In this document: one piece after another, positions 1-64,000 of the stretch
How positions within the stretch are numbered: position 1 is the first letter of the stretch
How the letters are laid out: each line of letters begins with the position of its first letter
NCBI RefSeq assembly: GCF_003856835.1
Contig: NZ_CP034145.1
Location: 744,001 to 808,000 of the forward strand
Direction: 5' to 3'
Source: Haloplanus aerogenes
GTDB taxonomy: Archaea; Halobacteriota; Halobacteria; Halobacteriales; Haloferacaceae
Length of the DNA stretch: 64,000 nt
The notes under the pieces: generated by a model
The model's database searches: none
Told to the model about the DNA's origin: nothing
What the model saw: only the letters and a program-made list of their open reading frames with translations
Translations under genes and position numbers: made by a program

Positions 1-1
1 C

Positions 2-103
2 GACGACTGGGTGCGCGACGTGGACGCGGCGTACGGCCTCGATAGCTGGTTGTTCGCGCTGTGGGCGCGGTTGCTCGGCGCGGAACGCCGGCGGTTGGCG
101 TAG
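2..103 (+). CDS. C-terminal end of an unidentified protein (partial)
   Basis: An open frame enters from the left edge and stops at TAG 101-103, giving the last 33 residues of a protein. The tail ends in an Arg/Leu-rich stretch (GAERRRLA). Codon use is GC3-rich like the neighbouring genes, so it is probably the true end of the gene upstream of cdrL. Too little remains to name a family. Confidence 0.5.
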   Translation, partial: DDWVRDVDAAYGLDSWLFALWARLLGAERRRLA

Positions 104-171
104 GCCGTCCGACAGACATCCGTCAGACACGCACGAAGGTTTCAAATATTGGGGGTGCGTGACAGGGAACG

Positions 172-678
172 ATGAGCAAGATCACGTTCCGCGCCGACGA
201 CGATCTCGTCGAGCGACTGGAGGCGTTCGACGCCTCCAAAAGCGAGGTGATGCGCGAGGCGTTGCGCACTTACCTCGACGACGCGGAGCGTGACGAGTCG
301 TCGAACACCGGATCGGACGGGCTCGAAGCGATGCTCGCGGAGTACGCGTTCGCAGCGCGCGAACCACCGGAGATCAACGTAAACGTCACGGTGGACGGCG
401 AGACGGCGGAGCCGTCGGACGTGTCCGTCGACCGCGAGGCCGACCCGACGGCGCGTAAGACGGAGCGTGACACGGCCGAGGGGACGACGGGATCGCACAA
501 CACGTGTTCGCAGTGTGGCGAGGAGATGTCGGCGGGGCACGTCTACTGCCCGAACTGCGGCGAGAAGGCTACACACCGCGTGTTCTGCGACTGTGGCGAC
601 GAGCTTCGATCCGACTGGGCGTTCTGTCCGAGCTGTGGTCGTCGCACCCCAGCGGCGGACGTGCTCGACCGGCCGTAA
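172..678 (+). CDS. cdrL: CdrL-like ribbon-helix-helix regulator with double zinc ribbon
   Basis: This 168-residue protein begins with a ribbon-helix-helix DNA-binding fold (residues 1-45, with the strand ITFRADDDLVERLE and helix SEVMREALRTYL). An acidic linker follows, then two C-terminal zinc ribbons with CxxC pairs (CSQCGEEM, CPNCGEK, CDCGDE, CPSCGRR). This matches the long regulator CdrL, known in Halobacterium and Haloferax to sit beside cdrS-ftsZ2 and control it. The ATG at 172 lies about 22 nt after an A/T box (TTCAAATATT, 141-150), so the transcript is probably leaderless. The name rests on synteny and architecture. The likely target is the repeat-rich region immediately downstream. 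Confidence 0.85.
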   Translation: MSKITFRADDDLVERLEAFDASKSEVMREALRTYLDDAERDESSNTGSDGLEAMLAEYAFAAREPPEINVNVTVDGETAEPSDVSVDREADPTARKTERDTAEGTTGSHNTCSQCGEEMSAGHVYCPNCGEKATHRVFCDCGDELRSDWAFCPSCGRRTPAADVLDRP

Positions 679-695
679 GGCACTCACACCGGTTT

Positions 696-853
696 GTCTT
701 ACAACGGCCGTTAATTTTATAAGGTATTGGTCTCTTGGTATGTCCGCGTAAGACGGTCGTCTTACAGGGTCGCCGGCCACGGGGCGCAAACCCCGCTGTC
801 GGCCGGTTCAGCCGTGTAAGACAGCATACGGGGCGATGCCCCGCCCGTCTTAC
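696..853 (+). promoter_or_regulatory. cdrS-ftsZ2 promoter with five GTAAGAC/GTCTTAC operator-like sites
   Basis: The 190-nt gap between cdrL and cdrS holds five copies of one heptamer in either orientation: GTCTTAC at 696-702, 759-765 and 847-853, and GTAAGAC at 748-754 and 816-822. Two of them form a perfect inverted repeat, GTAAGAC-N4-GTCTTAC (748-765). A TATA-like box (TTTTATAAG, 715-723) lies about 25-30 nt before that palindrome, which places the palindrome at the expected transcription start. The untranslated leader would be about 120 nt. It also contains a small GC hairpin, CGGGGC-GAT-GCCCCG (829-843). Ribbon-helix-helix proteins typically bind such short repeats, so CdrL and/or CdrS are the natural candidates. 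Confidence 0.7.
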
Positions 854-868
854 CGGGGGAATGCAACA

Positions 869-1051
869 ATGGAGCGTGTGACACTACGAATTCCGAAGCA
901 GCAGATCGAGGAGGTCGAACAGATGGTCGAGACGGGAGAGTTCCCGAATCGAAGCGAAGCCATCCGCTCGGCAGTCCGCGAGATGCTCAACGAACAGAGC
1001 GAGTCCCGTGACGAGAAGCGCAACCGTAACCGCGGCTGGGCGAAGGTGTGA
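869..1051 (+). CDS. cdrS: CdrS, short ribbon-helix-helix cell-division regulator
   Basis: This 60-residue ribbon-helix-helix protein ([17 protein letters not shown]... [12 protein letters not shown]) lies immediately before ftsZ2 and overlaps it. It matches CdrS, shown in Halobacterium and Haloferax to be co-transcribed with ftsZ2 and to regulate division and shape. The ATG at 869 is chosen because the protein then begins at the conserved first strand; an upstream in-frame start would add an unrelated 11-residue tail. The basic C-terminus (EKRNRNRGW) may contact DNA. The operator cluster upstream suggests autoregulation or CdrL control. Confidence 0.9.
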
Positions 1052-1053
1052 CG

Positions 1054-2229
1054 ATGCAGGGATTCGTCCAAGACGCCATCGAGCGCGAGGAGGCCGAACA
1101 GCGGGACGCCGACGAGGACGACTCGTTCGGCGACCCGCGCATCGTCATCGTCGGTGCGGGTGGCGCCGGCAACAACACCGTCAACCGCCTGTACAACATC
1201 GGCGTCGACGGTGCGGAGACGGTCGCCATCAACACCGACAAACAGCACCTGAAGATGATTGAGGCCGACACGAAGATCCTCGTCGGCAAATCGCTGACTC
1301 AGGGGCTCGGTGCCGGTGGCGACCCCTCGATGGGTGAGCGTGCGACCGAGATGGCCCAGGGGACGATCAAGGAAGTCCTCGGCGAGGCCGACCTCGTCTT
1401 CGTGACGGCCGGGATGGGCGGCGGTACCGGTACCGGCGCCGCGCCCGTCGTCTCCAAGATCGCCAAAGAGCAGGGCGCCATCGTCGTCGGCATGGTGTCG
1501 ACGCCGTTCAACGTCGAGCGTGCTCGCACGGTGAAAGCCGAAGAGGGGCTGGAAAAGCTCCGCGGCGAAGCCGATTCGATCATCGTCCTCGACAACAACC
1601 GCTTGCTGGACTACGTGCCCAACCTGCCCATCGGCAAGGCGTTCTCCGTGATGGACCAGATCATCGCCGAGACCGTCAAGGGCATCTCCGAGACTATCAC
1701 GCAGCCGTCCCTGATCAACCTGGACTACGCGGACATGTCCACGATCATGAATCAGGGCGGCGTCGCGGTGATGCTCGTCGGCGAGACGCAGGACAAGAAC
1801 AAGACACAAGAGGTGGTGAGCGACGCGATGAACCACCCCCTCTTGGACGTGGACTACCGCGGTGCGTCCGGTGGACTCGTCCACATCACCGGCGGTCCCG
1901 ACCTCACGCTGAAAGAGGCCGAAGGCATCGCCAACAACATCACCGAACGACTGGAGGCGAGCGCCAACGTCATCTGGGGCGCGCGCATCCAGGAGGAGTA
2001 CAAGGGCAAGGTGCGGGTCATGGCCATCATGACCGGCGTCCAGAGCGCCCAGGTCCTCGGCCCGTCGACGCAGCGACAGGCCGAGAAGTCCCGGCGCAGC
2101 CTCAACGGCGAGGATGTTTCGGAATTCGATGCGAGCGACAATGTCGGTCAGGATCAGCGATCCTGGTCCGACGGCGGTCGTGACCGCAATCAGGTCGAAC
2201 AGCGCAACGGCATCGACGTGATCAAGTAG
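1054..2229 (+). CDS. ftsZ2: Cell division protein FtsZ2
   Basis: FtsZ2 is the tubulin-family GTPase that works with FtsZ1 in the archaeal division ring and drives constriction. The protein is about 391 residues. The GTP-binding tubulin signature GGGTGTG is at residues 122-128, the N-terminal Rossmann start reads [12 protein letters not shown], and the synergy loop NLDYADM is near residue 222. The C-terminal tail is acidic/polar and ends in GIDVIK. A GTG at 1048 overlaps the cdrS stop (GTGTGA); the ATG at 1054 is preferred but both are possible. The tight coupling shows a cdrS-ftsZ2 operon. Confidence 0.97.
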
Positions 2230-2277
2230 CGACCGCGACGGCTTTTCGTCGACCAACCGCTCGTTTTCTGCCGCGTC

Positions 2278-3246
2278 TTACACCGCCTCGATCGATTCGA
2301 CCAGCCGGCACTTCCGGCAGATGCGACCGCTCGTACTCGATCCACAGCGCTCGCACTCACCCAGGTCGTCGGTGTCGTCGGTATCGCGGTAGCGCTGGGC
2401 AGCGAGTTCCGCGAGTTCCTCGTAGCCCGCCATGATCGAGTGGCGCGTCCCAGGGTGGTTCTCCTCCATCTCCAGCAGGAGTTGCTGGATCTCGCCGCGG
2501 TAGGCCTCGCTGGCGTGGGGGCACTCCGTGATGTGGGCCGGCAAGTCGGCCAGGTGGGCGTACAGCGCCACCTCCTTCTCCGGCACGTCACGCAGGGGTT
2601 TGGCCCGCGGCACGAAGTGGGCGCTCTCGGCCCGGCGGTCGAAGGGGCCGAGACTCGCGTCGAAGTGTTTGGCCATCTGTCGCAGGTCGCCCTCGAAGAA
2701 GTTCATGAGCGCCGTCTGGGCCTCGTCGTCGAGGTTGTGACCCGTCAGGAGTTTGTCGGCGCCGAGTTCCTCGGCGTAGGATTCCAGCAGGTCGCGCCGG
2801 AACACGCCGCAGTAGGCGCAGGCGGCCATGTTCTCGGGGTCTTTCTCCACCACGTCGTCCATCCGCACACCGAGTTCGTCGGCGTACGACACGACTTCGT
2901 GGTGGAGTTCGAGGTCGGCAGTCAGTTCTCGACAGGCGTCGAGGCTCTCGTCGCGGTAGCCCTCGATCCCCTCGTGGATCGAGAGCGCGACGAGTTCGAC
3001 ACGGGGGTCGCGGCCGAACGTCTCCACCAGAATCTGGGTGAGGACGACGCTGTCCTTGCCGCCGGAGAGGCCGATCACCCACGTCTGCGGGTTCTCGGGC
3101 GAGGCGTCCGCCGGCAGGAGGTCGTCCTCCCGGATGCGGCGGCGCACGCGTTTTTCGACCGAGGCGCGGAAATGGTCGTCACAGAGGTGGGCGCCCGAGT
3201 AGGCGGCGTGCATCACCGCCTCGCGACCACACTTGTCGCAGTCCAT
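2278..3246 (-). CDS. ncsA: tRNA 2-thiolation protein NcsA (TtuA/Ncs6 family)
   Basis: NcsA is a PP-loop adenylase that activates the wobble uridine for 2-thiolation, using sulfur carried by a ubiquitin-like SAMP activated by UbaA. The 322-residue protein has an N-terminal zinc-finger region (CDKC at residues 3-6, with a third Cys near 22), the PP-loop GLSGGKDS near residue 58, the internal pair CAYCG and the motif GHNLDDEAQT. A C-terminal zinc finger (CERCG...CRKC) follows. Length and layout are those of the family. The gene is convergent with ftsZ2, as in Haloferax. Its partner ubaA lies further along this window at 37295. Confidence 0.93.
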   Translation of the reverse strand: MDCDKCGREAVMHAAYSGAHLCDDHFRASVEKRVRRRIREDDLLPADASPENPQTWVIGLSGGKDSVVLTQILVETFGRDPRVELVALSIHEGIEGYRDESLDACRELTADLELHHEVVSYADELGVRMDDVVEKDPENMAACAYCGVFRRDLLESYAEELGADKLLTGHNLDDEAQTALMNFFEGDLRQMAKHFDASLGPFDRRAESAHFVPRAKPLRDVPEKEVALYAHLADLPAHITECPHASEAYRGEIQQLLLEMEENHPGTRHSIMAGYEELAELAAQRYRDTDDTDDLGECERCGSSTSGRICRKCRLVESIEAV

Positions 3247-3290
3247 CGACGCTCCCTTGCTGGGCGGGCCGTATCACGGTTTCGTCTCCT

Positions 3291-3845
3291 TCACCAGCAC
3301 TCGTAGACCGTCCCGCCACGTCGGACGAACTCGTCGGAGACTTTGTACGTGGTTTCGAACGGCCAGTGACCCATAGGAAGTGGCGTCTGTGTCGGCGTCT
3401 CCGAACCGCCCCCGTCGTCGGTCGTAATTCCGGTGTTGGTCTGGCCGGTGACCCCGACGACGAAGGTCTCCTCTTCCACGGTGACCGTGATCTCGTTGAT
3501 GCTGACATCCAGATCGTTGAGGCGGCCGATCTTATCGGGATACTCGGCGAGCATGCTGTTGTACTGGTAGACCCGTTCGTACGCCTCGACGAACGAACCG
3601 ACGGACTCGCGGGACAGTTCGCTCGGCTGCTCGGGATACGGCTTCGGGTCCGTCGCGGCGCCCGTCGGTGCCGGCGGATCCGAGGCCGAACAGGATTCGG
3701 CGATCACCGTTCCCGTCCGCGTCGCAGTTGGTGTCGGTGTCGCGGTCGGCGTTCCCGTTGGTGACGACTCACTCCCCCCGAGACAGCCAGAGAGGCCAGT
3801 GAGGACACACGCAGAGCCGAGGAGGGTGCGTCGCGTGAGTGGCAC
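3291..3845 (-). CDS. Tat-exported lipoprotein of unknown function
   Basis: The N-terminus is a twin-arginine signal (TRRTLLGSACVLTG) followed by a lipobox ending in LSGC, so the 184-residue protein should be exported folded and lipid-anchored outside the membrane. A Thr/Pro-rich spacer (GTPTATPTPTATRTGT) leads to a small globular domain of about 130 residues. That domain includes 'ITVTVEEETFVVGVTGQTN', which looks like a beta-rich fold. It is a common haloarchaeal type of surface protein, but I do not recognise a named domain. Confidence 0.75.
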   Translation of the reverse strand: MPLTRRTLLGSACVLTGLSGCLGGSESSPTGTPTATPTPTATRTGTVIAESCSASDPPAPTGAATDPKPYPEQPSELSRESVGSFVEAYERVYQYNSMLAEYPDKIGRLNDLDVSINEITVTVEEETFVVGVTGQTNTGITTDDGGGSETPTQTPLPMGHWPFETTYKVSDEFVRRGGTVYECW

Positions 3846-3990
3846 GCTACGGAAACGTCAGTAGAAGTGAACAAATGTCTTGTGGAGGCTGTCGGTCGTC
3901 ATCGCCAGCGGCTGCCCGAGCGGCGATCTCGGGCCGTCCGAGCGTCCATCGGTAGCAACCGTTTTGCGCGCCGACGCGTAAGGGCGCGTG

Positions 3991-4680
3991 ATGGATCGAG
4001 ACGCCGCCTTGGACCGGGCCGCGGAGATCGTCGATCTGGTGGACCGAGCGTCGACGGCGAGTCAGACACCGTCGGACCCGGACGACTCACCACCGCTTCT
4101 CCCTGTGCCCGTCCGCGAGGTGTGGGTGTACGGCGACGTGGCTCTCGGTCTCGACCCGATCGACCGCCTCGACGTGTACGTCACCAAGGATCTCCACATG
4201 CGCGGCGACGCGGACCGCGAGGGCGAGTTCCGGGAGCGCTACGGCGTCGAGGGCGTGGGCAAGACCGTCGACGCCGACTGGGCCGCGGCCTACCCCGAAC
4301 ACCTCCGCGCGAACGACAACGGACACGCGGCGCCGGAGCGCTGCCTCGCCGCGCACCTCGTGAACGACGACGAACCCATCCACCTGGAGGTGTGTAACGC
4401 CTCCTTCTCGGACAACGTCACCCAGCGACTCCGGGGGGCGATGGCCCGGGATGCCTACGAGGAGATCCTCGACCCCCGCGGCGTCTGCCTGTACGCCGAC
4501 GGTCAGCGTGACGACGAGGCGATGGCGAAACTCCGCGGCGGCGAACTCGCCTTTCCCACCCTCTCTGGGGCGCTGGAGATGCTGGGACTCGACGAGGAGA
4601 CCGCCGCCGAAGCGGCGGACGTGATGCGCGAGCGTCGCGCCGAGGCGACGGGGCGAACGGTGCGGGGCGACGTGGTGTAA
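3991..4680 (+). CDS. Conserved haloarchaeal protein of unknown function
   Basis: This 229-residue soluble acidic protein has no signal peptide or membrane segment. The middle part reads like a nucleotidyltransferase-like or ligand-binding alpha/beta domain (VREVWVYGDVALGLDPIDR followed by 'LDVYVTKDLHM'), and the C-terminal 50 residues are helical and charged. The pattern of a GD...LD..D strand is suggestive of nucleotidyltransferases but catalytic residues cannot be assigned. The ATG at 3991 directly follows an alternative GTG at 3988. I believe it is a widespread haloarchaeal hypothetical family; no function is proposed. Confidence 0.75.
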   Translation: MDRDAALDRAAEIVDLVDRASTASQTPSDPDDSPPLLPVPVREVWVYGDVALGLDPIDRLDVYVTKDLHMRGDADREGEFRERYGVEGVGKTVDADWAAAYPEHLRANDNGHAAPERCLAAHLVNDDEPIHLEVCNASFSDNVTQRLRGAMARDAYEEILDPRGVCLYADGQRDDEAMAKLRGGELAFPTLSGALEMLGLDEETAAEAADVMRERRAEATGRTVRGDVV

Positions 4681-4806
4681 GACGGAACGAACAGGTGACG
4701 CCAATGCCGACGGCGGACACGAGGCGGCGGCGTCACACGATCGCGACCCGCCCCGTGACGACGGTCAGGTCACAGGGCGGGTGGCCGCGTCGTCGTACTT
4801 GAATCC

Positions 4807-5613
4807 TCACCCCGCCGGCACCCGCCCGATCACCACGTCGAACGGCACCACCTCGGCCCGGCGATAGGTCCCATCCTGCATCGCGTCGATCACCTCCCGA
4901 CCCATCTCCCGCCACGCCGCCCGGAGGTCGTCGTACGCCGTTCCCACCGCGCGGCGGAGTTCCGTCTCGTGGTCGGCCAATCCGGCTCCGGTTGCTTTCC
5001 GGGTCGCGTCCCGCAGATCGCCCTCGTCGTACGGCGGTTCGATCACCTTTCGGTGGTAGTGCCGGCGCGTCCGAACGTCGACGAGGCCGGCCGCTTCGAA
5101 CGCCTCGACGATTCGCTCGCCGGGCGCCACGTCGGTGGCGACGCCGTCGAGAAACGCTTCCCGAACTCGGCGTTCGAGGTCCACTTCGCGGTCGATCGTC
5201 GACTCCACCGCCACGTCGGCGTTGTCGGGTTCGACGGCGGCGACGGCCTCGCTCGCTACTCGACGGAACTCCCGGAGCGCCGCGGTCGGATCGGGCAGGT
5301 TGACGAGGAGCGCCTGACACGTCACGAGGTCGGCGGCGTCGTCGCGGACGGGGAGTCGCAGGGCGTCGCCGGCGACGACCGGCAGGTCCGTCTCCTCGCG
5401 GGCCACCCGCAGGAGCGACGGATCGGCGTCGACGCCGATCACCTCGCAGCCGTCCCCGGCTTCCGACGCGAGAACCCGCGTCAACTCGCCGGTTCCACAC
5501 CCCACGTCGAGGACGCGGTCACGGCTCGGCAGGTCGAGGGGGGCGAGCGCCTCGCGCGACGACCACAGCCCGTCGCGCGTCCGGCGGAGGTAGTCGGCCG
5601 AGAATCTGCGCAC
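4807..5613 (-). CDS. Class I SAM-dependent methyltransferase
   Basis: The 268-residue protein has a standard Rossmann methyltransferase core: motif I VLDVGCGTGELT near residues 34-45, an acidic loop end (GVDADPSLL) that binds the SAM ribose, motif II-like 'VVAGDALRLP', and 'DLVTCQALLVNLPDP' for motif IV/post-I. The substrate cannot be told from sequence; ubiquinone/menaquinone-type and small-molecule methylases share this pattern. The 126-bp gap upstream of its stop holds nothing evident. It stands alone, convergent with the preceding gene. Confidence 0.85.
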   Translation of the reverse strand: MRRFSADYLRRTRDGLWSSREALAPLDLPSRDRVLDVGCGTGELTRVLASEAGDGCEVIGVDADPSLLRVAREETDLPVVAGDALRLPVRDDAADLVTCQALLVNLPDPTAALREFRRVASEAVAAVEPDNADVAVESTIDREVDLERRVREAFLDGVATDVAPGERIVEAFEAAGLVDVRTRRHYHRKVIEPPYDEGDLRDATRKATGAGLADHETELRRAVGTAYDDLRAAWREMGREVIDAMQDGTYRRAEVVPFDVVIGRVPAG

Positions 5614-5659
5614 GGACGCCGTACTGTGTCCGGGGGCAAAAGTCGTACTGTCGGCAGTC

Positions 5660-6967
5660 TCAGTCGTCCCCGTCCCCGTCCCCGGCCCTGCGGCGAGCGG
5701 CGAGGGCGGCCGCCAGCACCGACACCGCGGCCGTCGCCGCGCCGAACCCGGGCACCTCGACGGTCGTATTGTCGTCGACCCGGACTGAGTAGCCGGACGA
5801 CGAGGTGGTCGGGGGCGGTGACGGCGTCCCCGTCGGGGTGGGCGCCGGCGTGTCCGTTTCCGTTCCGGTCGCTGTCGGCGTCGCCGTCGACTCCTGTCCC
5901 GGAACCAGCGTCGCCACCACGCCCGCGTGATCGGACGGCCAGAGTCGGTCGCCGTCGACGCTGATCCGGTTGGCCGGGTCGGCGCCGACCCGCGTCACGT
6001 CCGTCGCGCCGATGGCACCCTGGACGAGGATGTGGTCGATCCGTGCGCTGAGCGACACCTCGTCGTTCCGGAGGCCCGCGGCGTGACAGCAGGTGTGGCC
6101 GACGCCGTCGGCGGCGTCGCGGAACGTCTCCAGCAGTCGGTCGTAGGCGCCGAGTGACCCGCCCGGGCCACTGTTGAGGTCGCCGACGAGGGCGATCGGA
6201 TCGCGGCGCTCGGCCAGCAAGCCCTCCAGTTCCACTGCCTGTTGCAGGCGCGTCTCGGTCGACGCCGATTCGAGATGTGTATTACAGAACGTCAGTCGTG
6301 TGTCGCCGACCGTCGCGTCGGCAATCTGGTAGCCACGCTCGACCGAAATCGCGCGGCCGTCCTCCGACAGCGAGACGGCGGCGTCGAACCGCCCCGCCGT
6401 CACCTCGCCGATCGTCACGTCCTCGTGGGCGAGAAGCAGGTCGCGATCGGTTAGCCGCACCGCCTTGCGCTCGCCGTCGACCGTCGCGGGCAGTTGGAAG
6501 TCGGTCGTCTCCACGGCGTCGACGACGCGGTACGGGAGGTCGCGGTCGTCGAGCGCCGTCAGCAGCGTCTCCCGGAAGTCGTGTCGCACCTCCGTCGCCG
6601 TCGGCGTCGTTCCGCTCGTCGGCTCGCCGGTCCGGATCAGTGCGGCTTCCTGCAGGCCGACCAGATCGGGCTCCGTTCGGCCGATTTCGGCCGCGATGGC
6701 GTCGAGACGCGCCGGGACGTGACTCCGATCGACCGATCGGAGCAGGTCGCTCACCGCCGTCTGGACCGCCTCGCTCCCCTCCGTCGCCGCCACGAGGAGG
6801 CGAAAGAGGTTGGCGCCGAGATAGCAGTTGCGGGTGGCGACCGTCACCGGTGTCGTCGACTCTTGGGCGCGAGCGTCGCCGACGAGCGGCGTCCCGAGGC
6901 CGACGACGCCGGCGCCGATCCCCGCGCCGCCGGCGAGTACGTCGCGTCTGGTGATGCCGTCGCTCAT
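5660..6967 (-). CDS. Secreted endonuclease/exonuclease/phosphatase family protein with PGF-CTERM anchor
   Basis: A Tat signal (TRRDVLAGGAGIGAG) is followed by an endonuclease/exonuclease/phosphatase domain. Typical motifs are 'VATRNCYLGANL' near the start, 'LVGLQEA' (the metal-binding Glu), 'FCNTHLES', 'LVGDLNSGPGG' and the final 'PSDHAGVVATL' with the catalytic Asp-His pair. A Thr/Pro-rich stalk (about residues 360-395) leads to a C-terminal 'VPGFGAATAA' segment plus a hydrophobic helix and an Arg/Asp tail. That is a PGF-CTERM signal, processed by archaeosortase A with lipid attachment. The protein is thus a cell-surface nuclease, phosphodiesterase or phosphatase; the exact substrate is unknown. 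Confidence 0.85.
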   Translation of the reverse strand: MSDGITRRDVLAGGAGIGAGVVGLGTPLVGDARAQESTTPVTVATRNCYLGANLFRLLVAATEGSEAVQTAVSDLLRSVDRSHVPARLDAIAAEIGRTEPDLVGLQEAALIRTGEPTSGTTPTATEVRHDFRETLLTALDDRDLPYRVVDAVETTDFQLPATVDGERKAVRLTDRDLLLAHEDVTIGEVTAGRFDAAVSLSEDGRAISVERGYQIADATVGDTRLTFCNTHLESASTETRLQQAVELEGLLAERRDPIALVGDLNSGPGGSLGAYDRLLETFRDAADGVGHTCCHAAGLRNDEVSLSARIDHILVQGAIGATDVTRVGADPANRISVDGDRLWPSDHAGVVATLVPGQESTATPTATGTETDTPAPTPTGTPSPPPTTSSSGYSVRVDDNTTVEVPGFGAATAAVSVLAAALAARRRAGDGDGDD

Positions 6968-7012
6968 TCGTCGTGGGTTACGGCGGGTCGCGGGAAAAGC
7001 GTCGTGACTCCG

Positions 7013-7840
7013 TTACTCCGCCAGTTCGCGCACGCGGTCGATGTTCCACGCGAAGCCCTTGCCGTCCTCGTTCGGCGTCTCCAGCACGAACGGCGTCTCG
7101 CGCAGGGCGGGGTGGGTGACGATCCGGCGCATGCCGTCGACGCCGATCTTCCCCTCGCCGATGTGGGCGTGTTCGTCCTTGTTCGTCCCGCAGGCGTGCT
7201 TGGAGTCGTTGAGGTGGATGCAGTGGAGGTCGTCGAGACCGATCACGTCGTCGAATTCGTCGACCGTCTCGTCGACGCCGGCGGGCGTCGAGAGGTCGTA
7301 GCCCGCGGCGAACGCGTGGGCGGTGTCGAGACAGACGCCGAGGTCGTGATCGCTCTCGTCGAGGACCGTCGCGAGGTGTTCGAAGTCGCCGCCAAGTTTC
7401 GTGCCGCTCCCCGCGTCGCTCTCGACGAGGACGGTCACGCCGTCGGGCACGTCGAGTTCGTCAAGGGCGCTCACGGCGTTGTCGAGGCCGCCGTCGACGC
7501 CTGCTCCCGTGTGGGCGCCGAGGTGGACGTTCACGTACGCGATGCCGAGTGTGTCCGCGGCGTCGACCTCGCGTTGCATGCTCTCGATGGACTTCGCGCG
7601 CAGGTCGTCTTTGGGCGTACAGAGGTTGACGAGATAGGAGGAGTGGATGACCCACGGACCGTCGAGGTGTTCGGCGGTTCCCTCCCGGAAGGCTGCGGCC
7701 TCGTCGTCACCGACGTTCGGGTCCTGCCACACCTGGGGAGAGTGGGTGAAGATCTGTCCGCAGTTGCCGCCGACCTCGCGCTGGTTGTCCACGGCGTTGT
7801 CGACGCCGCCGGCGACGGATACGTGTGCTCCAACTCGCAT
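7013..7840 (-). CDS. nfo: Endonuclease IV (deoxyribonuclease IV), AP-site repair
   Basis: Endonuclease IV cleaves DNA at abasic sites in base excision repair with a tri-zinc centre in a TIM barrel. The 275-residue protein begins '[17 protein letters not shown]' and shows the family motifs: the His pair region '[11 protein letters not shown]', 'VNVHLGAH', '[14 protein letters not shown]' (zinc Glu), '[13 protein letters not shown]' (Asp/His ligands), '[16 protein letters not shown]' and the terminal 'VLETPNED' (zinc Glu). It is complete and of normal length. The start codon sits on the window's complement at 7840, close to the divergent redoxin gene. Confidence 0.96.
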
Positions 7841-7923
7841 ACGAGTGGGTGGAATCGAGCGAGCAAAGGCGCTTCGAATCGCTCGAAGCCAACGGTTTTG
7901 GCGGTGTCTGTCGAACGCCCAGT

Positions 7924-8463
7924 ATGGACGGGCCGATAGCGGTGGGCGAGACGGTGGCGGACGTGGGCGTCACGCTCGTCCGGCCGGACGGAACGGCCGA
8001 GGACGTGACGCTCGGCGAACTGGTCGCGGACTGTCCGGTGTTGCTCAGTTTCTACACGGCGGATTTCAGCCCCGACTGCATTGACGAGTGGTGCTCGTTC
8101 CGCGATTTCGACTGGTTCTCGAGCGGTGATCACGTGCAGGTCGTCGGCTGTAGCAAGTCGAGCGCCGGCCTCCACCGCCGCTTCATCGACTATCTCGATC
8201 TGAGCTTCCCGCTCTACACCGATCCCGACCTCGAACTGGCGGACGCCTTCGGCGTCACCTACCGCACGCTCGGCATCACGCGCCGCTCCCGGCGGTCGTG
8301 TTTCCTGCTCGATTCGGACCTGACCGTCCGGTATCGGTGGCTGGGCGACCACTGGCTCGACCCCACCCGAGACACGCCGCAGGTGGGCGAGATTCACGAG
8401 GCCATCGTCGAAGAACTCGACGTGTCCGACGCCGAGACGTTCGGCTTCTATAGTACCAATTGA
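7924..8463 (+). CDS. Redoxin-domain (AhpC/TSA-like) protein
   Basis: The 179-residue protein has the thioredoxin-fold peroxiredoxin layout: an N-terminal strand pair ([20 protein letters not shown]), then '[20 protein letters not shown]', which occupies the position of the peroxidatic Cys loop. The Cys is followed by an unusual CIDEWC pair instead of the usual TxxC, so it may act as a disulfide reductase or an atypical peroxiredoxin. Later segments are standard, such as '[17 protein letters not shown]'. I chose the ATG at 7924, since upstream codons look non-coding. It is transcribed away from nfo. Confidence 0.8.
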
Positions 8464-8531
8464 AAGTCATCGCACAGCCGATCGCTCACCGTACTGCGAT
8501 CGGCTGTGCAAACAGTTTCAATCGCTACTAT
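8450..8531. repeat. 82-bp interrupted palindrome between convergent genes (MITE-like)
   Basis: A symmetrical element is centred between the redoxin and lipoate-ligase genes. Inner arms GCACAGCCGATCGC (8472-8485) and GCGATCGGCTGTGC (8496-8509) are a perfect 14-bp inverted repeat with a 10-nt loop. On exactly the same axis, outer arms ATAGTACCAATTGAAA (8450-8465) and TTTCAATCGCTACTAT (8516-8531) match at 13 of 16 positions. The outer arms run into the 3' ends of both genes and include their stop codons. It may serve as a bidirectional terminator, but the long double-arm design is typical of small transposable repeats. Confidence 0.75.
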
Positions 8532-9363
8532 CGCGCTCGCCCGGCCGTCGCTTCGTCCACGCGTCGTCCGCGTACTTGTCTTCCGCCCGCTCGCGCGCCC
8601 GGTCGAGTTCGTCGTCGGTCCACTCGCCCGCTTCGGCGTCCGCCCACTCACTCAGTGCCGCTTCGAGGGCGTCGACCGCCTCGGACCGTTCGATGTCCGC
8701 GTGGTCGTCGATACCCGTCACTCGTTCGCGGAACGTCGCGGCGTCGGCTGCGGGGTCGGTGAACACGGCGAGGTGACGCTCCGGGCGGACCGCGTAGGTG
8801 AGCGAGCCGTGCTGGACGACGGCGTCCGTCCGCCGGTGCTGGGCGTTGCCGCTCACCTTCCGCTCTCGCCCGTCCGCACCGGGCACGACCACGTCGTGTG
8901 CGGGGTGGAGTTCGCGCAGGTAACAGGCGGGCGCGTGGGCGGCCGGCCGCTCGGTCTCCGCGAATCGTGCCGGGACGCCCATCCGCTCGAAGGCGTCGAG
9001 GATCGGCCGGCAGAGCCGGTGATACGACTCCACGAGGTCGCTGGGGAGTTCCGCTTTCGGTGCGACGATGGTGTAGGAGATGTCGCCGAAGTTGTCGTGG
9101 TAGATGCCGCCGCCGCCGGTCGGGCGGCGCGTGACGCCGACGCCCTCGCGCTCGCAGTGGGCCCAGTCGACGGTGTCGGGGTCCTGGTGGTAGCCCAGCG
9201 AGAGCGTGCTGGGGTCCCACCGGTACACTCGCAGGGTTCGGGGGCCGCCGGCGGCGGCCGTCTCCGCTGCAATCTCGTCGAGCGCCATGTTCATCGGCCC
9301 CGACCACGCCTCCTCGCGGATCAGCCGCCACTCGCGGTCGGCCAGCGGGTCGCGTTCGTCCAT
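8518..9363 (-). CDS. Lipoate/biotin protein ligase A/B family protein
   Basis: The 281-residue protein is a class II aaRS-like ligase of the LplA/BirA fold, which attaches lipoate, octanoate or biotin to carrier domains. The signature is 'MNMALDEIA' at the N-terminus, 'LRVYRWDPSTLSLGYHQDP', the glycine-rich 'VTRRPTGGGGIYHDNFGDISY' substrate loop (residues ~75-95), and 'RKVSGNAQHRRTDAVVQHGS' containing the catalytic Lys. The start at 9363 (MDERDPLADREWRL) is preferred over an upstream ATG that would add a 28-residue unrelated extension. The residue specificity (lipoate or octanoate) is not decidable here. Confidence 0.88.
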   Translation of the reverse strand: MDERDPLADREWRLIREEAWSGPMNMALDEIAAETAAAGGPRTLRVYRWDPSTLSLGYHQDPDTVDWAHCEREGVGVTRRPTGGGGIYHDNFGDISYTIVAPKAELPSDLVESYHRLCRPILDAFERMGVPARFAETERPAAHAPACYLRELHPAHDVVVPGADGRERKVSGNAQHRRTDAVVQHGSLTYAVRPERHLAVFTDPAADAATFRERVTGIDDHADIERSEAVDALEAALSEWADAEAGEWTDDELDRARERAEDKYADDAWTKRRPGERDSSD

Positions 9364-9544
9364 ACCCCTCACCGCGGGGCGGGGACGCAAAGGGGTTTCG
9401 TGGCGAACGACGCCGTCGGATCGTCTCCCCTCGTCTACATAGCTCAATGTACCCGGCCGTACGACGTGATAGGGGGACGTTGGACGGGGGAGCGATGGGT
9501 GGCGGCATGGACCGATACGAGGAGTTCAGACCCCCACGTACGGC

Positions 9545-9554
9545 TCATATAAAG
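9545..9554 (+). promoter_or_regulatory. TATA box of the pst operon
   Basis: TCATATAAAG at 9545-9554 is a good archaeal TATA element, 33 nt before the pstS start codon, so transcription would begin close to the ATG. It is the only strong A/T box in a GC-rich 220-bp gap upstream of pstS, which otherwise shows nothing I can interpret. It fits the promoter of a phosphate-starvation-induced operon. Confidence 0.6.
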
Positions 9555-9586
9555 CCCCTTTATTGGAACTGGAAGTCTGTCTGGTG

Positions 9587-10753
9587 ATGGTCGATTCAAA
9601 CCGGACGTTCGACGGCGCATCGCGGCGCAAATTCATGCTGGTCACGGGTACCGGCGCGGTCGCAGGTCTCGCCGGCTGTGGTGGCCAGTCCGGTGGCAGT
9701 AGCGGCGGCGAATCCGGCGGGAGTTCGGGCGGTTCGGAGTCCGACGGCACGCCGACCCAGACCGAGAGCAACGACAGTTCGTCGAGCGGGATGGACACGA
9801 GCGTCCTGACCGCCGACGGCTCCTCGACCGTGTTCCCGATCACGAACACGGGTGCGAGCTACTGGAACTCCAACCCCGAGGCGGGCGACGAGGACTACTG
9901 GCCGCAGTCGTGGGCCAGCGAGGAGTACGACACGGACATGCGCCTCGCGGACTTCTTCGCGCAGGACTACGGCTACGAATCGACGGGGCAGCGCTCGGTG
10001 CCGCCGTTCCGCGCGAGCGTCGCCCTCTCGCACTCGGGGACGGGTGTCGAGGGCGTCATGGAGGGTCGCGTCGACATCGGTGACTCCTCGGCCCCCGCAC
10101 AGGCCGAACTCGCCGGCTCCGGCGTGAGCGACGCGACGCTCGATAAGTTCACCGACCACGTCGTCGGCGTCGACGGCCAGCCCATCGTCGTCAGTCGCGA
10201 AATCTACGACGCGGGCGTCACCCAGATCACCATCGAACAGCTCCGCCAGATCTACCGGCAGGAGATCACGAACTGGTCGGAGCTCGGCGGCCCGGACCGC
10301 GAAATCCTCGCGCTCGGCCGCGCCGAGGGTTCGGGGACCGACACCGCCTTCCGGAACAACGTCTTCGGCGACCCGAACGCGCCGATCAGCCCCGACCAGC
10401 GCTTCGGCCAGAACCAGCAGCTCCAGCAGGCCATCGGGCAGGTCGACAACGCCATCGCCTACATCGCGCTGGCGTTCGTCGAGCCGGACGGCGCGACGCC
10501 GCCCATCGGCCTCGAAATCGACGGCACGGTGTACGAGTACGGCAACAACCTCGGTGCGCAGGAGTACCCGCTCTCGCGTGACCTCCACGCGTACACGTGG
10601 GAGGGCACCTCCCGGAAGGAAGCCTGCTTCATCAACTTCCTCCTGAGTGACTTCGGACAGGAGACGTTCGTCGCGTCGAACAACTACTTCAAGCTCCCGA
10701 AGGATCGGCTCCGGACCGAGCGCGAGAAGGTCGCTCCGTCGAACTTCTCGTAA
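9587..10753 (+). CDS. pstS: Phosphate ABC transporter substrate-binding lipoprotein PstS
   Basis: PstS captures phosphate outside the membrane and hands it to PstCA. The 388-residue protein has a Tat signal (ASRRKFMLVTGTG) and a lipobox (GLAGC). A low-complexity Gly/Ser/Glu spacer follows, then the binding domain: 'LTADGSSTVFPIT' at the usual phosphate-binding turn, 'VDIGDSSAP' and 'LALGRAEGSGTDTAFR', the second phosphate-binding loop. The start at ATG 9587 sets the signal peptide correctly; the upstream frame adds a stray octapeptide. It is the first gene of pstSCAB-phoU-phoU. Confidence 0.95.
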   Translation: MVDSNRTFDGASRRKFMLVTGTGAVAGLAGCGGQSGGSSGGESGGSSGGSESDGTPTQTESNDSSSSGMDTSVLTADGSSTVFPITNTGASYWNSNPEAGDEDYWPQSWASEEYDTDMRLADFFAQDYGYESTGQRSVPPFRASVALSHSGTGVEGVMEGRVDIGDSSAPAQAELAGSGVSDATLDKFTDHVVGVDGQPIVVSREIYDAGVTQITIEQLRQIYRQEITNWSELGGPDREILALGRAEGSGTDTAFRNNVFGDPNAPISPDQRFGQNQQLQQAIGQVDNAIAYIALAFVEPDGATPPIGLEIDGTVYEYGNNLGAQEYPLSRDLHAYTWEGTSRKEACFINFLLSDFGQETFVASNNYFKLPKDRLRTEREKVAPSNFS

Positions 10754-10799
10754 GGCGTCCGTCGAGCGGCCGACCTATCGACCGTACCCCAATTTTCGC

Positions 10800-11900
10800 A
10801 TGTTACAATCGATACAAACACGCGCGACGCACGAACTCTCAGCGGCCGCCACGTTCGCCCGCAACTACCGCGTGCGGACGGAAGACGGGGCGCTTCTGAT
10901 GCACCTCCTCGGTGGCCTGTCGACGGCCGTGGCATTCGTCCTGTTCCTGCAGGGCTCCCAGTGGACTATCGTCCCCATCCTCGCTCTCCTCGCGACGGCC
11001 GTCATCGGCTGGCGGCGGTATCAGGCGGAACTCGTGAAGGGGCTGACCTTCCTCACCACCGTGGCGACGGTCTCGATCCTGTCGCTCATCATCGTCTTCC
11101 TCCTGCTCCGGTCGGCTCCCATCGTCGCGGAGATGGGGCTGTCCCTGCTGACCCGGACCGGCCAGCCGCTGTGGGGCCAGAACGACGTCTACGCGCTGAC
11201 GCCGATGATGATCGGCACCGCGCTCACGACGGTCATCGCGACGATCATCGCGGCGCCGCTGGGTATCGCCGGCGCCGTCTTCGTCAGCGAAATCGCTCCC
11301 CGACGGCTCCGCGAGGTCGTCAAACCGGGTATCGAACTGATGGCCGGCATCCCGTCGATCACCTACGGCTTCATCGGCCTCACCATCTTCAACCAGTACC
11401 TCTACACCGAGTTCCGAACGCCGACGATTGGCAACTACTTCGCGGCGGGTATCATGATCGGCATCATGGCGCTCCCGACGGTGGTGAGCGTCGCGGAGGA
11501 CGCTCTCTCGACGGTGCCGGAGTCGATGCAAAGTGGGTCGCTGGCGATGGGGTCGACGAACTGGCAGACGACCAAGAGCGTCACCATCCCGGCGGCGCTG
11601 TCTGGCGTCTCCGCCGGCGTCCTCCTCGGCGTCGGGCGCGCCATGGGTGAGACGATGGCCGCGACGGTCATGCTCTCTCATACCAAGGGGTTTCCGACGC
11701 CCGTCTTCGACGTGTTCACCAACTACGGCGAGACGCTGACGACGGTCATCGCCTTCGAGGGCGGCAACGCGAGCGGCCTCCACATGAGCGCGCTGTTCGC
11801 CGCCGGCGTCGTTCTCTTTTTCATGGTGATGGTCCTCAGCGTCACCTCCCAGTGGATCGAGTGGCGGATGCACACGAAACTCGGCGGTGAGAACGCGTGA
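10800..11900 (+). CDS. pstC: Phosphate ABC transporter permease PstC
   Basis: PstC is one of two membrane permeases forming the phosphate channel. The 366-residue protein has N-terminal membrane segments and the binding-protein-dependent permease domain (about residues 130-360). The EAA-loop region that docks the ATPase is 'LAMGSTNWQTTKSVTIPAALSG', with 'GRAMGETMAATVML' following. A PstC-typical segment is 'GIAGAVFVSEIAPRRLRE'. The ATG at 10800 is used; the in-frame extension upstream overlaps pstS and is Arg-rich. It overlaps pstA by 4 nt (GTGA). Confidence 0.94.
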   Translation: MLQSIQTRATHELSAAATFARNYRVRTEDGALLMHLLGGLSTAVAFVLFLQGSQWTIVPILALLATAVIGWRRYQAELVKGLTFLTTVATVSILSLIIVFLLLRSAPIVAEMGLSLLTRTGQPLWGQNDVYALTPMMIGTALTTVIATIIAAPLGIAGAVFVSEIAPRRLREVVKPGIELMAGIPSITYGFIGLTIFNQYLYTEFRTPTIGNYFAAGIMIGIMALPTVVSVAEDALSTVPESMQSGSLAMGSTNWQTTKSVTIPAALSGVSAGVLLGVGRAMGETMAATVMLSHTKGFPTPVFDVFTNYGETLTTVIAFEGGNASGLHMSALFAAGVVLFFMVMVLSVTSQWIEWRMHTKLGGENA

Positions 11901-13498
11901 GTAACGTCGAACGCACCGGTCTCGTGACCGGCGAGTCGTCGCTCGGCGATCTGGTGGCCAACGTCGTCATCGCCGTCTCGCTCCTCGGCTTCCTAGCCTC
12001 GTGGGGCACCATCTTCCAGTGGCTCGACGAGACGGGGACGTACGTCGGATTTCAGCTGTTTCACCTGCTCGGGGGGTCGCTGTTCGTCCTCGCGGCCGGC
12101 CTCGCGTTCGCCGGACTCGGCTCGTATTTCGACTACGTCGATTCGACGCCGTCCGACAGCGCGGGTTTGACCGTCGGCGCTATCTTCGGCCTGCTCTGGG
12201 CAATCGTCGGCGGTCTCGCCGCCGCCCAGTGGGGTGGTAACGCACTCGTCGTGTGGGGGTCCGGGGCCGTCGCGTTCGGACTGCTCGGGTGCGTCGCCGC
12301 CATCTACCCACGCGAGGATCTCGGCTCGACGCTTCCAATCGCTCTCCTGCTCGGCTTGATCGGCTACGTCATCGTCTCCGGCCACATCAACGCGGGCTGG
12401 ACGTGGACGCCGGGCTGGACCGGCGCCGAGTTCCCCGGCTCGGAACTCGTCCCCGTCCTCGTCATCCACGGCGCGCTGTTGGGTCTCTGGAGCGCCGCCA
12501 AGGCCAGACGGGGGTACGGCGCCCAGGGGCGGCAACACGGCGCCTACTGGCTCGTCGGGCTGACGGTCTTCTCGATGCTCGGCGTTCTCGCCCTGCTGAT
12601 CATGTTCATCATCGTCCAGGGTCTCGACGTGATGCTGACGGGGGCGAGCCTCACTGGCGGACAGGTGCGCCTGTTCGGCGTGACACTCCCCTGGATCGAG
12701 GTGCCGTTCGTGACGAACGTCCCCGGTGGCCTGTTCGTCGACATTCCGGGTGTCATGCCCGCTATCGTCGGCACGCTGTGGCTCGTTCTCGGGGCCGTCA
12801 CCTTCGCCGTGCCGCTCGGTGTCGGCGCCGCCATCTTCCTCACCGAGTACGCCGAGCAGGGCCGGTTCACCCAGCTCGTCGAGGTGGCGACCAACGGCCT
12901 GTGGAGCACGCCGAGCATCGTCTTCGGCCTGTTCGGACTGGCCTTCCTCGTGCCCCGCATCAGCGGGGGCAACTCCATCTTCGTCGGCCAGCTGGTGCTC
13001 GGCTTCATGCTCTTGCCCCTCGTCCTGATCACCTCCCGAGAGGCGATCAAGGCCGTCCCCGACGAGTACCGCGACGCCAGCGCGGCGCTGGGAGTCACGA
13101 AGTGGGAGACGATCCGCAGTGTCGTCGTTCCCGCAGCGATGCCCGGCGTCATCACGGGCGTCATCCTCGGCGTCGGCCGCATCGCCGGCGAGACGGCACC
13201 CCTCCTGCTGGTGTTCGGCGGCTCACCGTTCCCGAGCGCGGGGCCGCAGGTACTCCAGTCGTTCCGCTTCAGCACGACGCCGCCGTTCGTCACCAACGAG
13301 GCGCTCCTGTCGCCGGCGAGCGCCCTGCCCTATCAGCTCTACTCGTCGATCACCGCGGGCGTGTTCGACCACCCCGCCTTCTCCAGCACGGAGTACGGGT
13401 GGGGGACCGCGCTCGTCTTGCTCCTCCTCGTCATCGGTCTCTACGCCGTCGGCGTCGGGAGCCGGATCTACTTCCGGAGGAAACTACACCATGAGTAA
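11897..13498 (+). CDS. pstA: Phosphate ABC transporter permease PstA
   Basis: PstA is the second phosphate permease. At 533 residues it is much longer than the bacterial protein (about 290), because an N-terminal half carries several additional membrane helices and loops (residues 1-220) before the conserved permease domain. The permease domain includes the EAA loop '[22 protein letters not shown]' and '[15 protein letters not shown]'. The extended form is common in haloarchaea. Translation starts at GTG 11897, inside the end of pstC, so the two permeases are translationally coupled. Confidence 0.93.
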
Positions 13499-14393
13499 CG
13501 TCGAACTCGATCAGACCGAAGACGCACAGCCCGATCAGACGACCACCGGCGAGACCGACGAGCGAGTCCGCGAGGAGTGGCTCGACTACGACTTCGCCGG
13601 CGAGACGAAACTCTCCGCGACGGACCTCGACGTGTACTACGGCGACGATCACGCGCTCGACGGCATCTCGATCGACATTCCCGCCGAGAGCGTCACGGCC
13701 CTCATCGGCCCCTCGGGCTGTGGGAAATCGACGTTCCTGCGGTGTCTGAACCGGATGAACGACCGCATCAAGGCCGCGCGGGTCGAGGGCTCCGTCGAAC
13801 TCGACGGCGAGGAAATCTACCAGGACGGCATCAATCTGGTCGAACTCCGCAAGCGGGTCGGGATGGTGTTTCAGGCGCCGAACCCGTTCCCGAAGTCGAT
13901 TCGCGACAACATCTCCTACGGACCGCGAAAGCACGGCGACATCGACAAGGGGCTGCTCGCTCGGTTGCTCGGCCGCGACGACCGGGAGAAGGAGCGCGAA
14001 CTCGTCGAACGGTCGCTGAAGAACGCGGCGCTGTGGGACGAGGTGAACGATCGCCTCGACGACAACGCGCTCGGCCTCTCGGGTGGCCAGCAACAGCGAC
14101 TCTGCATCGCTCGCTGTCTGGCGACCGATCCCGAGGTCATCCTGATGGACGAACCGGCGTCCGCGCTCGACCCCATCGCCACGGCGAAAATCGAGGATCT
14201 CATCGGTGACCTCGCGGAGGACTACACGGTCGTCATCGTCACCCACAACATGCAACAGGCGGCGCGCATCTCCGACCAGACCGCCGTGTTCCTGACCGGC
14301 GGGCAACTGGTCGAGTACGGCGACACCGACCAGATCTTCGAGAATCCCCGGAGCCAGCGCGTCGAGGACTACATCACCGGCAAGTTCGGATAG
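13491..14393 (+). CDS. pstB: Phosphate ABC transporter ATP-binding protein PstB
   Basis: PstB hydrolyses ATP to drive phosphate import. The 300-residue protein has a 45-residue acidic N-terminal tail. The ABC motifs are Walker A 'GPSGCGKST', the Q-loop '[14 protein letters not shown]' diagnostic of PstB, the ABC signature '[13 protein letters not shown]', Walker B '[12 protein letters not shown]' and the H-loop '[13 protein letters not shown]'. The ATG at 13491 lies 8 nt inside the end of pstA. The phoU gene follows 2 nt after the stop codon, so the operon is tightly packed. Confidence 0.95.
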
Positions 14394-14395
14394 CC

Positions 14396-15070
14396 GTGAC
14401 CCGAGACGAGTACCAGCAGTCGCTTGCCGATCTTCGCGCGGACGTGCTCGCGATGGGTAATCTCGTCGGCAGCCGTCTCGACCGCGCCCTGATGGCGCTG
14501 TCGACGGTCGACGAGGCCGCCGCCCGCGCGGTCGCCGGCGCCGACGACGAGGTCGACCGGCGGTATCTCGACCTCGAATCGCGGTGTATCCAGCTACTCG
14601 CCCGCCAACAACCCGTCGCCAGCGACCTCCGTTTCGTCGCCTCGTCGTTCAAGATCCTCACCGATCTCGAACGCGTCGGTGATCTGGCGGTCAACCTCGC
14701 GCAGTACACGCTGGCGGCGGACCGCAAGCGGTTCGAGGAAGTCGATCTCTCCGCAATCGGCGACCTCGCACGCGAGATGCTCGACGACGCGATGGTCGCC
14801 TACCGGACCGACGACGCCGCCCTGTGTCGGGACATCGCCGAGCGCGACGACGAACTCGACGTGCTGTGTCAGCGGGCAAGCGAGCGCGTGGTCCGGGAGT
14901 TGATCGAACACGAGGTCGACGAGGGCGACTCCTGGGCCGTCGAGGAGTTGCTGGACGACGTGTCCCGGCTCCTGCTCGTCGTTCGCGACCTCGAACGCGT
15001 CGGTGACCACGCCGTCAACATCGCCGCACGCACCCTGTACATGGTCGAAAGCGACCCGGCACTCGTCTAA
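14396..15070 (+). CDS. phoU: Phosphate uptake regulator PhoU
   Basis: PhoU is a helical metal-binding protein that damps Pst transport when phosphate is plentiful. The 224-residue protein consists of two PhoU repeats, each with the signature that binds metal: 'DLERVGDLAVNLAQ' near residue 100 and 'DLERVGDHAVNIAART' near 205. Translation begins at GTG 14396, only 2 nt after the pstB stop. Its length and the duplicated E-R-x-x-D motif fit the canonical protein. Confidence 0.95.
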   Translation: MTRDEYQQSLADLRADVLAMGNLVGSRLDRALMALSTVDEAAARAVAGADDEVDRRYLDLESRCIQLLARQQPVASDLRFVASSFKILTDLERVGDLAVNLAQYTLAADRKRFEEVDLSAIGDLAREMLDDAMVAYRTDDAALCRDIAERDDELDVLCQRASERVVRELIEHEVDEGDSWAVEELLDDVSRLLLVVRDLERVGDHAVNIAARTLYMVESDPALV

Positions 15071-15071
15071 C

Positions 15072-16082
15072 ATGGAAACCCGCAAACTCCAGAAGATCGG
15101 CGGTTCGACGTATTCGGTCTCCCTGCCCAAAGAATGGGCCACGGAGCATCATCTCGAAGCGGGGATGCCCATCCACCTCTACCCCCACACCGACGGCTCG
15201 CTGGTCGTCCGGAGCGCGGCGCAGGACGGCGGTCCGCTCTCGGCGGTGACGGTCGACCTGCCGACGGCAGACACCAACGCGGTCGAGCGCGCCCTCCGCG
15301 CGGCGTACGCCGTCGGCTACGACACCATCACCCTCCTCGCGCCCGAGACCACCGAGTTCACCGCCGACGAGCGGCGGGCCGTTCGCCGACTCGTCCAGAC
15401 CATGGTGGGACTCTCGGTCACCGAGGAGACGACGGATCGGCTCGTCGTCGAGAACCTGCTCGACGCCTCGGAGGTGTCGATCCGGCAGTCGGTGATCCAG
15501 CTCCAGTTCACCGCGTGCTCGATGCACCGCACTGCTATCGAGCGCGTGGCGAATCGAGCCACCGAGCGGGAATCCGACCGGCTCGCCGGACGCGACGACG
15601 AGGTGGATCGACTGTTCGAGATGATCACCCGCCACTTCAACCGCTCGCTCGCCGATTTCGCGGAGATCGACGACCTCGACGTGCGTCGGTCGGAGCTGTT
15701 CGATTACTATCTTGTCGCGCGCCAGCTCGAACGGATCGCCGACCACGCCGTCCGCATCGGCGCGCTCGCCAGCCGGATCGATCCGACGGTCGACGACGAC
15801 GTGTTCGCGGAGGTGGGCGCCCTCGCGGGGGCGACTTGTGAGGTGGCCGAGACGGCGACGACGGCCGTCCTCGAAACCTCCGCCGAGCGCGCCCACGAGG
15901 CGCTGGATCGACGCGACGCCGTCGGCGACGATCTCCGCGCGCTGGATCGGGCGCTCTTCGAGCGGTCGCCCCCCGGCGCCTACGCCCTCTCGCGCGTACT
16001 CGCCAGCCTCACCCGCACCGCCGACTGCGGCGCCAACGTGGCCCGCGTCGCCCTCCGCGCGAGCGTGCGTCCGGACGAGTAG
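15072..16082 (+). CDS. phoU: AbrB-domain PhoU-family protein
   Basis: This 336-residue second PhoU-type protein begins with a SpoVT/AbrB-like DNA-binding domain (residues 1-45; 'METRKLQKIGGSTYSVSLP' is a swapped-hairpin start). The PhoU helical repeats follow, with metal-binding motifs such as 'QLERIADHAVRIGAL'. Archaeal PhoU-AbrB fusions are candidates for a phosphate-responsive transcription factor in place of the bacterial PhoB/PhoR pair. The ATG at 15072 follows the phoU stop by 1 nt. Its 3' end abuts the convergent CBS gene with no gap at all. Confidence 0.88.
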   Translation: METRKLQKIGGSTYSVSLPKEWATEHHLEAGMPIHLYPHTDGSLVVRSAAQDGGPLSAVTVDLPTADTNAVERALRAAYAVGYDTITLLAPETTEFTADERRAVRRLVQTMVGLSVTEETTDRLVVENLLDASEVSIRQSVIQLQFTACSMHRTAIERVANRATERESDRLAGRDDEVDRLFEMITRHFNRSLADFAEIDDLDVRRSELFDYYLVARQLERIADHAVRIGALASRIDPTVDDDVFAEVGALAGATCEVAETATTAVLETSAERAHEALDRRDAVGDDLRALDRALFERSPPGAYALSRVLASLTRTADCGANVARVALRASVRPDE

Positions 16083-16490
16083 TTATCGCCACGGCGGGTG
16101 TGGCGGTCGGATGGTCGAGAGATACGCGGCCAGATCCGCCGCGGTAATCACGCCGATTACGCTCTCCCCGTCGACCACCGGGAGGTGGTAGTGGCCGCTC
16201 TCGACCATCAGATCGGCCGCGACGGTGATGGGTTCGTTTCCCGTCGTCGTCACCACGTCGTGGCTCATGACCGTCGAGACGGGCGTCGACGCGCTCTCCT
16301 CGCCGTCGGCGACGACGCGCACGAAGTCGGTGGCGGTGAGGATACCCCGCAGGCTGCCCGCCTCGTCGACGACGACCACGGAGCCGATGTCGTGGTCGAG
16401 CAGTACCCGTCCCGCCTCCCGGAGTGTGGCGTCGCCGCCGACCGAGTGGACTGGCGCCGACATGAGACTCCCGACGAACACGTCTTCCAT
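16083..16490 (-). CDS. CBS-pair domain protein
   Basis: The 135-residue protein consists almost entirely of two CBS motifs, which bind adenine nucleotides: 'VSLMSAPVHSVGGDATLREAG'-like first motif, 'DIGSVVVVDEAG' and 'GILTATDFVRVV', and second motif 'VMSHDVVTTTGNEPIT' with 'HLPVVDGESVIGVITAADL'. It has no attached effector domain, so it may act in trans. I chose ATG 16490; the longer upstream frame is Arg-rich and overlaps the opposite gene. The stop codon directly abuts the phoU-AbrB stop. Confidence 0.88.
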   Translation of the reverse strand: MEDVFVGSLMSAPVHSVGGDATLREAGRVLLDHDIGSVVVVDEAGSLRGILTATDFVRVVADGEESASTPVSTVMSHDVVTTTGNEPITVAADLMVESGHYHLPVVDGESVIGVITAADLAAYLSTIRPPHPPWR

Positions 16491-16572
16491 CCGGTGTGAG
16501 ACGCGGTCACACAGTATAACGCTGTCGCGGAATTGCGGCGGGTACAAGTGTGCCTCCGCCGTCCGGAGGTGT

Positions 16573-17343
16573 ATGACGACCCAGCCATCCGTCGTGATCG
16601 TCGGCGGCGGCGTCGCCGGCCTGTCGGCGGCCACGTTCGCCGCTCGTGCCGACTTCGAGACGCGCGTTCTGAACAGAGAGGGACGAAGTCCCTCTGGCAG
16701 CCGGACGCAGTCCGGCGACGCGGGTGACTCCATCCTCCGTCGCAACGCCCATCTGGAGAACTACCCCGGCTTCCCCGCCGGCGTCAACGCCCGCCTGTTG
16801 CTCGATATGATGGCCGAGGGCGCGGACCGGGCGGGCGCCGACCGCCGCGAGGCCGAGGTGACGCGGGTCGCCCGCGATGGCGACGAGTTCGCCGTCGAAA
16901 CCGCCGCTGGCGAGGAGTACCGGGCCGACTACGTGATCGCCGCGACGAAGAACGCGGTCGACTACCTGCCCGCGGATGTCGAACTCGTCGACCGCGGGAA
17001 GTCGTTCGTGGTGACGGACGAACGCGGACGGACGGCCGTCGAGGGCCTGTACGCAGCCGGTCGCCTCGCCGGCAAACCGCATCAGGCCGTCGTGAGCGCC
17101 GGCCACGGGGCGGAGGTGGCGGTGACGATGCTAGAGGACGCCGACCACCCCTTCTACCACGACTGGGTGGCGCCCGACGGCTACTTCACCGACCGCGGCC
17201 GGGACCTGCCACCGGGGTGTGAGGAAATCGACGACACGGAACGGCGGGCGCGCGAAGACACGGCCCGGGAGACGATGCGCGAGCGGTTCGCGGCGCCACA
17301 TCCCTCCGACCAGCCGACGCATCCGAGCCTCGACGACGCCTGA
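16573..17343 (+). CDS. FAD-dependent oxidoreductase, thioredoxin-reductase-like
   Basis: The 256-residue protein starts with the dinucleotide-binding motif 'VVIVGGGVAGLSAATFAAR' and shows 'ILRRNAHLENYPGFP', 'YVIAATKN' and the terminal FAD site 'VEGLYAAGRLAGKPHQ' with the following helix. No redox-active CxxC is present, so it is not a true thioredoxin reductase; a flavin oxidoreductase on a small substrate is more likely. Codons 34-48 are a recent insertion (16672-16716) made of two palindromes. The frame stays open and the rest is intact, so the protein may still fold. Confidence 0.85.
   Translation: MTTQPSVVIVGGGVAGLSAATFAARADFETRVLNREGRSPSGSRTQSGDAGDSILRRNAHLENYPGFPAGVNARLLLDMMAEGADRAGADRREAEVTRVARDGDEFAVETAAGEEYRADYVIAATKNAVDYLPADVELVDRGKSFVVTDERGRTAVEGLYAAGRLAGKPHQAVVSAGHGAEVAVTMLEDADHPFYHDWVAPDGYFTDRGRDLPPGCEEIDDTERRAREDTARETMRERFAAPHPSDQPTHPSLDDA
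16672..16716 (+). repeat. 45-bp in-frame insertion of two tandem hairpins inside a gene
   Basis: Bases 16677-16695 form a perfect hairpin AGAGGGAC-GAA-GTCCCTCT. Bases 16700-16716 form a second, GCCGGAC-GCA-GTCCGGC. Each has a 3-nt loop and a GAC...GTC core. The 15 codons (encoding NREGRSPSGSRTQSG) interrupt a strand-turn of the FAD-binding domain, between the conserved VL and the DAG that precedes the SILRRN motif. It is multiple-of-3 long and stop-free, resembling in concept the palindromic repeats that insert into Rickettsia genes. Confidence 0.75.
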
Positions 17344-17394
17344 CTATCCGTGACGGGCGAAGCGCCTTTGCCGCGGACGGACGACGTGCATCGT

Positions 17395-17859
17395 ATGGCC
17401 GACGACGACATCGACGACGTGGATCGGGCGATCCTGCACGCCCTCCAGGAGGACGCGCGAAACATGTCGTCGGGCGACATCGCGGAGCGCACCGGCACGT
17501 CGGACAGCACGGTCCGCAAGCGCATCCGGCGGCTCGAATCCGCTGGCGTGATCAAGGGGTACAGCGCCGAAGTCGACTACCAGCAGTCGGGCTATCCGCT
17601 CCGGATGCTCCTCTTCTGTACGGCCTCGATCCCCGAACGAGGATCACTCATTCCGGAAATCCTCGATATCGACGGCGTCGTCTCCGTGCAGGAACTGGTC
17701 ACGGGCGAGGAGAACCTGCTCGTCACCGTCGTCGGCGAGTCGGACAACGACATCACGCCCGTCGCCCAGGAACTGCTCGATATGGGCATCACCGTCTCCG
17801 ACGAGGTACTCGTCCGGAGCCACGAGTCGAAACCCTTCGGGGAGTTCGCACCGGAGTGA
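17395..17859 (+). CDS. Lrp/AsnC family transcriptional regulator
   Basis: The 154-residue regulator has an N-terminal winged-helix domain ('DDVDRAILHALQEDARNMSS', then 'DSTVRKRIRRLESAGVIKGY' as recognition helix and wing) and a C-terminal ligand-binding RAM domain (VVSVQELVTGEENLLVTVVG). The start MADDDIDD at 17395 fits the family; an upstream frame adds a short tail. It lies just before the dabBA operon in the same direction, with a 291-nt A/T-rich gap between them. It may therefore control dab expression, though nothing in its sequence proves the target. Confidence 0.88.
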   Translation: MADDDIDDVDRAILHALQEDARNMSSGDIAERTGTSDSTVRKRIRRLESAGVIKGYSAEVDYQQSGYPLRMLLFCTASIPERGSLIPEILDIDGVVSVQELVTGEENLLVTVVGESDNDITPVAQELLDMGITVSDEVLVRSHESKPFGEFAPE

Positions 17860-18018
17860 GAGGGCACGCCGAATCACGAATCGTTCCCAAAACACGAGTT
17901 CTTCGAACGATTCAGTAATACACGACGCCAGCGCCCCGCCTCGGTTGCTCCCCCACCTGCCGTCTCCGGCCCGCAGCGCCGTCCGTACACCGTCCTCGGT
18001 CGTCAGGCAGAAACCATA

Positions 18019-18048
18019 ACGTTCTATAATAATATTTTTACAGAACAT
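18019..18048 (+). promoter_or_regulatory. A/T-rich inverted repeat in the dab upstream region
   Basis: The gap between the Lrp-type gene and dabB (17860-18150) is strikingly A/T-rich for this genome. It contains the imperfect palindrome AACGTTCT (18018-18025) ... AGAACATT (18042-18049), an 8-bp arm with one mismatch around a 16-nt A/T centre including TATAATAATATTTTT. A second A/T run (TAGAAGAATTTAATAACC) lies near 18060. The layout is that of a TATA box enclosed by an operator. The Lrp-family protein encoded upstream is a candidate ligand. Confidence 0.5.
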
Positions 18049-18150
18049 TTTGATCAAATAGAAGAATTTAATAACCAATCTGTTCGTAGAATGGGGTAGA
18101 GATGACCGATACCGCTCGCTGGTAGGCGCATCCGGTCGACAACACGAACG

Positions 18151-19638
18151 ATGACAGGCTCGGATCAGCAGACGACGGTCGGATCGCTCCCGGAGACGAC
18201 GACATCGACGCCGCTCGCCCCCGCGGTCTTCACGCGACTCGTGTGGCTCCTGTGGGTGGCGAGTCTCGGTGCACTCGTCGCGCGACTCCGATTCGACGGG
18301 GCGTGGGAACTTCCGGGCGTGGCTGCCGTCGATGGGCTGACCGTCGTGATGTGGGTCGTCGTCACCTTCTTCAGCGGCATCGTCCACAGCTACTCGCGGC
18401 GCTACATGGCCGGGAGCCGGCACGAGACGCGGTTTTTCACCCTCGTGTTCGCGTTCACGCTCGTCGTGATGGCGCTGGTCGCGGCCGACCACCTCGCGCT
18501 CTTTGCCGCCGCGTGGCTGGCGATGGGGCTGCTGATGGCCGACCTGATCGGCCTCATCCGTGGCTGGCCGCAGGCCCGCGCCGCCGCGTCGGTCGCCCGC
18601 CGGTACTTCCTCGCGAGTAGCGGCCTCCTCGCCGTCGCCCTGCTGACGCTGTGGTTGGCGACCGGCGCGACGACCGTCTCGGGCGTCGTCGCCGGCGTCG
18701 ACGCCGTTCCGCAGTCGTACTGGCTGGTCGCGGCCGGGGCGCTCCTCCTCGCCGCGATGATCCAGTCCGCGCTTGTCCCCTTCCACACGTGGCTCCTCTC
18801 CTCGATGACGGCGCCGACGCCGGCGTCCGCGCTGATGCACGCCGGCTTCGTCAACGCCGGCGGCGTCCTCCTCGTGCGCTTCGCGCCCGTCGCCGTCCGC
18901 GATCCGACCTTCATGCTCCTGATCGTGGTCGTCGGCGCGGTCAGCGCCCTCCTCGGCAAACTCCTGAAGTCCGTGCAGACGGACGTGAAGGGTCAACTTG
19001 GCTGTTCGACGGTCGGCCAGATGGGCTTCATGATCGCACAGGCCGGCCTCGGTTTCTTCGGCGCCGCCATCACGCACCTGATCCTCCACGGCTTCTACAA
19101 GGCCTACCAGTTCCTCGCGTCGGGGAGTCGGGTCGAACGGACGACCCCGACGACTGCGGGCGGATCGAACGGCGACACGTCCACCGACCTCCTCGTGGCG
19201 CTCCCCACGGCCGTCGCCGGCGGCGCCGTGTTCGCCCTCCTCACGGGCAAGGGGACCGCGCTCGACAGCGGCCTGTTGCTGGCGCTGTTCGTCGTCCTGA
19301 CGACGTTCCGCGCGACCCGGGAGATGCTCCAGCACACGTCGCTCCCGGCGACGGTCCGGTACGGCGCCGTGCCGCTCGTCTTCCTGCCCGCCATCGCCGG
19401 CTACGCGGCGGCCTACCACCTCGTCACCGCCGCTCTCGTCGGCCTCCCGGTCGTGACGGCGCCCGCGGCGCTGACGCCCGTGCACGGCGCCGTCGCCGCC
19501 GGGTTCGTCCTCGCCTACGTCGCCATCGAGAGCGGCGTCTACCGGTCGAGTACGCGCCTCTACGTGATGCTGTCGAACGCCGCGTCCCCACCAACCGACA
19601 CCGTGCTGACGTCGACGGAGGAATACAATGAGTACTGA
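18151..19638 (+). CDS. dabB: Inorganic carbon transporter subunit DabB (NuoL-like proton channel)
   Basis: DabB is a membrane subunit related to the proton-pumping NuoL/MrpA proteins. With DabA it forms a complex that accumulates bicarbonate using the proton gradient. The 495-residue protein is almost all transmembrane helices, with the typical 'YSRRYMAG' near residue 85, 'QSALVPFHTWLLSSMTAPTPASALMHAG'-type central motif (residues ~210-235) and 'LLKSVQTDVKGQLGCSTVGQMGFM' around 270. These are the conserved Lys/Ser/His motifs of the proton half-channels. It overlaps dabA by 11 nt and is transcribed from the A/T-rich promoter upstream. Confidence 0.92.
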   Translation: MTGSDQQTTVGSLPETTTSTPLAPAVFTRLVWLLWVASLGALVARLRFDGAWELPGVAAVDGLTVVMWVVVTFFSGIVHSYSRRYMAGSRHETRFFTLVFAFTLVVMALVAADHLALFAAAWLAMGLLMADLIGLIRGWPQARAAASVARRYFLASSGLLAVALLTLWLATGATTVSGVVAGVDAVPQSYWLVAAGALLLAAMIQSALVPFHTWLLSSMTAPTPASALMHAGFVNAGGVLLVRFAPVAVRDPTFMLLIVVVGAVSALLGKLLKSVQTDVKGQLGCSTVGQMGFMIAQAGLGFFGAAITHLILHGFYKAYQFLASGSRVERTTPTTAGGSNGDTSTDLLVALPTAVAGGAVFALLTGKGTALDSGLLLALFVVLTTFRATREMLQHTSLPATVRYGAVPLVFLPAIAGYAAAYHLVTAALVGLPVVTAPAALTPVHGAVAAGFVLAYVAIESGVYRSSTRLYVMLSNAASPPTDTVLTSTEEYNEY

Positions 19639-22057
19639 GCCAGCGATTCGCGATAGTATCGAGCGCGCAGCGGAATCGGTCGGCACCGTCTGGCCGCTCC
19701 ACTCGTTCGTGACTGCCAACCCGCTCTCGGGGTTCGAGGACCGTCCGTTTCCCGAGGCGGTCGACCGGGCGGCCGACCTGTTCGGTGGCCGGGGGTACCC
19801 CAGCGTCGACGTGTTCCGTGGGGCGTGGGAGAACGGGGGGATCGACCCCGACGCACTGGCCGACGAACTCGCCGACAGCGGCTACGACACCGGCGCGGAC
19901 CCCGAGGAGCTGCTGGCGCGGATGGACACCGCCGACGCCGACGAGCCCCCGGATTCGGACTCGACGCCCGAGGACCGGGTCGACCACTTCCTCTCGAAGT
20001 GGCTGGCGGCCTTCCTCGACGAGGGGCGGGCGGAGTGGCCGATGCCGAACCGCGAGCGCGGGTTCTACGCCGCCTTCCGCCACGCGGCCCGCTACGACCG
20101 CGAGATTCCCGACCGCGATGCCGTGACGGGCCTCCCCGACCACCCCACTGACGCCGTCCGCGAGTTGCTCGCGGACCACCCCGAAGGGCGGTGGGAAGCC
20201 ATCTTCGAACACCACTTCGCCGCGTTGCCGGGGTGGACAGGATTCGTCAAACACCGCGCCGGGACGGATGGCGACTGGCAGTCGACCTGCCCGATCACGC
20301 TCCCGGGCTATCTGGCCGTCCGCCTGTTCCTGACCGAACAGGTGGGCGCGCCGGTCGATCCGGGGCCGCGTGCGACGGCCGACGCCGACGACGCGACCGA
20401 CGACCGCCCGCCGCTCCCCGAAGTGTGGTTGCGCGCGTGGGAGGCGACGTACCGGGACGACCTCGTCGGCGCCGTCGCGGACGCGAGCGCGTCGCTGGCC
20501 GACGACGACAGCGACGACGACGGCCGCCCCGACGCCCAGTTCGTCTTCTGTATCGACACGCGCTCGGAGCGCATCCGCCGCCACATCGAGGCCGCTGGCG
20601 CGTACGAGACCCACGGCTACGCTGGCTTCTTCGGCATCCCGATGCGTCACGAGTCCTACGGATCGAACGTGGCCGTCGACGCCTGCCCGCCGATCCTCGA
20701 CCCGAAGTACCGCATCGACGACCGGCCGACCGACGACGACCCGCAGACCGCTCACGACCGTTGGGTCCGCTTCACCGACGCCGGCACCCACCTCCTGAAG
20801 GCGATCAAGTCGAACGCCGCGACGGCGTTCAGCTTCGTCGAGAACACCGGCGTCGGCTACGGCGCCGCGCTGGCGGCGCGGACGCTCGTGCCCGGCCGCG
20901 TCTACGACGCCATCGACACCGTCGACGACCGCGTGCCCGACGAACACGAGTTCTGCGAGCCGACGGTGGATCACGACCCGGACGCCGAAGGTGCGCTCCC
21001 GAGAGGGCTGACCCTCGACGAGAAAGTGTCCTACGCCGAGACGGCGTTCGACCTGATGGGCTGGGAGGAGTTCGCCCGCCTCGTCGTCTTCGCCGGCCAC
21101 GCCAGCCAGACGGCGAACAATCCCTACGAATCCAGTCTCGACTGTGGCGCCTGCGCCGGCAACCCCGGCGGGCCGAACGCGCGCGTCCTCGCCACCATCT
21201 GTAACGACCCGGCTGTCAGGAACGCCCTCGATGACCGTGGGTTCGACATCCCCGACGACACCGTCTTCGTCGCCGCCGAACACAACACGACGACCGACGA
21301 GGTGACGCTGTTCGCGGACGCTGTGCCCGAGAGTCACGACGACGACATCGCCCACCTCCGCGACGTTCTGGAGACGGCGCGGGCGGGTGCGGCAGCCGAG
21401 CGCACCGGCAGCGTCCGCGACGTCGAGCGCCGCGCCGCCGACTGGGCGGAGACGCGTCCGGAGTGGGGTCTCGCCGGCAACGCCGGGTTCGTCGTCGGCC
21501 CGCGGGCGCTGACCGACGACCTCGACCTCGACGGCCGCGCGTTCCTCCACTCCTACGACTGGTCGACCGACCCGGACGGCGACGCCCTCGAAGCCATCCT
21601 GACCGGCCCGCTGGTCGTCACGCAGTGGATCAACACCCAGTATTACTTCTCGACCGTCGACACCGCCGTCTACGGGAGCGGGTCGAAGATCACACACAAC
21701 CCGGTCGGGAACGTCGGCGTCTACCAGGGCAACGGCGGCGACCTGATGACCGGCCTGCCCCTCCAGTCCGTGTTAGCGGCCGACGACGACCCCCTCCACC
21801 AGCCCCTCCGCCTCTCGACCCTGATCCACGCGCCCGTCGAGCGGGTGACGGAGCTTCTCGCACAGCACGAGCAGGTCCGGACGCTTCTGGACAACGGGTG
21901 GCTGTCGCTGAGCGTCGTCGACCCCCAGCAGGACCACGCCGTCTTCCACTACGACGGCGACCTGACGTGGACCGCGGCGTCCGAGGCCGTCCGGGAAGCC
22001 GGACCGGCACCCGAGCCCGAAGCAGTGCCCGCGACGCCGCCGACGGCGGACGACTGA
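19628..22057 (+). CDS. dabA: Inorganic carbon transporter subunit DabA (UPF0753/DUF2309)
   Basis: DabA is the large cytoplasmic subunit carrying a beta-carbonic-anhydrase-like zinc site that converts CO2 to bicarbonate vectorially. In this 809-residue protein the zinc ligands are recognisable as C308 and D310 (FCIDTRSERIR), H491 (FAGHASQTANNP) and C506 (SLDCGACAG). The spacing of the last two equals that of the Halothiobacillus protein. Other family marks are 'WPLHSFVTANPL' near the start and 'VGVYQGNGGDLMTGLPLQS' near the end. Haloarchaea are heterotrophs, so bicarbonate supply for anaplerotic carboxylases is the likely use. Confidence 0.93.
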   Translation: MSTEPAIRDSIERAAESVGTVWPLHSFVTANPLSGFEDRPFPEAVDRAADLFGGRGYPSVDVFRGAWENGGIDPDALADELADSGYDTGADPEELLARMDTADADEPPDSDSTPEDRVDHFLSKWLAAFLDEGRAEWPMPNRERGFYAAFRHAARYDREIPDRDAVTGLPDHPTDAVRELLADHPEGRWEAIFEHHFAALPGWTGFVKHRAGTDGDWQSTCPITLPGYLAVRLFLTEQVGAPVDPGPRATADADDATDDRPPLPEVWLRAWEATYRDDLVGAVADASASLADDDSDDDGRPDAQFVFCIDTRSERIRRHIEAAGAYETHGYAGFFGIPMRHESYGSNVAVDACPPILDPKYRIDDRPTDDDPQTAHDRWVRFTDAGTHLLKAIKSNAATAFSFVENTGVGYGAALAARTLVPGRVYDAIDTVDDRVPDEHEFCEPTVDHDPDAEGALPRGLTLDEKVSYAETAFDLMGWEEFARLVVFAGHASQTANNPYESSLDCGACAGNPGGPNARVLATICNDPAVRNALDDRGFDIPDDTVFVAAEHNTTTDEVTLFADAVPESHDDDIAHLRDVLETARAGAAAERTGSVRDVERRAADWAETRPEWGLAGNAGFVVGPRALTDDLDLDGRAFLHSYDWSTDPDGDALEAILTGPLVVTQWINTQYYFSTVDTAVYGSGSKITHNPVGNVGVYQGNGGDLMTGLPLQSVLAADDDPLHQPLRLSTLIHAPVERVTELLAQHEQVRTLLDNGWLSLSVVDPQQDHAVFHYDGDLTWTAASEAVREAGPAPEPEAVPATPPTADD

Positions 22058-22134
22058 GCGGCCACTTCTCGCCCGCCGACATCGATACTGTGAGCGCCAC
22101 GAGACTCTCGTATCGCTGACGCCCCTCGATTTCC

Positions 22135-22150
22135 TATCGCGACATACGAT
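22135..22150 (+). repeat. Left arm of a 16-bp inverted repeat flanking rio2-rpl15e
   Basis: TATCGCGACATACGAT (22135-22150) occurs again as its exact reverse complement at 23899-23914 (ATCGTATGTCGCGATA). The two arms bracket rio2 and rpl15e, about 1.76 kb. No transposase lies between them, and both flanking contexts are intergenic. Either a shared regulatory sequence in opposite orientations or the remains of a rearrangement. Confidence 0.55.
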
Positions 22151-22200
22151 ATACGGTCCCGACGCGGGGGGCTTTTGTCCCTCGCGCGCGGAGTCGGAGT

Positions 22201-23121
22201 ATGGTGAAAAACGTGGCCAGCGTGGTGGCCGAACTCGACCCCGAGGATTTCTATCTGCTCTCGGGCGTCGAGCAGGGGATGCGGTTCAGCGAGTGGGTCA
22301 ACCGCGACAAACTGCCCGACTACGCCAACCTCACCGCCGAGGAGGTGGACTACCGGCTGGACCGGTGTATGAAACGCGACCTGATCCAGCGCCGGACTAT
22401 CCAGTACGAGGGTTACCAGCTCACCTTCGAGGGGTACGACGTTCTCGCCCTCCACACCTTCGCGGAGCGCGACACGGTCGAGGGCGTGGGCGCACCGCTC
22501 GGCGTCGGCAAGGAAAGCGACGTGTACGAGGCCCAGTCTTACCGCCCGCTCGCCCTCAAGTTCCACCGTGAGGGCTACACCAACTTCCGCGAGGTGAACA
22601 AGGAACGCGAGTACACCGCCGATCACCACCACGTCTCGTGGCTCTACACCGCGCGCAAGGCGGCCGAACGGGAACACGACGCGCTCGAAACGCTCTACCC
22701 CGACGTGTCGGTCCCGCGCCCTATCGATCACAACCGCCACGCCATCCTGATGGAGAAGTTCGAGGGCGTCGAACTCGCACGGGCGAAACTCGACGACGCG
22801 CAGGTTGTGGGCGTCCTCGATCTCGTACTCGACGAGGTGGCGACGGCCTACGAGGCGGGGATGGTCCACGCCGACCTCAGCGAACACAACGTCGCCGTCG
22901 CGGAGTCCGGCATCACCATCTTCGACTGGCCCCAGTCGGTGTCGACGGACCACGCCAACGCCGGCGAACTCCTCGAACGCGACGTGGAGAATCTGGTTGG
23001 CTTCTTCCGGCGGAAGTATCCCGCCGTCGTTCCCGAAGTAGACACCGCGGCCGTCGCCGACGCCCTTACCGCCGGTGAGTTCGAGACGGTCAGAGAGTTC
23101 GCGGCAAGTCGAAGTTCTTAA
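22201..23121 (+). CDS. rio2: RIO2-type serine/threonine protein kinase
   Basis: Rio2 is an atypical kinase/ATPase needed for final 40S/30S ribosomal maturation in eukaryotes and archaea. The 306-residue protein opens with the Rio2-specific winged-helix domain (residues 1-85, 'VNRDKLPDYANLTAEEVDYRL'). The RIO domain follows: the P-loop-like 'LGVGKESDVYEA', 'LALKFHREGYTNFR' with the ATP-binding Lys, the catalytic loop 'VHADLSEHNVAV' and metal loop 'IFDWPQSV'. It is placed next to a ribosomal-protein gene, which fits its role. Confidence 0.95.
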   Translation: MVKNVASVVAELDPEDFYLLSGVEQGMRFSEWVNRDKLPDYANLTAEEVDYRLDRCMKRDLIQRRTIQYEGYQLTFEGYDVLALHTFAERDTVEGVGAPLGVGKESDVYEAQSYRPLALKFHREGYTNFREVNKEREYTADHHHVSWLYTARKAAEREHDALETLYPDVSVPRPIDHNRHAILMEKFEGVELARAKLDDAQVVGVLDLVLDEVATAYEAGMVHADLSEHNVAVAESGITIFDWPQSVSTDHANAGELLERDVENLVGFFRRKYPAVVPEVDTAAVADALTAGEFETVREFAASRSS

Positions 23122-23247
23122 CCCCAACCGTCTGGTAGCACCGACAACTCGCTGGTCGACGGGCCCCAGCGGGCACCCGACTCGTCGGGACGACATGTGA
23201 CCCGCCACTCGGCGGCGTTGAATCGCAAGCGCCCGTGGGCAACAACC

Positions 23248-23838
23248 ATGGCACGAAGCTTCTACTCCCACATCCGGGACGCGTGGCAGAACCCCGACGA
23301 CGGGGCACTCGCCGAACTGCAGTGGCAACGCAAACAGGAATGGCGCGATCAGGGCGCCATCGAGCGCATCGAGCGCCCGACCCGCCTCGACAAGGCGCGC
23401 AACCTCGGCTACAAGGCCAAACAGGGCATCGTCGTCGTGCGGACTTCGGTCCGCAAGGGCGGCGCCCGCAAGCGCCGATTCAAGGCCGGTCGCCGCTCGA
23501 AGCGGCAGGGCGTCAACCGCATCGGTCGCCGCAAGAGCATCCAGCGCATCGCGGAAGAGCGCACCGCGCGCAAGTACCCCAACCTCCGCGTGCTCAACTC
23601 CTACTGGGTGGGCGAGGACGGCTCGCAGAAGTGGCACGAGGTGATCCTCGTCGACCCCGAGCATCCCGCCATCCAGAACGACGACGACCTGAACTGGATC
23701 TGTGACGACAGTCACCGCGGCCGGGCGTTCCGCGGCAAGACCAGCGCGGGTCAGAAAGGTCGCGGCCAGCAGAAGCGCGGCAAGGGCACGGAACACACCC
23801 GACCCAGCATCAACGGCGACCGGCGTCGCGGCAAGTAA
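23248..23838 (+). CDS. rpl15e: 50S ribosomal protein L15e
   Basis: L15e is a large-subunit protein of archaea and eukaryotes with no bacterial counterpart. The 196-residue very basic protein starts '[14 protein letters not shown]' and contains the conserved '[23 protein letters not shown]', '[21 protein letters not shown]' and '[15 protein letters not shown]' segments, with a basic tail rich in Arg, Lys and Gly. The correct ATG is 23248; an upstream frame would add 17 residues that are not conserved. It is expressed independently of rio2, 126 nt downstream. Confidence 0.97.
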
Positions 23839-23898
23839 CGCCCTCTCCTCTCCGTTTCTCCCCACCGACCAGCCGTGCGTCGGTTTTCGGTCCGATAA

Positions 23899-23914
23899 AT
23901 CGTATGTCGCGATA
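23899..23914 (-). repeat. Right arm of the 16-bp inverted repeat flanking rio2-rpl15e
   Basis: ATCGTATGTCGCGATA at 23899-23914 is the reverse complement of the motif at 22135-22150. It sits just after the rpl15e stop, at the point where base composition drops and the accessory island begins. That makes a boundary role possible, but it is unproven. Confidence 0.5.
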
Positions 23915-23935
23915 TCGAATTCGGTTGGTGACGCC

Positions 23936-24082
23936 TCACAAGTTCCGAATGTAGTAACCTACAAACCACCAATCCTCCAACAATATCTGGATCATCGCCG
24001 GCTCAGAGATGTCAAATAGCTCGGTCAAGGCCTCTTTAGTCAGAATACTGTAGTATTGTGGAGAGGAATCGACAGCGACCAC
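23936..24082 (-). pseudogene. Possible 3' remnant of an unidentified gene
   Basis: On the minus strand a frame of about 48 codons from a GTG at 24082 to TGA 23936-23938 reads like real protein (SSPQYYSILTKEALTELF, then ISEPAMIQILLEDWWFVGYY). A stop codon lies a few codons upstream of the GTG and no ribosome-binding site is visible. It is therefore probably the 5'-truncated tail of a gene lost at the island edge. No family is recognised. The remaining sequence of this 346-bp gap shows no other gene. Confidence 0.3.
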
Positions 24083-24184
24083 AAATTGAGATCAAACTCG
24101 TGTAGCTGAGGTGTCAAAGAAAGATGTACTAACAAGTCCTTACACGTCATAACATATAACTCCTTTCGCGGCGAAGGCTTCTCC

Positions 24185-24511
24185 ATGAGCGGTTCAAGCT
24201 ACGATGAAACGATTCAGTTTCGTGCCGGGGCCGAAAAAGAGGCTGCGGAGCTGCTTGATGAGGTTCATATTGGTGGCGTCAATGTGAGCGAACTTGCTCG
24301 GACCGGGTTGGTTGAGATGCTCCGCCGGTCGTTGGACGAACAGGACGAGATTACGGTCTACGAACGATACAGTCGCGGTGAAATCGATGAAGACGTGGCT
24401 CGGGTTCTCCTCGGGGAGAAGATCGACCAAATGGAAGCAGAGAAGGACGCATTCGAGTCGGCAATGGAGCGAGATACGTCGGCCTTCCTTGCTGATAGCG
24501 ATGGCGAGTGA
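24185..24511 (+). CDS. Small putative antitoxin-like protein
   Basis: The 108-residue protein has a short N-terminal strand-helix region ('DETIQFRAGAEKEAAELL', 'VNVSELARTGLVEMLRRSL') that resembles a ribbon-helix-helix domain. A charged helical tail (DEDVARVLLGEKIDQMEAEK) follows. It precedes and overlaps by 11 nt a PIN-like protein, the usual order of an antitoxin and toxin. A TATA-like AACATATAAC lies 30 nt upstream at 24147-24156. The assignment as an antitoxin is inference from position and size. Codon use is less GC-rich than in the flanking core genes. Confidence 0.6.
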   Translation: MSGSSYDETIQFRAGAEKEAAELLDEVHIGGVNVSELARTGLVEMLRRSLDEQDEITVYERYSRGEIDEDVARVLLGEKIDQMEAEKDAFESAMERDTSAFLADSDGE

Positions 24512-25103
24512 CCCTCGCCACCCACTCCTGGCCGATACGAGTTCCCTGATCGCCGTTGCGAACACCGATCAATGGGACGTACTGGCGGAGTCGCTCGCTC
24601 TCACGACCACAAACGTCTGCAAGCACGAACTGCAGAACCATGTCAACTCGAACACGCACGCGCCGGAAGGCAGCCGCGAACAGTATCTGAAACGAGGCAG
24701 CCAGCGCGTGCTTGCGCACTTAGACGACGAGTCCTCATCGTGGTCGTGTGTGACTGTCGTTCCCCGGCCACACGGCCCGGATGCCGGTGAAGAATCGCTG
24801 AAGCAAGAACTGTCCGAACACGGCGACTCGTATCAGGTCGTCTCGCTGCTCGATGGAGCCGCACGCCGATCGATCAGGCGACTGGTTGACGACCACGGAT
24901 ACGACATTGACGTTGTGGGCCCGCCGTATCTACTCTACGTTCTCTTCGATAACGAACTCATTTCGAAGGCAGAGTTCTGTGAGGCGTCAGGCGAGATGAT
25001 TAGGACGGAAGGGTGGACGGGATACGAGGTCGTCAAGTACGCGTGGGCCAGTATTCCTGTGGATTGTTCTGAGTTCCTTGACGACGATATCCTCCCTCCC
25101 TGA
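24501..25103 (+). CDS. PIN-like nuclease domain protein, candidate toxin
   Basis: The 200-residue protein begins 'HPLLADTSSLIAVANTDQWDVL', the hydrophobic strand with an acidic end that opens PIN domains (D-x-S/T-x-L). Further acidic residues compatible with a metal site are 'NVCKHELQN' and 'GAARRSIRRLVDDHGYD'. The family is not one I can name, and it is longer than VapC. Its ATG lies 11 nt inside the end of the small upstream gene, so the pair is translationally coupled. A toxin-antitoxin or RNA-processing role is possible. Confidence 0.55.
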   Translation: MASDPRHPLLADTSSLIAVANTDQWDVLAESLALTTTNVCKHELQNHVNSNTHAPEGSREQYLKRGSQRVLAHLDDESSSWSCVTVVPRPHGPDAGEESLKQELSEHGDSYQVVSLLDGAARRSIRRLVDDHGYDIDVVGPPYLLYVLFDNELISKAEFCEASGEMIRTEGWTGYEVVKYAWASIPVDCSEFLDDDILPP

Positions 25104-25140
25104 GAGCTTACCAATTGCTGGAACGCTCATACAGAATACA

Positions 25141-25160
25141 GGCTCTGTTGAAATCCTCAG
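25141..25160 (+). repeat. Solo IS terminal repeat, left copy 1
   Basis: The 20-mer GGCTCTGTTGAAATCCTCAG matches exactly, in inverted orientation, the right end (26839-26858) of the IS5-type transposase unit. No target duplication is obvious at either side. The distance of 1.7 kb is about twice the size of a normal element of this group, so this copy is likely a relic or a rearranged end. Confidence 0.7.
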
Positions 25161-25221
25161 CAAGAGACATATCCTGACTCGAATCACTCAGTACAGTCGT
25201 TCGAGTGAGTATCCCACGCCA

Positions 25222-25490
25222 TCACGCTTCCAAGTGACTGACGACAGTCACCGTCCCATTCTCTTCCACACGGAGTTCGTACCCCTCATAGGTTCGAACT
25301 GATTCGTTCCACTGTACAGTTCCGTTAGTACGAACGATAATACGATAGTCAGTGGATTCTTCTAAAGATCGGCCAACATCTACGGTTCCTTTTGATGTAT
25401 ATGTCTTATTATATACTACCTCTTGGCTTTCCAGTTCTTTAGCACGGATGTTCACTCTGTCTTCGGTTTGAATGTTGACTTGGAAAAAAA
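25222..25490 (-). pseudogene. 5'-truncated secreted-type protein fragment
   Basis: Minus-strand codons from about 25490 down to the stop at 25222 encode a beta-rich domain typical of haloarchaeal lipoproteins (VNIQTEDRVNIRAKEL, TDYRIIVRTNGTVQWNESV, TYEGYELRVEENGTV). The frame has no signal peptide and no start codon. It meets a stop triplet exactly where the IS-end sequence 25492-25508 begins. The gene was therefore cut by an insertion or deletion at the IS end. A GTG at 25455 is internal to the domain and not a plausible start. Confidence 0.65.
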
Positions 25491-25491
25491 T

Positions 25492-25508
25492 GGCTCCGTT
25501 GAAATCCT
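25492..25508 (+). repeat. Solo IS terminal repeat, left copy 2
   Basis: GGCTCCGTTGAAATCCT differs at one base from the perfect 17-nt core of the IS end at 25141 and 26858. It lies immediately at the break of the truncated lipoprotein gene, which supports its identity as an insertion-element end. Confidence 0.65.
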
Positions 25509-25614
25509 ATTACGTAGACACTACTCTCGGTGAAACTATTGGTACATCGGTCGTGTGTAGTCACCGTTACACCGGTGAGATAGTTATTAGTCGTTCGTCG
25601 TCTAATTGAGAGAT

Positions 25615-25962
25615 ATGATACTCCCCCTTCAAACAGGGATTCAAAGTGGACCTGAACCGTGGACCAGCCTCGTCATGTTCATTGGAGTCTTTGTCGTGGT
25701 GTACCTTCTTGGCCGGTTCACGCTCCTTCGCGTAACCAATTCCTTTACCGCTAAGTATGCACCATGGACAGGAGATATGAGTAATCTTGCCAGCCGAGTA
25801 TTCCTTATCCTGTTAGCCCTTTCGGCTGGTCTTATGGGTGCTGGTTGGTACTCGGCTCGTTTCCTGCTAATACTGCTTGGTGTCCTACTCGTTGGAATCC
25901 TTCTCGGTGGTGTCGTTTGGTTTGAGTCCCTACTTGGCCGCAACAATATGAACACGCAATAG
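25615..25962 (+). CDS. Small membrane protein of unknown function
   Basis: The 115-residue protein has three hydrophobic segments ('LVMFIGVFVVVYLLGRF', 'VFLILLALSAGLMGAGW', 'LLILLGVLLVGILLGGVVW') and a short polar C-terminus (NNMNTQ). ATG 25615 is chosen over an in-frame TTG at 25606. It resembles haloarchaeal membrane proteins of unknown role, and lies between IS relics. Its codon use is close to the neighbouring island genes. Confidence 0.6.
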   Translation: MILPLQTGIQSGPEPWTSLVMFIGVFVVVYLLGRFTLLRVTNSFTAKYAPWTGDMSNLASRVFLILLALSAGLMGAGWYSARFLLILLGVLLVGILLGGVVWFESLLGRNNMNTQ

Positions 25963-25984
25963 GTCTTTCACCTGCATCTACCAA

Positions 25985-26806
25985 TTAGAGTGATCGGTCA
26001 ATGTTATGAGTAAAACAGGCGATAGTGAGTTCCCGAAACTGTTTCCACCAGTGCCTTGAGCGGACGAATGCCCCGTATTTCCGTTTGAGCCGGGAGTTTA
26101 CCGTCTCGTTCTGACTACGCTGACCGTAGAGATCAGCATCCATCCGAGCATTCCACGCTTTGTGAAGTGACGAGAACTCTCGGTGTTTGATAAGCGGACG
26201 AAGATTCTCCTCACGGGCTAACGCGCGAATCTTCTGGTCGTCATATCCCTTGTCACCGAGGAGAATAGCCACTTCACCAATATTCCGCTTGATGAGCGAC
26301 GGCGCGATTTTCGAGTCGTGTTTTCTGGTCGTCGTCACGTGGAGATCAAGGATAGCATTCGCTCTCGTGTCCACGAGAAGTGTGACTTTCAACTGCTGAA
26401 TCGTCAACTTCGTTCGCTTCGTGTAGTGTTTCGAGGCGTGACTCCGGTCGAAACCGGATGCATCGATACCGACGACACCGTTGGTTGGAAGGAGTGCAAC
26501 CGAGAGGTTGAGCAGTACGCGCCATACGGTCATATCAAGCTGATTGAACGCCTTGCACAACGTCGAAGGGGACGGGAGTTCCTCCAAATCGAGGGCACTC
26601 CGAATCCGGGGCATCTCGATAAGTTCGTCGAGAAGCGTCCGATACGTCGTATTCTTCCGAACTTTGAGGCAGAGCAGGGCAATGTGTTGATGGAGTGTGT
26701 ACCGCCGTTTCGAGAACTTCGAGGAGTAGCGAGCAACCGCTCGCCGGGCTAAGTGCATTGCTTGTTCGACGAACCGGAGTAATCGTGACTTCGGGAGGGC
26801 CTGCAT
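25985..26806 (-). CDS. IS5-type transposase
   Basis: The 273-residue DDE transposase has the N-terminal helical region followed by the catalytic core: 'NGVVGIDASGFDRSHAS' (first Asp), 'GEVAILLGDKGYDDQKI' (second Asp) and 'DLYGQRSQNETVNSRLKRKYG' (Glu with the Y-R-E pattern). It is of the usual length for the small haloarchaeal IS5-group elements and appears intact. The start codon at 26806 is 33 nt inside the right terminal repeat. The left end expected near 25930 is absent, so the element is probably immobile. Confidence 0.9.
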   Translation of the reverse strand: MQALPKSRLLRFVEQAMHLARRAVARYSSKFSKRRYTLHQHIALLCLKVRKNTTYRTLLDELIEMPRIRSALDLEELPSPSTLCKAFNQLDMTVWRVLLNLSVALLPTNGVVGIDASGFDRSHASKHYTKRTKLTIQQLKVTLLVDTRANAILDLHVTTTRKHDSKIAPSLIKRNIGEVAILLGDKGYDDQKIRALAREENLRPLIKHREFSSLHKAWNARMDADLYGQRSQNETVNSRLKRKYGAFVRSRHWWKQFRELTIACFTHNIDRSL

Positions 26807-26838
26807 TCGGTCACACTACCGGGCGAACCTGTAACTCT

Positions 26839-26858
26839 CTGAGGATTTCAACAGAGCC
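26839..26858 (-). repeat. Right terminal inverted repeat of the IS5-like element
   Basis: CTGAGGATTTCAACAGAGCC, reverse complement of the 20-mer at 25141-25160, with 20 of 20 matches. It lies just upstream of the transposase start codon, the standard position of the end. Confidence 0.75.
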
Positions 26859-26958
26859 GATCGTCCTACAATCGCATGGATTTCACTCCCGCTCGTCACC
26901 GCAAGAGCATGTTCGTCAACGACGATAACACCGGTCAAATAGTCATAGAACACACATC

Positions 26959-27528
26959 ATGCGACGATTCACCACACACGCTCTGTTGATCGTGGTCGGT
27001 CTCATCAGTGGGTTGCTCACCGTTGCCGCTGGGCCACGAATCGGAGATAGTCCGCCTGAGCAGCTGGCGATCGTTTGTACGCTTCTCGCTAGTGGTGCCT
27101 TGCTCATTACGGGCGGAGTTTGGTTCGTCGATCGAGAGTCGGATACAGAACGATATATTCGGGTCCCCGCAACGATGCTCCTTCTACTCGGGGGCGGCGT
27201 AATCGTCGTTGCAATCGTGGCATCGCAACCGCTCCAAGGAGGGATAACGCAGGGACTCAGAGCCATTCTCATGGGGCTAGTGGTTCTCGCGGGGGGCAGC
27301 GTCGCCTTTGTGGGCTGGCGGTGGCTTCAGCGACGGAACATTCGATATCCGCTCGCTCTCCACACGGTCGTGCTGGGACTCGGACTGAGTTATGTGCTGT
27401 TCAAACTGGTTGATCAGGCTATTGCACCAATCCCGACACCTGTGCTCATCCTCATTCCGCTCGGTGCCGTTGCCCTTGGGCTGGGGGTGCTGTTTCGGTT
27501 CCCTGTTCAATCCAAACCCAGTGAATAG
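26959..27528 (+). CDS. Membrane protein of unknown function
   Basis: The 189-residue protein has about six predicted helices, including 'LLIVVGLISGLLTVAAG', 'LLLLGGGVIVVAIVASQPL', 'ILMGLVVLAGGSVAFVGW' and 'VLILIPLGAVALGLGVLF'. The tight helix-loop-helix layout and short loops suggest a small integral protein, but I see no motif. It is the first of two consecutive hypothetical membrane genes in the accessory island. Confidence 0.65.
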   Translation: MRRFTTHALLIVVGLISGLLTVAAGPRIGDSPPEQLAIVCTLLASGALLITGGVWFVDRESDTERYIRVPATMLLLLGGGVIVVAIVASQPLQGGITQGLRAILMGLVVLAGGSVAFVGWRWLQRRNIRYPLALHTVVLGLGLSYVLFKLVDQAIAPIPTPVLILIPLGAVALGLGVLFRFPVQSKPSE

Positions 27529-27631
27529 GCCGTTCGAAAGTTCATTATAGAGGTGGCGGGTATCACATCGTGAAAGAAGGAAACAAAGAATGCCCACAAA
27601 GCAGTTAATGCGACATCACCTGTAATTTAAC

Positions 27632-28228
27632 GTGAATAAGCAAGCCTTCGTATTATCGAGCGTAGGTCTTGTACTTTTGTGTGTTTCTATTGCTATGGGA
27701 GGTCTTTCTACAGGTTATGGAAAGGGAGCAATCCCGATATTACTCCGAATCGGTGTTGGATACACCGTACTCGGCGTTCTGACCGCTCTTTTGCAGCCAA
27801 TCTCCGTACGGAAAGGATATTTGAATGCGTTGGGGACAGTAATTGTTCTCTTCGTCGTCGGTGTTGGAGTCATGTACTATGATTTGGGGATACAACCGCC
27901 CGAATATGGTACTCCACTGACGATACCTCTATTGGTGGGGAATCAAATTCAATTATCCCTCATTATGCTCCCAATTCCAGCAGGCTATATCTCAGGGAGA
28001 CTCATTAGTGAAGAAAAACACTCGATGTCAATGCTCCTCCTTTCGAGCGCAATTGTGGTAGGCGCGCTTGGAAGTACAAAAGTCGCGTTAGCGCAAGGGT
28101 CTGCACCCGGATTCACCACCGTGTATTTCTTCGTATCTACGCTCGCTGTAGGGATATTTTCGCTACTCCCACTAAGTGTGATGTCGCGGTTCGACCCGAA
28201 CAGCACAGTCTTTGAGCGAGACAGTTGA
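27632..28228 (+). CDS. Membrane protein of unknown function
   Basis: The 198-residue protein, starting at GTG 27632, is predicted to span the membrane about six times: 'VLSSVGLVLLCVSIAMGG', 'IGVGYTVLGVLTALLQPI', 'VIVLFVVGVGVMYYDLG', 'LSLIMLPIPAGYISGRL' and others. It shares layout but no clear sequence identity with the preceding membrane gene. The base composition is distinctly less GC-rich than core genes, as for the whole island. No known domain. Confidence 0.6.
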   Translation: MNKQAFVLSSVGLVLLCVSIAMGGLSTGYGKGAIPILLRIGVGYTVLGVLTALLQPISVRKGYLNALGTVIVLFVVGVGVMYYDLGIQPPEYGTPLTIPLLVGNQIQLSLIMLPIPAGYISGRLISEEKHSMSMLLLSSAIVVGALGSTKVALAQGSAPGFTTVYFFVSTLAVGIFSLLPLSVMSRFDPNSTVFERDS

Positions 28229-28319
28229 GCCACCAGCCTGAATATTTGATTACAGATTGAATCAGTAGATTCGCACATCTACTGAGCGGCTGTTGCACGC
28301 TATGTTATGTCTGAAGAAT

Positions 28320-28336
28320 AGGATTTCCACAGAACC
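28320..28336 (-). repeat. Degenerate IS end
   Basis: AGGATTTCCACAGAACC matches the IS5-like right end (AGGATTTCAACAGAGCC) at 15 of 17 bases and faces the same way as 26858. It lies in a 250-bp gene-free stretch (28229-28478) that otherwise shows nothing I recognise. Possibly a further solo end. Confidence 0.45.
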
Positions 28337-28478
28337 GGCGAGTTTACATTCATCAACAAGGTTCCGGCTTACGCACCTACACCTGGGGAAAATAGGGGCA
28401 CAAAGTAGGTGAAGGGACACTACGTTTCACTCTGGCTGTGAAGTAGGTCGTCTATACTTAGCGTTCAGGGGTTCGTCT

Positions 28479-29015
28479 TCACTCACTAGTCTCTTCGGCT
28501 TGATCGTCCGTGATGGGCTCAAGAGATTCTTCCATCCGTTCGAACTTGGCTTCACGGCGCGCTTCCTCTGACGGCTCTTTCTGCACGAGAGATGCACCCT
28601 CTGGCAGGTCTACGTCCATGTCCTCCAAGGGGTCCATGTCGAGGACCATCTTGCGGATCTCCATATCCCGACTGAGTTTTCCGACCATTTGCTCGAATGT
28701 TGTCTCTCGCTCGTGGCGCACACGCCGCAACTCTCTGACTTTCCGGTCAAACTCCGTCTTCTGTGCCCAATCATAGATCCGACGCCCAAGCAGCGTCAGC
28801 TCATACCGCTTTTCCGTTCCGTGCTCAGTTGGCCGATGACTCACCACAAAAATATCGTGTTCGACACCTTCTGAGAGCCGTGAGGACACCGTCGACCCGC
28901 TCACTGAAACCGCATCATCGAGAGCGTTGAATGTCGCTGTTCCCGTCCCGATCTCCGTGATTAGTTCGGGCGCACCCTTTTTCCGCAGAAACGCCTCGAG
29001 TTCGTCCAAGCCCAT
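28479..29015 (-). CDS. Winged-helix transcriptional regulator
   Basis: The 178-residue protein has an N-terminal winged-helix fold: 'PELITEIGTGTATFNALDDAV', then 'SGSTVSSRLSEGVEHDIF' as recognition helix, and the wing 'RPTEHGTEKRYELTLLGRRIYDW'. The C-terminal half is a charged coiled-coil-like helix (REGIONS near KVRELRRVRHERETTFEQMV). The ATG at 29015 is preferred over GTG 29036. The MarR/PadR-like domain cannot be assigned to a defined family. It is probably part of the island rather than the core genome. Confidence 0.72.
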   Translation of the reverse strand: MGLDELEAFLRKKGAPELITEIGTGTATFNALDDAVSVSGSTVSSRLSEGVEHDIFVVSHRPTEHGTEKRYELTLLGRRIYDWAQKTEFDRKVRELRRVRHERETTFEQMVGKLSRDMEIRKMVLDMDPLEDMDVDLPEGASLVQKEPSEEARREAKFERMEESLEPITDDQAEETSE

Positions 29016-29311
29016 CGTACTCCCGGTTCGCCCCACATCACTATAAACCCAACTGAAATTTGACTCAAACTGATTCTTGATCTATATCGAATTGAAGCTA
29101 CAACCGATTCTCTAACTACAGCACGCATACCACTTGATATGTCGCCCGGTACAAGCTTAGAGCAGATAATCGACGATAATGCTCAACTATATTTCCACTC
29201 TACTCTATACTGTTCTTCGCTCCTACTCAGCAGATATATCTATACAGAATCACTCCAGTATTGGGTCGATCACGACTCAGAAGCGGAGTGGTTCGCCCTG
29301 GAGGTGGCTCA

Positions 29312-31042
29312 ATGGCGACTGATCCATCGGCTGTCGCTGACTCAATCATTGTCCACGCGGAGACGCTCTGTGAACGTGAAGACCACCTCTGGGACGTTAT
29401 TCGTCAGCTATCGATCCCCGTCGCCAACCTCGGGGATACCCGCGATCAGAACCGCGTAACCTTTGGAACTGACGAGATGTTCCGCACGCTCCTGTTCAGA
29501 GGAATTCGAGGCATCTCACAGAACGAATTAGCGCAACGGCTCGGTCGGGAGCCGAGCTTAGTCAAGAGCTTCCACCTCGACATTACCGATCTCTCGAATA
29601 CGCCCACCCAGCAACAACTCTCGTACACGCACGCGCAGTTCAGCGAGGACACTCAGGAAGTCCTCAATCGGACGGTTGCTGGCGTCCGGCAAGTGGCTCT
29701 TGATAATGATGTTCTCACGGAAGGCCTTGTTCCGTCAGTCTCCGTAGAAACCGAGGAAGGGTCACAAAGTGCGAATGAGTACAAAAAGGAGAAGGCCCAG
29801 AAGACACTAACGCTTGCTCGAAAGCACGTCATCCCTGAGTTCGACACCCACCGAGCGGCCCACAAGACGTACTCCGACGAGGTGATGCTGGATATGTTTG
29901 CGAGTATCTGCGCGAACAACGGCAGTGCCCACTCAGAAGCCGAGTACGGCTGGCTCACCGACGACGAACTCATCTGTGACGACTCGACGTTCCTACGCAC
30001 AATCAAGAAGATTGCGACGCCCGAAGCGTCCGACGGGCAGCTCACGTTCGAAGATTTCGAGGACGATGATTCGATGCCCGAGATCGACCAGATTCGGGAC
30101 GCGATTATGACGGCGTTTAACGCCGCGACGGAAAACATCATCAACTCGATCCGTGGTGACGATCCCTTCGACTCTCGTGAGACCGTTGCAGCCATCGACA
30201 TCACCCACGAGCAGTTTCACGTCTGGCCGTGGGAGGACAAGGAGGCGGGGATCGCGAAGCCAGACTACCCGAAGATGGTGAGCGGGTACAAGAAAGACGG
30301 CGAGTACAAGCGTGGGTACAAGTACGCTACTATCACGCTGGTTGGCGACCATGCACCGATCGTCCTCGGTATTGAGCCGGTCAAAGAAGACTCTACGTGG
30401 GAGCGCGACGGTTCGCCGTCGTACTCGAAAGCTGACCTGGTGAGTCGATTGCTCGACCGAGCAGAGCAGTTCGTTGACCTGGACATAGTGATGTTCGACC
30501 GTGGGTTCTACGCCAATCGTGTGTACGCGAACGTTCACGAGCGTGGGCTCACGTATCTCTCCCCAGTGCCGACGTACGAAGATGACTTGGCGGCGATTCA
30601 GGATATCCAAGCGCATCCGACGGCGGACAAGGCCGTCAAACACGATGTCCCGCTAGGGATCGACGGCGAAATCCATCACGAGGCGGAGTTCCTCTACACG
30701 CCGAGTACGAGCGACGATGCTGACGGGAAGTACGCGGTGTTCGTGACCAACGAGGACCACGTCGAACCCAAGGAGATTGCGAGCGTGGTGAACAGCTACA
30801 GTCGGCGGTGGGACATCGAGAACCAGTACAAGTCGATCAAGGACTTCCTGCCGAAGACCTCGTCGACGGACTACCGGCTGCGCCTGTGTAACTTCGCGCT
30901 GTCGACGCTGATCTATAATCTGTGGCGGCTCACAGACTATTTGATCAAGGTCGCGCTCGATAAGCCGATTCGGTCGCCGCCAGTGATCACGGCGAAGACG
31001 TTCGTGCGAGCGTTGGGCGACTTCCTGCGTGAGTTCGGGTAA
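29312..31042 (+). CDS. DDE transposase of IS4-superfamily type
   Basis: The 576-residue protein shows a DDE transposase layout: 'TVAAIDITHEQFHVWPW' (first Asp), 'LDIVMFDRGFYANRVYANV' (second Asp) and 'VVNSYSRRWDIENQYKSIKDFLP', matching the Y-(2)-R-(3)-E-(6)-K signature of IS4-related enzymes. The start 'MATDPSAVADSIIVHAETL' at 29312 is best supported, since upstream sequence is not protein-like. I could not establish the terminal repeats: only a poor match, CTACTCAGCAGATA (29223) versus CTACTGACAGATA on the other strand at 31111-31123, was found. Confidence 0.85.
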   Translation: MATDPSAVADSIIVHAETLCEREDHLWDVIRQLSIPVANLGDTRDQNRVTFGTDEMFRTLLFRGIRGISQNELAQRLGREPSLVKSFHLDITDLSNTPTQQQLSYTHAQFSEDTQEVLNRTVAGVRQVALDNDVLTEGLVPSVSVETEEGSQSANEYKKEKAQKTLTLARKHVIPEFDTHRAAHKTYSDEVMLDMFASICANNGSAHSEAEYGWLTDDELICDDSTFLRTIKKIATPEASDGQLTFEDFEDDDSMPEIDQIRDAIMTAFNAATENIINSIRGDDPFDSRETVAAIDITHEQFHVWPWEDKEAGIAKPDYPKMVSGYKKDGEYKRGYKYATITLVGDHAPIVLGIEPVKEDSTWERDGSPSYSKADLVSRLLDRAEQFVDLDIVMFDRGFYANRVYANVHERGLTYLSPVPTYEDDLAAIQDIQAHPTADKAVKHDVPLGIDGEIHHEAEFLYTPSTSDDADGKYAVFVTNEDHVEPKEIASVVNSYSRRWDIENQYKSIKDFLPKTSSTDYRLRLCNFALSTLIYNLWRLTDYLIKVALDKPIRSPPVITAKTFVRALGDFLREFG

Positions 31043-31135
31043 CGCTTTTCTCACGCCGGGTCCACTGATTCGGTAGCGGCTGCGCTATTCTTTTTCGCGT
31101 GTTTTCGAGGTATCTGTCAGTAGATAAAGCAATAG

Positions 31136-31444
31136 TCAGTCGGTGAGTCGATCCCGCTCGGTATTCGCGCCGGTTGTGGACTCACCAGCTCCCAGAATTT
31201 CCAGTTTCGTTTGTAGCCTTAAAAGAACGCGAAGAATGTGACGCCTGTCGACGGTGCTCGTCGCTGGGACATCCCTCGTAGACGTGCGTACTCCCGTCGT
31301 GTGGCTCTCGATGTCGTCCCAGTCGTACTCGACGCCCAGTCCGGGGCCCTCGGGTATGCGCACCCGCCCGTCGTCGTCGACGCCGACGTTGTCGAGCGGA
31401 TACTGGGACTCTGTACTCTCGATCCGCGTGATCTGCGGTGCCAT
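31136..31444 (-). pseudogene. C-terminal fragment of an enolase-superfamily (mandelate racemase/muconate-lactonizing type) enzyme
   Basis: The coherent part of the frame is 'PLDNVGVDDDGRVRIPEGPG', then 'LGVEYDWDDIESHTTGVR', which is the typical C-terminal cap of dehydratases in the mandelate racemase subgroup (D-G-x-V-x-V-P-x-G-P-G-L-G-V). The barrel and all catalytic residues are missing, and after TTGVR the frame runs on into unrelated sequence. The fragment lies next to the large transposase gene, so an insertion or deletion probably removed the rest. Confidence 0.6.
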
Positions 31445-31472
31445 CCCTGTCGGTCCAGAGAAGACGGAACGG

Positions 31473-31664
31473 CTACCGCCCGGCGCGGTACTCGCCGTGT
31501 TTCATCCCGAGGACGAAGGCGACGACGGCGAAGACGATCATCGACGGCAGCACCATCATGAAGACGGTTCCGGGTGCCATCATCCCGCTCCCGGCGAGGC
31601 CGACGGTAGCGAGGGCCGTGACGGCGACCAGTATCCCCACCGACCGGACGAAGTCGAAGTCCAT
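31473..31664 (-). CDS. Small two-helix membrane protein
   Basis: The 63-residue protein has two hydrophobic segments: 'VGILVAVTALATVGLAGSG' and 'GTVFMMVLPSMIVFAVVAFVL', with a charged tail (KHGEYRAGR). It belongs to a group of short haloarchaeal membrane proteins with the MMAPGTV...VLPS pattern. Function unknown. It lies next to the enolase-superfamily fragment on the same strand. Confidence 0.65.
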   Translation of the reverse strand: MDFDFVRSVGILVAVTALATVGLAGSGMMAPGTVFMMVLPSMIVFAVVAFVLGMKHGEYRAGR

Positions 31665-31902
31665 GTGTAGACGACGGCACCGCGCGGCAAAAAGGACGGC
31701 GGGTGCGACGGGTGTGTTTCGTTTAGTAGCGATTGGTCCCGAGAATGCGGGGGCTTTCTGGCTATCAGCACGCTGATTCTCTCAACTAGATACACCGTGC
31801 GACGACCGACAAACGATTAGTGCGCGGAGCGTCGACTCCTACCCATGCACCGTACGACCACCGCGGCTACCCGGCGGGCCAGCCCGCCAGCGGAGGTGTA
31901 GC

Positions 31903-33759
31903 GTGCCCGACCTACCGCCCGTCTACGGTGGGCGTATCCTCCACGTCCACCTCGATACCGGCGAGTCCGAAATCGAATCCATCGACCCCGACGACACCCG
32001 TCGATTCCTCGGGGGTAATGGCTTCGCGGCGAAGGCGGTCCACGACCACGTGCCGCCCGACGCCGACCCGTTCGACCCCGAGAACGTCCTGACCTTCGCC
32101 GTCGGGCCGATGAACGGCACGCCCTTCCAGTCGACGAGTCGGGGTGTGGTCGGCTTCGTCAGCCCACAGACGAACGGCTTCTTCGACAGTACCTTCGGCG
32201 GCACCTTCCCGCGTGCCCAGAAGACGACTGGCTTCGAGTTGATCGTCCTCCACGGCGCCGCGGACGACCTCTCGTACGTCCACGTAGACGAGGACGGCGC
32301 GAGTGTCGAACCCGCGGCCGACCTCGCGGGGATGGACACCTACGAGACGTGCGCCGAAGTCGAGGACCGCGCCGGCGACGACGCCGCAAACGACGTACAC
32401 GTGATTGCCGCGGGTCCGGCAGGCGAGAATCAGGTGCGCTTCGCCTGCCTGCTTCACGACTCCGAGATGCGCGAGGGGGTCGCCGGCCGCGGCGGCGCGG
32501 GCGCCGTCCTCGGCTCGAAGAACGTGAAGGCGGTAGCAATCGAGGAAGGTGACTTCCGCCCGGAACCCGCCGCAGACGGTGATCTACGGGATCTCGTCGG
32601 GAGTCGGATGAAACCCCTGATGGAGGAGACGCAGATGCTCCAGAACTACGGCACCAGCGGCCTCGTGGGGCCGATCAACGAGATGGGGAAACTCGGCCGG
32701 CAGAACAACCGGGTCGAACAGGCGCCGGACGACCTGGCCGAGGCGATCAGCGGCGAACGCATCCGCGAGGAGTTCGTCACCGAGGACACGACGTGTGCGA
32801 ACTGCGCCGTCGCCTGCGGCAAACACGTCACCGTGGAGAGCGAGGGCGTCACCGACGGGAAGATTCCCGAGTTCGAGAGTCTGTTCGGCACCGCGACCAT
32901 GACCGACACCTTCGACGCCGAGCGGGTGATGAAGGCCAACGACCTCTGTGACCGCCTCGGCATGGACACCATCTCGTGGGGTGTCTCCGTCGCCTTCGCG
33001 CGCGAGTGTTACGACGAGGGGCTCCTGACCGACGACGACTCGCCACACCTCGCGTTCGGCGACGCCGATGGCCTCGTCGAACTCGCGCGTCTGACCGCCC
33101 ACCGCGAGGGCTTCGGCGACCGCCTCGCGGAGGGGTCGTTCCGTCTCGCGGACGAACTCGGTGACGAGGCCGACCGGTATCTCCACGGCACCAAGGGGCT
33201 GGAGTACGCGGCCCACTCCCCGCGCGGCCTGAAGGGCATGAGCATCGGCTACGCCACCGGGACCCGCGGTGGCTCCCACCACGACACCCGCCCGACGCTC
33301 CAGTACGAGGGTGAACACGCCGAGACGACGGCGGGGACGCCGGCGTTCGCCGCGCGCACCCAGCATTTCACCGCGCTCGGCGACTCGCTCACACAGTGTC
33401 GGTTCGTGAGCGAGGCCGGGTGGGGCAAGCGCGTCACCGACCGCTACCGCGACGCCATCAACGCAGCGACGGGGTGGGATCTCTCGACCGACGAAGTCGA
33501 GCGCATCGGCGAACGGATCTACAACCTCGAACGCCTCATCAACGTCGAGCGCGGCGTCGCCCGCCGCGAGACGGACACCCTCTCCCACCGGGTGATGCAC
33601 GAACCCATCCCCGAGGGGCCGAGCGAGGGGATGTACTGCCCGCCGGACGAACTGTCGTCGATGCTGGACGAGTACTACGACTTCCGCGGGTGGGACGACG
33701 ACGGGATTCCGACGCCGGAACGGCTGGACGCGCTGGATATGGCGGAACTGGCGGACTAG
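31903..33759 (+). CDS. Aldehyde ferredoxin oxidoreductase family protein
   Basis: Enzymes of this family contain a tungsten (or molybdenum) bispterin cofactor and an adjacent [4Fe-4S] cluster and oxidise aldehydes with ferredoxin. The 618-residue protein has the N-terminal domain 'LGGNGFAAKAVHDHV', the glycine loop 'GVAGRGGAGAVLGSKNVKA' that grips the pterin, and cluster ligands C298, C301, C305 (CANCAVAC) plus C499 (SLTQCRF). The spacing follows Pyrococcus AOR. Translation begins at GTG 31903. A possible 18-codon leader peptide precedes it (31845-31901). The aldehyde substrate cannot be inferred. Confidence 0.93.
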   Translation: MPDLPPVYGGRILHVHLDTGESEIESIDPDDTRRFLGGNGFAAKAVHDHVPPDADPFDPENVLTFAVGPMNGTPFQSTSRGVVGFVSPQTNGFFDSTFGGTFPRAQKTTGFELIVLHGAADDLSYVHVDEDGASVEPAADLAGMDTYETCAEVEDRAGDDAANDVHVIAAGPAGENQVRFACLLHDSEMREGVAGRGGAGAVLGSKNVKAVAIEEGDFRPEPAADGDLRDLVGSRMKPLMEETQMLQNYGTSGLVGPINEMGKLGRQNNRVEQAPDDLAEAISGERIREEFVTEDTTCANCAVACGKHVTVESEGVTDGKIPEFESLFGTATMTDTFDAERVMKANDLCDRLGMDTISWGVSVAFARECYDEGLLTDDDSPHLAFGDADGLVELARLTAHREGFGDRLAEGSFRLADELGDEADRYLHGTKGLEYAAHSPRGLKGMSIGYATGTRGGSHHDTRPTLQYEGEHAETTAGTPAFAARTQHFTALGDSLTQCRFVSEAGWGKRVTDRYRDAINAATGWDLSTDEVERIGERIYNLERLINVERGVARRETDTLSHRVMHEPIPEGPSEGMYCPPDELSSMLDEYYDFRGWDDDGIPTPERLDALDMAELAD

Positions 33760-34154
33760 CTCGCCCCGGCGTCGCGGTAGCCGGCGACGAACCACGCGCC
33801 GAGGGCGACGACGGCGGCGACGATGACGAACACCCAGAACGCGACCCACGCGGCGACGGCGACGTTCCCGACGTAGATGCCGGTGGCGACGACAGCGACG
33901 CCGGCGGCGACGAACGGCGTCAGGAAGGGCAGATCGGTCCACGACCCGCCGGTGTTGTAGTATTCGACTGCGTACCCCCACACGTTGCCGACGGTGAACT
34001 GGAAGACGACGAGGCCGAAGAGGCCGGACAGGACAGCGCGTAGTATCGCACCGCCAGTGACGGTGCCGGCGCGCAGGAGGGCGAGTCCCGTCCCGGCGAC
34101 GAAGACGACGAGCATCACGCCGTGCCAGGGGCGGAGGCGGTTGTGGAGGGCCAT
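33756..34154 (-). CDS. Small membrane protein of unknown function
   Basis: The 132-residue protein has about four helices, including 'GVMLVVFVAGTGLALLRAG', 'VLSGLFGLVVFQFTVGNVW', 'PFVAAGVAVVATGIYVGNV' and 'VFVIVAAVVALGAWFVAGY'. The start at ATG 34154 (MALHNRLRPWHG) is chosen because it begins immediately before the first helix. It overlaps the convergent oxidoreductase gene by 4 nt at the stop codons. No known domain. Confidence 0.68.
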   Translation of the reverse strand: MALHNRLRPWHGVMLVVFVAGTGLALLRAGTVTGGAILRAVLSGLFGLVVFQFTVGNVWGYAVEYYNTGGSWTDLPFLTPFVAAGVAVVATGIYVGNVAVAAWVAFWVFVIVAAVVALGAWFVAGYRDAGAS

Positions 34155-34227
34155 AGCCGTGACTCGTCGGGTAGGGTAAAGAGACCGGCGACGTACTGGT
34201 GGGATGTATCGAAGTGCCCGATACACG

Positions 34228-35811
34228 TCAGTTGCATCCCTGGACCCGATAGAGGATGTACGTTCCCCCTCCTCGATCGGTTCCCTTCGGAAATCGGCTC
34301 ACTTCGGTGAGAGTGAGCTCGGATTCGACATCGCGGACGTACCCTTGGGGATCAAGAATGTACGCGACGTTTCTCTCACAGATGTAGTCACTGATCTCGC
34401 CGCGTTCGTTGGCTCGATAAGTGGCCGGATTCATAACTCCGTCCAGATTTATCACGTCGTGGTTCGGGGTGTAATACTGATAGATGCCGGTGTTGAACGA
34501 TCCGACAGTCGCCTCGCGAGGTATCTCATTCTCGATATAGTTCGCTCCTTCCCATTTCGTGACTTCTTGCGGATACGTTCCCCCCGGGTAGTGGGCAACT
34601 CCTGAGGCGACGAACAGGCCGCTGAACAGAAGCACGACTACCGCAGCCCGTGGGATAGACACCGATTTCGGAGGCGATACGTTCACCAGCTCGGCCAGCG
34701 CGATGCCCAACAATATCGACAGTATCGACAGCGTAAACAGACTGTACCACGGCCGCATGCCCAGTTCGTAGAACCAGTAAAACGGATAGTACAGCAGACT
34801 GCCGACGATCAAGAAATCCAGTCGAACGACGAGCGTCCTGACCTGTTCACCCCGGACCAGCACCAAGAGAATACCTCCCAGAATGAGGAGGGCAACCAGC
34901 GGTCCGAACGCGAACAGGTCGTAAAAGAAGTAGTTCCAGACGAAACGGCCGGTGTCTCGCATCGCTTCCCAGACCAGGATCGAGTAGGGCGTACTGCCTT
35001 CCAGCCGTATCACTCGAAGCGCTGCACCACTAACCGGCGTGAGCCGTCCCACGGTCAGCACACTCCAGAGGAGCCACGGGGCCACGAGAACACTCGCTAC
35101 GACTCCGCTCTTGAACACCGGTCGGAGGCGAGTCAACAGGTTCATCGGATTGCCGAAGTCGTCCGTATCTTCGAGTATACGGAGCGCGAGAGCGCCGAAA
35201 ACGCCGATACCGGCGAGTACGCTACTCATCCTGCTCATGAACGCCAGTGCGACGAGTGCTCCCACGACCACTGCCTGTCGATGTGTCGGGATCGGCCGAT
35301 TTACTCGCGCTACCAGATACCAGATTAGCGTGGCGATAAACAGCATCTGTAGCGGCGATTCGAGTCCGCTGAGTGAGACGAACAGGATGTACGGGTTAAA
35401 AAGCCAGAGAAACGCCGTCAGCACCCCTGCAGTCGTCGAATGTAATTCATCTCCGATTCCGTACAGTGGGACGGCTGTCGATACGGTAACTACCGAGAGG
35501 ACGATCAGTGACGCGTACACCGGCACGTTGACGCCGAAGGAGTAGCCAACTTCGAATATCGGCACGAGCAGTGCCGCGTAGAGCGGGTGGAACCCGTTCG
35601 TCGGCACACCCTGATTAAATACTACTCCATGTCCGTGTGAAATATTCCGTGCCAGGGCGTAGTAGTAGAAAGCGTCGTCCGCAAGGAACTTGTGGAGCAG
35701 TATTTCGATGGGCTGGAAAATCAGGACGAGTCGCATTCCCAGTGAGACCGCGAGCAGCCCGATCAGCAGTCGATGCGGGCGCGAGATTGACCGTCGCACG
35801 AATTGCATCAT
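34228..35811 (-). CDS. GT-C-type membrane glycosyltransferase (ArnT/PMT-like)
   Basis: The 527-residue protein has about 11-12 helices. An N-terminal first loop contains the acidic motif 'LADDAFYYYALARNISHGHG' that fits the catalytic Asp pair of GT-C enzymes using a lipid-phosphate sugar donor. The C-terminal ~90 residues are an external soluble domain. It would add a sugar to a protein or lipid at the outer membrane face. The start at 35811 (MMQFVRRS) directly precedes the first helix. It sits alone in front of relics of an epimerase and a UbiA-type gene, so it may be a survivor of a larger glycan cluster. Confidence 0.78.
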   Translation of the reverse strand: MMQFVRRSISRPHRLLIGLLAVSLGMRLVLIFQPIEILLHKFLADDAFYYYALARNISHGHGVVFNQGVPTNGFHPLYAALLVPIFEVGYSFGVNVPVYASLIVLSVVTVSTAVPLYGIGDELHSTTAGVLTAFLWLFNPYILFVSLSGLESPLQMLFIATLIWYLVARVNRPIPTHRQAVVVGALVALAFMSRMSSVLAGIGVFGALALRILEDTDDFGNPMNLLTRLRPVFKSGVVASVLVAPWLLWSVLTVGRLTPVSGAALRVIRLEGSTPYSILVWEAMRDTGRFVWNYFFYDLFAFGPLVALLILGGILLVLVRGEQVRTLVVRLDFLIVGSLLYYPFYWFYELGMRPWYSLFTLSILSILLGIALAELVNVSPPKSVSIPRAAVVVLLFSGLFVASGVAHYPGGTYPQEVTKWEGANYIENEIPREATVGSFNTGIYQYYTPNHDVINLDGVMNPATYRANERGEISDYICERNVAYILDPQGYVRDVESELTLTEVSRFPKGTDRGGGTYILYRVQGCN

Positions 35812-35821
35812 TGCTCGACGC

Positions 35822-36049
35822 TCAGAACTGCTGCAACGCGGCCTTCGCGATGCGAAGCATGCCTTGGTCCCGGGCGACGCGGTGATCCTTGGCGTCGTCC
35901 CACAGTGGCAACGCCGCCGCGGTGTGTACGACCGCGTCGGCATCGGCTCGTTCGAATATCTCGGCGCCCGCGTCTTCGTTGCGGACGGCCGCCTCGATGA
36001 AGTCGACGCCCTCCGTGTCGTCGGACGGCTTCGGGTTGAGGGCCGCCAC
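35822..36049 (-). pseudogene. Truncated NAD-dependent epimerase/dehydratase fragment
   Basis: The 75-codon fragment reads 'GVDFIEAAVRNEDAGAEIFE' and 'DADAVVHTAAALPLWDDAKD', matching the second and third strands of extended short-chain dehydrogenases (the V-V-H-x-A-A motif). It lacks the N-terminal GxxGxxG strand and the catalytic YxxxK, so only the middle of the Rossmann fold is left. It lies 11 nt upstream of the GT-C gene start. Confidence 0.6.
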
Positions 36050-36721
36050 GCCCCAACTTCGTTTGAATAATTGATGATATGTATGCAGTCCGACTAATTA
36101 CGGTGCCGCTCGCCACGACCACGAAATCGTGTTCACTTCCCTGCGGAGTCTCTCGTTTCGATCCGCCCATAGCACTGAACAGGTTAACGAAGTGTCTTTA
36201 TTGTTCCTCTCTTCGTCTCGTCGTACTGGAATAACCACATGGCACGACACGTCGTATTCACGAGTGAGAAACGCTTCTCGGTTGGAACTGTGCTCTTGGA
36301 ATAACCCTCCCCTCGACAATGATCGAGATTTCCGTCGCTGTCGGTATCGATATTCGACTGGGGCGATATCTGGTGGGACGTGCTGGTTGCGTTCCCTCAT
36401 GACGGTGCTCCGGTCACCCTTCGGCCAGTGAGTCGGGACCGGGCCTGCAGCACTCTTGCAATCGACGCTCCACTGACCGCGAACACGAGACGGATACGTG
36501 TCGGCTTTCGAGTCGACAGTCGAACCACCGGTAATGACTTACAATAACCGTATGAATGGGCGGGATCTCCAGTTCGATCGATCCAGTAATACTGTCCGGG
36601 GTTACTCTACGTAATTCCTCCCTAGGAGTGGTACAAACGGGGTGTAATCTCCTGAACGTCGGCGCGTGGATCTCCCCTCTCATCGGCACCGTCGCGTTCA
36701 CGGCCGTCGCACGCGCGCCCT
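36050..36721. other. Gene-free stretch
   Basis: No frame in these 670 bp reads like conserved protein. A/T-rich patches are mixed with GC-rich sequence, as expected for decaying DNA. I see no repeats or promoter of note; the short frames on both strands have no domain pattern. Confidence 0.4.
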
Positions 36722-37057
36722 ACATTTCTCAACGATCTGGGGGCGGATCGAGATCACCCCGAAAAACAGCACCGATCTCTCGCCAGCGGACGGGTGTCAG
36801 TCCCCATCATTGTCGTCTTCGGTTAGCGTCCTCGGCGTCGTCGGCCTCGCTGCGGCGTACGGCCTCGTCCCACTCTTCCTCACTGTTCTTCTCGCTGATT
36901 TCGGTCAGAACGCTCCTACTCGCTCTATCTCAAACAGGTCATCCTCGTCGACATCTTGGTCGTTGCGAGCGGGTTCGTCCTCCGCTCGATCGCAGGGGTC
37001 GTCGCGGTCGGCGTGCTGTACGGCATTCCGAAACTCGCACTGCAGGTGATCGGGTGA
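36722..37057 (+). pseudogene. Frameshifted UbiA-family (decaprenyl-phosphate phosphoribosyltransferase-like) relic
   Basis: Three fragments lie in order but change frame. First 'FLNDLGADRDHPEKQHR' with 'SLASGRVSV' (from 36722), which corresponds to the N-D-x-x-D...R-P substrate motif. Then 'VLGVVGLAAAYGLVPLFLTVL' (from about 36825), and last 'YSLYLKQVILVDILVVASG' with 'FVLRSIAGVVAVGV' (from 36917, back in the first frame). These are signature pieces of the polyprenyl-phosphate phosphoribosyltransferases. The first frame stops after 'VPIIVVFG' and the tail ends at TGA 37055-37057. The gene is dead. Confidence 0.6.
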
Positions 37058-37294
37058 TGTACGACTCGTAAGCGCGTGCCGGCACCGTTGCGGGCTGCAT
37101 CGGTCGATACTGGCGAGAGACGATCCGCGAGTATCGCTCGAGGGACCGGCTACGAACCCTCTCGCTGCAGTGGTTCGTCGAACTCTGCTCGAGGGGCCCA
37201 CACATTTCGTATCGCGATATGCAGTTCATCGTGGTTCGGTACGCCGACGCACGGACAACGCGGATTTATCCGCCTCGACCTCCGAGCATCGAGT
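37058..37294 (+). other. Short stretch before ubaA with possible gene remains
   Basis: The plus frame from 37081 stays open and reads 'CIGRYWRETIREYRSRDRLR' and 'TLSLQWFVELCSRGPHISYR', which looks like genuine but truncated protein sequence. I cannot identify it. It runs out of recognisable sequence before the ubaA start codon at 37295. It may be another relic of the same decayed cluster. Confidence 0.3.
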
Positions 37295-38107
37295 ATGAGT
37301 GGACTCTCGCTGGACGCCACGCAACTGGACCGCTACTCCCGGCACATCATCATGGACGACGTCGGGCCGGAGGGGCAGAAGCGCCTGCTGGATTCGAGTG
37401 CACTCGTCGTCGGCGCTGGCGGCCTCGGGGCACCCGTCATCCAGTATCTTGCGGCCGCGGGCGTGGGCACTCTCGGCGTCGTCGACGACGACGTAGTCGA
37501 GCGTTCGAACCTGCAACGACAGGTCATCCACGGCGACGACGACGTGGGTCGACCCAAAGTCGACAGCGCGGCGGAGTTCGTCGCCGGCCTCAACCCCGAC
37601 GTGGACGTGGAGACCTACGAGACGCGACTCGACCGCGACAACGCCGATATCCTGACCGACTACGACATCGTCGTCGACGCTTCCGACAACTTCCCGACAC
37701 GCTATCTCGTCAACGACACCTGCCGTCTCGCCGGAATTCCCGTCTCCCACGGCGCCATCTACAAATTCGAGGGACAGGTGACGACGCTCCACCCAGACGG
37801 CCCCTGTTATCGGTGCCTGTTCCGCGAGGCGCCCGAACCCGGTACCGTTCCGGACTGCGCGACGACGGGCGTCCTCGGCGTCCTCCCCGGCACCGTCGGC
37901 TGTATTCAGGCGACTGAGGCCGTGAAACTCCTCCTCGACGCCGGCGAGCCGCTGATCGGCCGCCTGCTCTTCTACGACGCGATGGATATGACGTTCGAGA
38001 CGGTGCCGTACGCCAAAGATCCCGACTGCCCCGTCTGTGGCGACGACCCCATCGACTCCATCGACGAGATCGAGTACACCGACGGGTGTGCGATCGACGC
38101 GGACTGA
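37295..38107 (+). CDS. ubaA: SAMP-activating E1-like enzyme UbaA
   Basis: UbaA adenylates the C-terminus of ubiquitin-like SAMP proteins for protein modification (sampylation), molybdopterin and tRNA thiolation. The 270-residue protein has the ATP-binding 'ALVVGAGGLGAPVIQYLAAAG', 'DDDVVERSNLQRQ', 'VDASDNFPTRYLVND', the zinc ligands 'CYRCLF' and 'CPVCG', and the putative catalytic C188 in 'VPDCATTGVLG', the position shown to matter in Haloferax. The start at ATG 37295 is preferred. NcsA, one beneficiary of this pathway, is at 2278. Confidence 0.94.
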   Translation: MSGLSLDATQLDRYSRHIIMDDVGPEGQKRLLDSSALVVGAGGLGAPVIQYLAAAGVGTLGVVDDDVVERSNLQRQVIHGDDDVGRPKVDSAAEFVAGLNPDVDVETYETRLDRDNADILTDYDIVVDASDNFPTRYLVNDTCRLAGIPVSHGAIYKFEGQVTTLHPDGPCYRCLFREAPEPGTVPDCATTGVLGVLPGTVGCIQATEAVKLLLDAGEPLIGRLLFYDAMDMTFETVPYAKDPDCPVCGDDPIDSIDEIEYTDGCAIDAD

Positions 38108-38151
38108 CCGAACGAAATCCTTTAGCGCCCGCGAGGTGCAGATGAGGGTGC

Positions 38152-38224
38152 GGGACCGTGGGTTAGCCTGGTATACTTCGGGCCTTGGGTGCCCGTGACC
38201 CCGGTTCGAATCCGGGCGGTCCCA
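38152..38224 (+). tRNA. tRNA-Pro(TGG)
   Basis: The cloverleaf can be drawn: acceptor GGGACCG (38152-38158) pairs with CGGTCCC (38217-38223), plus discriminator A. The anticodon stem CGGGC/GCCCG holds the loop CTTGGGT with anticodon TGG, and the T-arm is CCCGG-TTCGAAT-CCGGG. No CCA is encoded and no intron is seen. An A/T box (TTTAGC) about 30 nt upstream can serve as promoter. The 3' end is duplicated downstream. Confidence 0.93.
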
Positions 38225-38323
38225 TTTCTGTGCGACGAGCGTACGCGAGGAGCCAGAAATGAACAGCGACCGGATTCGAAGCAGGGAGTGGAGCGACCGT
38301 GGTACGAATCCGGGCGGTCCCAT
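38207..38323 (+). repeat. 19-bp direct repeat of the tRNA-Pro 3' end (candidate att pair)
   Basis: CGAATCCGGGCGGTCCCAT occurs at 38207-38225, the end of tRNA-Pro, and again at 38305-38323, 98 nt apart, with no mismatch. Such duplications are the usual mark of integration at a tRNA 3' end. The 79 bases between them hold a small palindromic element (TTCTG at 38226-38230 with CAGAA at 38254-38258) and no gene. The short spacing implies that nearly all of an integrated element was lost. Confidence 0.7.
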
Positions 38324-38409
38324 ACCCACTTTTTGCTCGGTCGTTTCACTCTCTCGCAAAAACTTGGGGAAAAACCGCAGGGACGGATTCGAACCCGGCG
38401 AGACTGGGC

Positions 38410-38514
38410 GTGACGAGGGTCTTGACACGAGTCACGCTCGGGGACGCCGGAACGATGCTCCGCGCTCACCACGGTAAGGGCGACAAGTACGTGAGACTCG
38501 TGACTTGGCGATAG
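38410..38514 (+). pseudogene. Possible tyrosine-integrase remnant
   Basis: A frame ending in TAG 38512-38514 contains 'HHGKGDKYVRLV', which resembles the beta-hairpin with catalytic Lys of tyrosine recombinases (H-G-K-G-x-K-x-R-x-V-P-L). It stands 90 nt after the second copy of the tRNA 3' end. The preceding codons are too short to confirm the fold, so the identity is a suggestion based on this motif and place. The remaining bases before vapB (38515-38580) contain no gene. Confidence 0.35.
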
Positions 38515-38580
38515 CCATCTGCACGGTCGATCGGCTGTAGCTGACAAAACTACTCACCGCTGAATTCACGATGAATTCGC

Positions 38581-38784
38581 ATGAGTCGAACGTCGATCCC
38601 GGTCGATTCGTCGACGAAGGATCTGCTCGACGACCTGAAGCGTGACGACGAGACGTGGGACGAGTTCCTGACGCGTATCGCTGCCGACGAGGAACCGATC
38701 AAGGCTGGCGCGTGGTCGACTGACGAGGCCGAACAGGCGAAAGAGCGGGTCCGCGAGTCCCGGAAGAACTGGGACGACCGATGA
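38581..38784 (+). CDS. VapB-type antitoxin
   Basis: The 67-residue protein starts with a short beta strand and helix (SRTSIPVDSSTKDLLDDLKR) as in haloarchaeal VapB antitoxins, followed by an acidic helical tail (TDEAEQAKERVRESRKNWDD). The ATG of the next gene overlaps its stop (ATGA), the standard VapBC arrangement. The toxin gene is disrupted, so this antitoxin is orphaned unless it neutralises a toxin elsewhere. Confidence 0.75.
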   Translation: MSRTSIPVDSSTKDLLDDLKRDDETWDEFLTRIAADEEPIKAGAWSTDEAEQAKERVRESRKNWDDR

Positions 38785-39052
38785 CGTTTCTCGACTCGTC
38801 GGCAACCATCGACTACCTACGCGGCGTCGACACCGTCATCGACTACCTCGACGTCGGGAACCGTTCTTCACCTCGACGCTCGAAGCGGCGCGACTCCAGG
38901 ACCGGACGATGAGCGACGGCGTTCGGCTCTCGACGCCCGACGCCCTGGTCGCCGCGACCGCCCGCTCGACGAGCGACGAACTCGTCGTTGCTGACGGCGA
39001 TTTCGAGACGGACGTGCTCGAATCCTACCTTCGGGTGACGAACTTGCGGTGA
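38781..39052 (+). pseudogene. Broken VapC PIN-domain toxin
   Basis: The first part 'MTFLDSSATIDYLRGVDTVI' is the start of a PIN-domain toxin (D-S/T-S-x-x-I-x-x-L). The frame then shifts, and the rest, 'LQDRTMSDGVRLSTPDALVA' and 'ATARSTSDELVVADGDFETD', is found in another frame ending at TGA 39050-39052. It carries the PIN C-terminal acidic motif. The central third of a normal 130-residue VapC is missing. The shift is near 38858. The toxin cannot be made. Confidence 0.75.
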
Positions 39053-39249
39053 GACTCACCCGTCCGACCCACTAATCGAACCGCACCTCCCCGGTTAGCG
39101 TCGCTGGCCTGCGGGGACGCCTCGGATGGCTCGCAAACGCCCCGCGACGCGCTTCGCTCGTTGCGAACCGATCGCTTCGAACTGATCCTCGACCCACGAT
39201 AAACCACTATCAGCGATATCGTTTTCATCCGCCCGGCGCGCGTCGTCGG

Positions 39250-40639
39250 TTATCGCACCACGACGAGGTTCCCTTCGATATCGGTCACGTAGCAGCAGTC
39301 GCCGGCGACGGCGAGCGTTCGGGGAACGAGCCCGACATCGTGGCGCCACTGTACTGTCTCGGTGTCTGCGTCGAGGGCGACGAGGTACCCCGCATCGGGT
39401 ACCGGGAGCTGGCTGAACGTCCACTCCGGAGCGACGCCGACGTAGACGGTCCCGTCGGCGACGGCGGGCGCCGTGAGCGCGGGCGCTACGCCGTCGAGGT
39501 TCTCCGCGACGGCGATGTCGACTTCGTGATTCCAGCGCCGGCTGCCGTCTGCGATGTCGACGGCGAACACCGTCGCGCGCTGGGTCGTCGTCTCGTCGGG
39601 CGAGACGAGTTCGCACACGTGGGCGTGGCCGTCGGCGACGGCCGGTTCCGTGACGTACGTACATCCCGGTGTCGACCCCGCGGTGGCCGTCGAACTGCCA
39701 CGCTGGCTCGGCGGTGTCCGAGGCCGACGTATCGTCGGCGACGGTGAAGCTGTCGGGGTCGTAGGCCGCCATCGTGTACGCCGGTCGATCGGCCATCTGT
39801 CCGCCAGCCGTCACGAGGATGCGGCCGTCGTCCAGTGCGGCCATCGCGGGGAAACCGATTTCCGGAAGCGGGAGCATCGAGACGCCGGCAGCGGTGAGCC
39901 GATAGACCACTTCGCCGACGACCGTCCAGACGGCGTCCGGCCCGACTGCGGCGCCGAGGAGGATGCTCCGATACCCCTCCGGAAACGCAACGCGCCACTG
40001 TTCGGTGCCGTCGGTCGCGGCGAGCCCGTGGAACCCGTAGTCGCTCAGCACGTACACCGTCCCCGCCGTGGGGACGAGTCGGACGTCGAAGGCGCTCCGC
40101 TCGCCGGGCAGGTACGCGCTCCCGACGGACCCGGACAGGTGGCCGTAGAGGTCGGTCCGCCACCGTTCGTCGCCGTCGACGCCGAGGGCGGTGATCCGTC
40201 CGTCCTGCTCGACGTAGAGTCGGCCGCCGGTCGCCACGGACGGATCGCCGGCAAAGTCGTGGTGCCACTGCTCCACCCAGTCGGCCGTCGCGAACGCTCG
40301 GACCGTCGCCGCGCCGCGCTTCTCGCTCTCGTGGACGACGTACGCGGTGTCCGGGGTCGCGGCGACGACGGAGCGGGCCGTGTCGTACTCCGGGTCGGTG
40401 TCGGCACGCCGGAACGCGATTGCCGGCGCGCCGGTCGCCCCCGCCGCATCCACCGTGCGTCGGCGTCGCGGACCGCCGCCCGACAGCGCCCACGTTCCGG
40501 CGGGCGGGTGCCAGTCGCTCCCGACGGTTGACGGCGGGTGCTCGTTCGCGTCCCGGCCGAGGATGCCGGTGCACCCGGCTAGCGCGGTGCTGGCGCCGAC
40601 GAGCGTCGAGAGGACAGTTCTACGAGGGAGTGGCGACAT
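39250..40639 (-). pseudogene. Frameshifted PQQ-like beta-propeller Tat lipoprotein
   Basis: The N-terminus has a Tat motif (PRRTVLSTLVGAST) and lipobox (LAGC), followed by propeller blades ('VYVLSDYGFHGLAATDGTEQ' and others of the A-x-D-G/T-x-x-W-R type). The frame breaks near 39653-39662, where ACGTACGTAC replaces the shorter ACGTAC expected, a 4-bp tandem duplication. Reading resumes in another frame with 'VTEPAVADGHAHVCELV' to the natural stop at 39250. Without the extra four bases the protein would be about 460 residues. It could be phase variation, decay or a sequencing artefact. Confidence 0.75.
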
Positions 40640-40861
40640 AGCCGTTCTCGGTAGGGTGCTGGAATCGTTTTTGTGGCTCTGCTGTCACGAACCTCCTCCG
40701 ATCCGGATCCCAGACGATTCGACGATTGGACGACGATTCGACGCTTGGACGCGAACGCACTACTGTACGATCGTCGTCGATTCGACCGTGATGTCCCCGA
40801 GTGACGGTATCGCGTTCGGAATCGACCGCTTGACCGAGACGACCGACGGGGGTGACTGACC

Positions 40862-41224
40862 GTGCGCTCCCCTCTTCCGACCAATCGCCTCGTGGCGTTC
40901 GCTCTGGCCGGGGCGCTGGTGACGGCAGTCGTCGCCGTCGGCCTCGCCGTCCCCGGAATCGGTCTCGCGTCGCTTTCGGACGACGACGCCACTCCGCCGA
41001 CCGATGGATCGGCGTCAGTCGCGGCCGACGCACCGACGCCCAACCCGAACTTCACGCCGGCCGTCCAGACGCAGTCCGGGTACGAGGAGGAAGCACACGA
41101 GGAACACGAGAGAGACGACGGCGAGGATGGCAACGACGACCATGCGGAGTACGACGACGACGACCACGACGACGATGAGGACGACGACTACGGCGACGAC
41201 GACGACCACGAGGAGGACGACTGA
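40862..41224 (+). CDS. Acidic Asp/His-rich exported protein
   Basis: The 120-residue protein has an N-terminal hydrophobic stretch ('LVAFALAGALVTAVVAVGLA') that acts as signal anchor. A short Thr/Pro spacer follows, then a C-terminal tail made nearly entirely of Asp, His, Glu and a few Tyr (DDDDHDDDEDDDYGDDDDHE). Such a tail can bind metal ions outside the membrane. Start is GTG 40862. It overlaps the ApbE start by 1 nt (TGATG), so it heads the apbE operon and may serve it as a cation or heme accessory. No homology is claimed. Confidence 0.65.
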   Translation: MRSPLPTNRLVAFALAGALVTAVVAVGLAVPGIGLASLSDDDATPPTDGSASVAADAPTPNPNFTPAVQTQSGYEEEAHEEHERDDGEDGNDDHAEYDDDDHDDDEDDDYGDDDDHEEDD

Positions 41225-42081
41225 TGATTTCGTCGGCGTACGAACGACTCGGCGACGCCAGACGCGAGTTCCGCTGCTGTGATACAGCGTTCGTCGTCCG
41301 GGCGACGGGTGTGCGGGCCGACACGGCCGCCTGCCGCGCCCGACGGACGGCCGAGACGCTCGAAGCCCAACTGAACGCCTTCGACGACGCGAGCGCCGTG
41401 GCTCGCCTCAACCGCACGGGCGAAGTCACGAACGAACACGTCGCGCGGCTGGTTCGTCGCGGTCACGAGTACCGCGACCGGACCGACGGCGTCTTCGACA
41501 TCCGGCAGGGGCGAACCGAACACGCCCTCAAGGAGTTCCTGCGCGGTGAGACGGACGCGCCCCCGGGCGCGTTCGAGGCCGGCGAGGTTCGGACGGACGG
41601 CGACCGGGTCACCGCCGACGCGGCCGTAGATCTGAACGGCCTCGCCAAGGGCTACATCGTCGACCGGGCGGCCGCCTCCCTCGCGGGCCCCGGGCGGCGC
41701 GGATTCGTCAGCGGCGGTGGCGACATGTCACCCCCGACCGGCCCCATCGCCGTCGAGAGCCCGTACGGCGACGAGACGCCGCTGAAGGTGCTCGACACCG
41801 ACTGGAACGTGGCCACCTCCGGCGGCTACCGGCGCACGCGGGCGGGCGTGGATCACGTCTACGACCCGACCGCCGAGCGGTTCGGCGCGCGCCACGAGTC
41901 GGTGACGGTCGTCGCCCGCCGCGACTGCACGGAGGCCGACGCCCTCGCGACGACGCTCGCGGCCCTCCCACTCGACGACGTCCTCGCTCTCGCCGAGGAC
42001 TGGGGCGGCCTCGAAGCGTTGCTCGTCCACGGCGGCGTCTTCCACACGACCACGGGGTTCGACGCCCATGTCCGAAACTGA
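41224..42081 (+). CDS. apbE: FAD:protein FMN transferase (ApbE family)
   Basis: ApbE attaches FMN covalently to a Thr or Ser in target proteins. The 285-residue protein carries the family motifs: 'TDGVFDIRQG', 'AAVDLNGLAKGYIVDRAA', the nucleotide-binding 'GFVSGGGDM', 'VATSGGYRRTRAG', 'HVYDPTAERF' and 'CTEADALATTLAALPLDD'. It has no signal peptide or lipobox, whereas many bacterial ApbE are periplasmic, so modification would occur in the cytoplasm before export. It lies in a tight operon with a Ca-binding-type protein and a heme-type membrane protein. Confidence 0.88.
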   Translation: MISSAYERLGDARREFRCCDTAFVVRATGVRADTAACRARRTAETLEAQLNAFDDASAVARLNRTGEVTNEHVARLVRRGHEYRDRTDGVFDIRQGRTEHALKEFLRGETDAPPGAFEAGEVRTDGDRVTADAAVDLNGLAKGYIVDRAAASLAGPGRRGFVSGGGDMSPPTGPIAVESPYGDETPLKVLDTDWNVATSGGYRRTRAGVDHVYDPTAERFGARHESVTVVARRDCTEADALATTLAALPLDDVLALAEDWGGLEALLVHGGVFHTTTGFDAHVRN

Positions 42082-42352
42082 CCGACGGATTACGGTCGTC
42101 GCCGTCGTCGTCCTCGTCGTGGCCGTGCCCCTGCTCTGGGGGGTCGCCGACGTGCGCACGGCACAGGCGGCGGACGCGAAGCAGGCCGATCTGGTCGAGA
42201 CGACGGTGTCGACGCGACAGGCGCCGGCCGACTACGACGGTGACGGCGTCTCGGATTCGACCGACCGGTGTCCGACGCGCCCCGAGACGACGAACGGGTT
42301 TCAGGACGGTGACGGCTGTCCGGACGTGGTCGAGACGACGGGGGCGTCCTGA
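42068..42352 (+). CDS. Thrombospondin type-3-repeat protein with C-terminal TGAS
   Basis: The 94-residue protein begins with a signal anchor ('VVAVVVLVVAVPLLWGVAD'). Two calcium-binding type-3 repeats follow ('DYDGDGVSDSTDRCPTRP' and 'NGFQDGDGCPDVVE'), and the protein ends in 'ETTGAS'. The last four residues match the [ST]-G-A-[ST] core where ApbE enzymes attach FMN, although the usual preceding Asp is displaced. It overlaps both neighbours, apbE (14 nt) and the heme-type membrane gene (1 nt), so co-expression is very likely. Confidence 0.72.
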   Translation: MSETDRRITVVAVVVLVVAVPLLWGVADVRTAQAADAKQADLVETTVSTRQAPADYDGDGVSDSTDRCPTRPETTNGFQDGDGCPDVVETTGAS

Positions 42353-42906
42353 TGGAAGTCGTCTGGTATCTCGACCGCGCGGCCGCCCTCGTCGCCTACC
42401 CGTCCCTCTATCTGGCGACTCTGACCGGCATTCTCGCCACGACGGACGCCTTCGGCGTTCTCCACGACGCGGCGAGGCGGATTCACGTCGAGATTTCCGT
42501 CTTCGCACTGTTGCTCACGCTGTTGCACGCCGGCCTCGGCGTCCTCGACGCGTGGCTCGTCGTCTCCGGGCAGGTGCCCCAGCCCGCGTACTCGCAGTCG
42601 TATTTCCTCGCGGGGCTCGTCGTCGGCGTCGGGGCGCTGTTCTTGCTCGTCGTCGCGGTGCTCGGCTTCCTCGACGCGCGACGCTTCGAACGCCCCTGGG
42701 GGCCGCGGGTCGTCCACGCCTTCGCCTACGGTGGCTTCGCGTTCGCGACGGTCCACGCCGCCGCCGTCGGCACGGATATCGTGGGCCTGATCCGGCCGCT
42801 CGTGGGGCCGACGACCGCCTTCCTTGCTTACCTCCTCCTGTTGCGGCTGCTGATCCAGCGGGGGGTCCTCACCGACGGGTCAGTATCCGTCCCAGAGGCC
42901 GAGTAA
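42352..42906 (+). CDS. Ferric-reductase-like heme-binding membrane protein
   Basis: The 184-residue protein has about five to six helices. Two pairs of His at helix faces look like bis-heme ligands: 'RRIHVEISVFALLLTLLHAG' and 'VVHAFAYGGFAFATVHAAAV'. This H-x(12-14)-H arrangement is typical of ferric-reductase-like / cytochrome b561-type transmembrane domains. It probably moves electrons across the membrane, and in an operon with apbE the partner is probably a flavinylated protein. Its 3' end overlaps the convergent regulator gene by 27 nt. Confidence 0.75.
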   Translation: MEVVWYLDRAAALVAYPSLYLATLTGILATTDAFGVLHDAARRIHVEISVFALLLTLLHAGLGVLDAWLVVSGQVPQPAYSQSYFLAGLVVGVGALFLLVVAVLGFLDARRFERPWGPRVVHAFAYGGFAFATVHAAAVGTDIVGLIRPLVGPTTAFLAYLLLLRLLIQRGVLTDGSVSVPEAE

Positions 42907-43401
42907 GCGGTCCACGACCCGGTCGGTGAACGTCCGCTGGTGGACGGTGTAGAGGTACTTCACGCGCTCGGGATTGACGAGTTCGTATCGCACGCTCCGG
43001 CCGTCGCGCTCTTTCGTGACGAGTCCGGCGTCTTCGAGCCGCGAGAGGTGCCACGAAATCGTCGAGGTTGCCTTGTCGATCCGGTCGCCGAGTTCCGTCG
43101 TCGACAGCGGGCCGTCGGCGAGGAGGTGCGCGAGGATCCGTCGGCCGTACGTTCGACGCAGCGCGTTCATCGCCGTCCGATCCACGTCGTCGAACGTCTC
43201 GGCGGGGTAGTAGCGCGTGAACTTGCCGTCGTCGGAGACGTCGACGAACCCCTCGTCGGCGAGCCAGCGGAGGTGGTACTGGAGCGTCCCCTGTGCGTAG
43301 TCGAGGTCGTCGAGGAGGGCGCGAAAGTGGATGCCGGGTTCGTCGCTGACGCGCTGGAAGATGCGCCGGCGCGACTCCAACTCGAGTTCCGGGCCCGACA
43401 T
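42880..43401 (-). CDS. Winged-helix transcriptional regulator
   Basis: The 173-residue protein contains two winged-helix domains, with helices such as 'YAQGTLQYHLRWLADEGFVD' and 'DKATSTISWHLSRLEDAGLV'. Both have ArsR/MarR-like recognition helices, with wings 'DDGKFTRYYP' and 'RDGRSVRYELV'. The start at 43401 gives a compact protein; the longer frame is Arg/Pro-rich. Its start codon overlaps by 1 nt the stop of the membrane gene behind it (43401-43697), giving a two-gene operon. It ends antisense to the heme-type gene. Confidence 0.82.
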   Translation of the reverse strand: MSGPELELESRRRIFQRVSDEPGIHFRALLDDLDYAQGTLQYHLRWLADEGFVDVSDDGKFTRYYPAETFDDVDRTAMNALRRTYGRRILAHLLADGPLSTTELGDRIDKATSTISWHLSRLEDAGLVTKERDGRSVRYELVNPERVKYLYTVHQRTFTDRVVDRLLGLWDGY

Positions 43402-43697
43402 CACTCTCGGGTGAGGGCGAGGAAGAACACGACGAGGCCGCCGAGGATGAGCAGTGCTGCCCCGTGTTCGAGCATCTCCACGACCGGGTAGGTGAGATAC
43501 GGGAGCAGGGCGTACTCCAGAAAGACGATCAGCCCGTACATCGCGAACAGCGCGTAACCGCTCGTCACGACGAGCATCCGACGGTCGCGCTCCCGACGCC
43601 ACGCGAGGTAACTGAACCCCGCGAGCGCCGTGGCGACGACGAAGATGCCGAGGCTGACGTACTGTTCGAGCAGTTGGGCGGTCGTCGCGAGCGTCAT
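43401..43697 (-). CDS. Small membrane protein upstream of a winged-helix regulator
   Basis: The 98-residue protein has three hydrophobic helices ('LGIFVVATALAGFSYLAW', 'MLVVTSGYALFAMYGLIVF', 'ALLILGGLVVFFLALT'). Its stop overlaps the start of the winged-helix gene by one base, a pairing found in several haloarchaeal operons in which a small membrane protein accompanies a double winged-helix regulator. It could sense membrane state and act through the regulator; that is only inference. Confidence 0.72.
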   Translation of the reverse strand: MTLATTAQLLEQYVSLGIFVVATALAGFSYLAWRRERDRRMLVVTSGYALFAMYGLIVFLEYALLPYLTYPVVEMLEHGAALLILGGLVVFFLALTRE

Positions 43698-43865
43698 GAG
43701 GCGACCGGGAGTGGGTGACCCTGCGTCCTCCAAGCCATACGGCCGTATCGTCGGCGTAGCGGCGAAAAAGGGTTGTCGTCCAACCATCGAATCCGCCGGC
43801 GGCGGACGACCGTCCGCCGCACCGAGACGTAACCGCTTAGTGACCCGCTTCCGACCGCACAGTCG

Positions 43866-44429
43866 ATGCCCTCCACCAGACTGCTCGCCGGTAGCCTGAG
43901 CGCCCTCGCCGCGTGCTCGTTCGCCGGTGTCGCCGTCGCACAGTCCCCGATGGCCGACTCCGAGTTGGGCCTCGCGACTCGCGTCGCCCTCCGGTTCGGC
44001 GTCGTCCTGCTCATCAACCTCGTCCTCGGCGGGGGACTCTACCTCCTCGCCCCCGAGTACGCCCGGCGGATGGTGGCGGAGATCCGTGACGACGCCGGGT
44101 CCGCGTTCCTGTGGGGCCTGCTCGTCGGGATCGCTCTCCCCATCGCCCTCGTCTTGCTCGCCATCACGATCATCGGCCTGCTGATCACGATTCCGGGCCT
44201 GATCGCGCTGTTTTTCGTCGGCCTCGTCGGCAACGCGGTCACGATCTGCTGGCTCGGCACGGTCCTGACGGGGAACCGCGAGCCCAGCGGATCGGCCGTC
44301 GGCATCGGCGCGCTGGTACTGGCACTCGTCGGCGCCATCCCGCTCCTCGGCAACCTCGTCACGACGATCCTCGGCTTCTTCGGCCTCGGCGTCGTCGGGC
44401 ACGACCTCTACACGTCGTGGCAGGGGTAG
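43866..44429 (+). CDS. Predicted membrane protein of unknown function
   Basis: The 187-residue protein has a signal-like N-terminus ending in AVAQ and about four more helices ('FGVVLLINLVLGGGLYLLA', 'FLWGLLVGIALPIALVLLA', 'LVLALVGAIPLLGNLVTTIL' and so on). The helix pattern 'ITIIGLLITIPGLIALFFVG' with many Gly and Ile is typical of a large haloarchaeal family of unknown function. No conserved polar motif was seen. Confidence 0.7.
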   Translation: MPSTRLLAGSLSALAACSFAGVAVAQSPMADSELGLATRVALRFGVVLLINLVLGGGLYLLAPEYARRMVAEIRDDAGSAFLWGLLVGIALPIALVLLAITIIGLLITIPGLIALFFVGLVGNAVTICWLGTVLTGNREPSGSAVGIGALVLALVGAIPLLGNLVTTILGFFGLGVVGHDLYTSWQG

Positions 44430-44471
44430 GGTGCCGCGGAGGTTTTTGTGGCCTGCGCTCCACCGACGCGT

Positions 44472-45290
44472 ATGCGAACACGGACGGTCACCGGCGGCGA
44501 CGGGGTCGAGATTCACGTCGAGGAGCGCGGGCCGGCCGACGCCCACCCGCTCCTCCTGATCCACGGCTTCTCGCAGTCCCGCCTCGCGTGGACGCCGCAG
44601 TACGACTCCGCCCTCACTGACGACTACCGCCTCGTGGCGATGGACCTTCGGGGCCACGGCGCCTCCGGCACGCCAAGCGATCCGGACGCTTACCGCGACT
44701 CGACGCTGTGGGCCGACGACGTGCGGGCGGTAATCGAAGGGCTGAATCTCGACGCTCCCACGCTCGTCGGCTGGTCGTACGGCGGCCTCGTCGTCTCGGA
44801 CTACCTCGCCACTCACGGCGGCGACGCGGTGTCGGGTATCGTCCTCGTCGGCGCCATCACGGAGAAGGGGACCGACGACGCCGACCGCTTCGCGGGCGAC
44901 GAGTTTGTCGCGCTCGATTCGGGGTTCCGGTCGACCGACGTGGAGGAGAGCGTCGATACCCTCGCCCAGTTCGTCCGTCTCTGTGTCGAGGAGTCGCTCG
45001 ACGACGCCGACTTCTACCGCGCGCTCGGCTACAACGTCGCGGTGCCGCCCTTTGTCCGCGCGGCGATGCAGGACCGGGCCGTCGAACACGAGACGGCGCT
45101 CGCCGGCGTCGAGACGCCGATCCTCCTCGTCCACGGCGAAGACGATCCGGTCGTTCGCTCGGACGCGGCGGCAAAACACGCCGACCTGTTCCCGAACGCC
45201 GAGCTAGAACTCTACGCCGACGTGGGTCACTCACCCTTCTTCGAGGCGCCGGACCGCTTCGAGGCGGATCTGCGCGCGTTCCTCGGTTAA
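44472..45290 (+). CDS. Alpha/beta-fold hydrolase
   Basis: The 272-residue protein shows the alpha/beta hydrolase plan: oxyanion loop 'LLIHGFSQSRLAW', nucleophile elbow 'LVGWSYGGLV' (Ser), acid 'LLVHGEDDPVV' (Asp) and His in 'YADVGHSPFFEAP'. These are the positions of haloalkane dehalogenase-, epoxide hydrolase- and chloroperoxidase-like enzymes, so the substrate is uncertain. The start MRTRTVTGGDG at 44472 is used. Its stop overlaps by 4 nt the stop of the convergent zinc-finger gene. Confidence 0.86.
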   Translation: MRTRTVTGGDGVEIHVEERGPADAHPLLLIHGFSQSRLAWTPQYDSALTDDYRLVAMDLRGHGASGTPSDPDAYRDSTLWADDVRAVIEGLNLDAPTLVGWSYGGLVVSDYLATHGGDAVSGIVLVGAITEKGTDDADRFAGDEFVALDSGFRSTDVEESVDTLAQFVRLCVEESLDDADFYRALGYNVAVPPFVRAAMQDRAVEHETALAGVETPILLVHGEDDPVVRSDAAAKHADLFPNAELELYADVGHSPFFEAPDRFEADLRAFLG

Positions 45291-45931
45291 GGAGCGGCGC
45301 GGAGTCCGGGGTGGCCGTCGACGACGGCGGCTCCGAGTGTGCGGGGGTCGTCGCCGTCGTCCGTGTAGAACGCCTCGAACGCGGCGACGAACTCGCGGGC
45401 GCGTTCCCGTGGCGGGCCGCGGGGCACGGCTTCGACGATGGGGTCCGAACCGGCGAGGAGGCGCAGGCGCGGATCGGAATCGGTCGGGGGCGTCGTCTCG
45501 ACGCGCAGGTCGTCGTCGGTCCGGTCGAAGACGGCCGCGGTGGCCGACGGCGTGTGGGTCCACGACGCCGGCAGGTCGACGCTCGCGTGCAGGTCACCGA
45601 GGAAGGTGGCGAACACGTCTTCACAGCCGCGACAGAGCGGGTAGGTTCCCTGCGAGACGACGCGGTCGTCGACGATACTCGCGAGGGCGACTACTCCCGT
45701 CTCGTCGGCGGGGCGGTCACAGAAACCGCAGGCGTCGGTTCCCGGTTCCCGTGGCTGCCAGTGTCGGGTTAGCTCCACCACTTCCGGCCGACAGCCGTCA
45801 CAGACGAACGCCGTGTCGGGGAGCCGCATGCCTGACCCCACCGTCCGACGCACCCGTATCCGACCGTGGCGACGGTCCGGCGACGGGCGGAAGTGACTCC
45901 CGCAGACGTGACAGCGCCGGATGGGACACAT
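45287..45931 (-). CDS. Cys-rich zinc-ribbon-like protein
   Basis: The 214-residue protein has an N-terminal Cys cluster ('MCPIRRCHVCGSHF', 'CDGCRP', 'CGFCDRP', 'CRGCEDVF') with four CxxC units that can coordinate two zinc ions. A globular C-terminal domain of about 90 residues without recognised motif follows. I chose ATG 45931; a longer frame is not conserved in style. Nucleic-acid or protein binding is possible. Confidence 0.68.
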   Translation of the reverse strand: MCPIRRCHVCGSHFRPSPDRRHGRIRVRRTVGSGMRLPDTAFVCDGCRPEVVELTRHWQPREPGTDACGFCDRPADETGVVALASIVDDRVVSQGTYPLCRGCEDVFATFLGDLHASVDLPASWTHTPSATAAVFDRTDDDLRVETTPPTDSDPRLRLLAGSDPIVEAVPRGPPRERAREFVAAFEAFYTDDGDDPRTLGAAVVDGHPGLRAAP

Positions 45932-46034
45932 ACTCGAAACTCGCGTCCTGACGAGCATAACCGTTTCCCGGATCGTCGGACGGGCGTCGGACGGGAGCAA
46001 ACGTGAAGTGACCGGCACGGGTCCGGGGAGACGA

Positions 46035-47063
46035 ATGACTGACCAAGCCACGGAGTTCACGCCCGAGGCAGCCATCGCCCACCTTCAGGCGCAGGGCGTC
46101 GTCCCCGCGGACGCCGACGCGACGGCGCGGTCGCTCGGCGGCGGCGTCTCGAATCACGTCTACCAGGTCACCTGGGACGACGACTGTCTCGTCGTGAAAC
46201 GCCCACTTCCGAACCTCGCGGTCGAAGACGACTGGCCGGCGGACGTGGACCGCGTCCACAACGAGGCCGACGCTATCCGCGCCTACGACACCGTCCTCCG
46301 GGAGACGAGCGTCGCGGCGCGGGTGCCGCGTGTCGTTCACGAGACGCGAGACCCGGATCACGTCGTCGCCATCGAGTGCGCGCCCGCGGACGCGGAGATG
46401 TGGAAGACGGACCTGCTCGCCGGCCGTGTCGACGCCGGCGTCGCCGCCACCGTCGGCGAAGTGCTCGGCGTCGTCCACGACGCCACTGCGACCGACGACG
46501 ATGTACGGGAACGCTTCGCCAGCAAGCGTCCCTTCGATCAACTTCGCGTCGATCCCTACCACCGCACGACGGCGGAGCGAAACCCGGACGTGGCCGACGC
46601 CATCCACGACGAGATCGACCGCCTCATGGACACCTCCCGCGCCCTCGTCCACGGCGACTACAGCCCAAAGAACGTCCTCGTCGGCCGCGATTCCGTCCCG
46701 TGGATTCTCGATTTCGAGGTGGCTCACTGGGGCGACCCCGCCTTCGACACCGCGTTCATGCTGAATCACCTGTTCATCAAGTCCATCTACAACCACGGGA
46801 AGCACGCGGCCTACGCCGACGCAGCCGACCGGTTCTGGACGGCCTACGACCGCGCGGTCGACTGGGACATCGAGCGCGAGACGGTGGCCGAACTCGCCGT
46901 CTTGATGCTCGCGCGGGTCGACGGCAAGTCGCCCGTCGAGTACGTCGAACGCGAGGCCGTGGCCGAGGCGCTCCGCCGCGTGGCGAAACGGACGCTCCGC
47001 GGCGACGCCGACACGCTCGACGACTTCGCGGCGCTCGCCCGCGAGGAGGCCGAGGCGCTATGA
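46035..47063 (+). CDS. APH-family phosphotransferase (kinase)
   Basis: The 342-residue protein has the aminoglycoside-phosphotransferase/choline-kinase fold: 'SLGGGVSNHVYQV' as the nucleotide loop, 'CLVVKRPLPN' with the ATP-binding Lys, the Brenner catalytic motif 'LVHGDYSPKNVLV' and the metal loop 'ILDFEVAHWGDPAFD'. It is probably a small-molecule kinase. The next gene, a divergent enolase, starts 4 nt before its stop (ATGA), so the two are co-translated and presumably act in one pathway. It is not an obvious methylthioribose or choline kinase. Confidence 0.8.
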   Translation: MTDQATEFTPEAAIAHLQAQGVVPADADATARSLGGGVSNHVYQVTWDDDCLVVKRPLPNLAVEDDWPADVDRVHNEADAIRAYDTVLRETSVAARVPRVVHETRDPDHVVAIECAPADAEMWKTDLLAGRVDAGVAATVGEVLGVVHDATATDDDVRERFASKRPFDQLRVDPYHRTTAERNPDVADAIHDEIDRLMDTSRALVHGDYSPKNVLVGRDSVPWILDFEVAHWGDPAFDTAFMLNHLFIKSIYNHGKHAAYADAADRFWTAYDRAVDWDIERETVAELAVLMLARVDGKSPVEYVEREAVAEALRRVAKRTLRGDADTLDDFAALAREEAEAL

Positions 47064-48331
47064 CCGACATCACCGCTGTCGATGCGTGGGAAGTCCTCGA
47101 CTCGCGCGGCAATCCCACGGTCCGGGTTCGCGTGGACGCGGGCGACGCGACCGGCCAGTTCACCGTCCCCGCCGGGGCCAGTACGGGTGCACACGAGGCC
47201 GTCGAGCGCCGCGACGGCGGCGACCGCTACGGCGGACGCGGGGTGCGCGAGGCCTGCGCGGCCGTCCGCGACGACCTCGCCCCCGTCGTCGTGGGCTGGT
47301 CGGTGACGGATCAGGTGGGCGTCGACGAGGCGCTGGTCGACTGCGACGGCACGGAGAACCTGTCGACCCTCGGTGCCAACGCGGTCCTCGGCGTCTCGGG
47401 GGCCGTCGCCCACGCCGCGGCCGACGCGACCGACCGCCCGCTCTACGACGTGCTGGCACCCGATTCGGGACCGGGCGCGATGCCGATGCCCATGATCAAC
47501 GTGCTGAGCGGCGGCCTCCACGCCGCGGCCGACCTACCGATTCAGGACTTCCTCGCCGTACCTGTCGGAGCCGACACGTATCCCGAGGCGCTGGAGACGG
47601 TGTGGGAGGTGCGGCGGGCGGCCGGCGCCCGGATCGGTTCGGGTGAGCACCCGCCACCGGTCGCCGACGAAGGTGGCTTCATCCCGCCCGTCGCCGACGC
47701 GGACGCGGCGTTCGAACTGCTGGTCGACGCCATCCGCGACGCGGGCTACGACCCCGGTCGGGAGGTCGCTATCGCCGTCGACGTGGCGGCGACACACTTC
47801 TACGACGCCGACCGCGACCGGTACGACCTCGCCGGCGAGACGCTGGATCGGGCGGCGATGATCGACCGTGTGGTCGAGTGGGTCGACGCCTATCCCGTCC
47901 GATCGGTCGAGGACCCGCTTGCAGAGGACGACTGGACGGGGTGGGAGCGACTGGCCGACCGCATCGGCGACCGGGTCCAGTTGCTGGGCGACGACCTGTT
48001 GGCGACGAACGCCGGGCGACTGGACCGCGCCGTCGACGCCGGCGCCGCGAACGCCGCGCTCATCAAGCCGAATCAGGCAGGAACGATCACCCGGACGCGG
48101 CGAGTCGTCGACGCCGCCCAAGCGGCGGACTGGGCGCCCGTCGTGTCGGCACGCTCGGGCGAGACCTGTGATGCCACCATCGCGGATCTGGCGGTCGGCC
48201 TCGACGCGGGCCAGATCAAGATCGGATCGCTCGCGCGTTCGGAACGCCTCGCAAAATACAACCGGCTACTCGGGATCGACCGCGCCTACGACGGCGATTT
48301 CGCCGGGTGCGACGCGCTCGCGCCGTGGTGA
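47060..48331 (+). CDS. Divergent enolase paralog
   Basis: The 423-residue protein clearly belongs to the enolase family: 'AWEVLDSRGNPTVRV', 'VPAGASTGAHEAVE', E204 in 'VADEGGFIPP', the metal ligands in 'AVDVAATHFY', 'SVEDPLAEDDW' and 'LLGDDLLATN', and K336 in 'ALIKPNQAGT'. Two residues that are near-invariant in true enolases are changed: the Q-E-F Glu is Asp (D163, 'IQDFLA') and the S-H-R-S His is Ala (A364, 'VVSARSGETC'). The C-terminus resembles bacterial enolases. The housekeeping haloarchaeal eno normally sits in a ribosomal operon, so this is likely a specialised enzyme working with the preceding kinase. Confidence 0.82.
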   Translation: MTDITAVDAWEVLDSRGNPTVRVRVDAGDATGQFTVPAGASTGAHEAVERRDGGDRYGGRGVREACAAVRDDLAPVVVGWSVTDQVGVDEALVDCDGTENLSTLGANAVLGVSGAVAHAAADATDRPLYDVLAPDSGPGAMPMPMINVLSGGLHAAADLPIQDFLAVPVGADTYPEALETVWEVRRAAGARIGSGEHPPPVADEGGFIPPVADADAAFELLVDAIRDAGYDPGREVAIAVDVAATHFYDADRDRYDLAGETLDRAAMIDRVVEWVDAYPVRSVEDPLAEDDWTGWERLADRIGDRVQLLGDDLLATNAGRLDRAVDAGAANAALIKPNQAGTITRTRRVVDAAQAADWAPVVSARSGETCDATIADLAVGLDAGQIKIGSLARSERLAKYNRLLGIDRAYDGDFAGCDALAPW

Positions 48332-48433
48332 ACGACGCCCCCAGATACCGGGCGCGTCGCGGCCCGACGCCCCCCCGGGAGACGCGGTCGATCCGGACCG
48401 CTTGTGGCGGTCCGTCCGAGGCACCCCATCGCC

Positions 48434-48544
48434 GCCACCGGATCACGTCCGGTGGCACGAGGAACGTCGTTCCTCGCTGAGCCGCGACGCACGTGCCGTC
48501 CGTCGCGGGCGTCGTCCCCCTGTACACCGCGAGTGCGGTGTACA
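48434..48544 (+). repeat. Cluster of three perfect hairpins
   Basis: Three stem-loops occur in the GC-rich gap after the enolase gene: GCCACCGGA-TCACG-TCCGGTGGC (48434-48456), CGAGGAAC-GTC-GTTCCTCG (48458-48476) and TGTACACCGC-GAGT-GCGGTGTACA (48521-48544). All stems are perfect with loops of 3-5 nt. The first two are separated by one base, the same spacing idea as the tandem pair inserted in the gene at 16672. The first could end transcription; the whole looks like a palindromic repeat element. Otherwise 48332-48580 holds no gene. Confidence 0.65.
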
Positions 48545-48581
48545 TATCAAATCAGCCGCCGACGGTAATTGAGTATTTGTA

Positions 48582-48605
48582 CGTTACTTACGTTACAACC
48601 GTTAC
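48582..48605 (+). promoter_or_regulatory. Triple CGTTAC array upstream of a CARF-like regulator
   Basis: CGTTAC occurs at 48582-48587, 48591-48596 and 48600-48605, exactly every 9 bp, ending 25 nt before the start of the following regulator gene. A/T-rich bases (GAGTATTTGT) precede it. Iterated short sites at this position are typical of operators bound by several copies of a dimer. The regulator itself is the most obvious ligand. Confidence 0.55.
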
Positions 48606-48630
48606 GTAATTCCGCTCGCCGCGCGATAGG

Positions 48631-49407
48631 GTGGGTGTGAACGTCGCCGAACGCGTCCACGTGATGCCGCTGGGGTTCGAACACGACCGGATCGTCGAGC
48701 CCGCGCGGGAGTACCGGGCCGACCGGGTGATCCTGCTGGACTGGCTCGCCGACGACATCGAGCGGCCGGCGTACCACGACGACGTGCTAGCAGATCTCGA
48801 CGCGGCCGGAATCGACGCCGAGCGGCGCGACTGCGATCTGTTCGACCTGTACGACTCTATCGCGGTTATCGCCGAAATCGTGACCGACGAAGCGACGCCC
48901 GACGACGCGGACGACGTGGCAAACGACGTGTACGTGAACCTCGCCACGGGGAGCAAGATCACCGCCATCGGCGGGATGATCGCCTGTATGGTCACGGGTG
49001 CGGCGACGCCCTACTACGTCCGCGCCGAGCGCTACGCCTCGGGGACGGAGCCAGTCGGGTACGGGATGGAACTCGCCATCGACCTCCCGACGTATCCGAT
49101 GGATCGCCCCGACTACCAGCAGATCGCCGTCCTCGACCGACTGGCCGACGAGGGGCCGTGTTCGAAGAAAGAACTGATCCGGTTCGGCGCCGAGTGGGAG
49201 CTTCCGTTCGTCGACGACTGCGACCGGCCGTTCGACGCCGCGGGCAAGCCGACCAAGCAGTCCTACGCCCGGCTCCGCCGGCACGTCGTCGAACCGCTCG
49301 AAGAGCGCGGCTTCGTCACGGTCGAATCGGTCGGCACGACGCGGCAGGTCCGGGCAACCGAGGCCGGTCGGAACGCTCGCACTGCGTTCGGGTACGTGCT
49401 CGATTAG
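48631..49407 (+). CDS. HFX_2341-type regulator: CARF-like sensor plus winged helix
   Basis: The 258-residue protein starts with a Rossmann-like sensor domain ('HVMPLGFEHDRIVEPAREY', 'RVILLDWLAD' and 'VYVNLATGSKITAIGGMI'). The latter resembles the nucleotide-binding G-T-G/S-x-K loop of CARF domains in Csa3-type regulators. A winged-helix domain follows (residues 165-255, 'CSKKELIRFGAEWELPF', 'PTKQSYARLRRHVVEPLEER'). In haloarchaea this family is known without adjacent CRISPR genes, as here; no CRISPR array or cas gene is in the window. The start GTG 48631 is preferred, with GTG 48637 possible. Confidence 0.75.
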   Translation: MGVNVAERVHVMPLGFEHDRIVEPAREYRADRVILLDWLADDIERPAYHDDVLADLDAAGIDAERRDCDLFDLYDSIAVIAEIVTDEATPDDADDVANDVYVNLATGSKITAIGGMIACMVTGAATPYYVRAERYASGTEPVGYGMELAIDLPTYPMDRPDYQQIAVLDRLADEGPCSKKELIRFGAEWELPFVDDCDRPFDAAGKPTKQSYARLRRHVVEPLEERGFVTVESVGTTRQVRATEAGRNARTAFGYVLD

Positions 49408-49426
49408 AGTCGTTCGTCGTCCTCGA

Positions 49427-49774
49427 TTAGAGCCGGTCGAGCAACTGTTCGAGCCGTTCGTCGTCGTCGAACGCCTTGAGCAGCGTCGTCCGGTCGAGCG
49501 CCGGTTCGTACTCCGGTCGACCCTTGCCAACGGGGGAGTCGCTTCCGTCGGTCGCCATCCGGACGAGACCCTCGGCCTCGAGTTCGTTGAGCGCACGCGT
49601 GGTTGCCGCTTCGGAGACCGAGCCAATCACGTCGGCGTCGACATCGTCGACTCGCCGGGAACAGGCGCGAGCAATCTCGCCAGCGTGGGCCGGTGTCTCC
49701 CCGTCGGTCGCCAGTTGGGTCACACTGATCAACGTGAGCCGCTGCGTGAGCGTCGTCGACTCGAGGTCAGCCAT
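49427..49774 (-). CDS. Small winged-helix protein
   Basis: The 115-residue protein is a single winged-helix domain: 'LTLISVTQLATDGETPAHAG', then 'AATTRALNELEAEGLVRMA' as recognition helix and a Gly/Ser-Pro-Gly wing ('DSPVGKGRPEYEP'). It is similar in style to the C-terminal domain of archaeal Orc1/Cdc6 proteins, but has no ATPase domain, so it is not an initiator by itself. It is convergent with the CARF-like regulator, with the stop codons 20 nt apart. Confidence 0.68.
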   Translation of the reverse strand: MADLESTTLTQRLTLISVTQLATDGETPAHAGEIARACSRRVDDVDADVIGSVSEAATTRALNELEAEGLVRMATDGSDSPVGKGRPEYEPALDRTTLLKAFDDDERLEQLLDRL

Positions 49775-49826
49775 ACTGGTAGTTCAACGCCCATCCCTCA
49801 AAATCGTACCTGATTTGATCGCTCGC

Positions 49827-51461
49827 TTACGAGTCTCGTCGTCGCGACGCCGCCCACGTAACGACCAGCCGAATCCCGTCCTCGTCGTCGGAATCGAGCG
49901 CCGCGTCCCAGCCGTGGACCTGGGCGAGCGTCCGGACCATGGGGAGGGCGGTCCCGCTCGTCGCGTTGGAGACGGCGTCGCCGTAGTCGAAGTAGCGCTC
50001 CGGATCGCCCGCCGGTGGCTCCCCGTCGCCGGTGATCGTGACGCCGTCGTCGCGGCGCTCTACGACCACCGTCGACGCGCCGCTATCGAGTACGAACTCG
50101 AACGCGCGGGTGAAGAGGAGCTCGAACCGGGCGGGGTCGGCCTCGACCGATCCCGAGCCGTCGACGGTGAGGGTGGCGTCAGCGTCGTCGGGCCAGGCGG
50201 CGTCCACCACCTCCCGAAATTCGACTGGTGTGGAGTCGGTTACCGTTCGACCGTACTGCGCCAGCGTCGCGAAGTCGTTCATCAGGCGCGTGGTCCGGTC
50301 GGTCGTGTCGGTCGCCTTCCGGAGCGCGCTCCGGGCGTCATTCACGTTCCCCGCTTCGAGTTGCTCGATCGCCCAGCGGACGTTGCCGCGGATGATCGTC
50401 ACGGCGTTGCGGAGTTCGTGGCGCATACCGTCTGAGAGGTTCTCTAACTGCTGGTTGTGGCGTTCGAGTTCCCGCCGCTGGTGTTCGAGCTGTGTCACGT
50501 CCAAGAACACGACGATCCGGCCGAGCGTCCCCTGTCCGATCTCGAACGCGTTCTCGCTCACCACGTAGTGACGCCGTTCCCCATCGACGGTGACCGTGAC
50601 TGTCTCCTCGTCGTCGGCCAGTACCGCGGCCAGTTCTGGCACGGTGTCGGCGGGATCGCCGACCGCGTCGTCGAGGCCGGGAAACAGGCGGCGGGCCGCG
50701 TGGTTGTACTCTCGGATTCGTCCACTGTCGTCGAGGAAGATGGTCGGCCCCTCGACGCCCTCGGTGAGCTGAATGGCGAGAAATCGATTCTCGAAGACGA
50801 AGAGGACGCCGAGGGTGAAGGCGGCCACGCCGAGTGGCGCGTGGATCATGTCGAGCAACAGCGGTGTCGCGTAGCCGACGACGTCGAAGACGACCGGGAG
50901 GCCGGCGAGTCCGACCAGCACCGCGAGCGGCGTCGCGTCGTACTCGGAGTTGGCGAACATCTCGAAGAGGGCGAACATCCCCACGGCCGCGAGGGTGTAG
51001 GAGAGGCCGGTGACGACCCAGTGGAACAGCCCCTGCCGGATCGCCAGGTGGGGAAACGGCGTCGAGACCATCGCGGTGGTGAAATAGAGGTGGTGGATCG
51101 GGTTGGTGACTTTCACCGCGACGACGAGCAGGTACAGGGCGACCGCGGCCCGCCGGTAGGCCGGCCGCCGGTGGTACTGCCGGCCGGTGTACGCCGAGCA
51201 GAAGTAGAGCCAGGCGAAGACGGTGCTGAATCCGAGGATCAGCCCGACGAGATAGACGGCCGTCTTCAGCTCCGTCGAGGGAACGAGGAGGAGGACGGCG
51301 TGGGTGATGGCCCAACTGCCGCTCGTCGCGAGAAGCGCGACCAGTCCGCGACGGGTGTCGGCGTCCTCGATCAGGCGGGCGTGGACCGTCCCGACGGCAC
51401 AGACACCTCCGGCCAGCGCGAACGCCAGCGCGTACGCGACGGCGGGCGACAGTATCGGCAC
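49827..51461 (-). CDS. 7TM sensor histidine kinase-like protein with PAS domain
   Basis: The 544-residue protein contains seven N-terminal helices (residues 1-220; a histidine-kinase N-terminal 7TM domain). A PAS domain follows ('VEGPTIFLDDSGRIREYNHAA', about residues 235-330), then a dimerisation helix with the phospho-acceptor motif 'MRHELRNAVTIIRGNV'. The ATPase part is unusual: the N-box reads 'RFELLFTRAFEFVLDSG' without the expected Asn, and the G1 box is 'DDGVTITGDGEPP'. It may bind nucleotide poorly or act as a partner. There is no response regulator next to it. The start MPILSP at 51461 fits. Confidence 0.78.
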   Translation of the reverse strand: MPILSPAVAYALAFALAGGVCAVGTVHARLIEDADTRRGLVALLATSGSWAITHAVLLLVPSTELKTAVYLVGLILGFSTVFAWLYFCSAYTGRQYHRRPAYRRAAVALYLLVVAVKVTNPIHHLYFTTAMVSTPFPHLAIRQGLFHWVVTGLSYTLAAVGMFALFEMFANSEYDATPLAVLVGLAGLPVVFDVVGYATPLLLDMIHAPLGVAAFTLGVLFVFENRFLAIQLTEGVEGPTIFLDDSGRIREYNHAARRLFPGLDDAVGDPADTVPELAAVLADDEETVTVTVDGERRHYVVSENAFEIGQGTLGRIVVFLDVTQLEHQRRELERHNQQLENLSDGMRHELRNAVTIIRGNVRWAIEQLEAGNVNDARSALRKATDTTDRTTRLMNDFATLAQYGRTVTDSTPVEFREVVDAAWPDDADATLTVDGSGSVEADPARFELLFTRAFEFVLDSGASTVVVERRDDGVTITGDGEPPAGDPERYFDYGDAVSNATSGTALPMVRTLAQVHGWDAALDSDDEDGIRLVVTWAASRRRDS

Positions 51462-51627
51462 GTACCCACGGCGTCATCACGAGTGCTAACCAATGCTTCG
51501 ATCCGTGGTCCGGAGCGGCCGATCGACGGCCCGAATCGGCCGCCCACGCCGCATTCGACGACCAGTGTGGCGTGAGCGTCCCCATCACGGAAGCCTTATC
51601 CGTCGAGGGGGCCTCTGTTCAAGTGCA

Positions 51628-51822
51628 ATGGCAACTGGTACGGTTGATTTCTTCAACGACACTGGCGGTTACGGCTTTATCGAAACTGAGGACGCGGACG
51701 ACGACGTGTTCTTCCACATGGAAGACGTGGGCGGCCCGGACCTCGAAGAAGGACAGGAACTCGAATTCGAAATCGAGGACTCTCCCAAGGGTCCCCGCGC
51801 GACGAACGTCGTTCGCCTTTAA
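51628..51822 (+). CDS. cspA: Cold-shock domain protein CspA
   Basis: The 64-residue protein is a complete cold-shock domain with both RNA-binding motifs: RNP1 'GGYGFIETED' and RNP2 'DDVFFHMEDV', plus the standard start 'MATGTVDFFNDTGGYGF'. Single cold-shock domain proteins act as RNA chaperones. ATG 51628 is chosen since the upstream extension does not match. A TATA-like CCTTATCC lies about 35 nt before the ATG. A T-run (TTTTTCG) follows the stop and may act as terminator. Confidence 0.95.
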   Translation: MATGTVDFFNDTGGYGFIETEDADDDVFFHMEDVGGPDLEEGQELEFEIEDSPKGPRATNVVRL

Positions 51823-51947
51823 AACGGCGAGCGTTTTTCGTTAGCGATTTTTCCCGGCGCATCGACCTCGTAGCGGCGGCTATCCGATTCTCAGCACTGA
51901 GAAGGTAGCCCACATCTTGAAACCTCGTGGCGACGCAGGGGTGGGTA

Positions 51948-53507
51948 ATGGACTCGACCGTCGTCCGGTTCGTGTGTGTGGCGCTCCTTGTGGCGGCGGT
52001 CGCGCCCACCGGAACCGCCGCGACGCCGCCGGCGATCACCCTCACCGTCGACGGGACGACGGTCGACGACGGCGGCGCCACGCTCGTCGAATCCGATCCG
52101 ACCGTCGACGTGCAGGTGGACGCCGACCGCTCGATCCGAGTCGTCTCCGTCCGCCTCGACGGGACGACCGTCCGGCGGGCTACGCCGAACGCCACGACGT
52201 TCGACGAGTCGTTCGACCTCGACGTCGCGAGCGGCGAGCACACGGTCACGGTCGTCGTCAAGACTGACCGCGTCACCACCCACGAGGTGACGGTGACGAA
52301 AGACGCCGAACGGCCGTACGTTCAGTACACCGCGCCGTTCGAGACCGACACGTACGCCCCGCCGCCGGAGTCGGCGTCCGTGAACCGCTCCCGGATCGTC
52401 CTCGCGGGCAACTTCACCGACGTGACCGGCGTCTCACACCTCCGGATCGTCCGCCGAACCGAGTTCTCGGTTGGCTCGGACACGCGGACCGACCGCGAAA
52501 TCTACACCGCCTCGGGACTCGACGGCTCGTTCTCACAGCCACTTTTCCTCGGTGTCGGCCGGAACAACGTCACGGCGCAGTACTACGACGAACTCGGCCA
52601 CGTCCGGAAACACAACTTCCAGATCGTCGTCGAGGATACCGCACCGCCGACGCTGTCGAACCTCTCGGCGATTCGGACCTCGCCGTCGACGCTTCGCCTC
52701 CGTGGCCGTGCAATCGATAACGGGCAGATCCAGAGCGTCTCGATCCGCCCGGCGACCGGGTCGAGCACCACGTATCTCGTCGAACCGGGGCTCGGTCGGC
52801 CCGATCCGACGCGCGGCCACGTCTCGTTCGAGATGAACCGCACCCTCTACCCCGGCGCCACGGCCGTCGTCGTCGAGGCGACCGACACGGCTGGCAACTC
52901 CGTCGAGCGGACCGTCACCGTCCGCCGGACCGTCGCTCCCGACCTCCGTCTCGACCCCACCGGCACGCAGTACGTGAACGAGTCGACGGTCGTCGTCCGG
53001 GGGCGCGCGACCGACGGCGAGATCGCGTCCGCGAGCGTCGAGACAGTCGTTGACGGCGACGTGGTCGACATCACCACCGTCCACGACGGCGGCATCGTGA
53101 CCGACCTCGCCGTCGAGGGTCGCCTCGACGCGCCCGACGGGCGGGACGTGACCGTCCGCCTGCGCGTCATCGACTCTGCCGGCACCGAACACGTCGTCTC
53201 GCTCGATCGGCGGCTGACGGTCGACACGCCGACGGCGACGGCGACGCCCGAACCGACGGCGACACCGGCGGCTACTTCGACACCGGCGCCCGGACCGACG
53301 GCGACACCCGTCACGCCGACCCCGGCGCCAGACCCCGAATCGAGTGGGTTGACGATCCCGCTGATCGGCGTGACGATTCCCGTGCCCTCGGTGCTCGGTA
53401 CCTCGGTCTCCCTCCCGGTGCCTATCGTCGGGCCGTTCGATGTCCCGGTCGTCCCCGTCGTGGGTATCGTCGTCCTCGGCCTGGGGGCCGTCGCCCGCGC
53501 ACGATGA
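51948..53507 (+). CDS. Secreted Ig-like domain surface protein
   Basis: The 519-residue protein has a signal peptide ('VVRFVCVALLVAAVAPTGTA'). Several Ig-like/bacterial-Ig repeats follow with the typical 'ITLTVDGTTVDDGGATL', 'VVVEATDTAGNSVERTVTV' and 'DGRDVTVRLRVIDSAGTEH' patterns. A Thr/Pro-rich stalk and a C-terminal membrane helix end the protein (GIVVLGLGAVARAR). The tail is not a PGF-CTERM motif. An S-layer-associated adhesin or receptor is plausible, but no ligand domain is visible. I chose the ATG at 51948. Confidence 0.75.
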   Translation: MDSTVVRFVCVALLVAAVAPTGTAATPPAITLTVDGTTVDDGGATLVESDPTVDVQVDADRSIRVVSVRLDGTTVRRATPNATTFDESFDLDVASGEHTVTVVVKTDRVTTHEVTVTKDAERPYVQYTAPFETDTYAPPPESASVNRSRIVLAGNFTDVTGVSHLRIVRRTEFSVGSDTRTDREIYTASGLDGSFSQPLFLGVGRNNVTAQYYDELGHVRKHNFQIVVEDTAPPTLSNLSAIRTSPSTLRLRGRAIDNGQIQSVSIRPATGSSTTYLVEPGLGRPDPTRGHVSFEMNRTLYPGATAVVVEATDTAGNSVERTVTVRRTVAPDLRLDPTGTQYVNESTVVVRGRATDGEIASASVETVVDGDVVDITTVHDGGIVTDLAVEGRLDAPDGRDVTVRLRVIDSAGTEHVVSLDRRLTVDTPTATATPEPTATPAATSTPAPGPTATPVTPTPAPDPESSGLTIPLIGVTIPVPSVLGTSVSLPVPIVGPFDVPVVPVVGIVVLGLGAVARAR

Positions 53508-53585
53508 TGGCCGCTGCCACAGGCGTTAATTGTCGGGACTAACTACGATACGCGAGGTGATGGTATCCCGCCAGACGCCCTCCCG

Positions 53586-54125
53586 GTGAGTACGCTCCAC
53601 CTCACCGAGAGGCGGACTGCGATCGGGGCTCGACAGTGTGCTCGCGCCGTCCCCGAACCGAATGGGGCGGACGTGCTCGTCGTCGCCTTCGCCGGCTCAC
53701 CAGCCCGGTGGCTCGACGGCTGGCAGGCCGCTGTCGGCGCTCCCCCGCGGGCAACGTTCGTCGTGAACGACGCTGCCTTGTGGATCGCCGGCGACCCACG
53801 GGAACGGATCGAGTCGGTCGCTGCTCCCGACACTGCCGTTCGAACCGAACTCGTCGATTCGCCCGGCAACCTCACCGATCTCGGCGTCACGCTGACGGAG
53901 GCGCTGGAGGCACACGCGGCGCGTGATCGCCGGACAGTTCTCTGTCTCCAGTCGTTGACTGTCCTCCTGCAGTACTCGCCGCTCGAGCAAGTGTGTCAGT
54001 TTCTGCACACGCTCGTCGGCCATCTGAAGCAGTTCGACGCCACGGGTCACTTCCACCTTCACGAACACGCCCACGACGAGGAGGCGGTCGCCACCCTGCG
54101 CTCGATGTTCGACCGGATTCAGTGA
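53586..54125 (+). CDS. RecA/KaiC-fold-like haloarchaeal protein of unknown function
   Basis: The 179-residue soluble protein has an alternating strand-helix pattern ('ADVLVVAFAGSPARWLDGW', 'RRTVLCLQSLTVLLQYSPLE', 'LVGHLKQFDATGHFHLHEHA') resembling a RecA-like fold without the Walker A lysine loop. It starts at GTG 53586. Similar proteins without an ATP-binding loop are frequent in haloarchaea and lack assigned roles. It is separated from the Ig-like surface gene by 78 nt. Confidence 0.66.
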   Translation: MSTLHLTERRTAIGARQCARAVPEPNGADVLVVAFAGSPARWLDGWQAAVGAPPRATFVVNDAALWIAGDPRERIESVAAPDTAVRTELVDSPGNLTDLGVTLTEALEAHAARDRRTVLCLQSLTVLLQYSPLEQVCQFLHTLVGHLKQFDATGHFHLHEHAHDEEAVATLRSMFDRIQ

Positions 54126-54128
54126 CGC

Positions 54129-54362
54129 CTATCCGAGCGCCGTGTAGCCGAAGTAGAGGCCGAGGAGGAGACACCCGCCGCCGAGCGCCTGCACTAGCCG
54201 CCGCCAGCGTCCCGGCACGGCGTCGGTGCCGTACTCGCCGCCGTGGCCGTCGGGTCGTCGGCCGACCGTCTGCGTGCGGACGACAGCCTCGGGCGCGAGC
54301 AGACAGAGGAGGCCGAGGAGGACGCCGAGCACTGCGGCCAGCAGCGTCCGGGTGTCGGTCAT
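54129..54362 (-). CDS. Small membrane protein, downstream partner of htpX
   Basis: The 77-residue protein has two helices ('LLAAVLGVLLGLLCLLAPEA' and 'ALGGGCLLLGLYFGYTAL') with a short charged loop in between. Its ATG at 54362 overlaps the htpX stop by 4 nt, so both genes are transcribed together. It might assist the membrane protease; there is no direct evidence. Confidence 0.68.
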   Translation of the reverse strand: MTDTRTLLAAVLGVLLGLLCLLAPEAVVRTQTVGRRPDGHGGEYGTDAVPGRWRRLVQALGGGCLLLGLYFGYTALG

Positions 54363-55183
54363 CGACTCCGGAGGCGTTCGATCCGCTTCTCGACCGGCGG
54401 GTGCGTCGAGAGGAGGTTGGCGAGGCCGCCGCGGTCGTCGAAGATACACAGCGCGTTCACCTGCGTGTCGACCTCACCCTCCCGGCGCTGGGCACCCCGA
54501 CTGATCTTCTCCAGTGCGCGGGCGAGGGGTTCGCCGCTTCCGATTTCGTCCGCCGCGTCGCTGTCCGCGACGTACTCGCGGTAGCGCGAGATGGCGAAGA
54601 CGAAAAGCATCACCAGCATCTGGGTGAGTTGGCCGACGACGATGGCGAGGAAGAAGTCCGCGATGTCGTTGTCGCCGGTCAGGAGGACGGCCCACTGGGC
54701 GACGATGGCGACGATGGAGGCGACGCCCTGCCCGAGTACCATCATCACCACGTCGCGGTTGCGGATGTGGGCGAGTTCGTGGGCGAGGACCCCCTCGACT
54801 TCGTCGTCGTCGAGGGTCCGCAGGAGTTCCTCGCTCACGACGACCGTCCCCGCGCCCTTGCGGCCGACGGCGAAGGCGTTCGGGACGCCCATCCGGGCGA
54901 TCATGAGTCGGGGTTTGTCGATGCCCATGTCGCGGGCGAGCGATTCGACGCGGCGGTGCAGGTCGGGCGCGCGCTCTTCGGGCAGGTCTTCGGCGCCGAC
55001 GCTCCGAAGCGCCATCCACTTGCCGATCTTGTACTGGACGCCGACGAAGAGGACGCTCCCGAGCAGAACGAGTGCGAGCGGCCACTGGAAGACACCCATC
55101 ACGACGACCGCGGCGACCGCGTAGAACGCGAAGAGGATCGATCCGACGACCGCCATCCGGGCTTTGAGTCCGACGTGGCGCAT
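54359..55183 (-). CDS. htpX: Membrane M48-type metalloprotease HtpX
   Basis: HtpX degrades misfolded membrane proteins. The 274-residue protein has two N-terminal helices, the zinc motif 'GVLAHELAHIRNRD' (HExxH), an inner pair of helices (residues ~160-200) and the third zinc ligand Glu in 'SRYREYVADSDAA'. It has the normal size and all metal ligands. It is the first gene of a short operon with a small membrane protein. Confidence 0.94.
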   Translation of the reverse strand: MRHVGLKARMAVVGSILFAFYAVAAVVVMGVFQWPLALVLLGSVLFVGVQYKIGKWMALRSVGAEDLPEERAPDLHRRVESLARDMGIDKPRLMIARMGVPNAFAVGRKGAGTVVVSEELLRTLDDDEVEGVLAHELAHIRNRDVVMMVLGQGVASIVAIVAQWAVLLTGDNDIADFFLAIVVGQLTQMLVMLFVFAISRYREYVADSDAADEIGSGEPLARALEKISRGAQRREGEVDTQVNALCIFDDRGGLANLLSTHPPVEKRIERLRSR

Positions 55184-55340
55184 GGGCGAGACTGGGGCGT
55201 CGAGACACTAAGGGTCGGCGGTTCGCGGTGAGACGAACGCACGTGGGTACTGTGCCCCTCGTCACACCACGACCGAGCGTTCGAGCAACCAGAATTGAGT
55301 GCGCTGTTGCGTCGCAGTGATCGCGTCGGCAGACAGCGGG

Positions 55341-55898
55341 CTAAAATTCGCTGAGCTGCCTATTGTGCAGAATCTCGACTAGACACTGGAGTTTTGGCAT
55401 TCCGGAATCCGCACACATCTCTTCGACCTGTTGCAGCGAAAAGATGTTCCCGTACTTTCCGATCGCCTCACCCAGGTTGTATGTGTAGTAATACTCGGCC
55501 GTTTTCTCCCGTTCTACGTATTCGACCGAGCCGCTGTCGTCCCTTTGGAACGTTCCGGATTTTGTGTGTCGGCCGAGACATCCCTCTTTAACGAGCGTCT
55601 CTAACGTTCGTCTGAACGTTTCCAAATTCTCGTACGCTGGATGGTCTTCGACCCACTCGGCCTCCCGTTCTACGAATGCGTCGTGAATCTCGTGCGCGTG
55701 AAAATCGACGCCGTCGATCCAGTCCTCGTACGTCATATCGTATAAGAAGTCGTGAACGAATCTCTCCTCCTCGCCCGACGGATACGATGACGGGCCGTCT
55801 TCGTTCCCCACCGCAATACGGAGGGCTTCCGACAACACGGGATACGGTTCCTCGTCTACACTTGCTCGATCCACCACCGTCAGTTCGGTCGACCCCAT
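55341..55898 (-). CDS. Protein of unknown function, probably acquired
   Basis: The 185-residue protein has a region that looks like a winged helix ('YENLETFRRTLETLVKEGCL', then 'GTFQRDDSGSVEYVEREK'). The rest is helical and acidic ('VHDFLYDMTYEDWIDGVD', 'IFSLQQVEEMCADSGMP'). Its DNA is less GC-rich than the surrounding core genes, hinting at transfer. A/T-rich sequence just upstream (55905-55930) offers a promoter. I do not recognise a family. Confidence 0.6.
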   Translation of the reverse strand: MGSTELTVVDRASVDEEPYPVLSEALRIAVGNEDGPSSYPSGEEERFVHDFLYDMTYEDWIDGVDFHAHEIHDAFVEREAEWVEDHPAYENLETFRRTLETLVKEGCLGRHTKSGTFQRDDSGSVEYVEREKTAEYYYTYNLGEAIGKYGNIFSLQQVEEMCADSGMPKLQCLVEILHNRQLSEF

Positions 55899-56086
55899 AC
55901 CATTCGCATTATATGTCGGATACTTAATTTCTTCTGAGCGGGCACGTTTCGTCCCGTACTCACGGGTGGTTCGCCGGGCCGTCGTGGCGAACCGTCGTTA
56001 CCGACGCCGTACTGGTGGCCGAACTCCTCCACGACCTGGTGAATGTCTGACGTACCTTTATAGGTCCGGGGCTACCCCATAGAGCT

Positions 56087-56407
56087 ATGAGCAACAGGGT
56101 GGAGGAGCTCGAATCCCAGGTCGCGGAACTGCAGGCCGCCGTCGACGGCCTCACCGAGGAACTCGTCGAGACGCGGGAACGCCTCCGACAGCTAGAGGAA
56201 AACGAAGGCGTCGACAACTCGCGAGCGCCCGCACCCCGCGATTCGGCCCACGCCGAGGTCGAACACGCGGACGCCGAATCGGACGCCGACCCGGCGTCCG
56301 AGGCGGACGCTGACGTCGACGCTGAGGCCGAGGCAGCAGAAGCCGACGCCGAAGCAGAAGCGGAAGACGACGACGGCTCCGACGGGAACGACATCATCGT
56401 CGCCTGA
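56087..56407 (+). CDS. Short coiled-coil, acidic protein preceding smc
   Basis: The 106-residue protein starts with a coiled coil ('VEELESQVAELQAAVDGLTE', 'LVETRERLRQLEE') and ends in an Ala/Glu/Asp-rich tail ('AEAEAAEADAEAEAEDDDGS'). Genes of this type often sit directly before smc in haloarchaea; smc begins 17 nt after its stop. A TATA-like box CTTTATAG lies about 25 nt before ATG 56087. A structural link to the condensin is plausible but unproven. Confidence 0.76.
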   Translation: MSNRVEELESQVAELQAAVDGLTEELVETRERLRQLEENEGVDNSRAPAPRDSAHAEVEHADAESDADPASEADADVDAEAEAAEADAEAEAEDDDGSDGNDIIVA

Positions 56408-56424
56408 TCGGGGTCACCACCCCC

Positions 56425-59400
56425 ATGCACATCTCAGAGCTGGTACTGGACGACTTCAAGAGCTTCGGCCGGAAGACGCGCATCCCCTTCTACGAGGACT
56501 TCACGGTCATCACCGGCCCGAACGGCTCCGGCAAGAGCAACATCATCGACGGCGTCCTCTTCGCCCTCGGCCTCGCGCGTACTCGCGGCATCCGCGCGGA
56601 GAAACTGACCGACCTCATCTACAACCCCGGGCACGAGGACGGATCGGAGCGCTCCGGTCCTCGCGAGGCGAGCGTCACCGTCGTCCTCGACAACGCCGAC
56701 GGTACCCTCGACCGCTCGCAGGTCGTCAACGCCGCCGGCACCGAGGACGTGGGCGACGTGGACGAGATTTCGGTCAAGCGCCGCGTCAAGGAAACCGAGG
56801 AGAACTACTACTCCTACTACTACCTCAACGGTCGCTCGGTCAACCTCTCCGACATCCGTGATCTGCTCGCGCAGGCCGGCGTGACGCCGGAGGGGTACAA
56901 CGTCGTCATGCAGGGCGACGTGACCGAGATCATCAACATGTCGGCGGGCCAGCGCCGCACGATCATCGACGAGATCGCGGGCGTGGCCGAGTTCGACGCG
57001 AAGAAGGAAGACGCCTACGAGGAACTGGAGACCGTCGAGGAGCGTATCGACGAGGCCGACCTCCGCATCGAGGAGAAGGAGGACCGCCTCGACCAGTTGG
57101 AAGACGAACGCGAGACGGCGCTGGAGTACCAGTCGCTCCGCGAGGAAAAGGAGGAGTACGAGAGCTACCTCAAGGCCGCCGAGCTGGAGGAGAAGCGGAC
57201 GGCGCTGGAGCGGACGCGGAAACATATCGGGGCCAAAGAGCAGGAACTCGCCGACCGGCAGGCGACGTTGGACGAGAAGGAAGCCGCCGTCGACGAGTTG
57301 GAGGACGAACTCGACGACCTCACCCGCGAAATCGAGCGGAAAGGTGAGGACGAGCAACTGCGGATCAAGGGCGAAATCGAGGAGATCAAGGGCGAGATCG
57401 GTCGGCTGGAGGCGACCATCGAGAATCAGGAGGAGAAGATCGAGGACGCCGAACAGGAACGCCGCGAGGCGTTCGTCACGCTCGATCGCAAGACCGAGGA
57501 ACTCGACGACCTCGAAGACGAGATTCGCTCGATCAAAGTCGAGAAGGCGTCGGTGAAAAGCGACATCGAGCAAAAAGAGCGGGAACTCGCCGACGTCGAG
57601 GAAGAGATCGAGAGCGTCGACACCGAGTTCGACGAACTCAAAGACGAACTCGCGGAGCAGAAGGGCGCGTTAGAGGAGAAAAAGACCAAGCGAAACGACG
57701 CCCAGCGCGAGAAAGACCGCCTGCTCGACGAGGCGCGGCGTCGCTCGAACCGGATCAGCGAGGCCCAGGAAGAACTGGAGGCGGCCCACGACCGGGTGCC
57801 CGATCTGAAGGCCGACCTCTCGGATCTGCACGGCGAACTCGACCGTGCCGAGAAGAATCGGGAGAAGATCGAGTCGGCCATCGAGGATCTGCGCGAGGAG
57901 AAGGCGGACCTGCAAGACGAGTTGGACGAAATCGAGGACGACCTCCGCGCGAAACAGAACGAGTACGCCGAACTGGAGGCGCGTGCCAGCCGCGACGGCG
58001 ACGACTCGTGGCCTCGCTCGGTGACGACGGTCCTCAACGCCGGTATCGACGGCGTTCACGGCGCAGTCGGGCAGTTGGGGAGTGTCGACGCCGAGTACGC
58101 CACCGCCTGTGAGACCGCCGCGGGCGGCCGACTGGCGAACGTCGTCGTCGACGACGACGGCGTCGGGGCGAGCTGTATCGATTACCTCAAATCCCGCAAC
58201 GCCGGCCGGGCAACCTTCCTCCCCATCACCGAGATGGACCGCCGTGGCCTGCCGAGCAAGCCCGCGCATCCCGGCGTCGTCGACTTCGCGCGCAACCTCG
58301 TCGACTACGAGGATCGCTACGCCGGCGTCTTCTCCTACGTCCTCGGCTCGACGCTCGTCGTCGAGGACATGGACACCGCCCGCGACCTGATGGGCGATTA
58401 CCGCCTCGTGACGCTCGACGGCGATCTGGTGGAGAAGAGTGGCGCGATGACTGGCGGCTCCGGCGGCGGGTCGCGTTACTCCTTCACCAAGAGCGGGAAG
58501 GGGCGGCTCGAACGCCTCGCGGAGGAGATCGAGAGTCTGGAGGACGACCGCCGACGCGTCCGCGAGGAGATTCGGGACGTGGAGTCCCGCCTCGACGACG
58601 CCCGCGACCGCAAGAGCGACGCGACCGACCGCGTCCGCGACCTCGAATCGGAGATCGAGGACGTGCAGGGCGAGGTCGAGGCGGCCTCGACCGAGATAAC
58701 GGAACTGGAGGAGGAACTCGACGACCTCCGTGCCGAACGCGACGAGGTGGACGCGGAGATGACCGAGTTGGAGGAGCAGATCACCGCTCTCGACGCCGAG
58801 ATCGAGGCGATCGAGGGTGAGATCGCGGAGTTAGAGGAAGAACTCGCGGACTCTCGCGTCCCCGAACTCACGGCGAAAAAGGAGGAGATCGAGGGCGAGA
58901 TCGAGGAGTTGGAGGATCGGATGGACGACCTCGACGCCCGTCTCAACGAGCGGCAACTCGAAGTCGAGTACGCCGAGGAGTCCATCGACGACCTCGAATC
59001 GACCATCGAGGCGGCCCAGAATCGGAAGGCCGAGGCCGAGGAGCGCATCGAGGAGGTGCGGGCCGAAATCGAGGATCACGAGGCCACGCTGGAGGAGAAA
59101 CACGCCGCCATCGAGGATCTGGAAGACGAACTCGCGGACCTCAAGGCGGAGCGCCGCGACCTCCAGTCGGACCTGCGCGAGGCGCGGGAGGCGCGCGACA
59201 CCGCCCGCGAGCGCGTGGCCGCGGTGGAGTCGAAGATCGACGACCTCGACGAGAAAGCCGAGCGGCTGGAGTGGGAGATCAGCGAACTCGAAGGAGAGGT
59301 CGGGGAGTACGACCCCGAGGAGATTCCGGACCACGACGAGGTGGAAGCGAACGTCGAACGGCTCGAATCCGAGATGCAGGAGTTAGAGCCGGTCAACATG

Positions 59401-60000
59401 CTCGCCATCGACGAGTACGACGAGGTGGAGGCGGCGCTGGAGGACTTACAGGAGCGCCGCGACACCCTCGTCGACGAACGCGACGCCATCGCGGAGCGGA
59501 TCGAGGGCTACGAGGCGCGGAAGAAGGAGACGTTCATGGAGGCGTTCGACGCCATCGACGCCCACTTCCAGGACATCTTCGAACGCCTGTCCGCCGGGAC
59601 AGGCGAGTTGCACCTGGAGAACGAGGACGACCCGTTCGACGGTGGGCTGACGATGAAGGCCCAGCCGGGCGACAAGCCGATCCAGCGACTGGACGCCATG
59701 AGCGGCGGCGAGAAGTCGCTGACGGCGCTCGCCTTCATCTTCGCCATCCAGCGGCACAACCCGGCGCCGTTCTACGCGCTGGACGAGGTGGACGCCTTCC
59801 TCGACGCCGCCAACGCCGAGCGGGTGGGCGAGATGGTCGACGATCTCGCCGGCGAGGCGCAGTTCGTCGTCGTCTCGCACCGCTCGGCCCTGCTGGACCG
59901 CTCGGAGCGCGCCATCGGCGTCACCATGCAGGGCGACAACGTGAGCGCCGTGACCGGTATCCGGCTGGACGGCGAACCGGAGGTGCCAGCCGATGACTGA
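56425..60000 (+). CDS. smc: Chromosome segregation ATPase SMC
   Basis: SMC is the ATPase of the condensin that compacts and segregates chromosomes. The 1191-residue protein has Walker A 'GPNGSGKSNIIDGVLFALG' near residue 32, long coiled coils, and a hinge (about 520-660, with 'ATACETAAGGRLANVVVDDD' and 'YSFTKSGKGRLERLAEEIE' at its end). The C-terminal ABC signature 'LDAMSGGEKSLTALAF' and Walker B 'PFYALDEVDAFLD' complete the head. The acidic coiled coils reflect the halophile lifestyle. The scpA gene overlaps the stop by 8 nt, so subunit translation is coupled. Confidence 0.97.
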   Translation: MHISELVLDDFKSFGRKTRIPFYEDFTVITGPNGSGKSNIIDGVLFALGLARTRGIRAEKLTDLIYNPGHEDGSERSGPREASVTVVLDNADGTLDRSQVVNAAGTEDVGDVDEISVKRRVKETEENYYSYYYLNGRSVNLSDIRDLLAQAGVTPEGYNVVMQGDVTEIINMSAGQRRTIIDEIAGVAEFDAKKEDAYEELETVEERIDEADLRIEEKEDRLDQLEDERETALEYQSLREEKEEYESYLKAAELEEKRTALERTRKHIGAKEQELADRQATLDEKEAAVDELEDELDDLTREIERKGEDEQLRIKGEIEEIKGEIGRLEATIENQEEKIEDAEQERREAFVTLDRKTEELDDLEDEIRSIKVEKASVKSDIEQKERELADVEEEIESVDTEFDELKDELAEQKGALEEKKTKRNDAQREKDRLLDEARRRSNRISEAQEELEAAHDRVPDLKADLSDLHGELDRAEKNREKIESAIEDLREEKADLQDELDEIEDDLRAKQNEYAELEARASRDGDDSWPRSVTTVLNAGIDGVHGAVGQLGSVDAEYATACETAAGGRLANVVVDDDGVGASCIDYLKSRNAGRATFLPITEMDRRGLPSKPAHPGVVDFARNLVDYEDRYAGVFSYVLGSTLVVEDMDTARDLMGDYRLVTLDGDLVEKSGAMTGGSGGGSRYSFTKSGKGRLERLAEEIESLEDDRRRVREEIRDVESRLDDARDRKSDATDRVRDLESEIEDVQGEVEAASTEITELEEELDDLRAERDEVDAEMTELEEQITALDAEIEAIEGEIAELEEELADSRVPELTAKKEEIEGEIEELEDRMDDLDARLNERQLEVEYAEESIDDLESTIEAAQNRKAEAEERIEEVRAEIEDHEATLEEKHAAIEDLEDELADLKAERRDLQSDLREAREARDTARERVAAVESKIDDLDEKAERLEWEISELEGEVGEYDPEEIPDHDEVEANVERLESEMQELEPVNMLAIDEYDEVEAALEDLQERRDTLVDERDAIAERIEGYEARKKETFMEAFDAIDAHFQDIFERLSAGTGELHLENEDDPFDGGLTMKAQPGDKPIQRLDAMSGGEKSLTALAFIFAIQRHNPAPFYALDEVDAFLDAANAERVGEMVDDLAGEAQFVVVSHRSALLDRSERAIGVTMQGDNVSAVTGIRLDGEPEVPADD

Positions 60001-60826
60001 CCGCGTTCCCGACGACGTGAGCCTGCCCGGCACCGACGACGACGAGGTGGAACCGGTCGAAGTGCTGGTCCAACTGGCGGAGGACGGCGAAATCGACCCG
60101 TGGGACATCGACATCGTCGACGTGACCGACGCGTTCCTCGACCGCCTCGACGAGACGGACCTCCGCACGTCGGGGCGGGCGCTCTTCTACGCGAGCGTGC
60201 TCCTGCGGATGAAAAGCGACGTGCTCCTCGACGACGGCCCGGACGAACCGGAACCGGAGCCGTGGGAGGTGGCGATGGAGGGTGGCGATCCGGATGCGAT
60301 GGCGAACGGGCACGACCCCATCGACGCGCTGGACGCCGAACTCGACCGGCGGCTGGACCGGAAACACGCCCGGGGGTCGCCGGAGACGCTGGACGAGTTG
60401 GTTCGGGAACTCCGCGAGGCCGAGCGCGACTCGTGGTGGAAGGAGTCGCGGTCGTACGACACCTCGCGGTCGCCCAAGGGGTACGACCGCGGGACACAGA
60501 CCCTCGACTACCACGCCGCGGACGACTTCCGCGAGGGCGGTGAACCGACCGAGGGCGACGTGACGGGCACCACCCACACCGAGGACATCGAGACGACTAT
60601 CGACGCGGTGCGGGAGACGGTGCGCACCCACTACGACGCCGGGCGCGCAGAGGTGCTGTTCGCGGAGGTGCGCGAGTCGGGCGGCGCGCCGGTCGACACG
60701 TTCCTCGCCCTGCTTTTTCTGGCCCACCGCGGCGAAATCAAACTCCGACAGGACGACCTGTTCGGGGATCTGTGGATTCGTGATCCGTCGGCGCCGACGG
60801 TCGGCGACGAAGCGGTGGCAGATTGA
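59993..60826 (+). CDS. scpA: Condensin kleisin subunit ScpA
   Basis: ScpA is the kleisin that bridges the two SMC heads. The 277-residue protein has the typical N-terminal start 'EPVEVLVQLAEDGEIDPWDIDIVDV', 'DLRTSGRALFYASVLLRMKSDVLL' and a C-terminal winged-helix region ('VDTFLALLFLAHRGEIKLRQDDLFGDLWI'-type, residues ~235-265). No scpB gene follows; in its place is a 79-bp tandem repeat. The last codons 'GDEAVAD' and the stop form part of the first repeat unit, so the 3' end is shared with the repeats. Confidence 0.93.
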   Translation: MTDRVPDDVSLPGTDDDEVEPVEVLVQLAEDGEIDPWDIDIVDVTDAFLDRLDETDLRTSGRALFYASVLLRMKSDVLLDDGPDEPEPEPWEVAMEGGDPDAMANGHDPIDALDAELDRRLDRKHARGSPETLDELVRELREAERDSWWKESRSYDTSRSPKGYDRGTQTLDYHAADDFREGGEPTEGDVTGTTHTEDIETTIDAVRETVRTHYDAGRAEVLFAEVRESGGAPVDTFLALLFLAHRGEIKLRQDDLFGDLWIRDPSAPTVGDEAVAD

Positions 60827-60985
60827 GGCCGTCTCGCAACTCGCGAGACGGCCGAGGAGACCCACCGGTTCGTCGTCGTTGGGCGACGAAGCCGTGGCAG
60901 ATTGAGGGTGCCTCGCAACTCGCGAGACGGCCGAGGAGACCCCCCGGTTCGGCGTCGTTGGGCGACGAAGCCGTGGCGGATTGAG
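60803..60985 (+). repeat. 79-bp tandem repeat spanning the 3' end of scpA
   Basis: The sequence GGCGACGAAG-C-GTGGC-GATTGAG starts at 60803, 60882 and 60961, exactly 79 bp apart each time; the third copy is cut short near 60985. Each copy contains the last codons of scpA and its stop (GDEAVAD, then TGA). The first unit also holds an 11-bp perfect hairpin, GGCCGTCTCGC-AACTC-GCGAGACGGCC (60827-60853), starting at the base after the TGA. This stem is a good candidate for a transcription terminator. The second unit repeats the stem with small changes. Confidence 0.85.
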
Positions 60986-61006
60986 TCCGTTTCGCGAACC
61001 GCGCCC

Positions 61007-61984
61007 TCAGCCGAGGATTCCCAGTATCCACCGGAGGACTTCGGAGCCGGCGAACAGCGCCCCTTCCGGGCGTGAGAGTTGCCGTTTCGTCCAGAGGGCG
61101 GCCACCATCAGCACGGTGACGACCGCCAGCCACGCCAGTGTCTCCAGCGCCGTCCCGCTCACGGCGAGCGGTCGGACGAGCGCTGCGACGCCCAGGATTC
61201 CCGTGATGTTGTAGACGTTGCTCCCGACGACGTTGCCAACGGAGACGCCGAGGCTGCCCTGGCGGATCGCCACCAGCGAGACGGCGAACTCCGGCGTGGA
61301 GGTTCCGGCGGCGACGATGGTGCCGCCGATGACCCACTCCGAGATACCCGCGTCCCGTGCCAGTTCGGACGCCGCGAGCACCATGTAGTCGCCGCTGACG
61401 AGCACTATCGCCAGCCCACCGACGAGGAGGGCGGCGTCCCGGCCGTAGAATCGCACTCGCTCCGTAACCGTCGTTGTCACCGCATCCGCTGCGGACGGGT
61501 CGCTCGTCGACGCAGGCGATGGGGACTGTGAGCTCCGAAGCAGGTACGCGGTGTAGACGACGAACAGGCCCGCGATGATGCCGCCTTCCAGCCGACTGAC
61601 GGTCAGATCTGCGAGGACGAGGCCGGCGACGACCGTACTCGCGAGCAGTGCTGCCCCGTCCCGGTGAACCAGTGACTCGGCGATGGGAATCACCCTGATC
61701 AGCGAGATGATCCCGAGGATGAACGCCAGGTTGTAGATGTTCGACCCGAGGACGTTGGCGACGGCGATATCACCGAGCCCTTTCAGCGTGGCATCGACGG
61801 AGACGGCGAGTTCCGGCGTCGACGTGCCCATCGCCACGATAGTGAGTCCGATCGTGAGATCGGAGAGGCCGAACCGTCTGGCGAGTCGCACGACTGCGTC
61901 GACTAGGGCGCGAGCACCGATCCACAGTCCCAGAATCGTCGCTACGATTACGCCGAGCTGGACGGCTGGGCCGCCCTGTACCAT
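61007..61984 (-). CDS. Calcium/sodium antiporter (CaCA family)
   Basis: The 325-residue protein has ten helices in two halves with the duplicated alpha repeats of this exchanger family: 'TIVAMGTSTPELAVSVDATL' with 'ANVLGSNIYNLAFILG', and 'TIVAAGTSTPEFAVSLVAIR' with 'GNVVGSNVYNITGILG'. The two G-T-S-x-P-E motifs bind the transported cation. A cytoplasmic loop lies between the halves. The start MVQGG at 61984 is preferred. It exports calcium or swaps it for sodium at the membrane. Confidence 0.93.
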   Translation of the reverse strand: MVQGGPAVQLGVIVATILGLWIGARALVDAVVRLARRFGLSDLTIGLTIVAMGTSTPELAVSVDATLKGLGDIAVANVLGSNIYNLAFILGIISLIRVIPIAESLVHRDGAALLASTVVAGLVLADLTVSRLEGGIIAGLFVVYTAYLLRSSQSPSPASTSDPSAADAVTTTVTERVRFYGRDAALLVGGLAIVLVSGDYMVLAASELARDAGISEWVIGGTIVAAGTSTPEFAVSLVAIRQGSLGVSVGNVVGSNVYNITGILGVAALVRPLAVSGTALETLAWLAVVTVLMVAALWTKRQLSRPEGALFAGSEVLRWILGILG

Positions 61985-62072
61985 TCTACGCGGACCGTTC
62001 GAGTGACTACGGCATGGTTCTTTCGGGGAGAACGGTGACGGCGTGCCATGGTTCGGATTCGCGTTCGCGCGG

Positions 62073-62306
62073 TCACCGCGTCGGCACGTTGTCCGTGACG
62101 ACGAGCAAGATAGCGAGACCCAAGACGGCGAGCAGAACCACCGCGACCCGGATATCGAGCAACAGATTCGCGGCGGCGACGATGCCGGTCTCGTGGGCGA
62201 TTTCGACCGTCTCACGCTTGGCGACCTCGTACGGTGGGATGTGGACGGCCGCCAGAATCGCGACGACGACGACGAGCAGATAGTCGAGACCGTCTCTCTG
62301 TCGCAT
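62073..62306 (-). CDS. Small membrane protein of unknown function
   Basis: The 77-residue protein has two hydrophobic segments ('YLLVVVVAILAAVHIPPYE' and 'VAVVLLAVLGLAILLVVTD') and a short N-terminal polar stretch. It lies between the antiporter and a LysE-type gene, without overlap, and is probably translated on its own. No known motif. Confidence 0.6.
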   Translation of the reverse strand: MRQRDGLDYLLVVVVAILAAVHIPPYEVAKRETVEIAHETGIVAAANLLLDIRVAVVLLAVLGLAILLVVTDNVPTR

Positions 62307-62364
62307 CTCCCGAGGCTCTGTCGCGGGGTGGCTTAAGCGTCGTGGCCCGATTATCAGGCGTGGT

Positions 62365-62994
62365 TCACGTGGCCGGTCGTTCGTCCAGCAGGAGTCGCAG
62401 GCCGAAGCCGATCAGGACGCTCCCGCTCACGTACTGCACCACGCGCTGCGCACGCCCCGAGTCGAGCAAGACGTGTCGCACGCGCCCGGCGAACAGCGCG
62501 ACGCCGGCGAGATAGACGAGACTCAGTCCGGCGTAAATCAGCCCGAGGATCGACATCTGAACGGGGGCGTCCGCCGCGGCGGGGACGAACTGCGGGAAAA
62601 AGGCGAGGACGAACACCGCGACTTTCGGGTTGGTGACGTTGATGGTGACGGCGCGGCGGTACGAATCGGCGAGCGACTGCGATGTCGTGTCCGCCACGTC
62701 GAACGTCTCGTCGCTCCGGAGGAGTCGCACGCCGAGATAGCAGAGGTAGGCGGCGCCGACGTACTTGACGAGGGTGTAGGCAGTCGCGCTCGCGCGCAGG
62801 AGCGCGGACAGGCCGGCCACTGCGGCGGCGGTGTGGATCAGGACGCCCGTCGCCGTCCCGGTGGCGGCGACGACGCCCGCGGTACGGCCGTCACCGAGGC
62901 TCCGCGTCACGGTGTACATCGTGTCGGGGCCGGGGGCGAGGACGATGAGGGCGGCGGCGGAGACGAAGGCGGCGAGGGTCGCGGGCTCCAGCAT
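62365..62994 (-). CDS. LysE-family amino-acid/metabolite exporter
   Basis: The 209-residue protein begins 'AFVSAAALIVLAPGPDTMYTV', the exact opening of LysE/RhtB exporters (P-G-P-D motif), and contains about six helices, 'VGAAYLCYLGVRLLRSDET' and 'NVTNPKVAVFVLAFFPQFV' (the conserved N-P-K-x-x-x-F). It exports amino acids or related small molecules. The length is standard and the gene is intact. Confidence 0.92.
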   Translation of the reverse strand: MLEPATLAAFVSAAALIVLAPGPDTMYTVTRSLGDGRTAGVVAATGTATGVLIHTAAAVAGLSALLRASATAYTLVKYVGAAYLCYLGVRLLRSDETFDVADTTSQSLADSYRRAVTINVTNPKVAVFVLAFFPQFVPAAADAPVQMSILGLIYAGLSLVYLAGVALFAGRVRHVLLDSGRAQRVVQYVSGSVLIGFGLRLLLDERPAT

Positions 62995-63040
62995 TCGATC
63001 CGAGGTGTCGGCGGGAGTAGGTAAAGGCTGTCGCCAGCGC

Positions 63041-64000
63041 TCAGACCAGAATCCCCGACTCCAGCACGGCGATGAGCACGGTCAGCACGGGCACGCTCAG
63101 GAGCGTCGTCACGAGGACGGTCGTGCTGACGTACTCCGCGACGGAGAGGCCGCTATCGCCGGCGGATTCGCCGCCGAACTCGACGACGAGGAGGAGTGGC
63201 GTGATGGCGGCCGGCGTCGCGCATTCGAGGACGAACGTCCGCCCGACGGTGGGGTTCTCGAAGCCGACGAGGAGGGCGATGCCGGCGCCGACGAGGGGGG
63301 CGACGGCCATCTTCAGGACAGTCGGAATCCCCACTTTCGAGAGCGCCGTCCCGTAGTCGGTGTCGGCAAGCTGGATGCCGAGGATCAGGAGCATCACGGG
63401 GATGGAGGCGTTGCCGACGAGTTCGAGCGTCGTCATCGCGGTGCTGCCGGCGGGGGGGACGAAGCCGAGGTAGCGGGCGAGGAGCGCGGCGACGACGGCG
63501 TAGACCAGCGGGATCTTGAGCGCGCGTTTCATGCCGCCGAAGCCACGGGTTCCGCCACTGCGCTGGGCGACGTAGATGCCGCCAGTGTAGAGCAGGACGG
63601 CCTGCACGGTCAGGTAGACGACGGCCGTGCTCCGCCCCTCGGGGCCGAACGCGAACTCCGAGAGCGGGATGCCGTAGTTGCCGGAGTTGGGGAAGGCGCT
63701 CACGAGGACGAGCGCGCTCAGGATGGGTTCGCTCTGGCCGAGCAAGCGGCCCACTACCTCGGCGACGACGACCATCGTGAGCAGGTAGGCCGCGGTGGCG
63801 ACGCCGATGCGAACGAGCGTCGCGCCGCCGAAGGACGCGGTGGCGATGCTGTGGAAGATGAGCGCCGGGACGAGGACGTAGACGGTGACGGTGTTGAGCG
63901 GGCCGATGTCGACGTCGCGGAAGCGTCCCAGCGTGAACCCGACGCCAGCGAGGGTGATGATGGGGAGGATGGCCGTCGCGAAGATGGAGAGCAGGGAGGT
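63041..64000 (-). CDS. AEC-family transporter (partial, runs off the right edge)
   Basis: The open frame continues without stop from 63041 to the window end (about 319 residues seen). It shows alternating hydrophobic segments such as 'GVGFTLGRFRDVDIGPLNTV', 'VSAFPNSGNYGIPLSEFAFG' and 'MLLILGIQLADTDYGTALSK', diagnostic of auxin-efflux-carrier type transporters that move organic anions. The true start codon lies outside the window; the internal ATG at 63775 is not the start, since conserved helices continue upstream of it. Confidence 0.88.
   Translation of the reverse strand, partial: TSLLSIFATAILPIITLAGVGFTLGRFRDVDIGPLNTVTVYVLVPALIFHSIATASFGGATLVRIGVATAAYLLTMVVVAEVVGRLLGQSEPILSALVLVSAFPNSGNYGIPLSEFAFGPEGRSTAVVYLTVQAVLLYTGGIYVAQRSGGTRGFGGMKRALKIPLVYAVVAALLARYLGFVPPAGSTAMTTLELVGNASIPVMLLILGIQLADTDYGTALSKVGIPTVLKMAVAPLVGAGIALLVGFENPTVGRTFVLECATPAAITPLLLVVEFGGESAGDSGLSVAEYVSTTVLVTTLLSVPVLTVLIAVLESGILV

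Follow-up and report, generated by a model that had tools for sequence, protein, structure and literature searches.

Forty-five-nucleotide double-hairpin units in frame within haloarchaeal genes, probably a non-autonomous mobile element

A 45-nt insert in a flavoprotein gene belonged to a family of two-hairpin units found across haloarchaeal genomes, and comparison of filled with empty orthologous sites showed that, as far as sequence can tell, one unit architecture has entered unrelated genes in front of GAC, recently and repeatedly. We consider it probable that the 45-nt unit is a mobile element of the non-autonomous type, one that is recognised through its shape and kept where its acidic reading frame is tolerated. 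The window comprised the whole stretch of DNA analysed (64,000 nt); its features, and one from elsewhere in the same genome, were as follows.

16573..17343, + strand: host gene, a thioredoxin-reductase-like flavoprotein of 256 aa (Pfam Pyr_redox_2)
16672..16716, + strand: complete double-hairpin unit of 45 nt, an in-frame insert encoding NREGRSPSGSRTQSG
16677..16695, + strand: hairpin A, AGAGGGAC gaa GTCCCTCT, with an 8-bp stem and a 3-nt loop
16696..16699, + strand: linker GGCA, conserved across the alignment of units
16700..16716, + strand: hairpin B, GCCGGAC gca GTCCGGC, with a 7-bp stem and a 3-nt loop
16717..16719, + strand: GAC (Asp), a native codon and the presumed target, with Asp here in most orthologues
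48432..48481, - strand: possible second unit in the window, weak (28 bits), in a context without clear coding
C1:690210-690650 of the same genome (L064, ~210-650), - strand: tnpA (Y1_Tnp) with an antisense unit of 15 residues near its N-terminus

Read directly, the insert consisted of AACAG, hairpin A, GGCA and hairpin B, with both stems perfect; this confirmed the earlier note, which had described two perfect palindromes within 45 bp that keep the reading frame. Its minimum-energy fold was exactly these two hairpins whether computed for DNA (-15.3 kcal/mol, z -5.1) or for RNA (-24.9 kcal/mol, z -4.8), and 0 of 200 shuffles folded as well in either case. A 50-mer covering the insert occurred once in the window. 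The 15 codons were read in frame within the open reading frame, from which we infer that the insert is translated, and PDB relatives of the host protein were thioredoxin reductases. Of the 148 family genomes, 125 contained a homologue of the host. Exactly the 15 residues between VL and D were absent from all 33 orthologues in which the site could be read, including congeners (up to ~82% identity) and other genera, among them those named Natronorubrum and Halolamina. The insertion point proposed earlier was thus borne out, and distant genera carried no such residues; their presence there was to have marked a native origin. In the AlphaFold2 model (mean pLDDT 81.9) residues 38-59 formed coil with pLDDT below 50, following a strand at residues 30-34. 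Because orthologues lack the segment and the model places low-pLDDT coil there, the 15-residue insert is, on comparative grounds, acquired, and it probably forms a flexible loop, which would separate the second Rossmann strand from the Asp that came next in the uninterrupted protein. The "surface loop" of the earlier note agrees with this predicted coil, which bears on it indirectly.

A listing of adjacent hairpin pairs gave the unit as GACAG-[8 bp]-GGCA-[7 bp], 45 nt long and followed by GACAG, with tandem copies at a 45-nt period. BLAST against the genome of origin found further sites matching parts of the unit with different stems, and a pattern combining the exact linkers with the stem pair recovered only the query because stems vary. 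In sampled genome stretches, perfect hairpins with 3-nt loops and stems of at least 7 bp numbered 157, compared to 71-124 for other loop sizes, and 70-odd adjacent pairs of short hairpins were found against 35-43 in order-3 Markov sequence; as Markov sequence yields many chance pairs, pairs were counted as real only when stems reached at least 7 bp and the common linkers were present. A covariance model, R1, was built from an alignment of 10 units with differing stems, in which 98.7% of cells were paired, partly by construction as the units had been picked as hairpins, and 34 cells carried double changes. The insert, itself a training member, scored 67.1 bits (E 3.9e-18, own genome). A better check came from 81 R1 matches in other genomes: 97.2% of their cells were paired and 131 showed double changes, where slid controls reached 29-45% and 2-6 cells. 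Some bias is left, since these matches were both found by and aligned to R1. Overall, 97-99% of pairs formed in units and 26-45% in slid controls. Stem bases vary together with their partners while the linkers GACAG and GGCA stay, and the search of the genome for the same pair of stems, suggested earlier, recovered a family whose recurring part is the architecture with its linkers, the stems themselves covarying. A second unit class, DSEASETPRATGEAGD, with hairpins of 9 bp and 5-7 bp, was also in frame and ~45 nt long; it was poorly covered by R1 and occurred at C1:3063165, 394540 and 1373028 of the same genome and at L191 (Mre11 of G106).

R1 gave 67 matches in the genome of origin at E<=0.1, 52 of them of at least 28 bits, corresponding to ~50 copies. 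Within the family 146 of 148 genomes were positive at E<=0.01, and at E<=1e-6 the order (haloarchaea) yielded matches in 28 of the 33 genomes sampled, compared to 1 of 164 others of the phylum, with R1 E-values to be taken as rough. The single genome outside the order (G293, same phylum, other family) had three matches, the best at E 2e-7, in an assembly that was 84% complete in 170 contigs, for which contamination, transfer or chance are all possible. When 72,556 plasmids were searched by BLAST with a typical unit, nine haloarchaeal records matched (Natrinema, Halocatena, Salinigranum, Natronococcus, Halolamina, two Haloarcula, Halorussus and DL31), along with one Rhodococcus record at chance level. 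In viral contigs the strict pattern had 0 matches, and a looser pattern found 15 stretches, one of them scoring 27.6 bits, as a weak unit would, and the others marginally or not at all; matches to phage records were at chance level only, and Rfam had no match to the unit. Elsewhere in the window, a 79-nt direct repeat stood in three adjacent copies at 60792-61028, two of them 89% alike with GTCTCGCAACTCGCGAGACGG palindromes. In G013, multi-hairpin arrays at L268, L270 and L272 (~1384-1675 in each) formed three copies 89-94% identical over ~290 nt; lying beside different genes and apparently non-coding, they may represent a larger vehicle by which these hairpins are carried.

Clean empty orthologous sites were found in about 20 genes. 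For units of the genome of origin these concerned Mre11, photolyase, EndoIII-type glycosylase, HisG-like, KptA, PhzF, MutS, GcvT-like, RdgB/Ham1 and MOSC-like proteins, the linker of Kae1-Bud32 and one further protein whose kind is not recognised; Pfam backed nine of these host names, and the remainder are presumptive names of our own. Filled and empty sites often differed by exactly 45 nt, and the added segments, 45 nt in length and in some cases 48 or longer, stood directly before GAC. Among 14 non-kinase units of G106, 12 could be placed in its sister G046 (~90% flank identity), where 10 were absent, one was shared with a single loop change and one was altered. Because 10 of the 12 are missing at that flank identity, insertion is, by this comparison, recent. 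At the Mre11 site unit classes differed between species, and G074 had a unit with another sequence adjoining the one common to other species. Recent movement accounts for this turnover better than inheritance followed by loss. Hosts recognised by sequence motifs included MutL and enolase, and many hosts in the genome of origin and G106 were genes for DNA repair or the nucleotide pool (MutS, MutL, Mre11, EndoIII type, photolyase and RdgB).

The codon after the unit was GAC or GAT in 83 of 90 coding units and was present at most empty sites, while no clear consensus emerged on the 5' side. One unit lay antisense in an IS200-type tnpA, reading YHFVW-CRQSEIDCLQISDLQ-CPKYRH, with AT-rich stems unlike those of other units. 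Here the GAC rule held on the unit's own strand even though GAC does not encode Asp in this gene, an argument for a preference for GAC at the DNA level. Strict target-site duplication was considered and found no support. Arrays of units at the N-box of histidine kinases (NSVEHG...DSVEHG) were a hot spot in nearly all genomes examined, for example at C1:2426478, 862801, 185823 and 194071 of the genome of origin. As the first hairpin arm of the unit equals the native N-box coding sequence, one unit type may have originated in a histidine kinase.

The earlier note had raised the matter of how many copies lie in frame; this held for nearly all members in the genome of origin, and elsewhere the same strand and codon phase (sense, phase 0) applied to 61 of the 66 units from other genomes and to 107 of the 134 from three congeners, with gene frames called heuristically from the open frame and third-position GC. 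Among the remainder were array members, start-shifted partial matches, non-coding copies and weak chance matches. In annotated plasmid genes, four units were sense and in the same phase by CDS coordinates, and a fifth plasmid unit lay opposite a short hypothetical ORF. In convincing coding context unit lengths were overwhelmingly 45, with 47, 49 and 53 among those in other contexts. Read in the preferred frame the unit gives the sole acidic peptide (net -1.5 per unit, GRAVY -1.66), its remaining frames encoding neutral or basic ones. Since GAC in host genes, counted on both strands, falls in sense phase 0 in just 41% of cases, targeting of GAC alone does not account for the frame bias, which also requires selection for a frame that is tolerated. 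An early idea that copies were almost absent outside genes was dropped, as non-coding copies were found in G013, G046 and G106, several of lengths that are no multiple of three; R1, trained on 45-nt units, under-counts non-coding copies of other lengths.

For a mobile element of this kind, we postulate that the mobilising enzyme would recognise the folded hairpins over their sequence, probably in single-stranded DNA. On the strand opposite to the peptide the unit has GTC as its last bases and a target GTC on its 5' side, and single-strand Y1/HUH elements (IS200/IS605, REP) likewise insert 3' of their target. Because the opposite strand of the unit follows this rule, a Y1/HUH-type enzyme acting in trans would be the first candidate. 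Within the mobile reading we hold an enzyme of that kind to be somewhat less likely than not. Known Y1 recognition hairpins vary far less than the stems of these units, and none of the three Y1_Tnp genes of the genome had flanking units, one of them carrying a unit internally. The one intact tnpA of this genome, the place examined for likeness to IS605 ends, had no unit-like hairpins beside it. Copies within genes would survive only when their length keeps the frame and the acidic, hydrophilic frame is read, and a surviving copy would add a flexible segment of 15 residues that a halophilic protein could tolerate.

Low change in some units raises the question whether they are instead functional modules under selection, as an mRNA or DNA hairpin or as a solubilising linker, with mobility secondary. 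Seven units common to G046 and G106 changed at 9 of 315 positions against 210 of 2051 in their flanks, their stems at 3 of 210 (Fisher p ~1e-6), and one unit was identical in three species. Such constancy suggests maintenance by selection or by copying from arm to arm, but the conserved pairs were detected through their fit to R1, which misses decayed units and biases the estimate, and decayed orthologues do exist at the HisG-like and MutS sites. With most units missing in close relatives and their hosts being unrelated enzymes, we regard a primarily functional origin as unlikely. Somewhat less likely still is an origin in place, in which template switching between short, imperfect repeats would create the palindromes with no transfer between genes. 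Fold-back copying of the nascent strand from arm to arm would keep arms equal, one arm resembles native sequence with repeated flanks in histidine kinases and Mre11 (NSVEHG, DAVD), and template switching has been proposed for the coding palindromes of nematomorphs (PMC6649704). The same linkers and spacing nevertheless recur in unrelated genes across several families of the order, and the stems are not found in the empty site of the flavoprotein, the GcvT-like protein and others; template switching may help to maintain stems or extend arrays. Very improbable is that the unit is kept out of the protein, by mRNA splicing or ribosome skipping. Stable hairpins with GAC at both ends do resemble bypassing elements, yet the flavoprotein unit starts with AAC while the next codon is GAC, the first codon was other than GAC in 44 of ~90 coding units, and removal requires neither the near-universal multiple-of-three length nor the preferred acidic frame, both of which were seen; ribosome bypassing and RNA splicing were rejected on this codon, length and frame evidence. 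That the hairpins at 16672-16716 arose by chance in a GC-rich native loop is negligible in view of the 33 orthologues without the insert, the shuffled folds and the genome-wide spread of the family.

Movement of a non-autonomous element thus stays the preferred reading, and we advance more tentatively its wider form, that of an undescribed mobile class across haloarchaea, recognised by two-hairpin shape, which would favour GAC and the acidic frame and act as an ongoing source of 15-residue segments. If this is true, the stems of a shape-recognised element drift by compensatory change while movement continues, and their covariation makes it testable whether a mobile element can be recognisable by structure alone. 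The suggestion that hairpin repeats seed new peptide segments here gained support from the in-frame family and the empty sites in about 20 genes. In-frame coding palindromes would then be no curiosity of Rickettsia, with an archaeal order holding dozens of very short, recent copies in each genome and with Mre11, MutS, photolyase, EndoIII-type glycosylase and the Kae1-Bud32 fusion among the core genes affected. The units would explain recurrent species-specific insertions in haloarchaeal proteins, above all the SVEHGST...DDSVEHG repeats in histidine kinases, and such insertions can mislead annotation, alignment and structure prediction.

A search of the open-access literature found no prior description of the 45-nt family, whose novelty is provisional. 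The earlier statement that such insertions are not commonly described in archaea was fair, though they are not unprecedented: coding palindromic repeats were reported from Methanocaldococcus jannaschii (Suyama 2005, as cited in PMC2996958 and PMC2229807). In those citing descriptions the repeats likewise are archaeal palindromes with coding potential fused into protein genes, but they belong to another archaeal lineage, and R1 was near-empty outside the order. PARCEL, a 25-residue amphipathic tandem repeat with none reported from archaea (PMC2996958), was rejected, the units here being 15-residue, acidic and mostly single. A MITE was rejected as there is no terminal inverted repeat; the likeness of the two termini (GAC...GAC) was incomplete and in many units lacking (115 of 162 letters against a shuffled mean of 104, p 0.002, with arrays inflating the result). 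A GTAG REP or REPtron, marked by a GTAG tag and by repeats on either side of a RAYT (Y1) gene, was likewise set aside, with units lacking the GTAG tag and the three Y1_Tnp genes lacking flanking units. Closer in host are the PATEs and the terminal-only IS605 remnants of Haloquadratum, transposase-free palindromes down to 52 bp without target duplication; PATE palindromes resemble IS605-type transposon ends, and the copies lie largely outside genes (PMC3119063). They share with the present units their character as transposase-free palindromic mobile repeats in haloarchaea, whereas the units are in frame and do not flank Y1 genes.

CGTC REPs (PMC3733652), among which RPE-4 and RPE-6 are counted, are 8-9 bp hairpins, often dimers, with no dedicated transposase, apparently listed there for bacteria only and with intragenic copies frequent in DNA repair genes, which are also frequent hosts here. 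Their tag, CGTC or TGTC 5' of the hairpin, would have at most a partial counterpart here, where TGTC/CGTC stands on the opposite strand before hairpin B and not hairpin A. In CGTC REPs, however, loops are 4-5 nt (here 3 nt), the tail is CCA (here TGCC) and AT pairs form the stem base, against CG/GC or GT-CA in stems that covary freely here; on loop size, stem base and tail the assignment was rejected. Nematomorph mitochondrial coding palindromes reach 284 bp, with both arms encoding conserved native protein (PMC6649704); they too are perfect inverted repeats within coding sequence whose arms remain complementary, but they form no inserted repeat family, unlike the units. Rickettsia palindromic elements (RPEs; Ogata et al. 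2000/2002) appear in PMC2229807, PMC3733652 and PMC6649704 among repeats of ~100-200 bp that carry a 12-bp inverted repeat at their termini; they reportedly lose their identity as repeats over time, and RPE-4 and RPE-6 are classed as shorter REPs. Against that description, the present unit is 45 nt, with two independent hairpins and ends that are not inverted, and membership of the Rickettsia RPEs proper was rejected. The likeness is that of short palindromes in frame in many conserved genes and also outside genes, with no known transposase, and as a kind the units are RPE-like: a repeated palindrome, in frame within conserved genes and absent from their orthologues.

Follow-up and report, generated by a model that had tools for sequence, protein, structure and literature searches.

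A phased CGTTAC array as a candidate operator of a haloarchaeal CARF-winged-helix gene outside CRISPR

Most of what is known about CARF proteins concerns their role in receiving CRISPR signals. What, then, governs a CARF-type regulator in a genome without a Cas1 or Cas10 match, and does the repeated DNA in front of its gene take part? The window analysed here, a 64,000-nucleotide stretch (C1:744001-808000) of the 3.5-Mb genome of Haloplanus aerogenes, carries such a gene behind three exact copies of CGTTAC. The copies lie on the forward strand at 48582-48587, 48591-48596 and 48600-48605, in steps of exactly 9 bp, and the coordinates given for this triplet in a preliminary description of the locus were borne out on the window sequence. 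That description also put a gap of 26 nt between array and gene. The figure holds if translation starts at the GTG at 48631; six same-genus orthologs have an ATG at the position of the GTG at 48637, which makes the latter the better start and 31 nt the better gap. From the sequence evidence set out below, we consider it probable that the array (48582-48605) is the operator by which the CARF-winged-helix protein controls its own gene, bound head-to-tail and most likely as a repressor.

With the better start, the gene occupies 48637-49407 on the forward strand, stop codon included, and encodes a protein of about 256 residues. Its N-terminal CARF-type domain (48652-49035, forward strand) matches PF19810, HFX_2341_N, with an E-value of 3.3e-39, and its C-terminal winged helix (49081-49389, forward strand) matches PF22665, DUF6293_C, with 3.7e-27; both exceed the curated Pfam cut-offs (134.5 against 30 bits and 95.2 against 27 bits). 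A sequence search of the PDB with this protein returned no meaningful relative. An AlphaFold2 model based on 18 aligned family proteins (mean pLDDT 86.8, pTM 0.81) gave Sso1393 and the ring nuclease Sis0811 as top Foldseek matches (E about 1e-6). By VIA-align, the model superposed on Can2 7bdv with Z 15.5 (2.2 Å, 121 residues), on Csm6 8jh1 with Z 15.1 and on Sis0811 7pq3, over both domains, with Z 14.5 (rmsd 4.6 over 179 residues). Csa3 2wte followed with Z 11.8 and an rmsd of 14.3 over 196 residues, a large value that perhaps reflects differently turned domains, and the C-terminal part matched 4yif with Z 10.7 over 78 residues. The protein as modelled has the CARF Rossmann-like fold, and the earlier reading of a CARF-like sensor joined to a winged helix is upheld by the Pfam domains together with the model's matches to CARF structures.

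The candidate ligand pocket was compared with known motifs in the 18-protein alignment, with motif positions placed by eye. CARF motif 2, given as G-x-R/K in the part of PMC8844856 consulted, falls at G104-S105-K106, and the lysine is a threonine in both Halohasta rows. The site of the Csa3 cA4 motif 1 (hydrophobic-G-F-N/D-x-hydrophilic-F, same source) reads L-G-F-E-H-D-R, with arginine where Csa3 has phenylalanine; here G, E and R are invariant, with F/Y in 18/18 rows. The ring-nuclease GxS/T motif was compared at a single site, G12-x-E14, where the glutamate is invariant and S/T is absent throughout the 18 rows. To the eye, the pocket motifs of the window protein thus appear similar but not identical to their Csa3 counterparts. 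That both Halohasta proteins, whose genes also have the array, carry threonine in motif 2 warns against assuming one shared ligand.

How unusual is the array? The three-unit pattern, searched at up to three mismatches, has one match in the window, with 0 mismatches, against a shuffle mean of 0.06; the exact two-unit pattern has two matches against 0.02 expected. A repetitive stretch at C1:2029917 in the same genome also holds three exact CGTTAC units, so conservation, not exact match, has to decide on the array. Exact three-unit copies arising in such stretches lend something to the idea that the repeats are a functionless product of tandem duplication or codon spacing, as does a mild lag-9 excess in neighbouring promoters (0.61, described below). 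We regard this explanation as very improbable in light of the comparison among orthologs.

Orthologs of the gene are present in 7 of the 12 same-genus genomes, at 82-100% identity, and conservation of the array before orthologs had been set beforehand as the first half of a test of the earlier reading. An array of three or four units stands in front of all seven: exact in four, with one changed base in G062 and two in G074, and with four units in G090, one of them carrying one change. The array also precedes both Halohasta orthologs (2/2; 56-58% identity), carrying 1 change in one and 2 in the other. When six orthologs are aligned on the array, the cores agree at a mean pairwise identity of 0.94 and the spacers at 0.69. 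The preceding 60 bp average 0.49, of which the 20 nearest the array reach 0.59, and the 33 bp that follow average 0.44. Across 28 units from nine species, unit positions 1-6 are nearly fixed (25-28 of 28), with positions 7-9 variable. Cores that stay conserved while spacers and flanks diverge, in an array lying between genes, argue against neutral repetition.

The array also goes with the CARF gene, since the upstream gene is not constant while the array stays. Four genomes, among them that of the window, have a near-complete enolase match ahead of the CARF gene; the fetched upstream stretches of G090 and G101 have no enolase match and that of G046 only pieces. The G046 enolase consists of two separated segments (L198 5544-6035), as if decayed. 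In the five same-genus genomes without an ortholog, among them G116, with 79% completeness, and G106, with a 45% relative, the array at up to two mismatches is absent except for one match in G024, a two-mismatch match inside a 404-aa open frame.

The sign of regulation depends on where the promoter elements lie. The distance from array to start codon is 30-33 bp across orthologs. In the wider family (n=92), A+T content is highest, at 0.85, at position -26 relative to the start codon, which fits the TATA box of a leaderless transcript, as in haloarchaeal leaderless promoters. On this profile, GTAATT at 48606-48611 (forward strand) is the candidate TATA box, and the last array unit, 48600-48605, would accordingly fall on the BRE. 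Occupancy of this unit, on or beside BRE/TATA, would most likely block TFB/TBP and repress the gene, giving negative autoregulation. This sign rests on a TATA position deduced from composition, with the AT-rich box TTGAGTATTTG (48569-48579, forward strand) before the array, similar in all seven orthologs, as a possible alternative TATA box. A reading of the array as an RNA leader was dropped: the A+T profile sets the TATA box between array and start codon, though the AT-rich box before the array leaves room for it. An Rfam search gave nothing above the gathering score (one match, E 0.63).

The same layout could serve the opposite end. A protein bound upstream of BRE/TATA might recruit TFB or TBP and make the array an activating site with positive feedback, a reading we hold possible but doubtful. 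An array end 30-33 bp before the start codon, adjoining the inferred TATA box, would suit activation, and in the part of PMC7465815 consulted the CARF-winged-helix protein MM_0565 has been described as activating many genes. Weighing against it are the overlap of the last unit with the inferred BRE position and the mostly repressing action of the studied paralog, HFX_2341 (PMC11434293, in part).

Further upstream, 38 bp before the array, is a dyad, GTACACCG-N6-CGGTGTAC (48522-48543, no strand assigned). In a search of the 12 same-genus genomes with N2 to N8 allowed, the exact dyad occurs once each in five of the seven ortholog-bearing genomes, always exactly 38 bp from the array, and the window copy is the sole exact one in its genome; G111 also has one exact copy, inside an open frame. 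In G101 the 38-bp position is taken by a variant dyad, GTGTCCCG..CGGCACAC, with both arms changed and one mismatch between them; in G074 no dyad was seen before the array. Apart from the AT-rich box adjoining the array, the sequence of the 38-bp linker has diverged. The fixed spacing suggests a composite operator.

This dyad bears on who binds the array. A different regulator, perhaps also using the dyad 38 bp away, could bind the array and control the CARF gene while the CARF protein acts elsewhere; we judge this unlikely. In its favour, a unique dyad at fixed distance means that at least one more site may be in the promoter, and with genes called by a crude acidic-residue filter no neighbour gene is common beyond close clades, which allows for a binder encoded elsewhere. 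The two genera with CGTTAC arrays also differ from each other in the presumed recognition-helix stretch. Against it, a foreign regulator would be expected to have further targets, and a 9-bp phase that recurs in several CARF clades as the word changes fits co-evolution with the CARF protein. Both points were examined by searching for other sites and by comparing promoters across the family.

Across nine genomes, exact two-unit sites number 18, comprising 12 at the genes' own promoters and 6 elsewhere. Five of the seven ortholog genomes have them at the CARF-gene promoter only, and G062 has none that is exact. The window genome has four further exact sites. One is in a 70-aa open frame, two overlap in a repetitive stretch taken as coding, and the fourth lies in a CARF paralog's divergent promoter. 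This fourth site (L062 1338-1352; G000:C1:1538237-1538251) has two exact units between the divergent paralog and a gene that is, by eye, metallo-beta-lactamase-fold-like; a search at 1e-20 for the paralog itself (C1:1537332-1538195) found nothing in the remaining 11 genomes of the genus. In G046, the promoter of a second DUF6293 relative (47% identical) contains a two-unit site with one mismatch (L066; G046:C1:2882543-2882557). These sites in the promoters of DUF6293 paralogs (G000:C1:1538237, G046:C1:2882543) may reflect cross-talk.

With one mismatch allowed, the two-unit pattern has 73 matches in the seven ortholog genomes, 14 at own promoters and 59 others, against 19 for a reversed-pattern control. 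All 59 were inspected (52 + 7). A crude open-frame filter placed 37 of the 52 inside likely genes; the remaining 15 comprise five copies of one site, eight non-recurring sites and two recurring ones (L245, L248). The five-copy site lies in the 70-aa frame in G000 and in a like frame in G074, the frame being presumably a ribosomal-protein-like sequence, and a third recurring group (L237, L246, L258) lies in an open frame by the same filter. With two-unit patterns, exact and at one mismatch, no second conserved intergenic array was found in these genomes, the recurring L245/L248 pair aside. Self-regulation is the best reading on this ground, and the same result counts against a foreign regulator.

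Does the 9-bp step extend beyond the genus? From 110 upstream regions of family members (30 + 80), 92 non-redundant ones were kept; L029 and L030 were dropped as partial matches and the others mainly because their promoter sequence was already represented by a retained region. Coding sequence extends into some of the 92 (L024, for instance, and perhaps L086/L090); individual rows lose weight by this, whereas the result for the genus does not. Between -125 and -15, the excess of self-matches over local shuffles is 1.73 at lag 9, 1.16 at lag 18 and 0.80 at lag 27, against a largest value of 0.42 at any other lag from 4 to 30. The CARF promoters show no rise at lags 6, 12 and 15, which rules out codon periodicity as the source of the 9-bp signal and is a further point against codon spacing without function.

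Taken singly, 15 of the 92 promoters reach p<0.01 and 33 reach p<0.05 at lag 9, the other 59 having p of 0.05 or more; at nine other lags, none a multiple of 9, p<0.01 is reached by 0-4 of 92 (lag 9 tested with 500 shuffles, the others with 100). When the proteins were clustered at 60% identity, the median p was below 0.05 at lag 9 in 7 of 22 clusters and at lags 7, 8, 10, 11, 13 and 14 in 0-1 of 22 (Fisher 9.4e-7; seven lags, 300 simple shuffles each). The other 15 clusters, including the largest (23 members, e.g. L101 Natrialba and L108 Natrinema), are without the lag-9 signal. Compared with 277 promoters of neighbouring genes, which show mild codon periodicity and the lag-9 excess of 0.61, the CARF promoters stand out at lag 9 (z=4.7) and lag 18 (z=3.5), with z=1.3 at lag 27. 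Lag 9 is also higher than in sequence 290-400 bp upstream of the same genes (8.91 vs 7.88); lag 27 is not. Promoters of true HFX_2341 orthologs have no lag-9 excess (0.24 in the 22 of 30 that were usable, eight having failed the start test). Given the mixed clusters and this result, the 9-bp step is a feature of some DUF6293 promoters rather than of the family as a whole.

The repeated word changes where the step is kept. Read by eye, it is CGTTAC in the window genus, in Halohasta and loosely in L025, CGTCAC or CGACA in Halorubrum and Halobellus, and TGTCG in Halosimplex and Halomicrobium. In the promoters of two distant members, L026 and L146, inverted TACTATCG / CGATAGTA-like words, again seen by eye, replace direct repeats.

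The geometry has a counterpart in bacteria. BldC of Streptomyces, in its solved arrangement, binds 9-bp direct repeats of varying number, head-to-tail, with one winged helix per repeat, according to the part of PMC5859096 consulted; the 9-bp direct repeats of the array would match this operator geometry if they are the operator of the CARF protein. BldC differs in being a bacterial, MerR-like protein of another family, with 68 residues and no sensor domain (same source), whereas the window protein has a CARF-type domain. A precedent for the position comes from MM_0565 of Methanosarcina mazei, which binds its own promoter across BRE and TATA with a KD of 285 nM and requires all three 20-nt parts of a 60-nt fragment; it differs in being encoded beside a type I-B CRISPR locus, and the portion of PMC7465815 that describes this reports no distinct binding motif. 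It is from BldC on 9-bp direct repeats and MM_0565 on its own BRE/TATA that we propose head-to-tail binding and autorepression. Each 9-bp CGTTACNNN unit would take one winged helix, all in the same orientation, so that three or four protomers would sit head-to-tail on the array DNA.

Csa3a and Csa3b of Sulfolobales likewise join CARF and winged-helix domains, and the model matches 2wte; they differ in being CRISPR-linked and cA4-binding and, by the parts of PMC8844856 and PMC7480081 consulted, are described as expected on palindromes rather than direct repeats, which speaks against head-to-tail autoregulation. The NCBI model TIGR01884 (Csa3) matches the window protein weakly, at 18.3 bits against a cut-off of 60.2, so it is not a Csa3 by that cut-off. 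Csa3 is encoded with CRISPR-Cas, whereas the window genome has no match to the Cas1 or Cas10-palm model.

HFX_2341 (Crr) of Haloferax mediterranei, a DUF6293-family protein, is, like the window protein, haloarchaeal, encoded away from a CRISPR locus and built from a CARF-type N-terminal domain and a winged helix. The window protein is its paralog, scoring 16.8 bits against the 500-bit cut-off of the equivalog model NF051475; the genome encodes its true HFX_2341 ortholog elsewhere, at C1:2976434 (588 bits). In the part of PMC11434293 consulted, HFX_2341 is a global, mostly repressing regulator whose over-expression lowers cas transcripts, with homologs in 643 of the 861 haloarchaeal genomes counted, some of them CRISPR-free; no proven ligand or DNA site is named there, and ChIP-Seq is called for. 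Repression of cas genes sets HFX_2341 apart from the window protein, whose genome has no Cas1 or Cas10 match. In the open literature, with most subscription journals outside coverage, a single paper mentions HFX_2341, DUF6293 or PF19810, and we found no operator described for this family. Precedents exist for operators made of direct repeats and for CARF regulators, each on its own; what appears to be new is an operator of a CARF-winged-helix protein that is phased at 9 bp and kept while its word changes.

The claim that no CRISPR system lies near the gene was upheld genome-wide, as far as models of Cas1 and the Cas10 palm reach. The Cas1 model has no match in the window genome and was found in two of the 12 same-genus genomes, and the Cas10-palm model matched none of the 12; among 14 known genomes used as controls, Cas1 was positive in nine and the Cas10 palm in five. 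Since the genome has neither match, a CARF ligand, if there is one, would come from outside CRISPR, and it would tune binding from the CARF pocket. A DAC domain (c-di-AMP cyclase) is present in all 12 same-genus genomes. For the HFX_2341 host, the part of PMC11434293 consulted gives no type III cyclase homolog and proposes c-di-AMP or cAMP as possible ligands.

A broader reading can be offered only tentatively. A CRISPR-uncoupled group of haloarchaeal CARF-winged-helix proteins might assemble head-to-tail on 9-bp repeats in their own promoters, the word drifting while the step is set by protein-protein contact, and a non-CRISPR ligand, with c-di-AMP the obvious candidate, might switch assembly. 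If true, this would be a CARF-gated, BldC-like filament operator. On the preferred, narrower reading of self-regulation, the locus already offers a precise candidate operator with a built-in spacing rule, a ready 60-bp probe for binding, spacing and ligand effects.

Two observations concern the surroundings of the gene. Convergent with it, on the minus strand at 49427-49774 of the window, is a small winged-helix-like gene, which is matched in five of the six same-genus relatives examined and not in G101. Of the two Halohasta genomes, G059 (H. litorea) has only one array at up to three mismatches, and G043 (Halohasta salina) has a second CGTTAC array, with one change and in the opposite orientation, just before the 3' end of the CARF gene (L067 2026-2049), where it sits upstream of a 105-aa open frame (1668-1985, minus strand).
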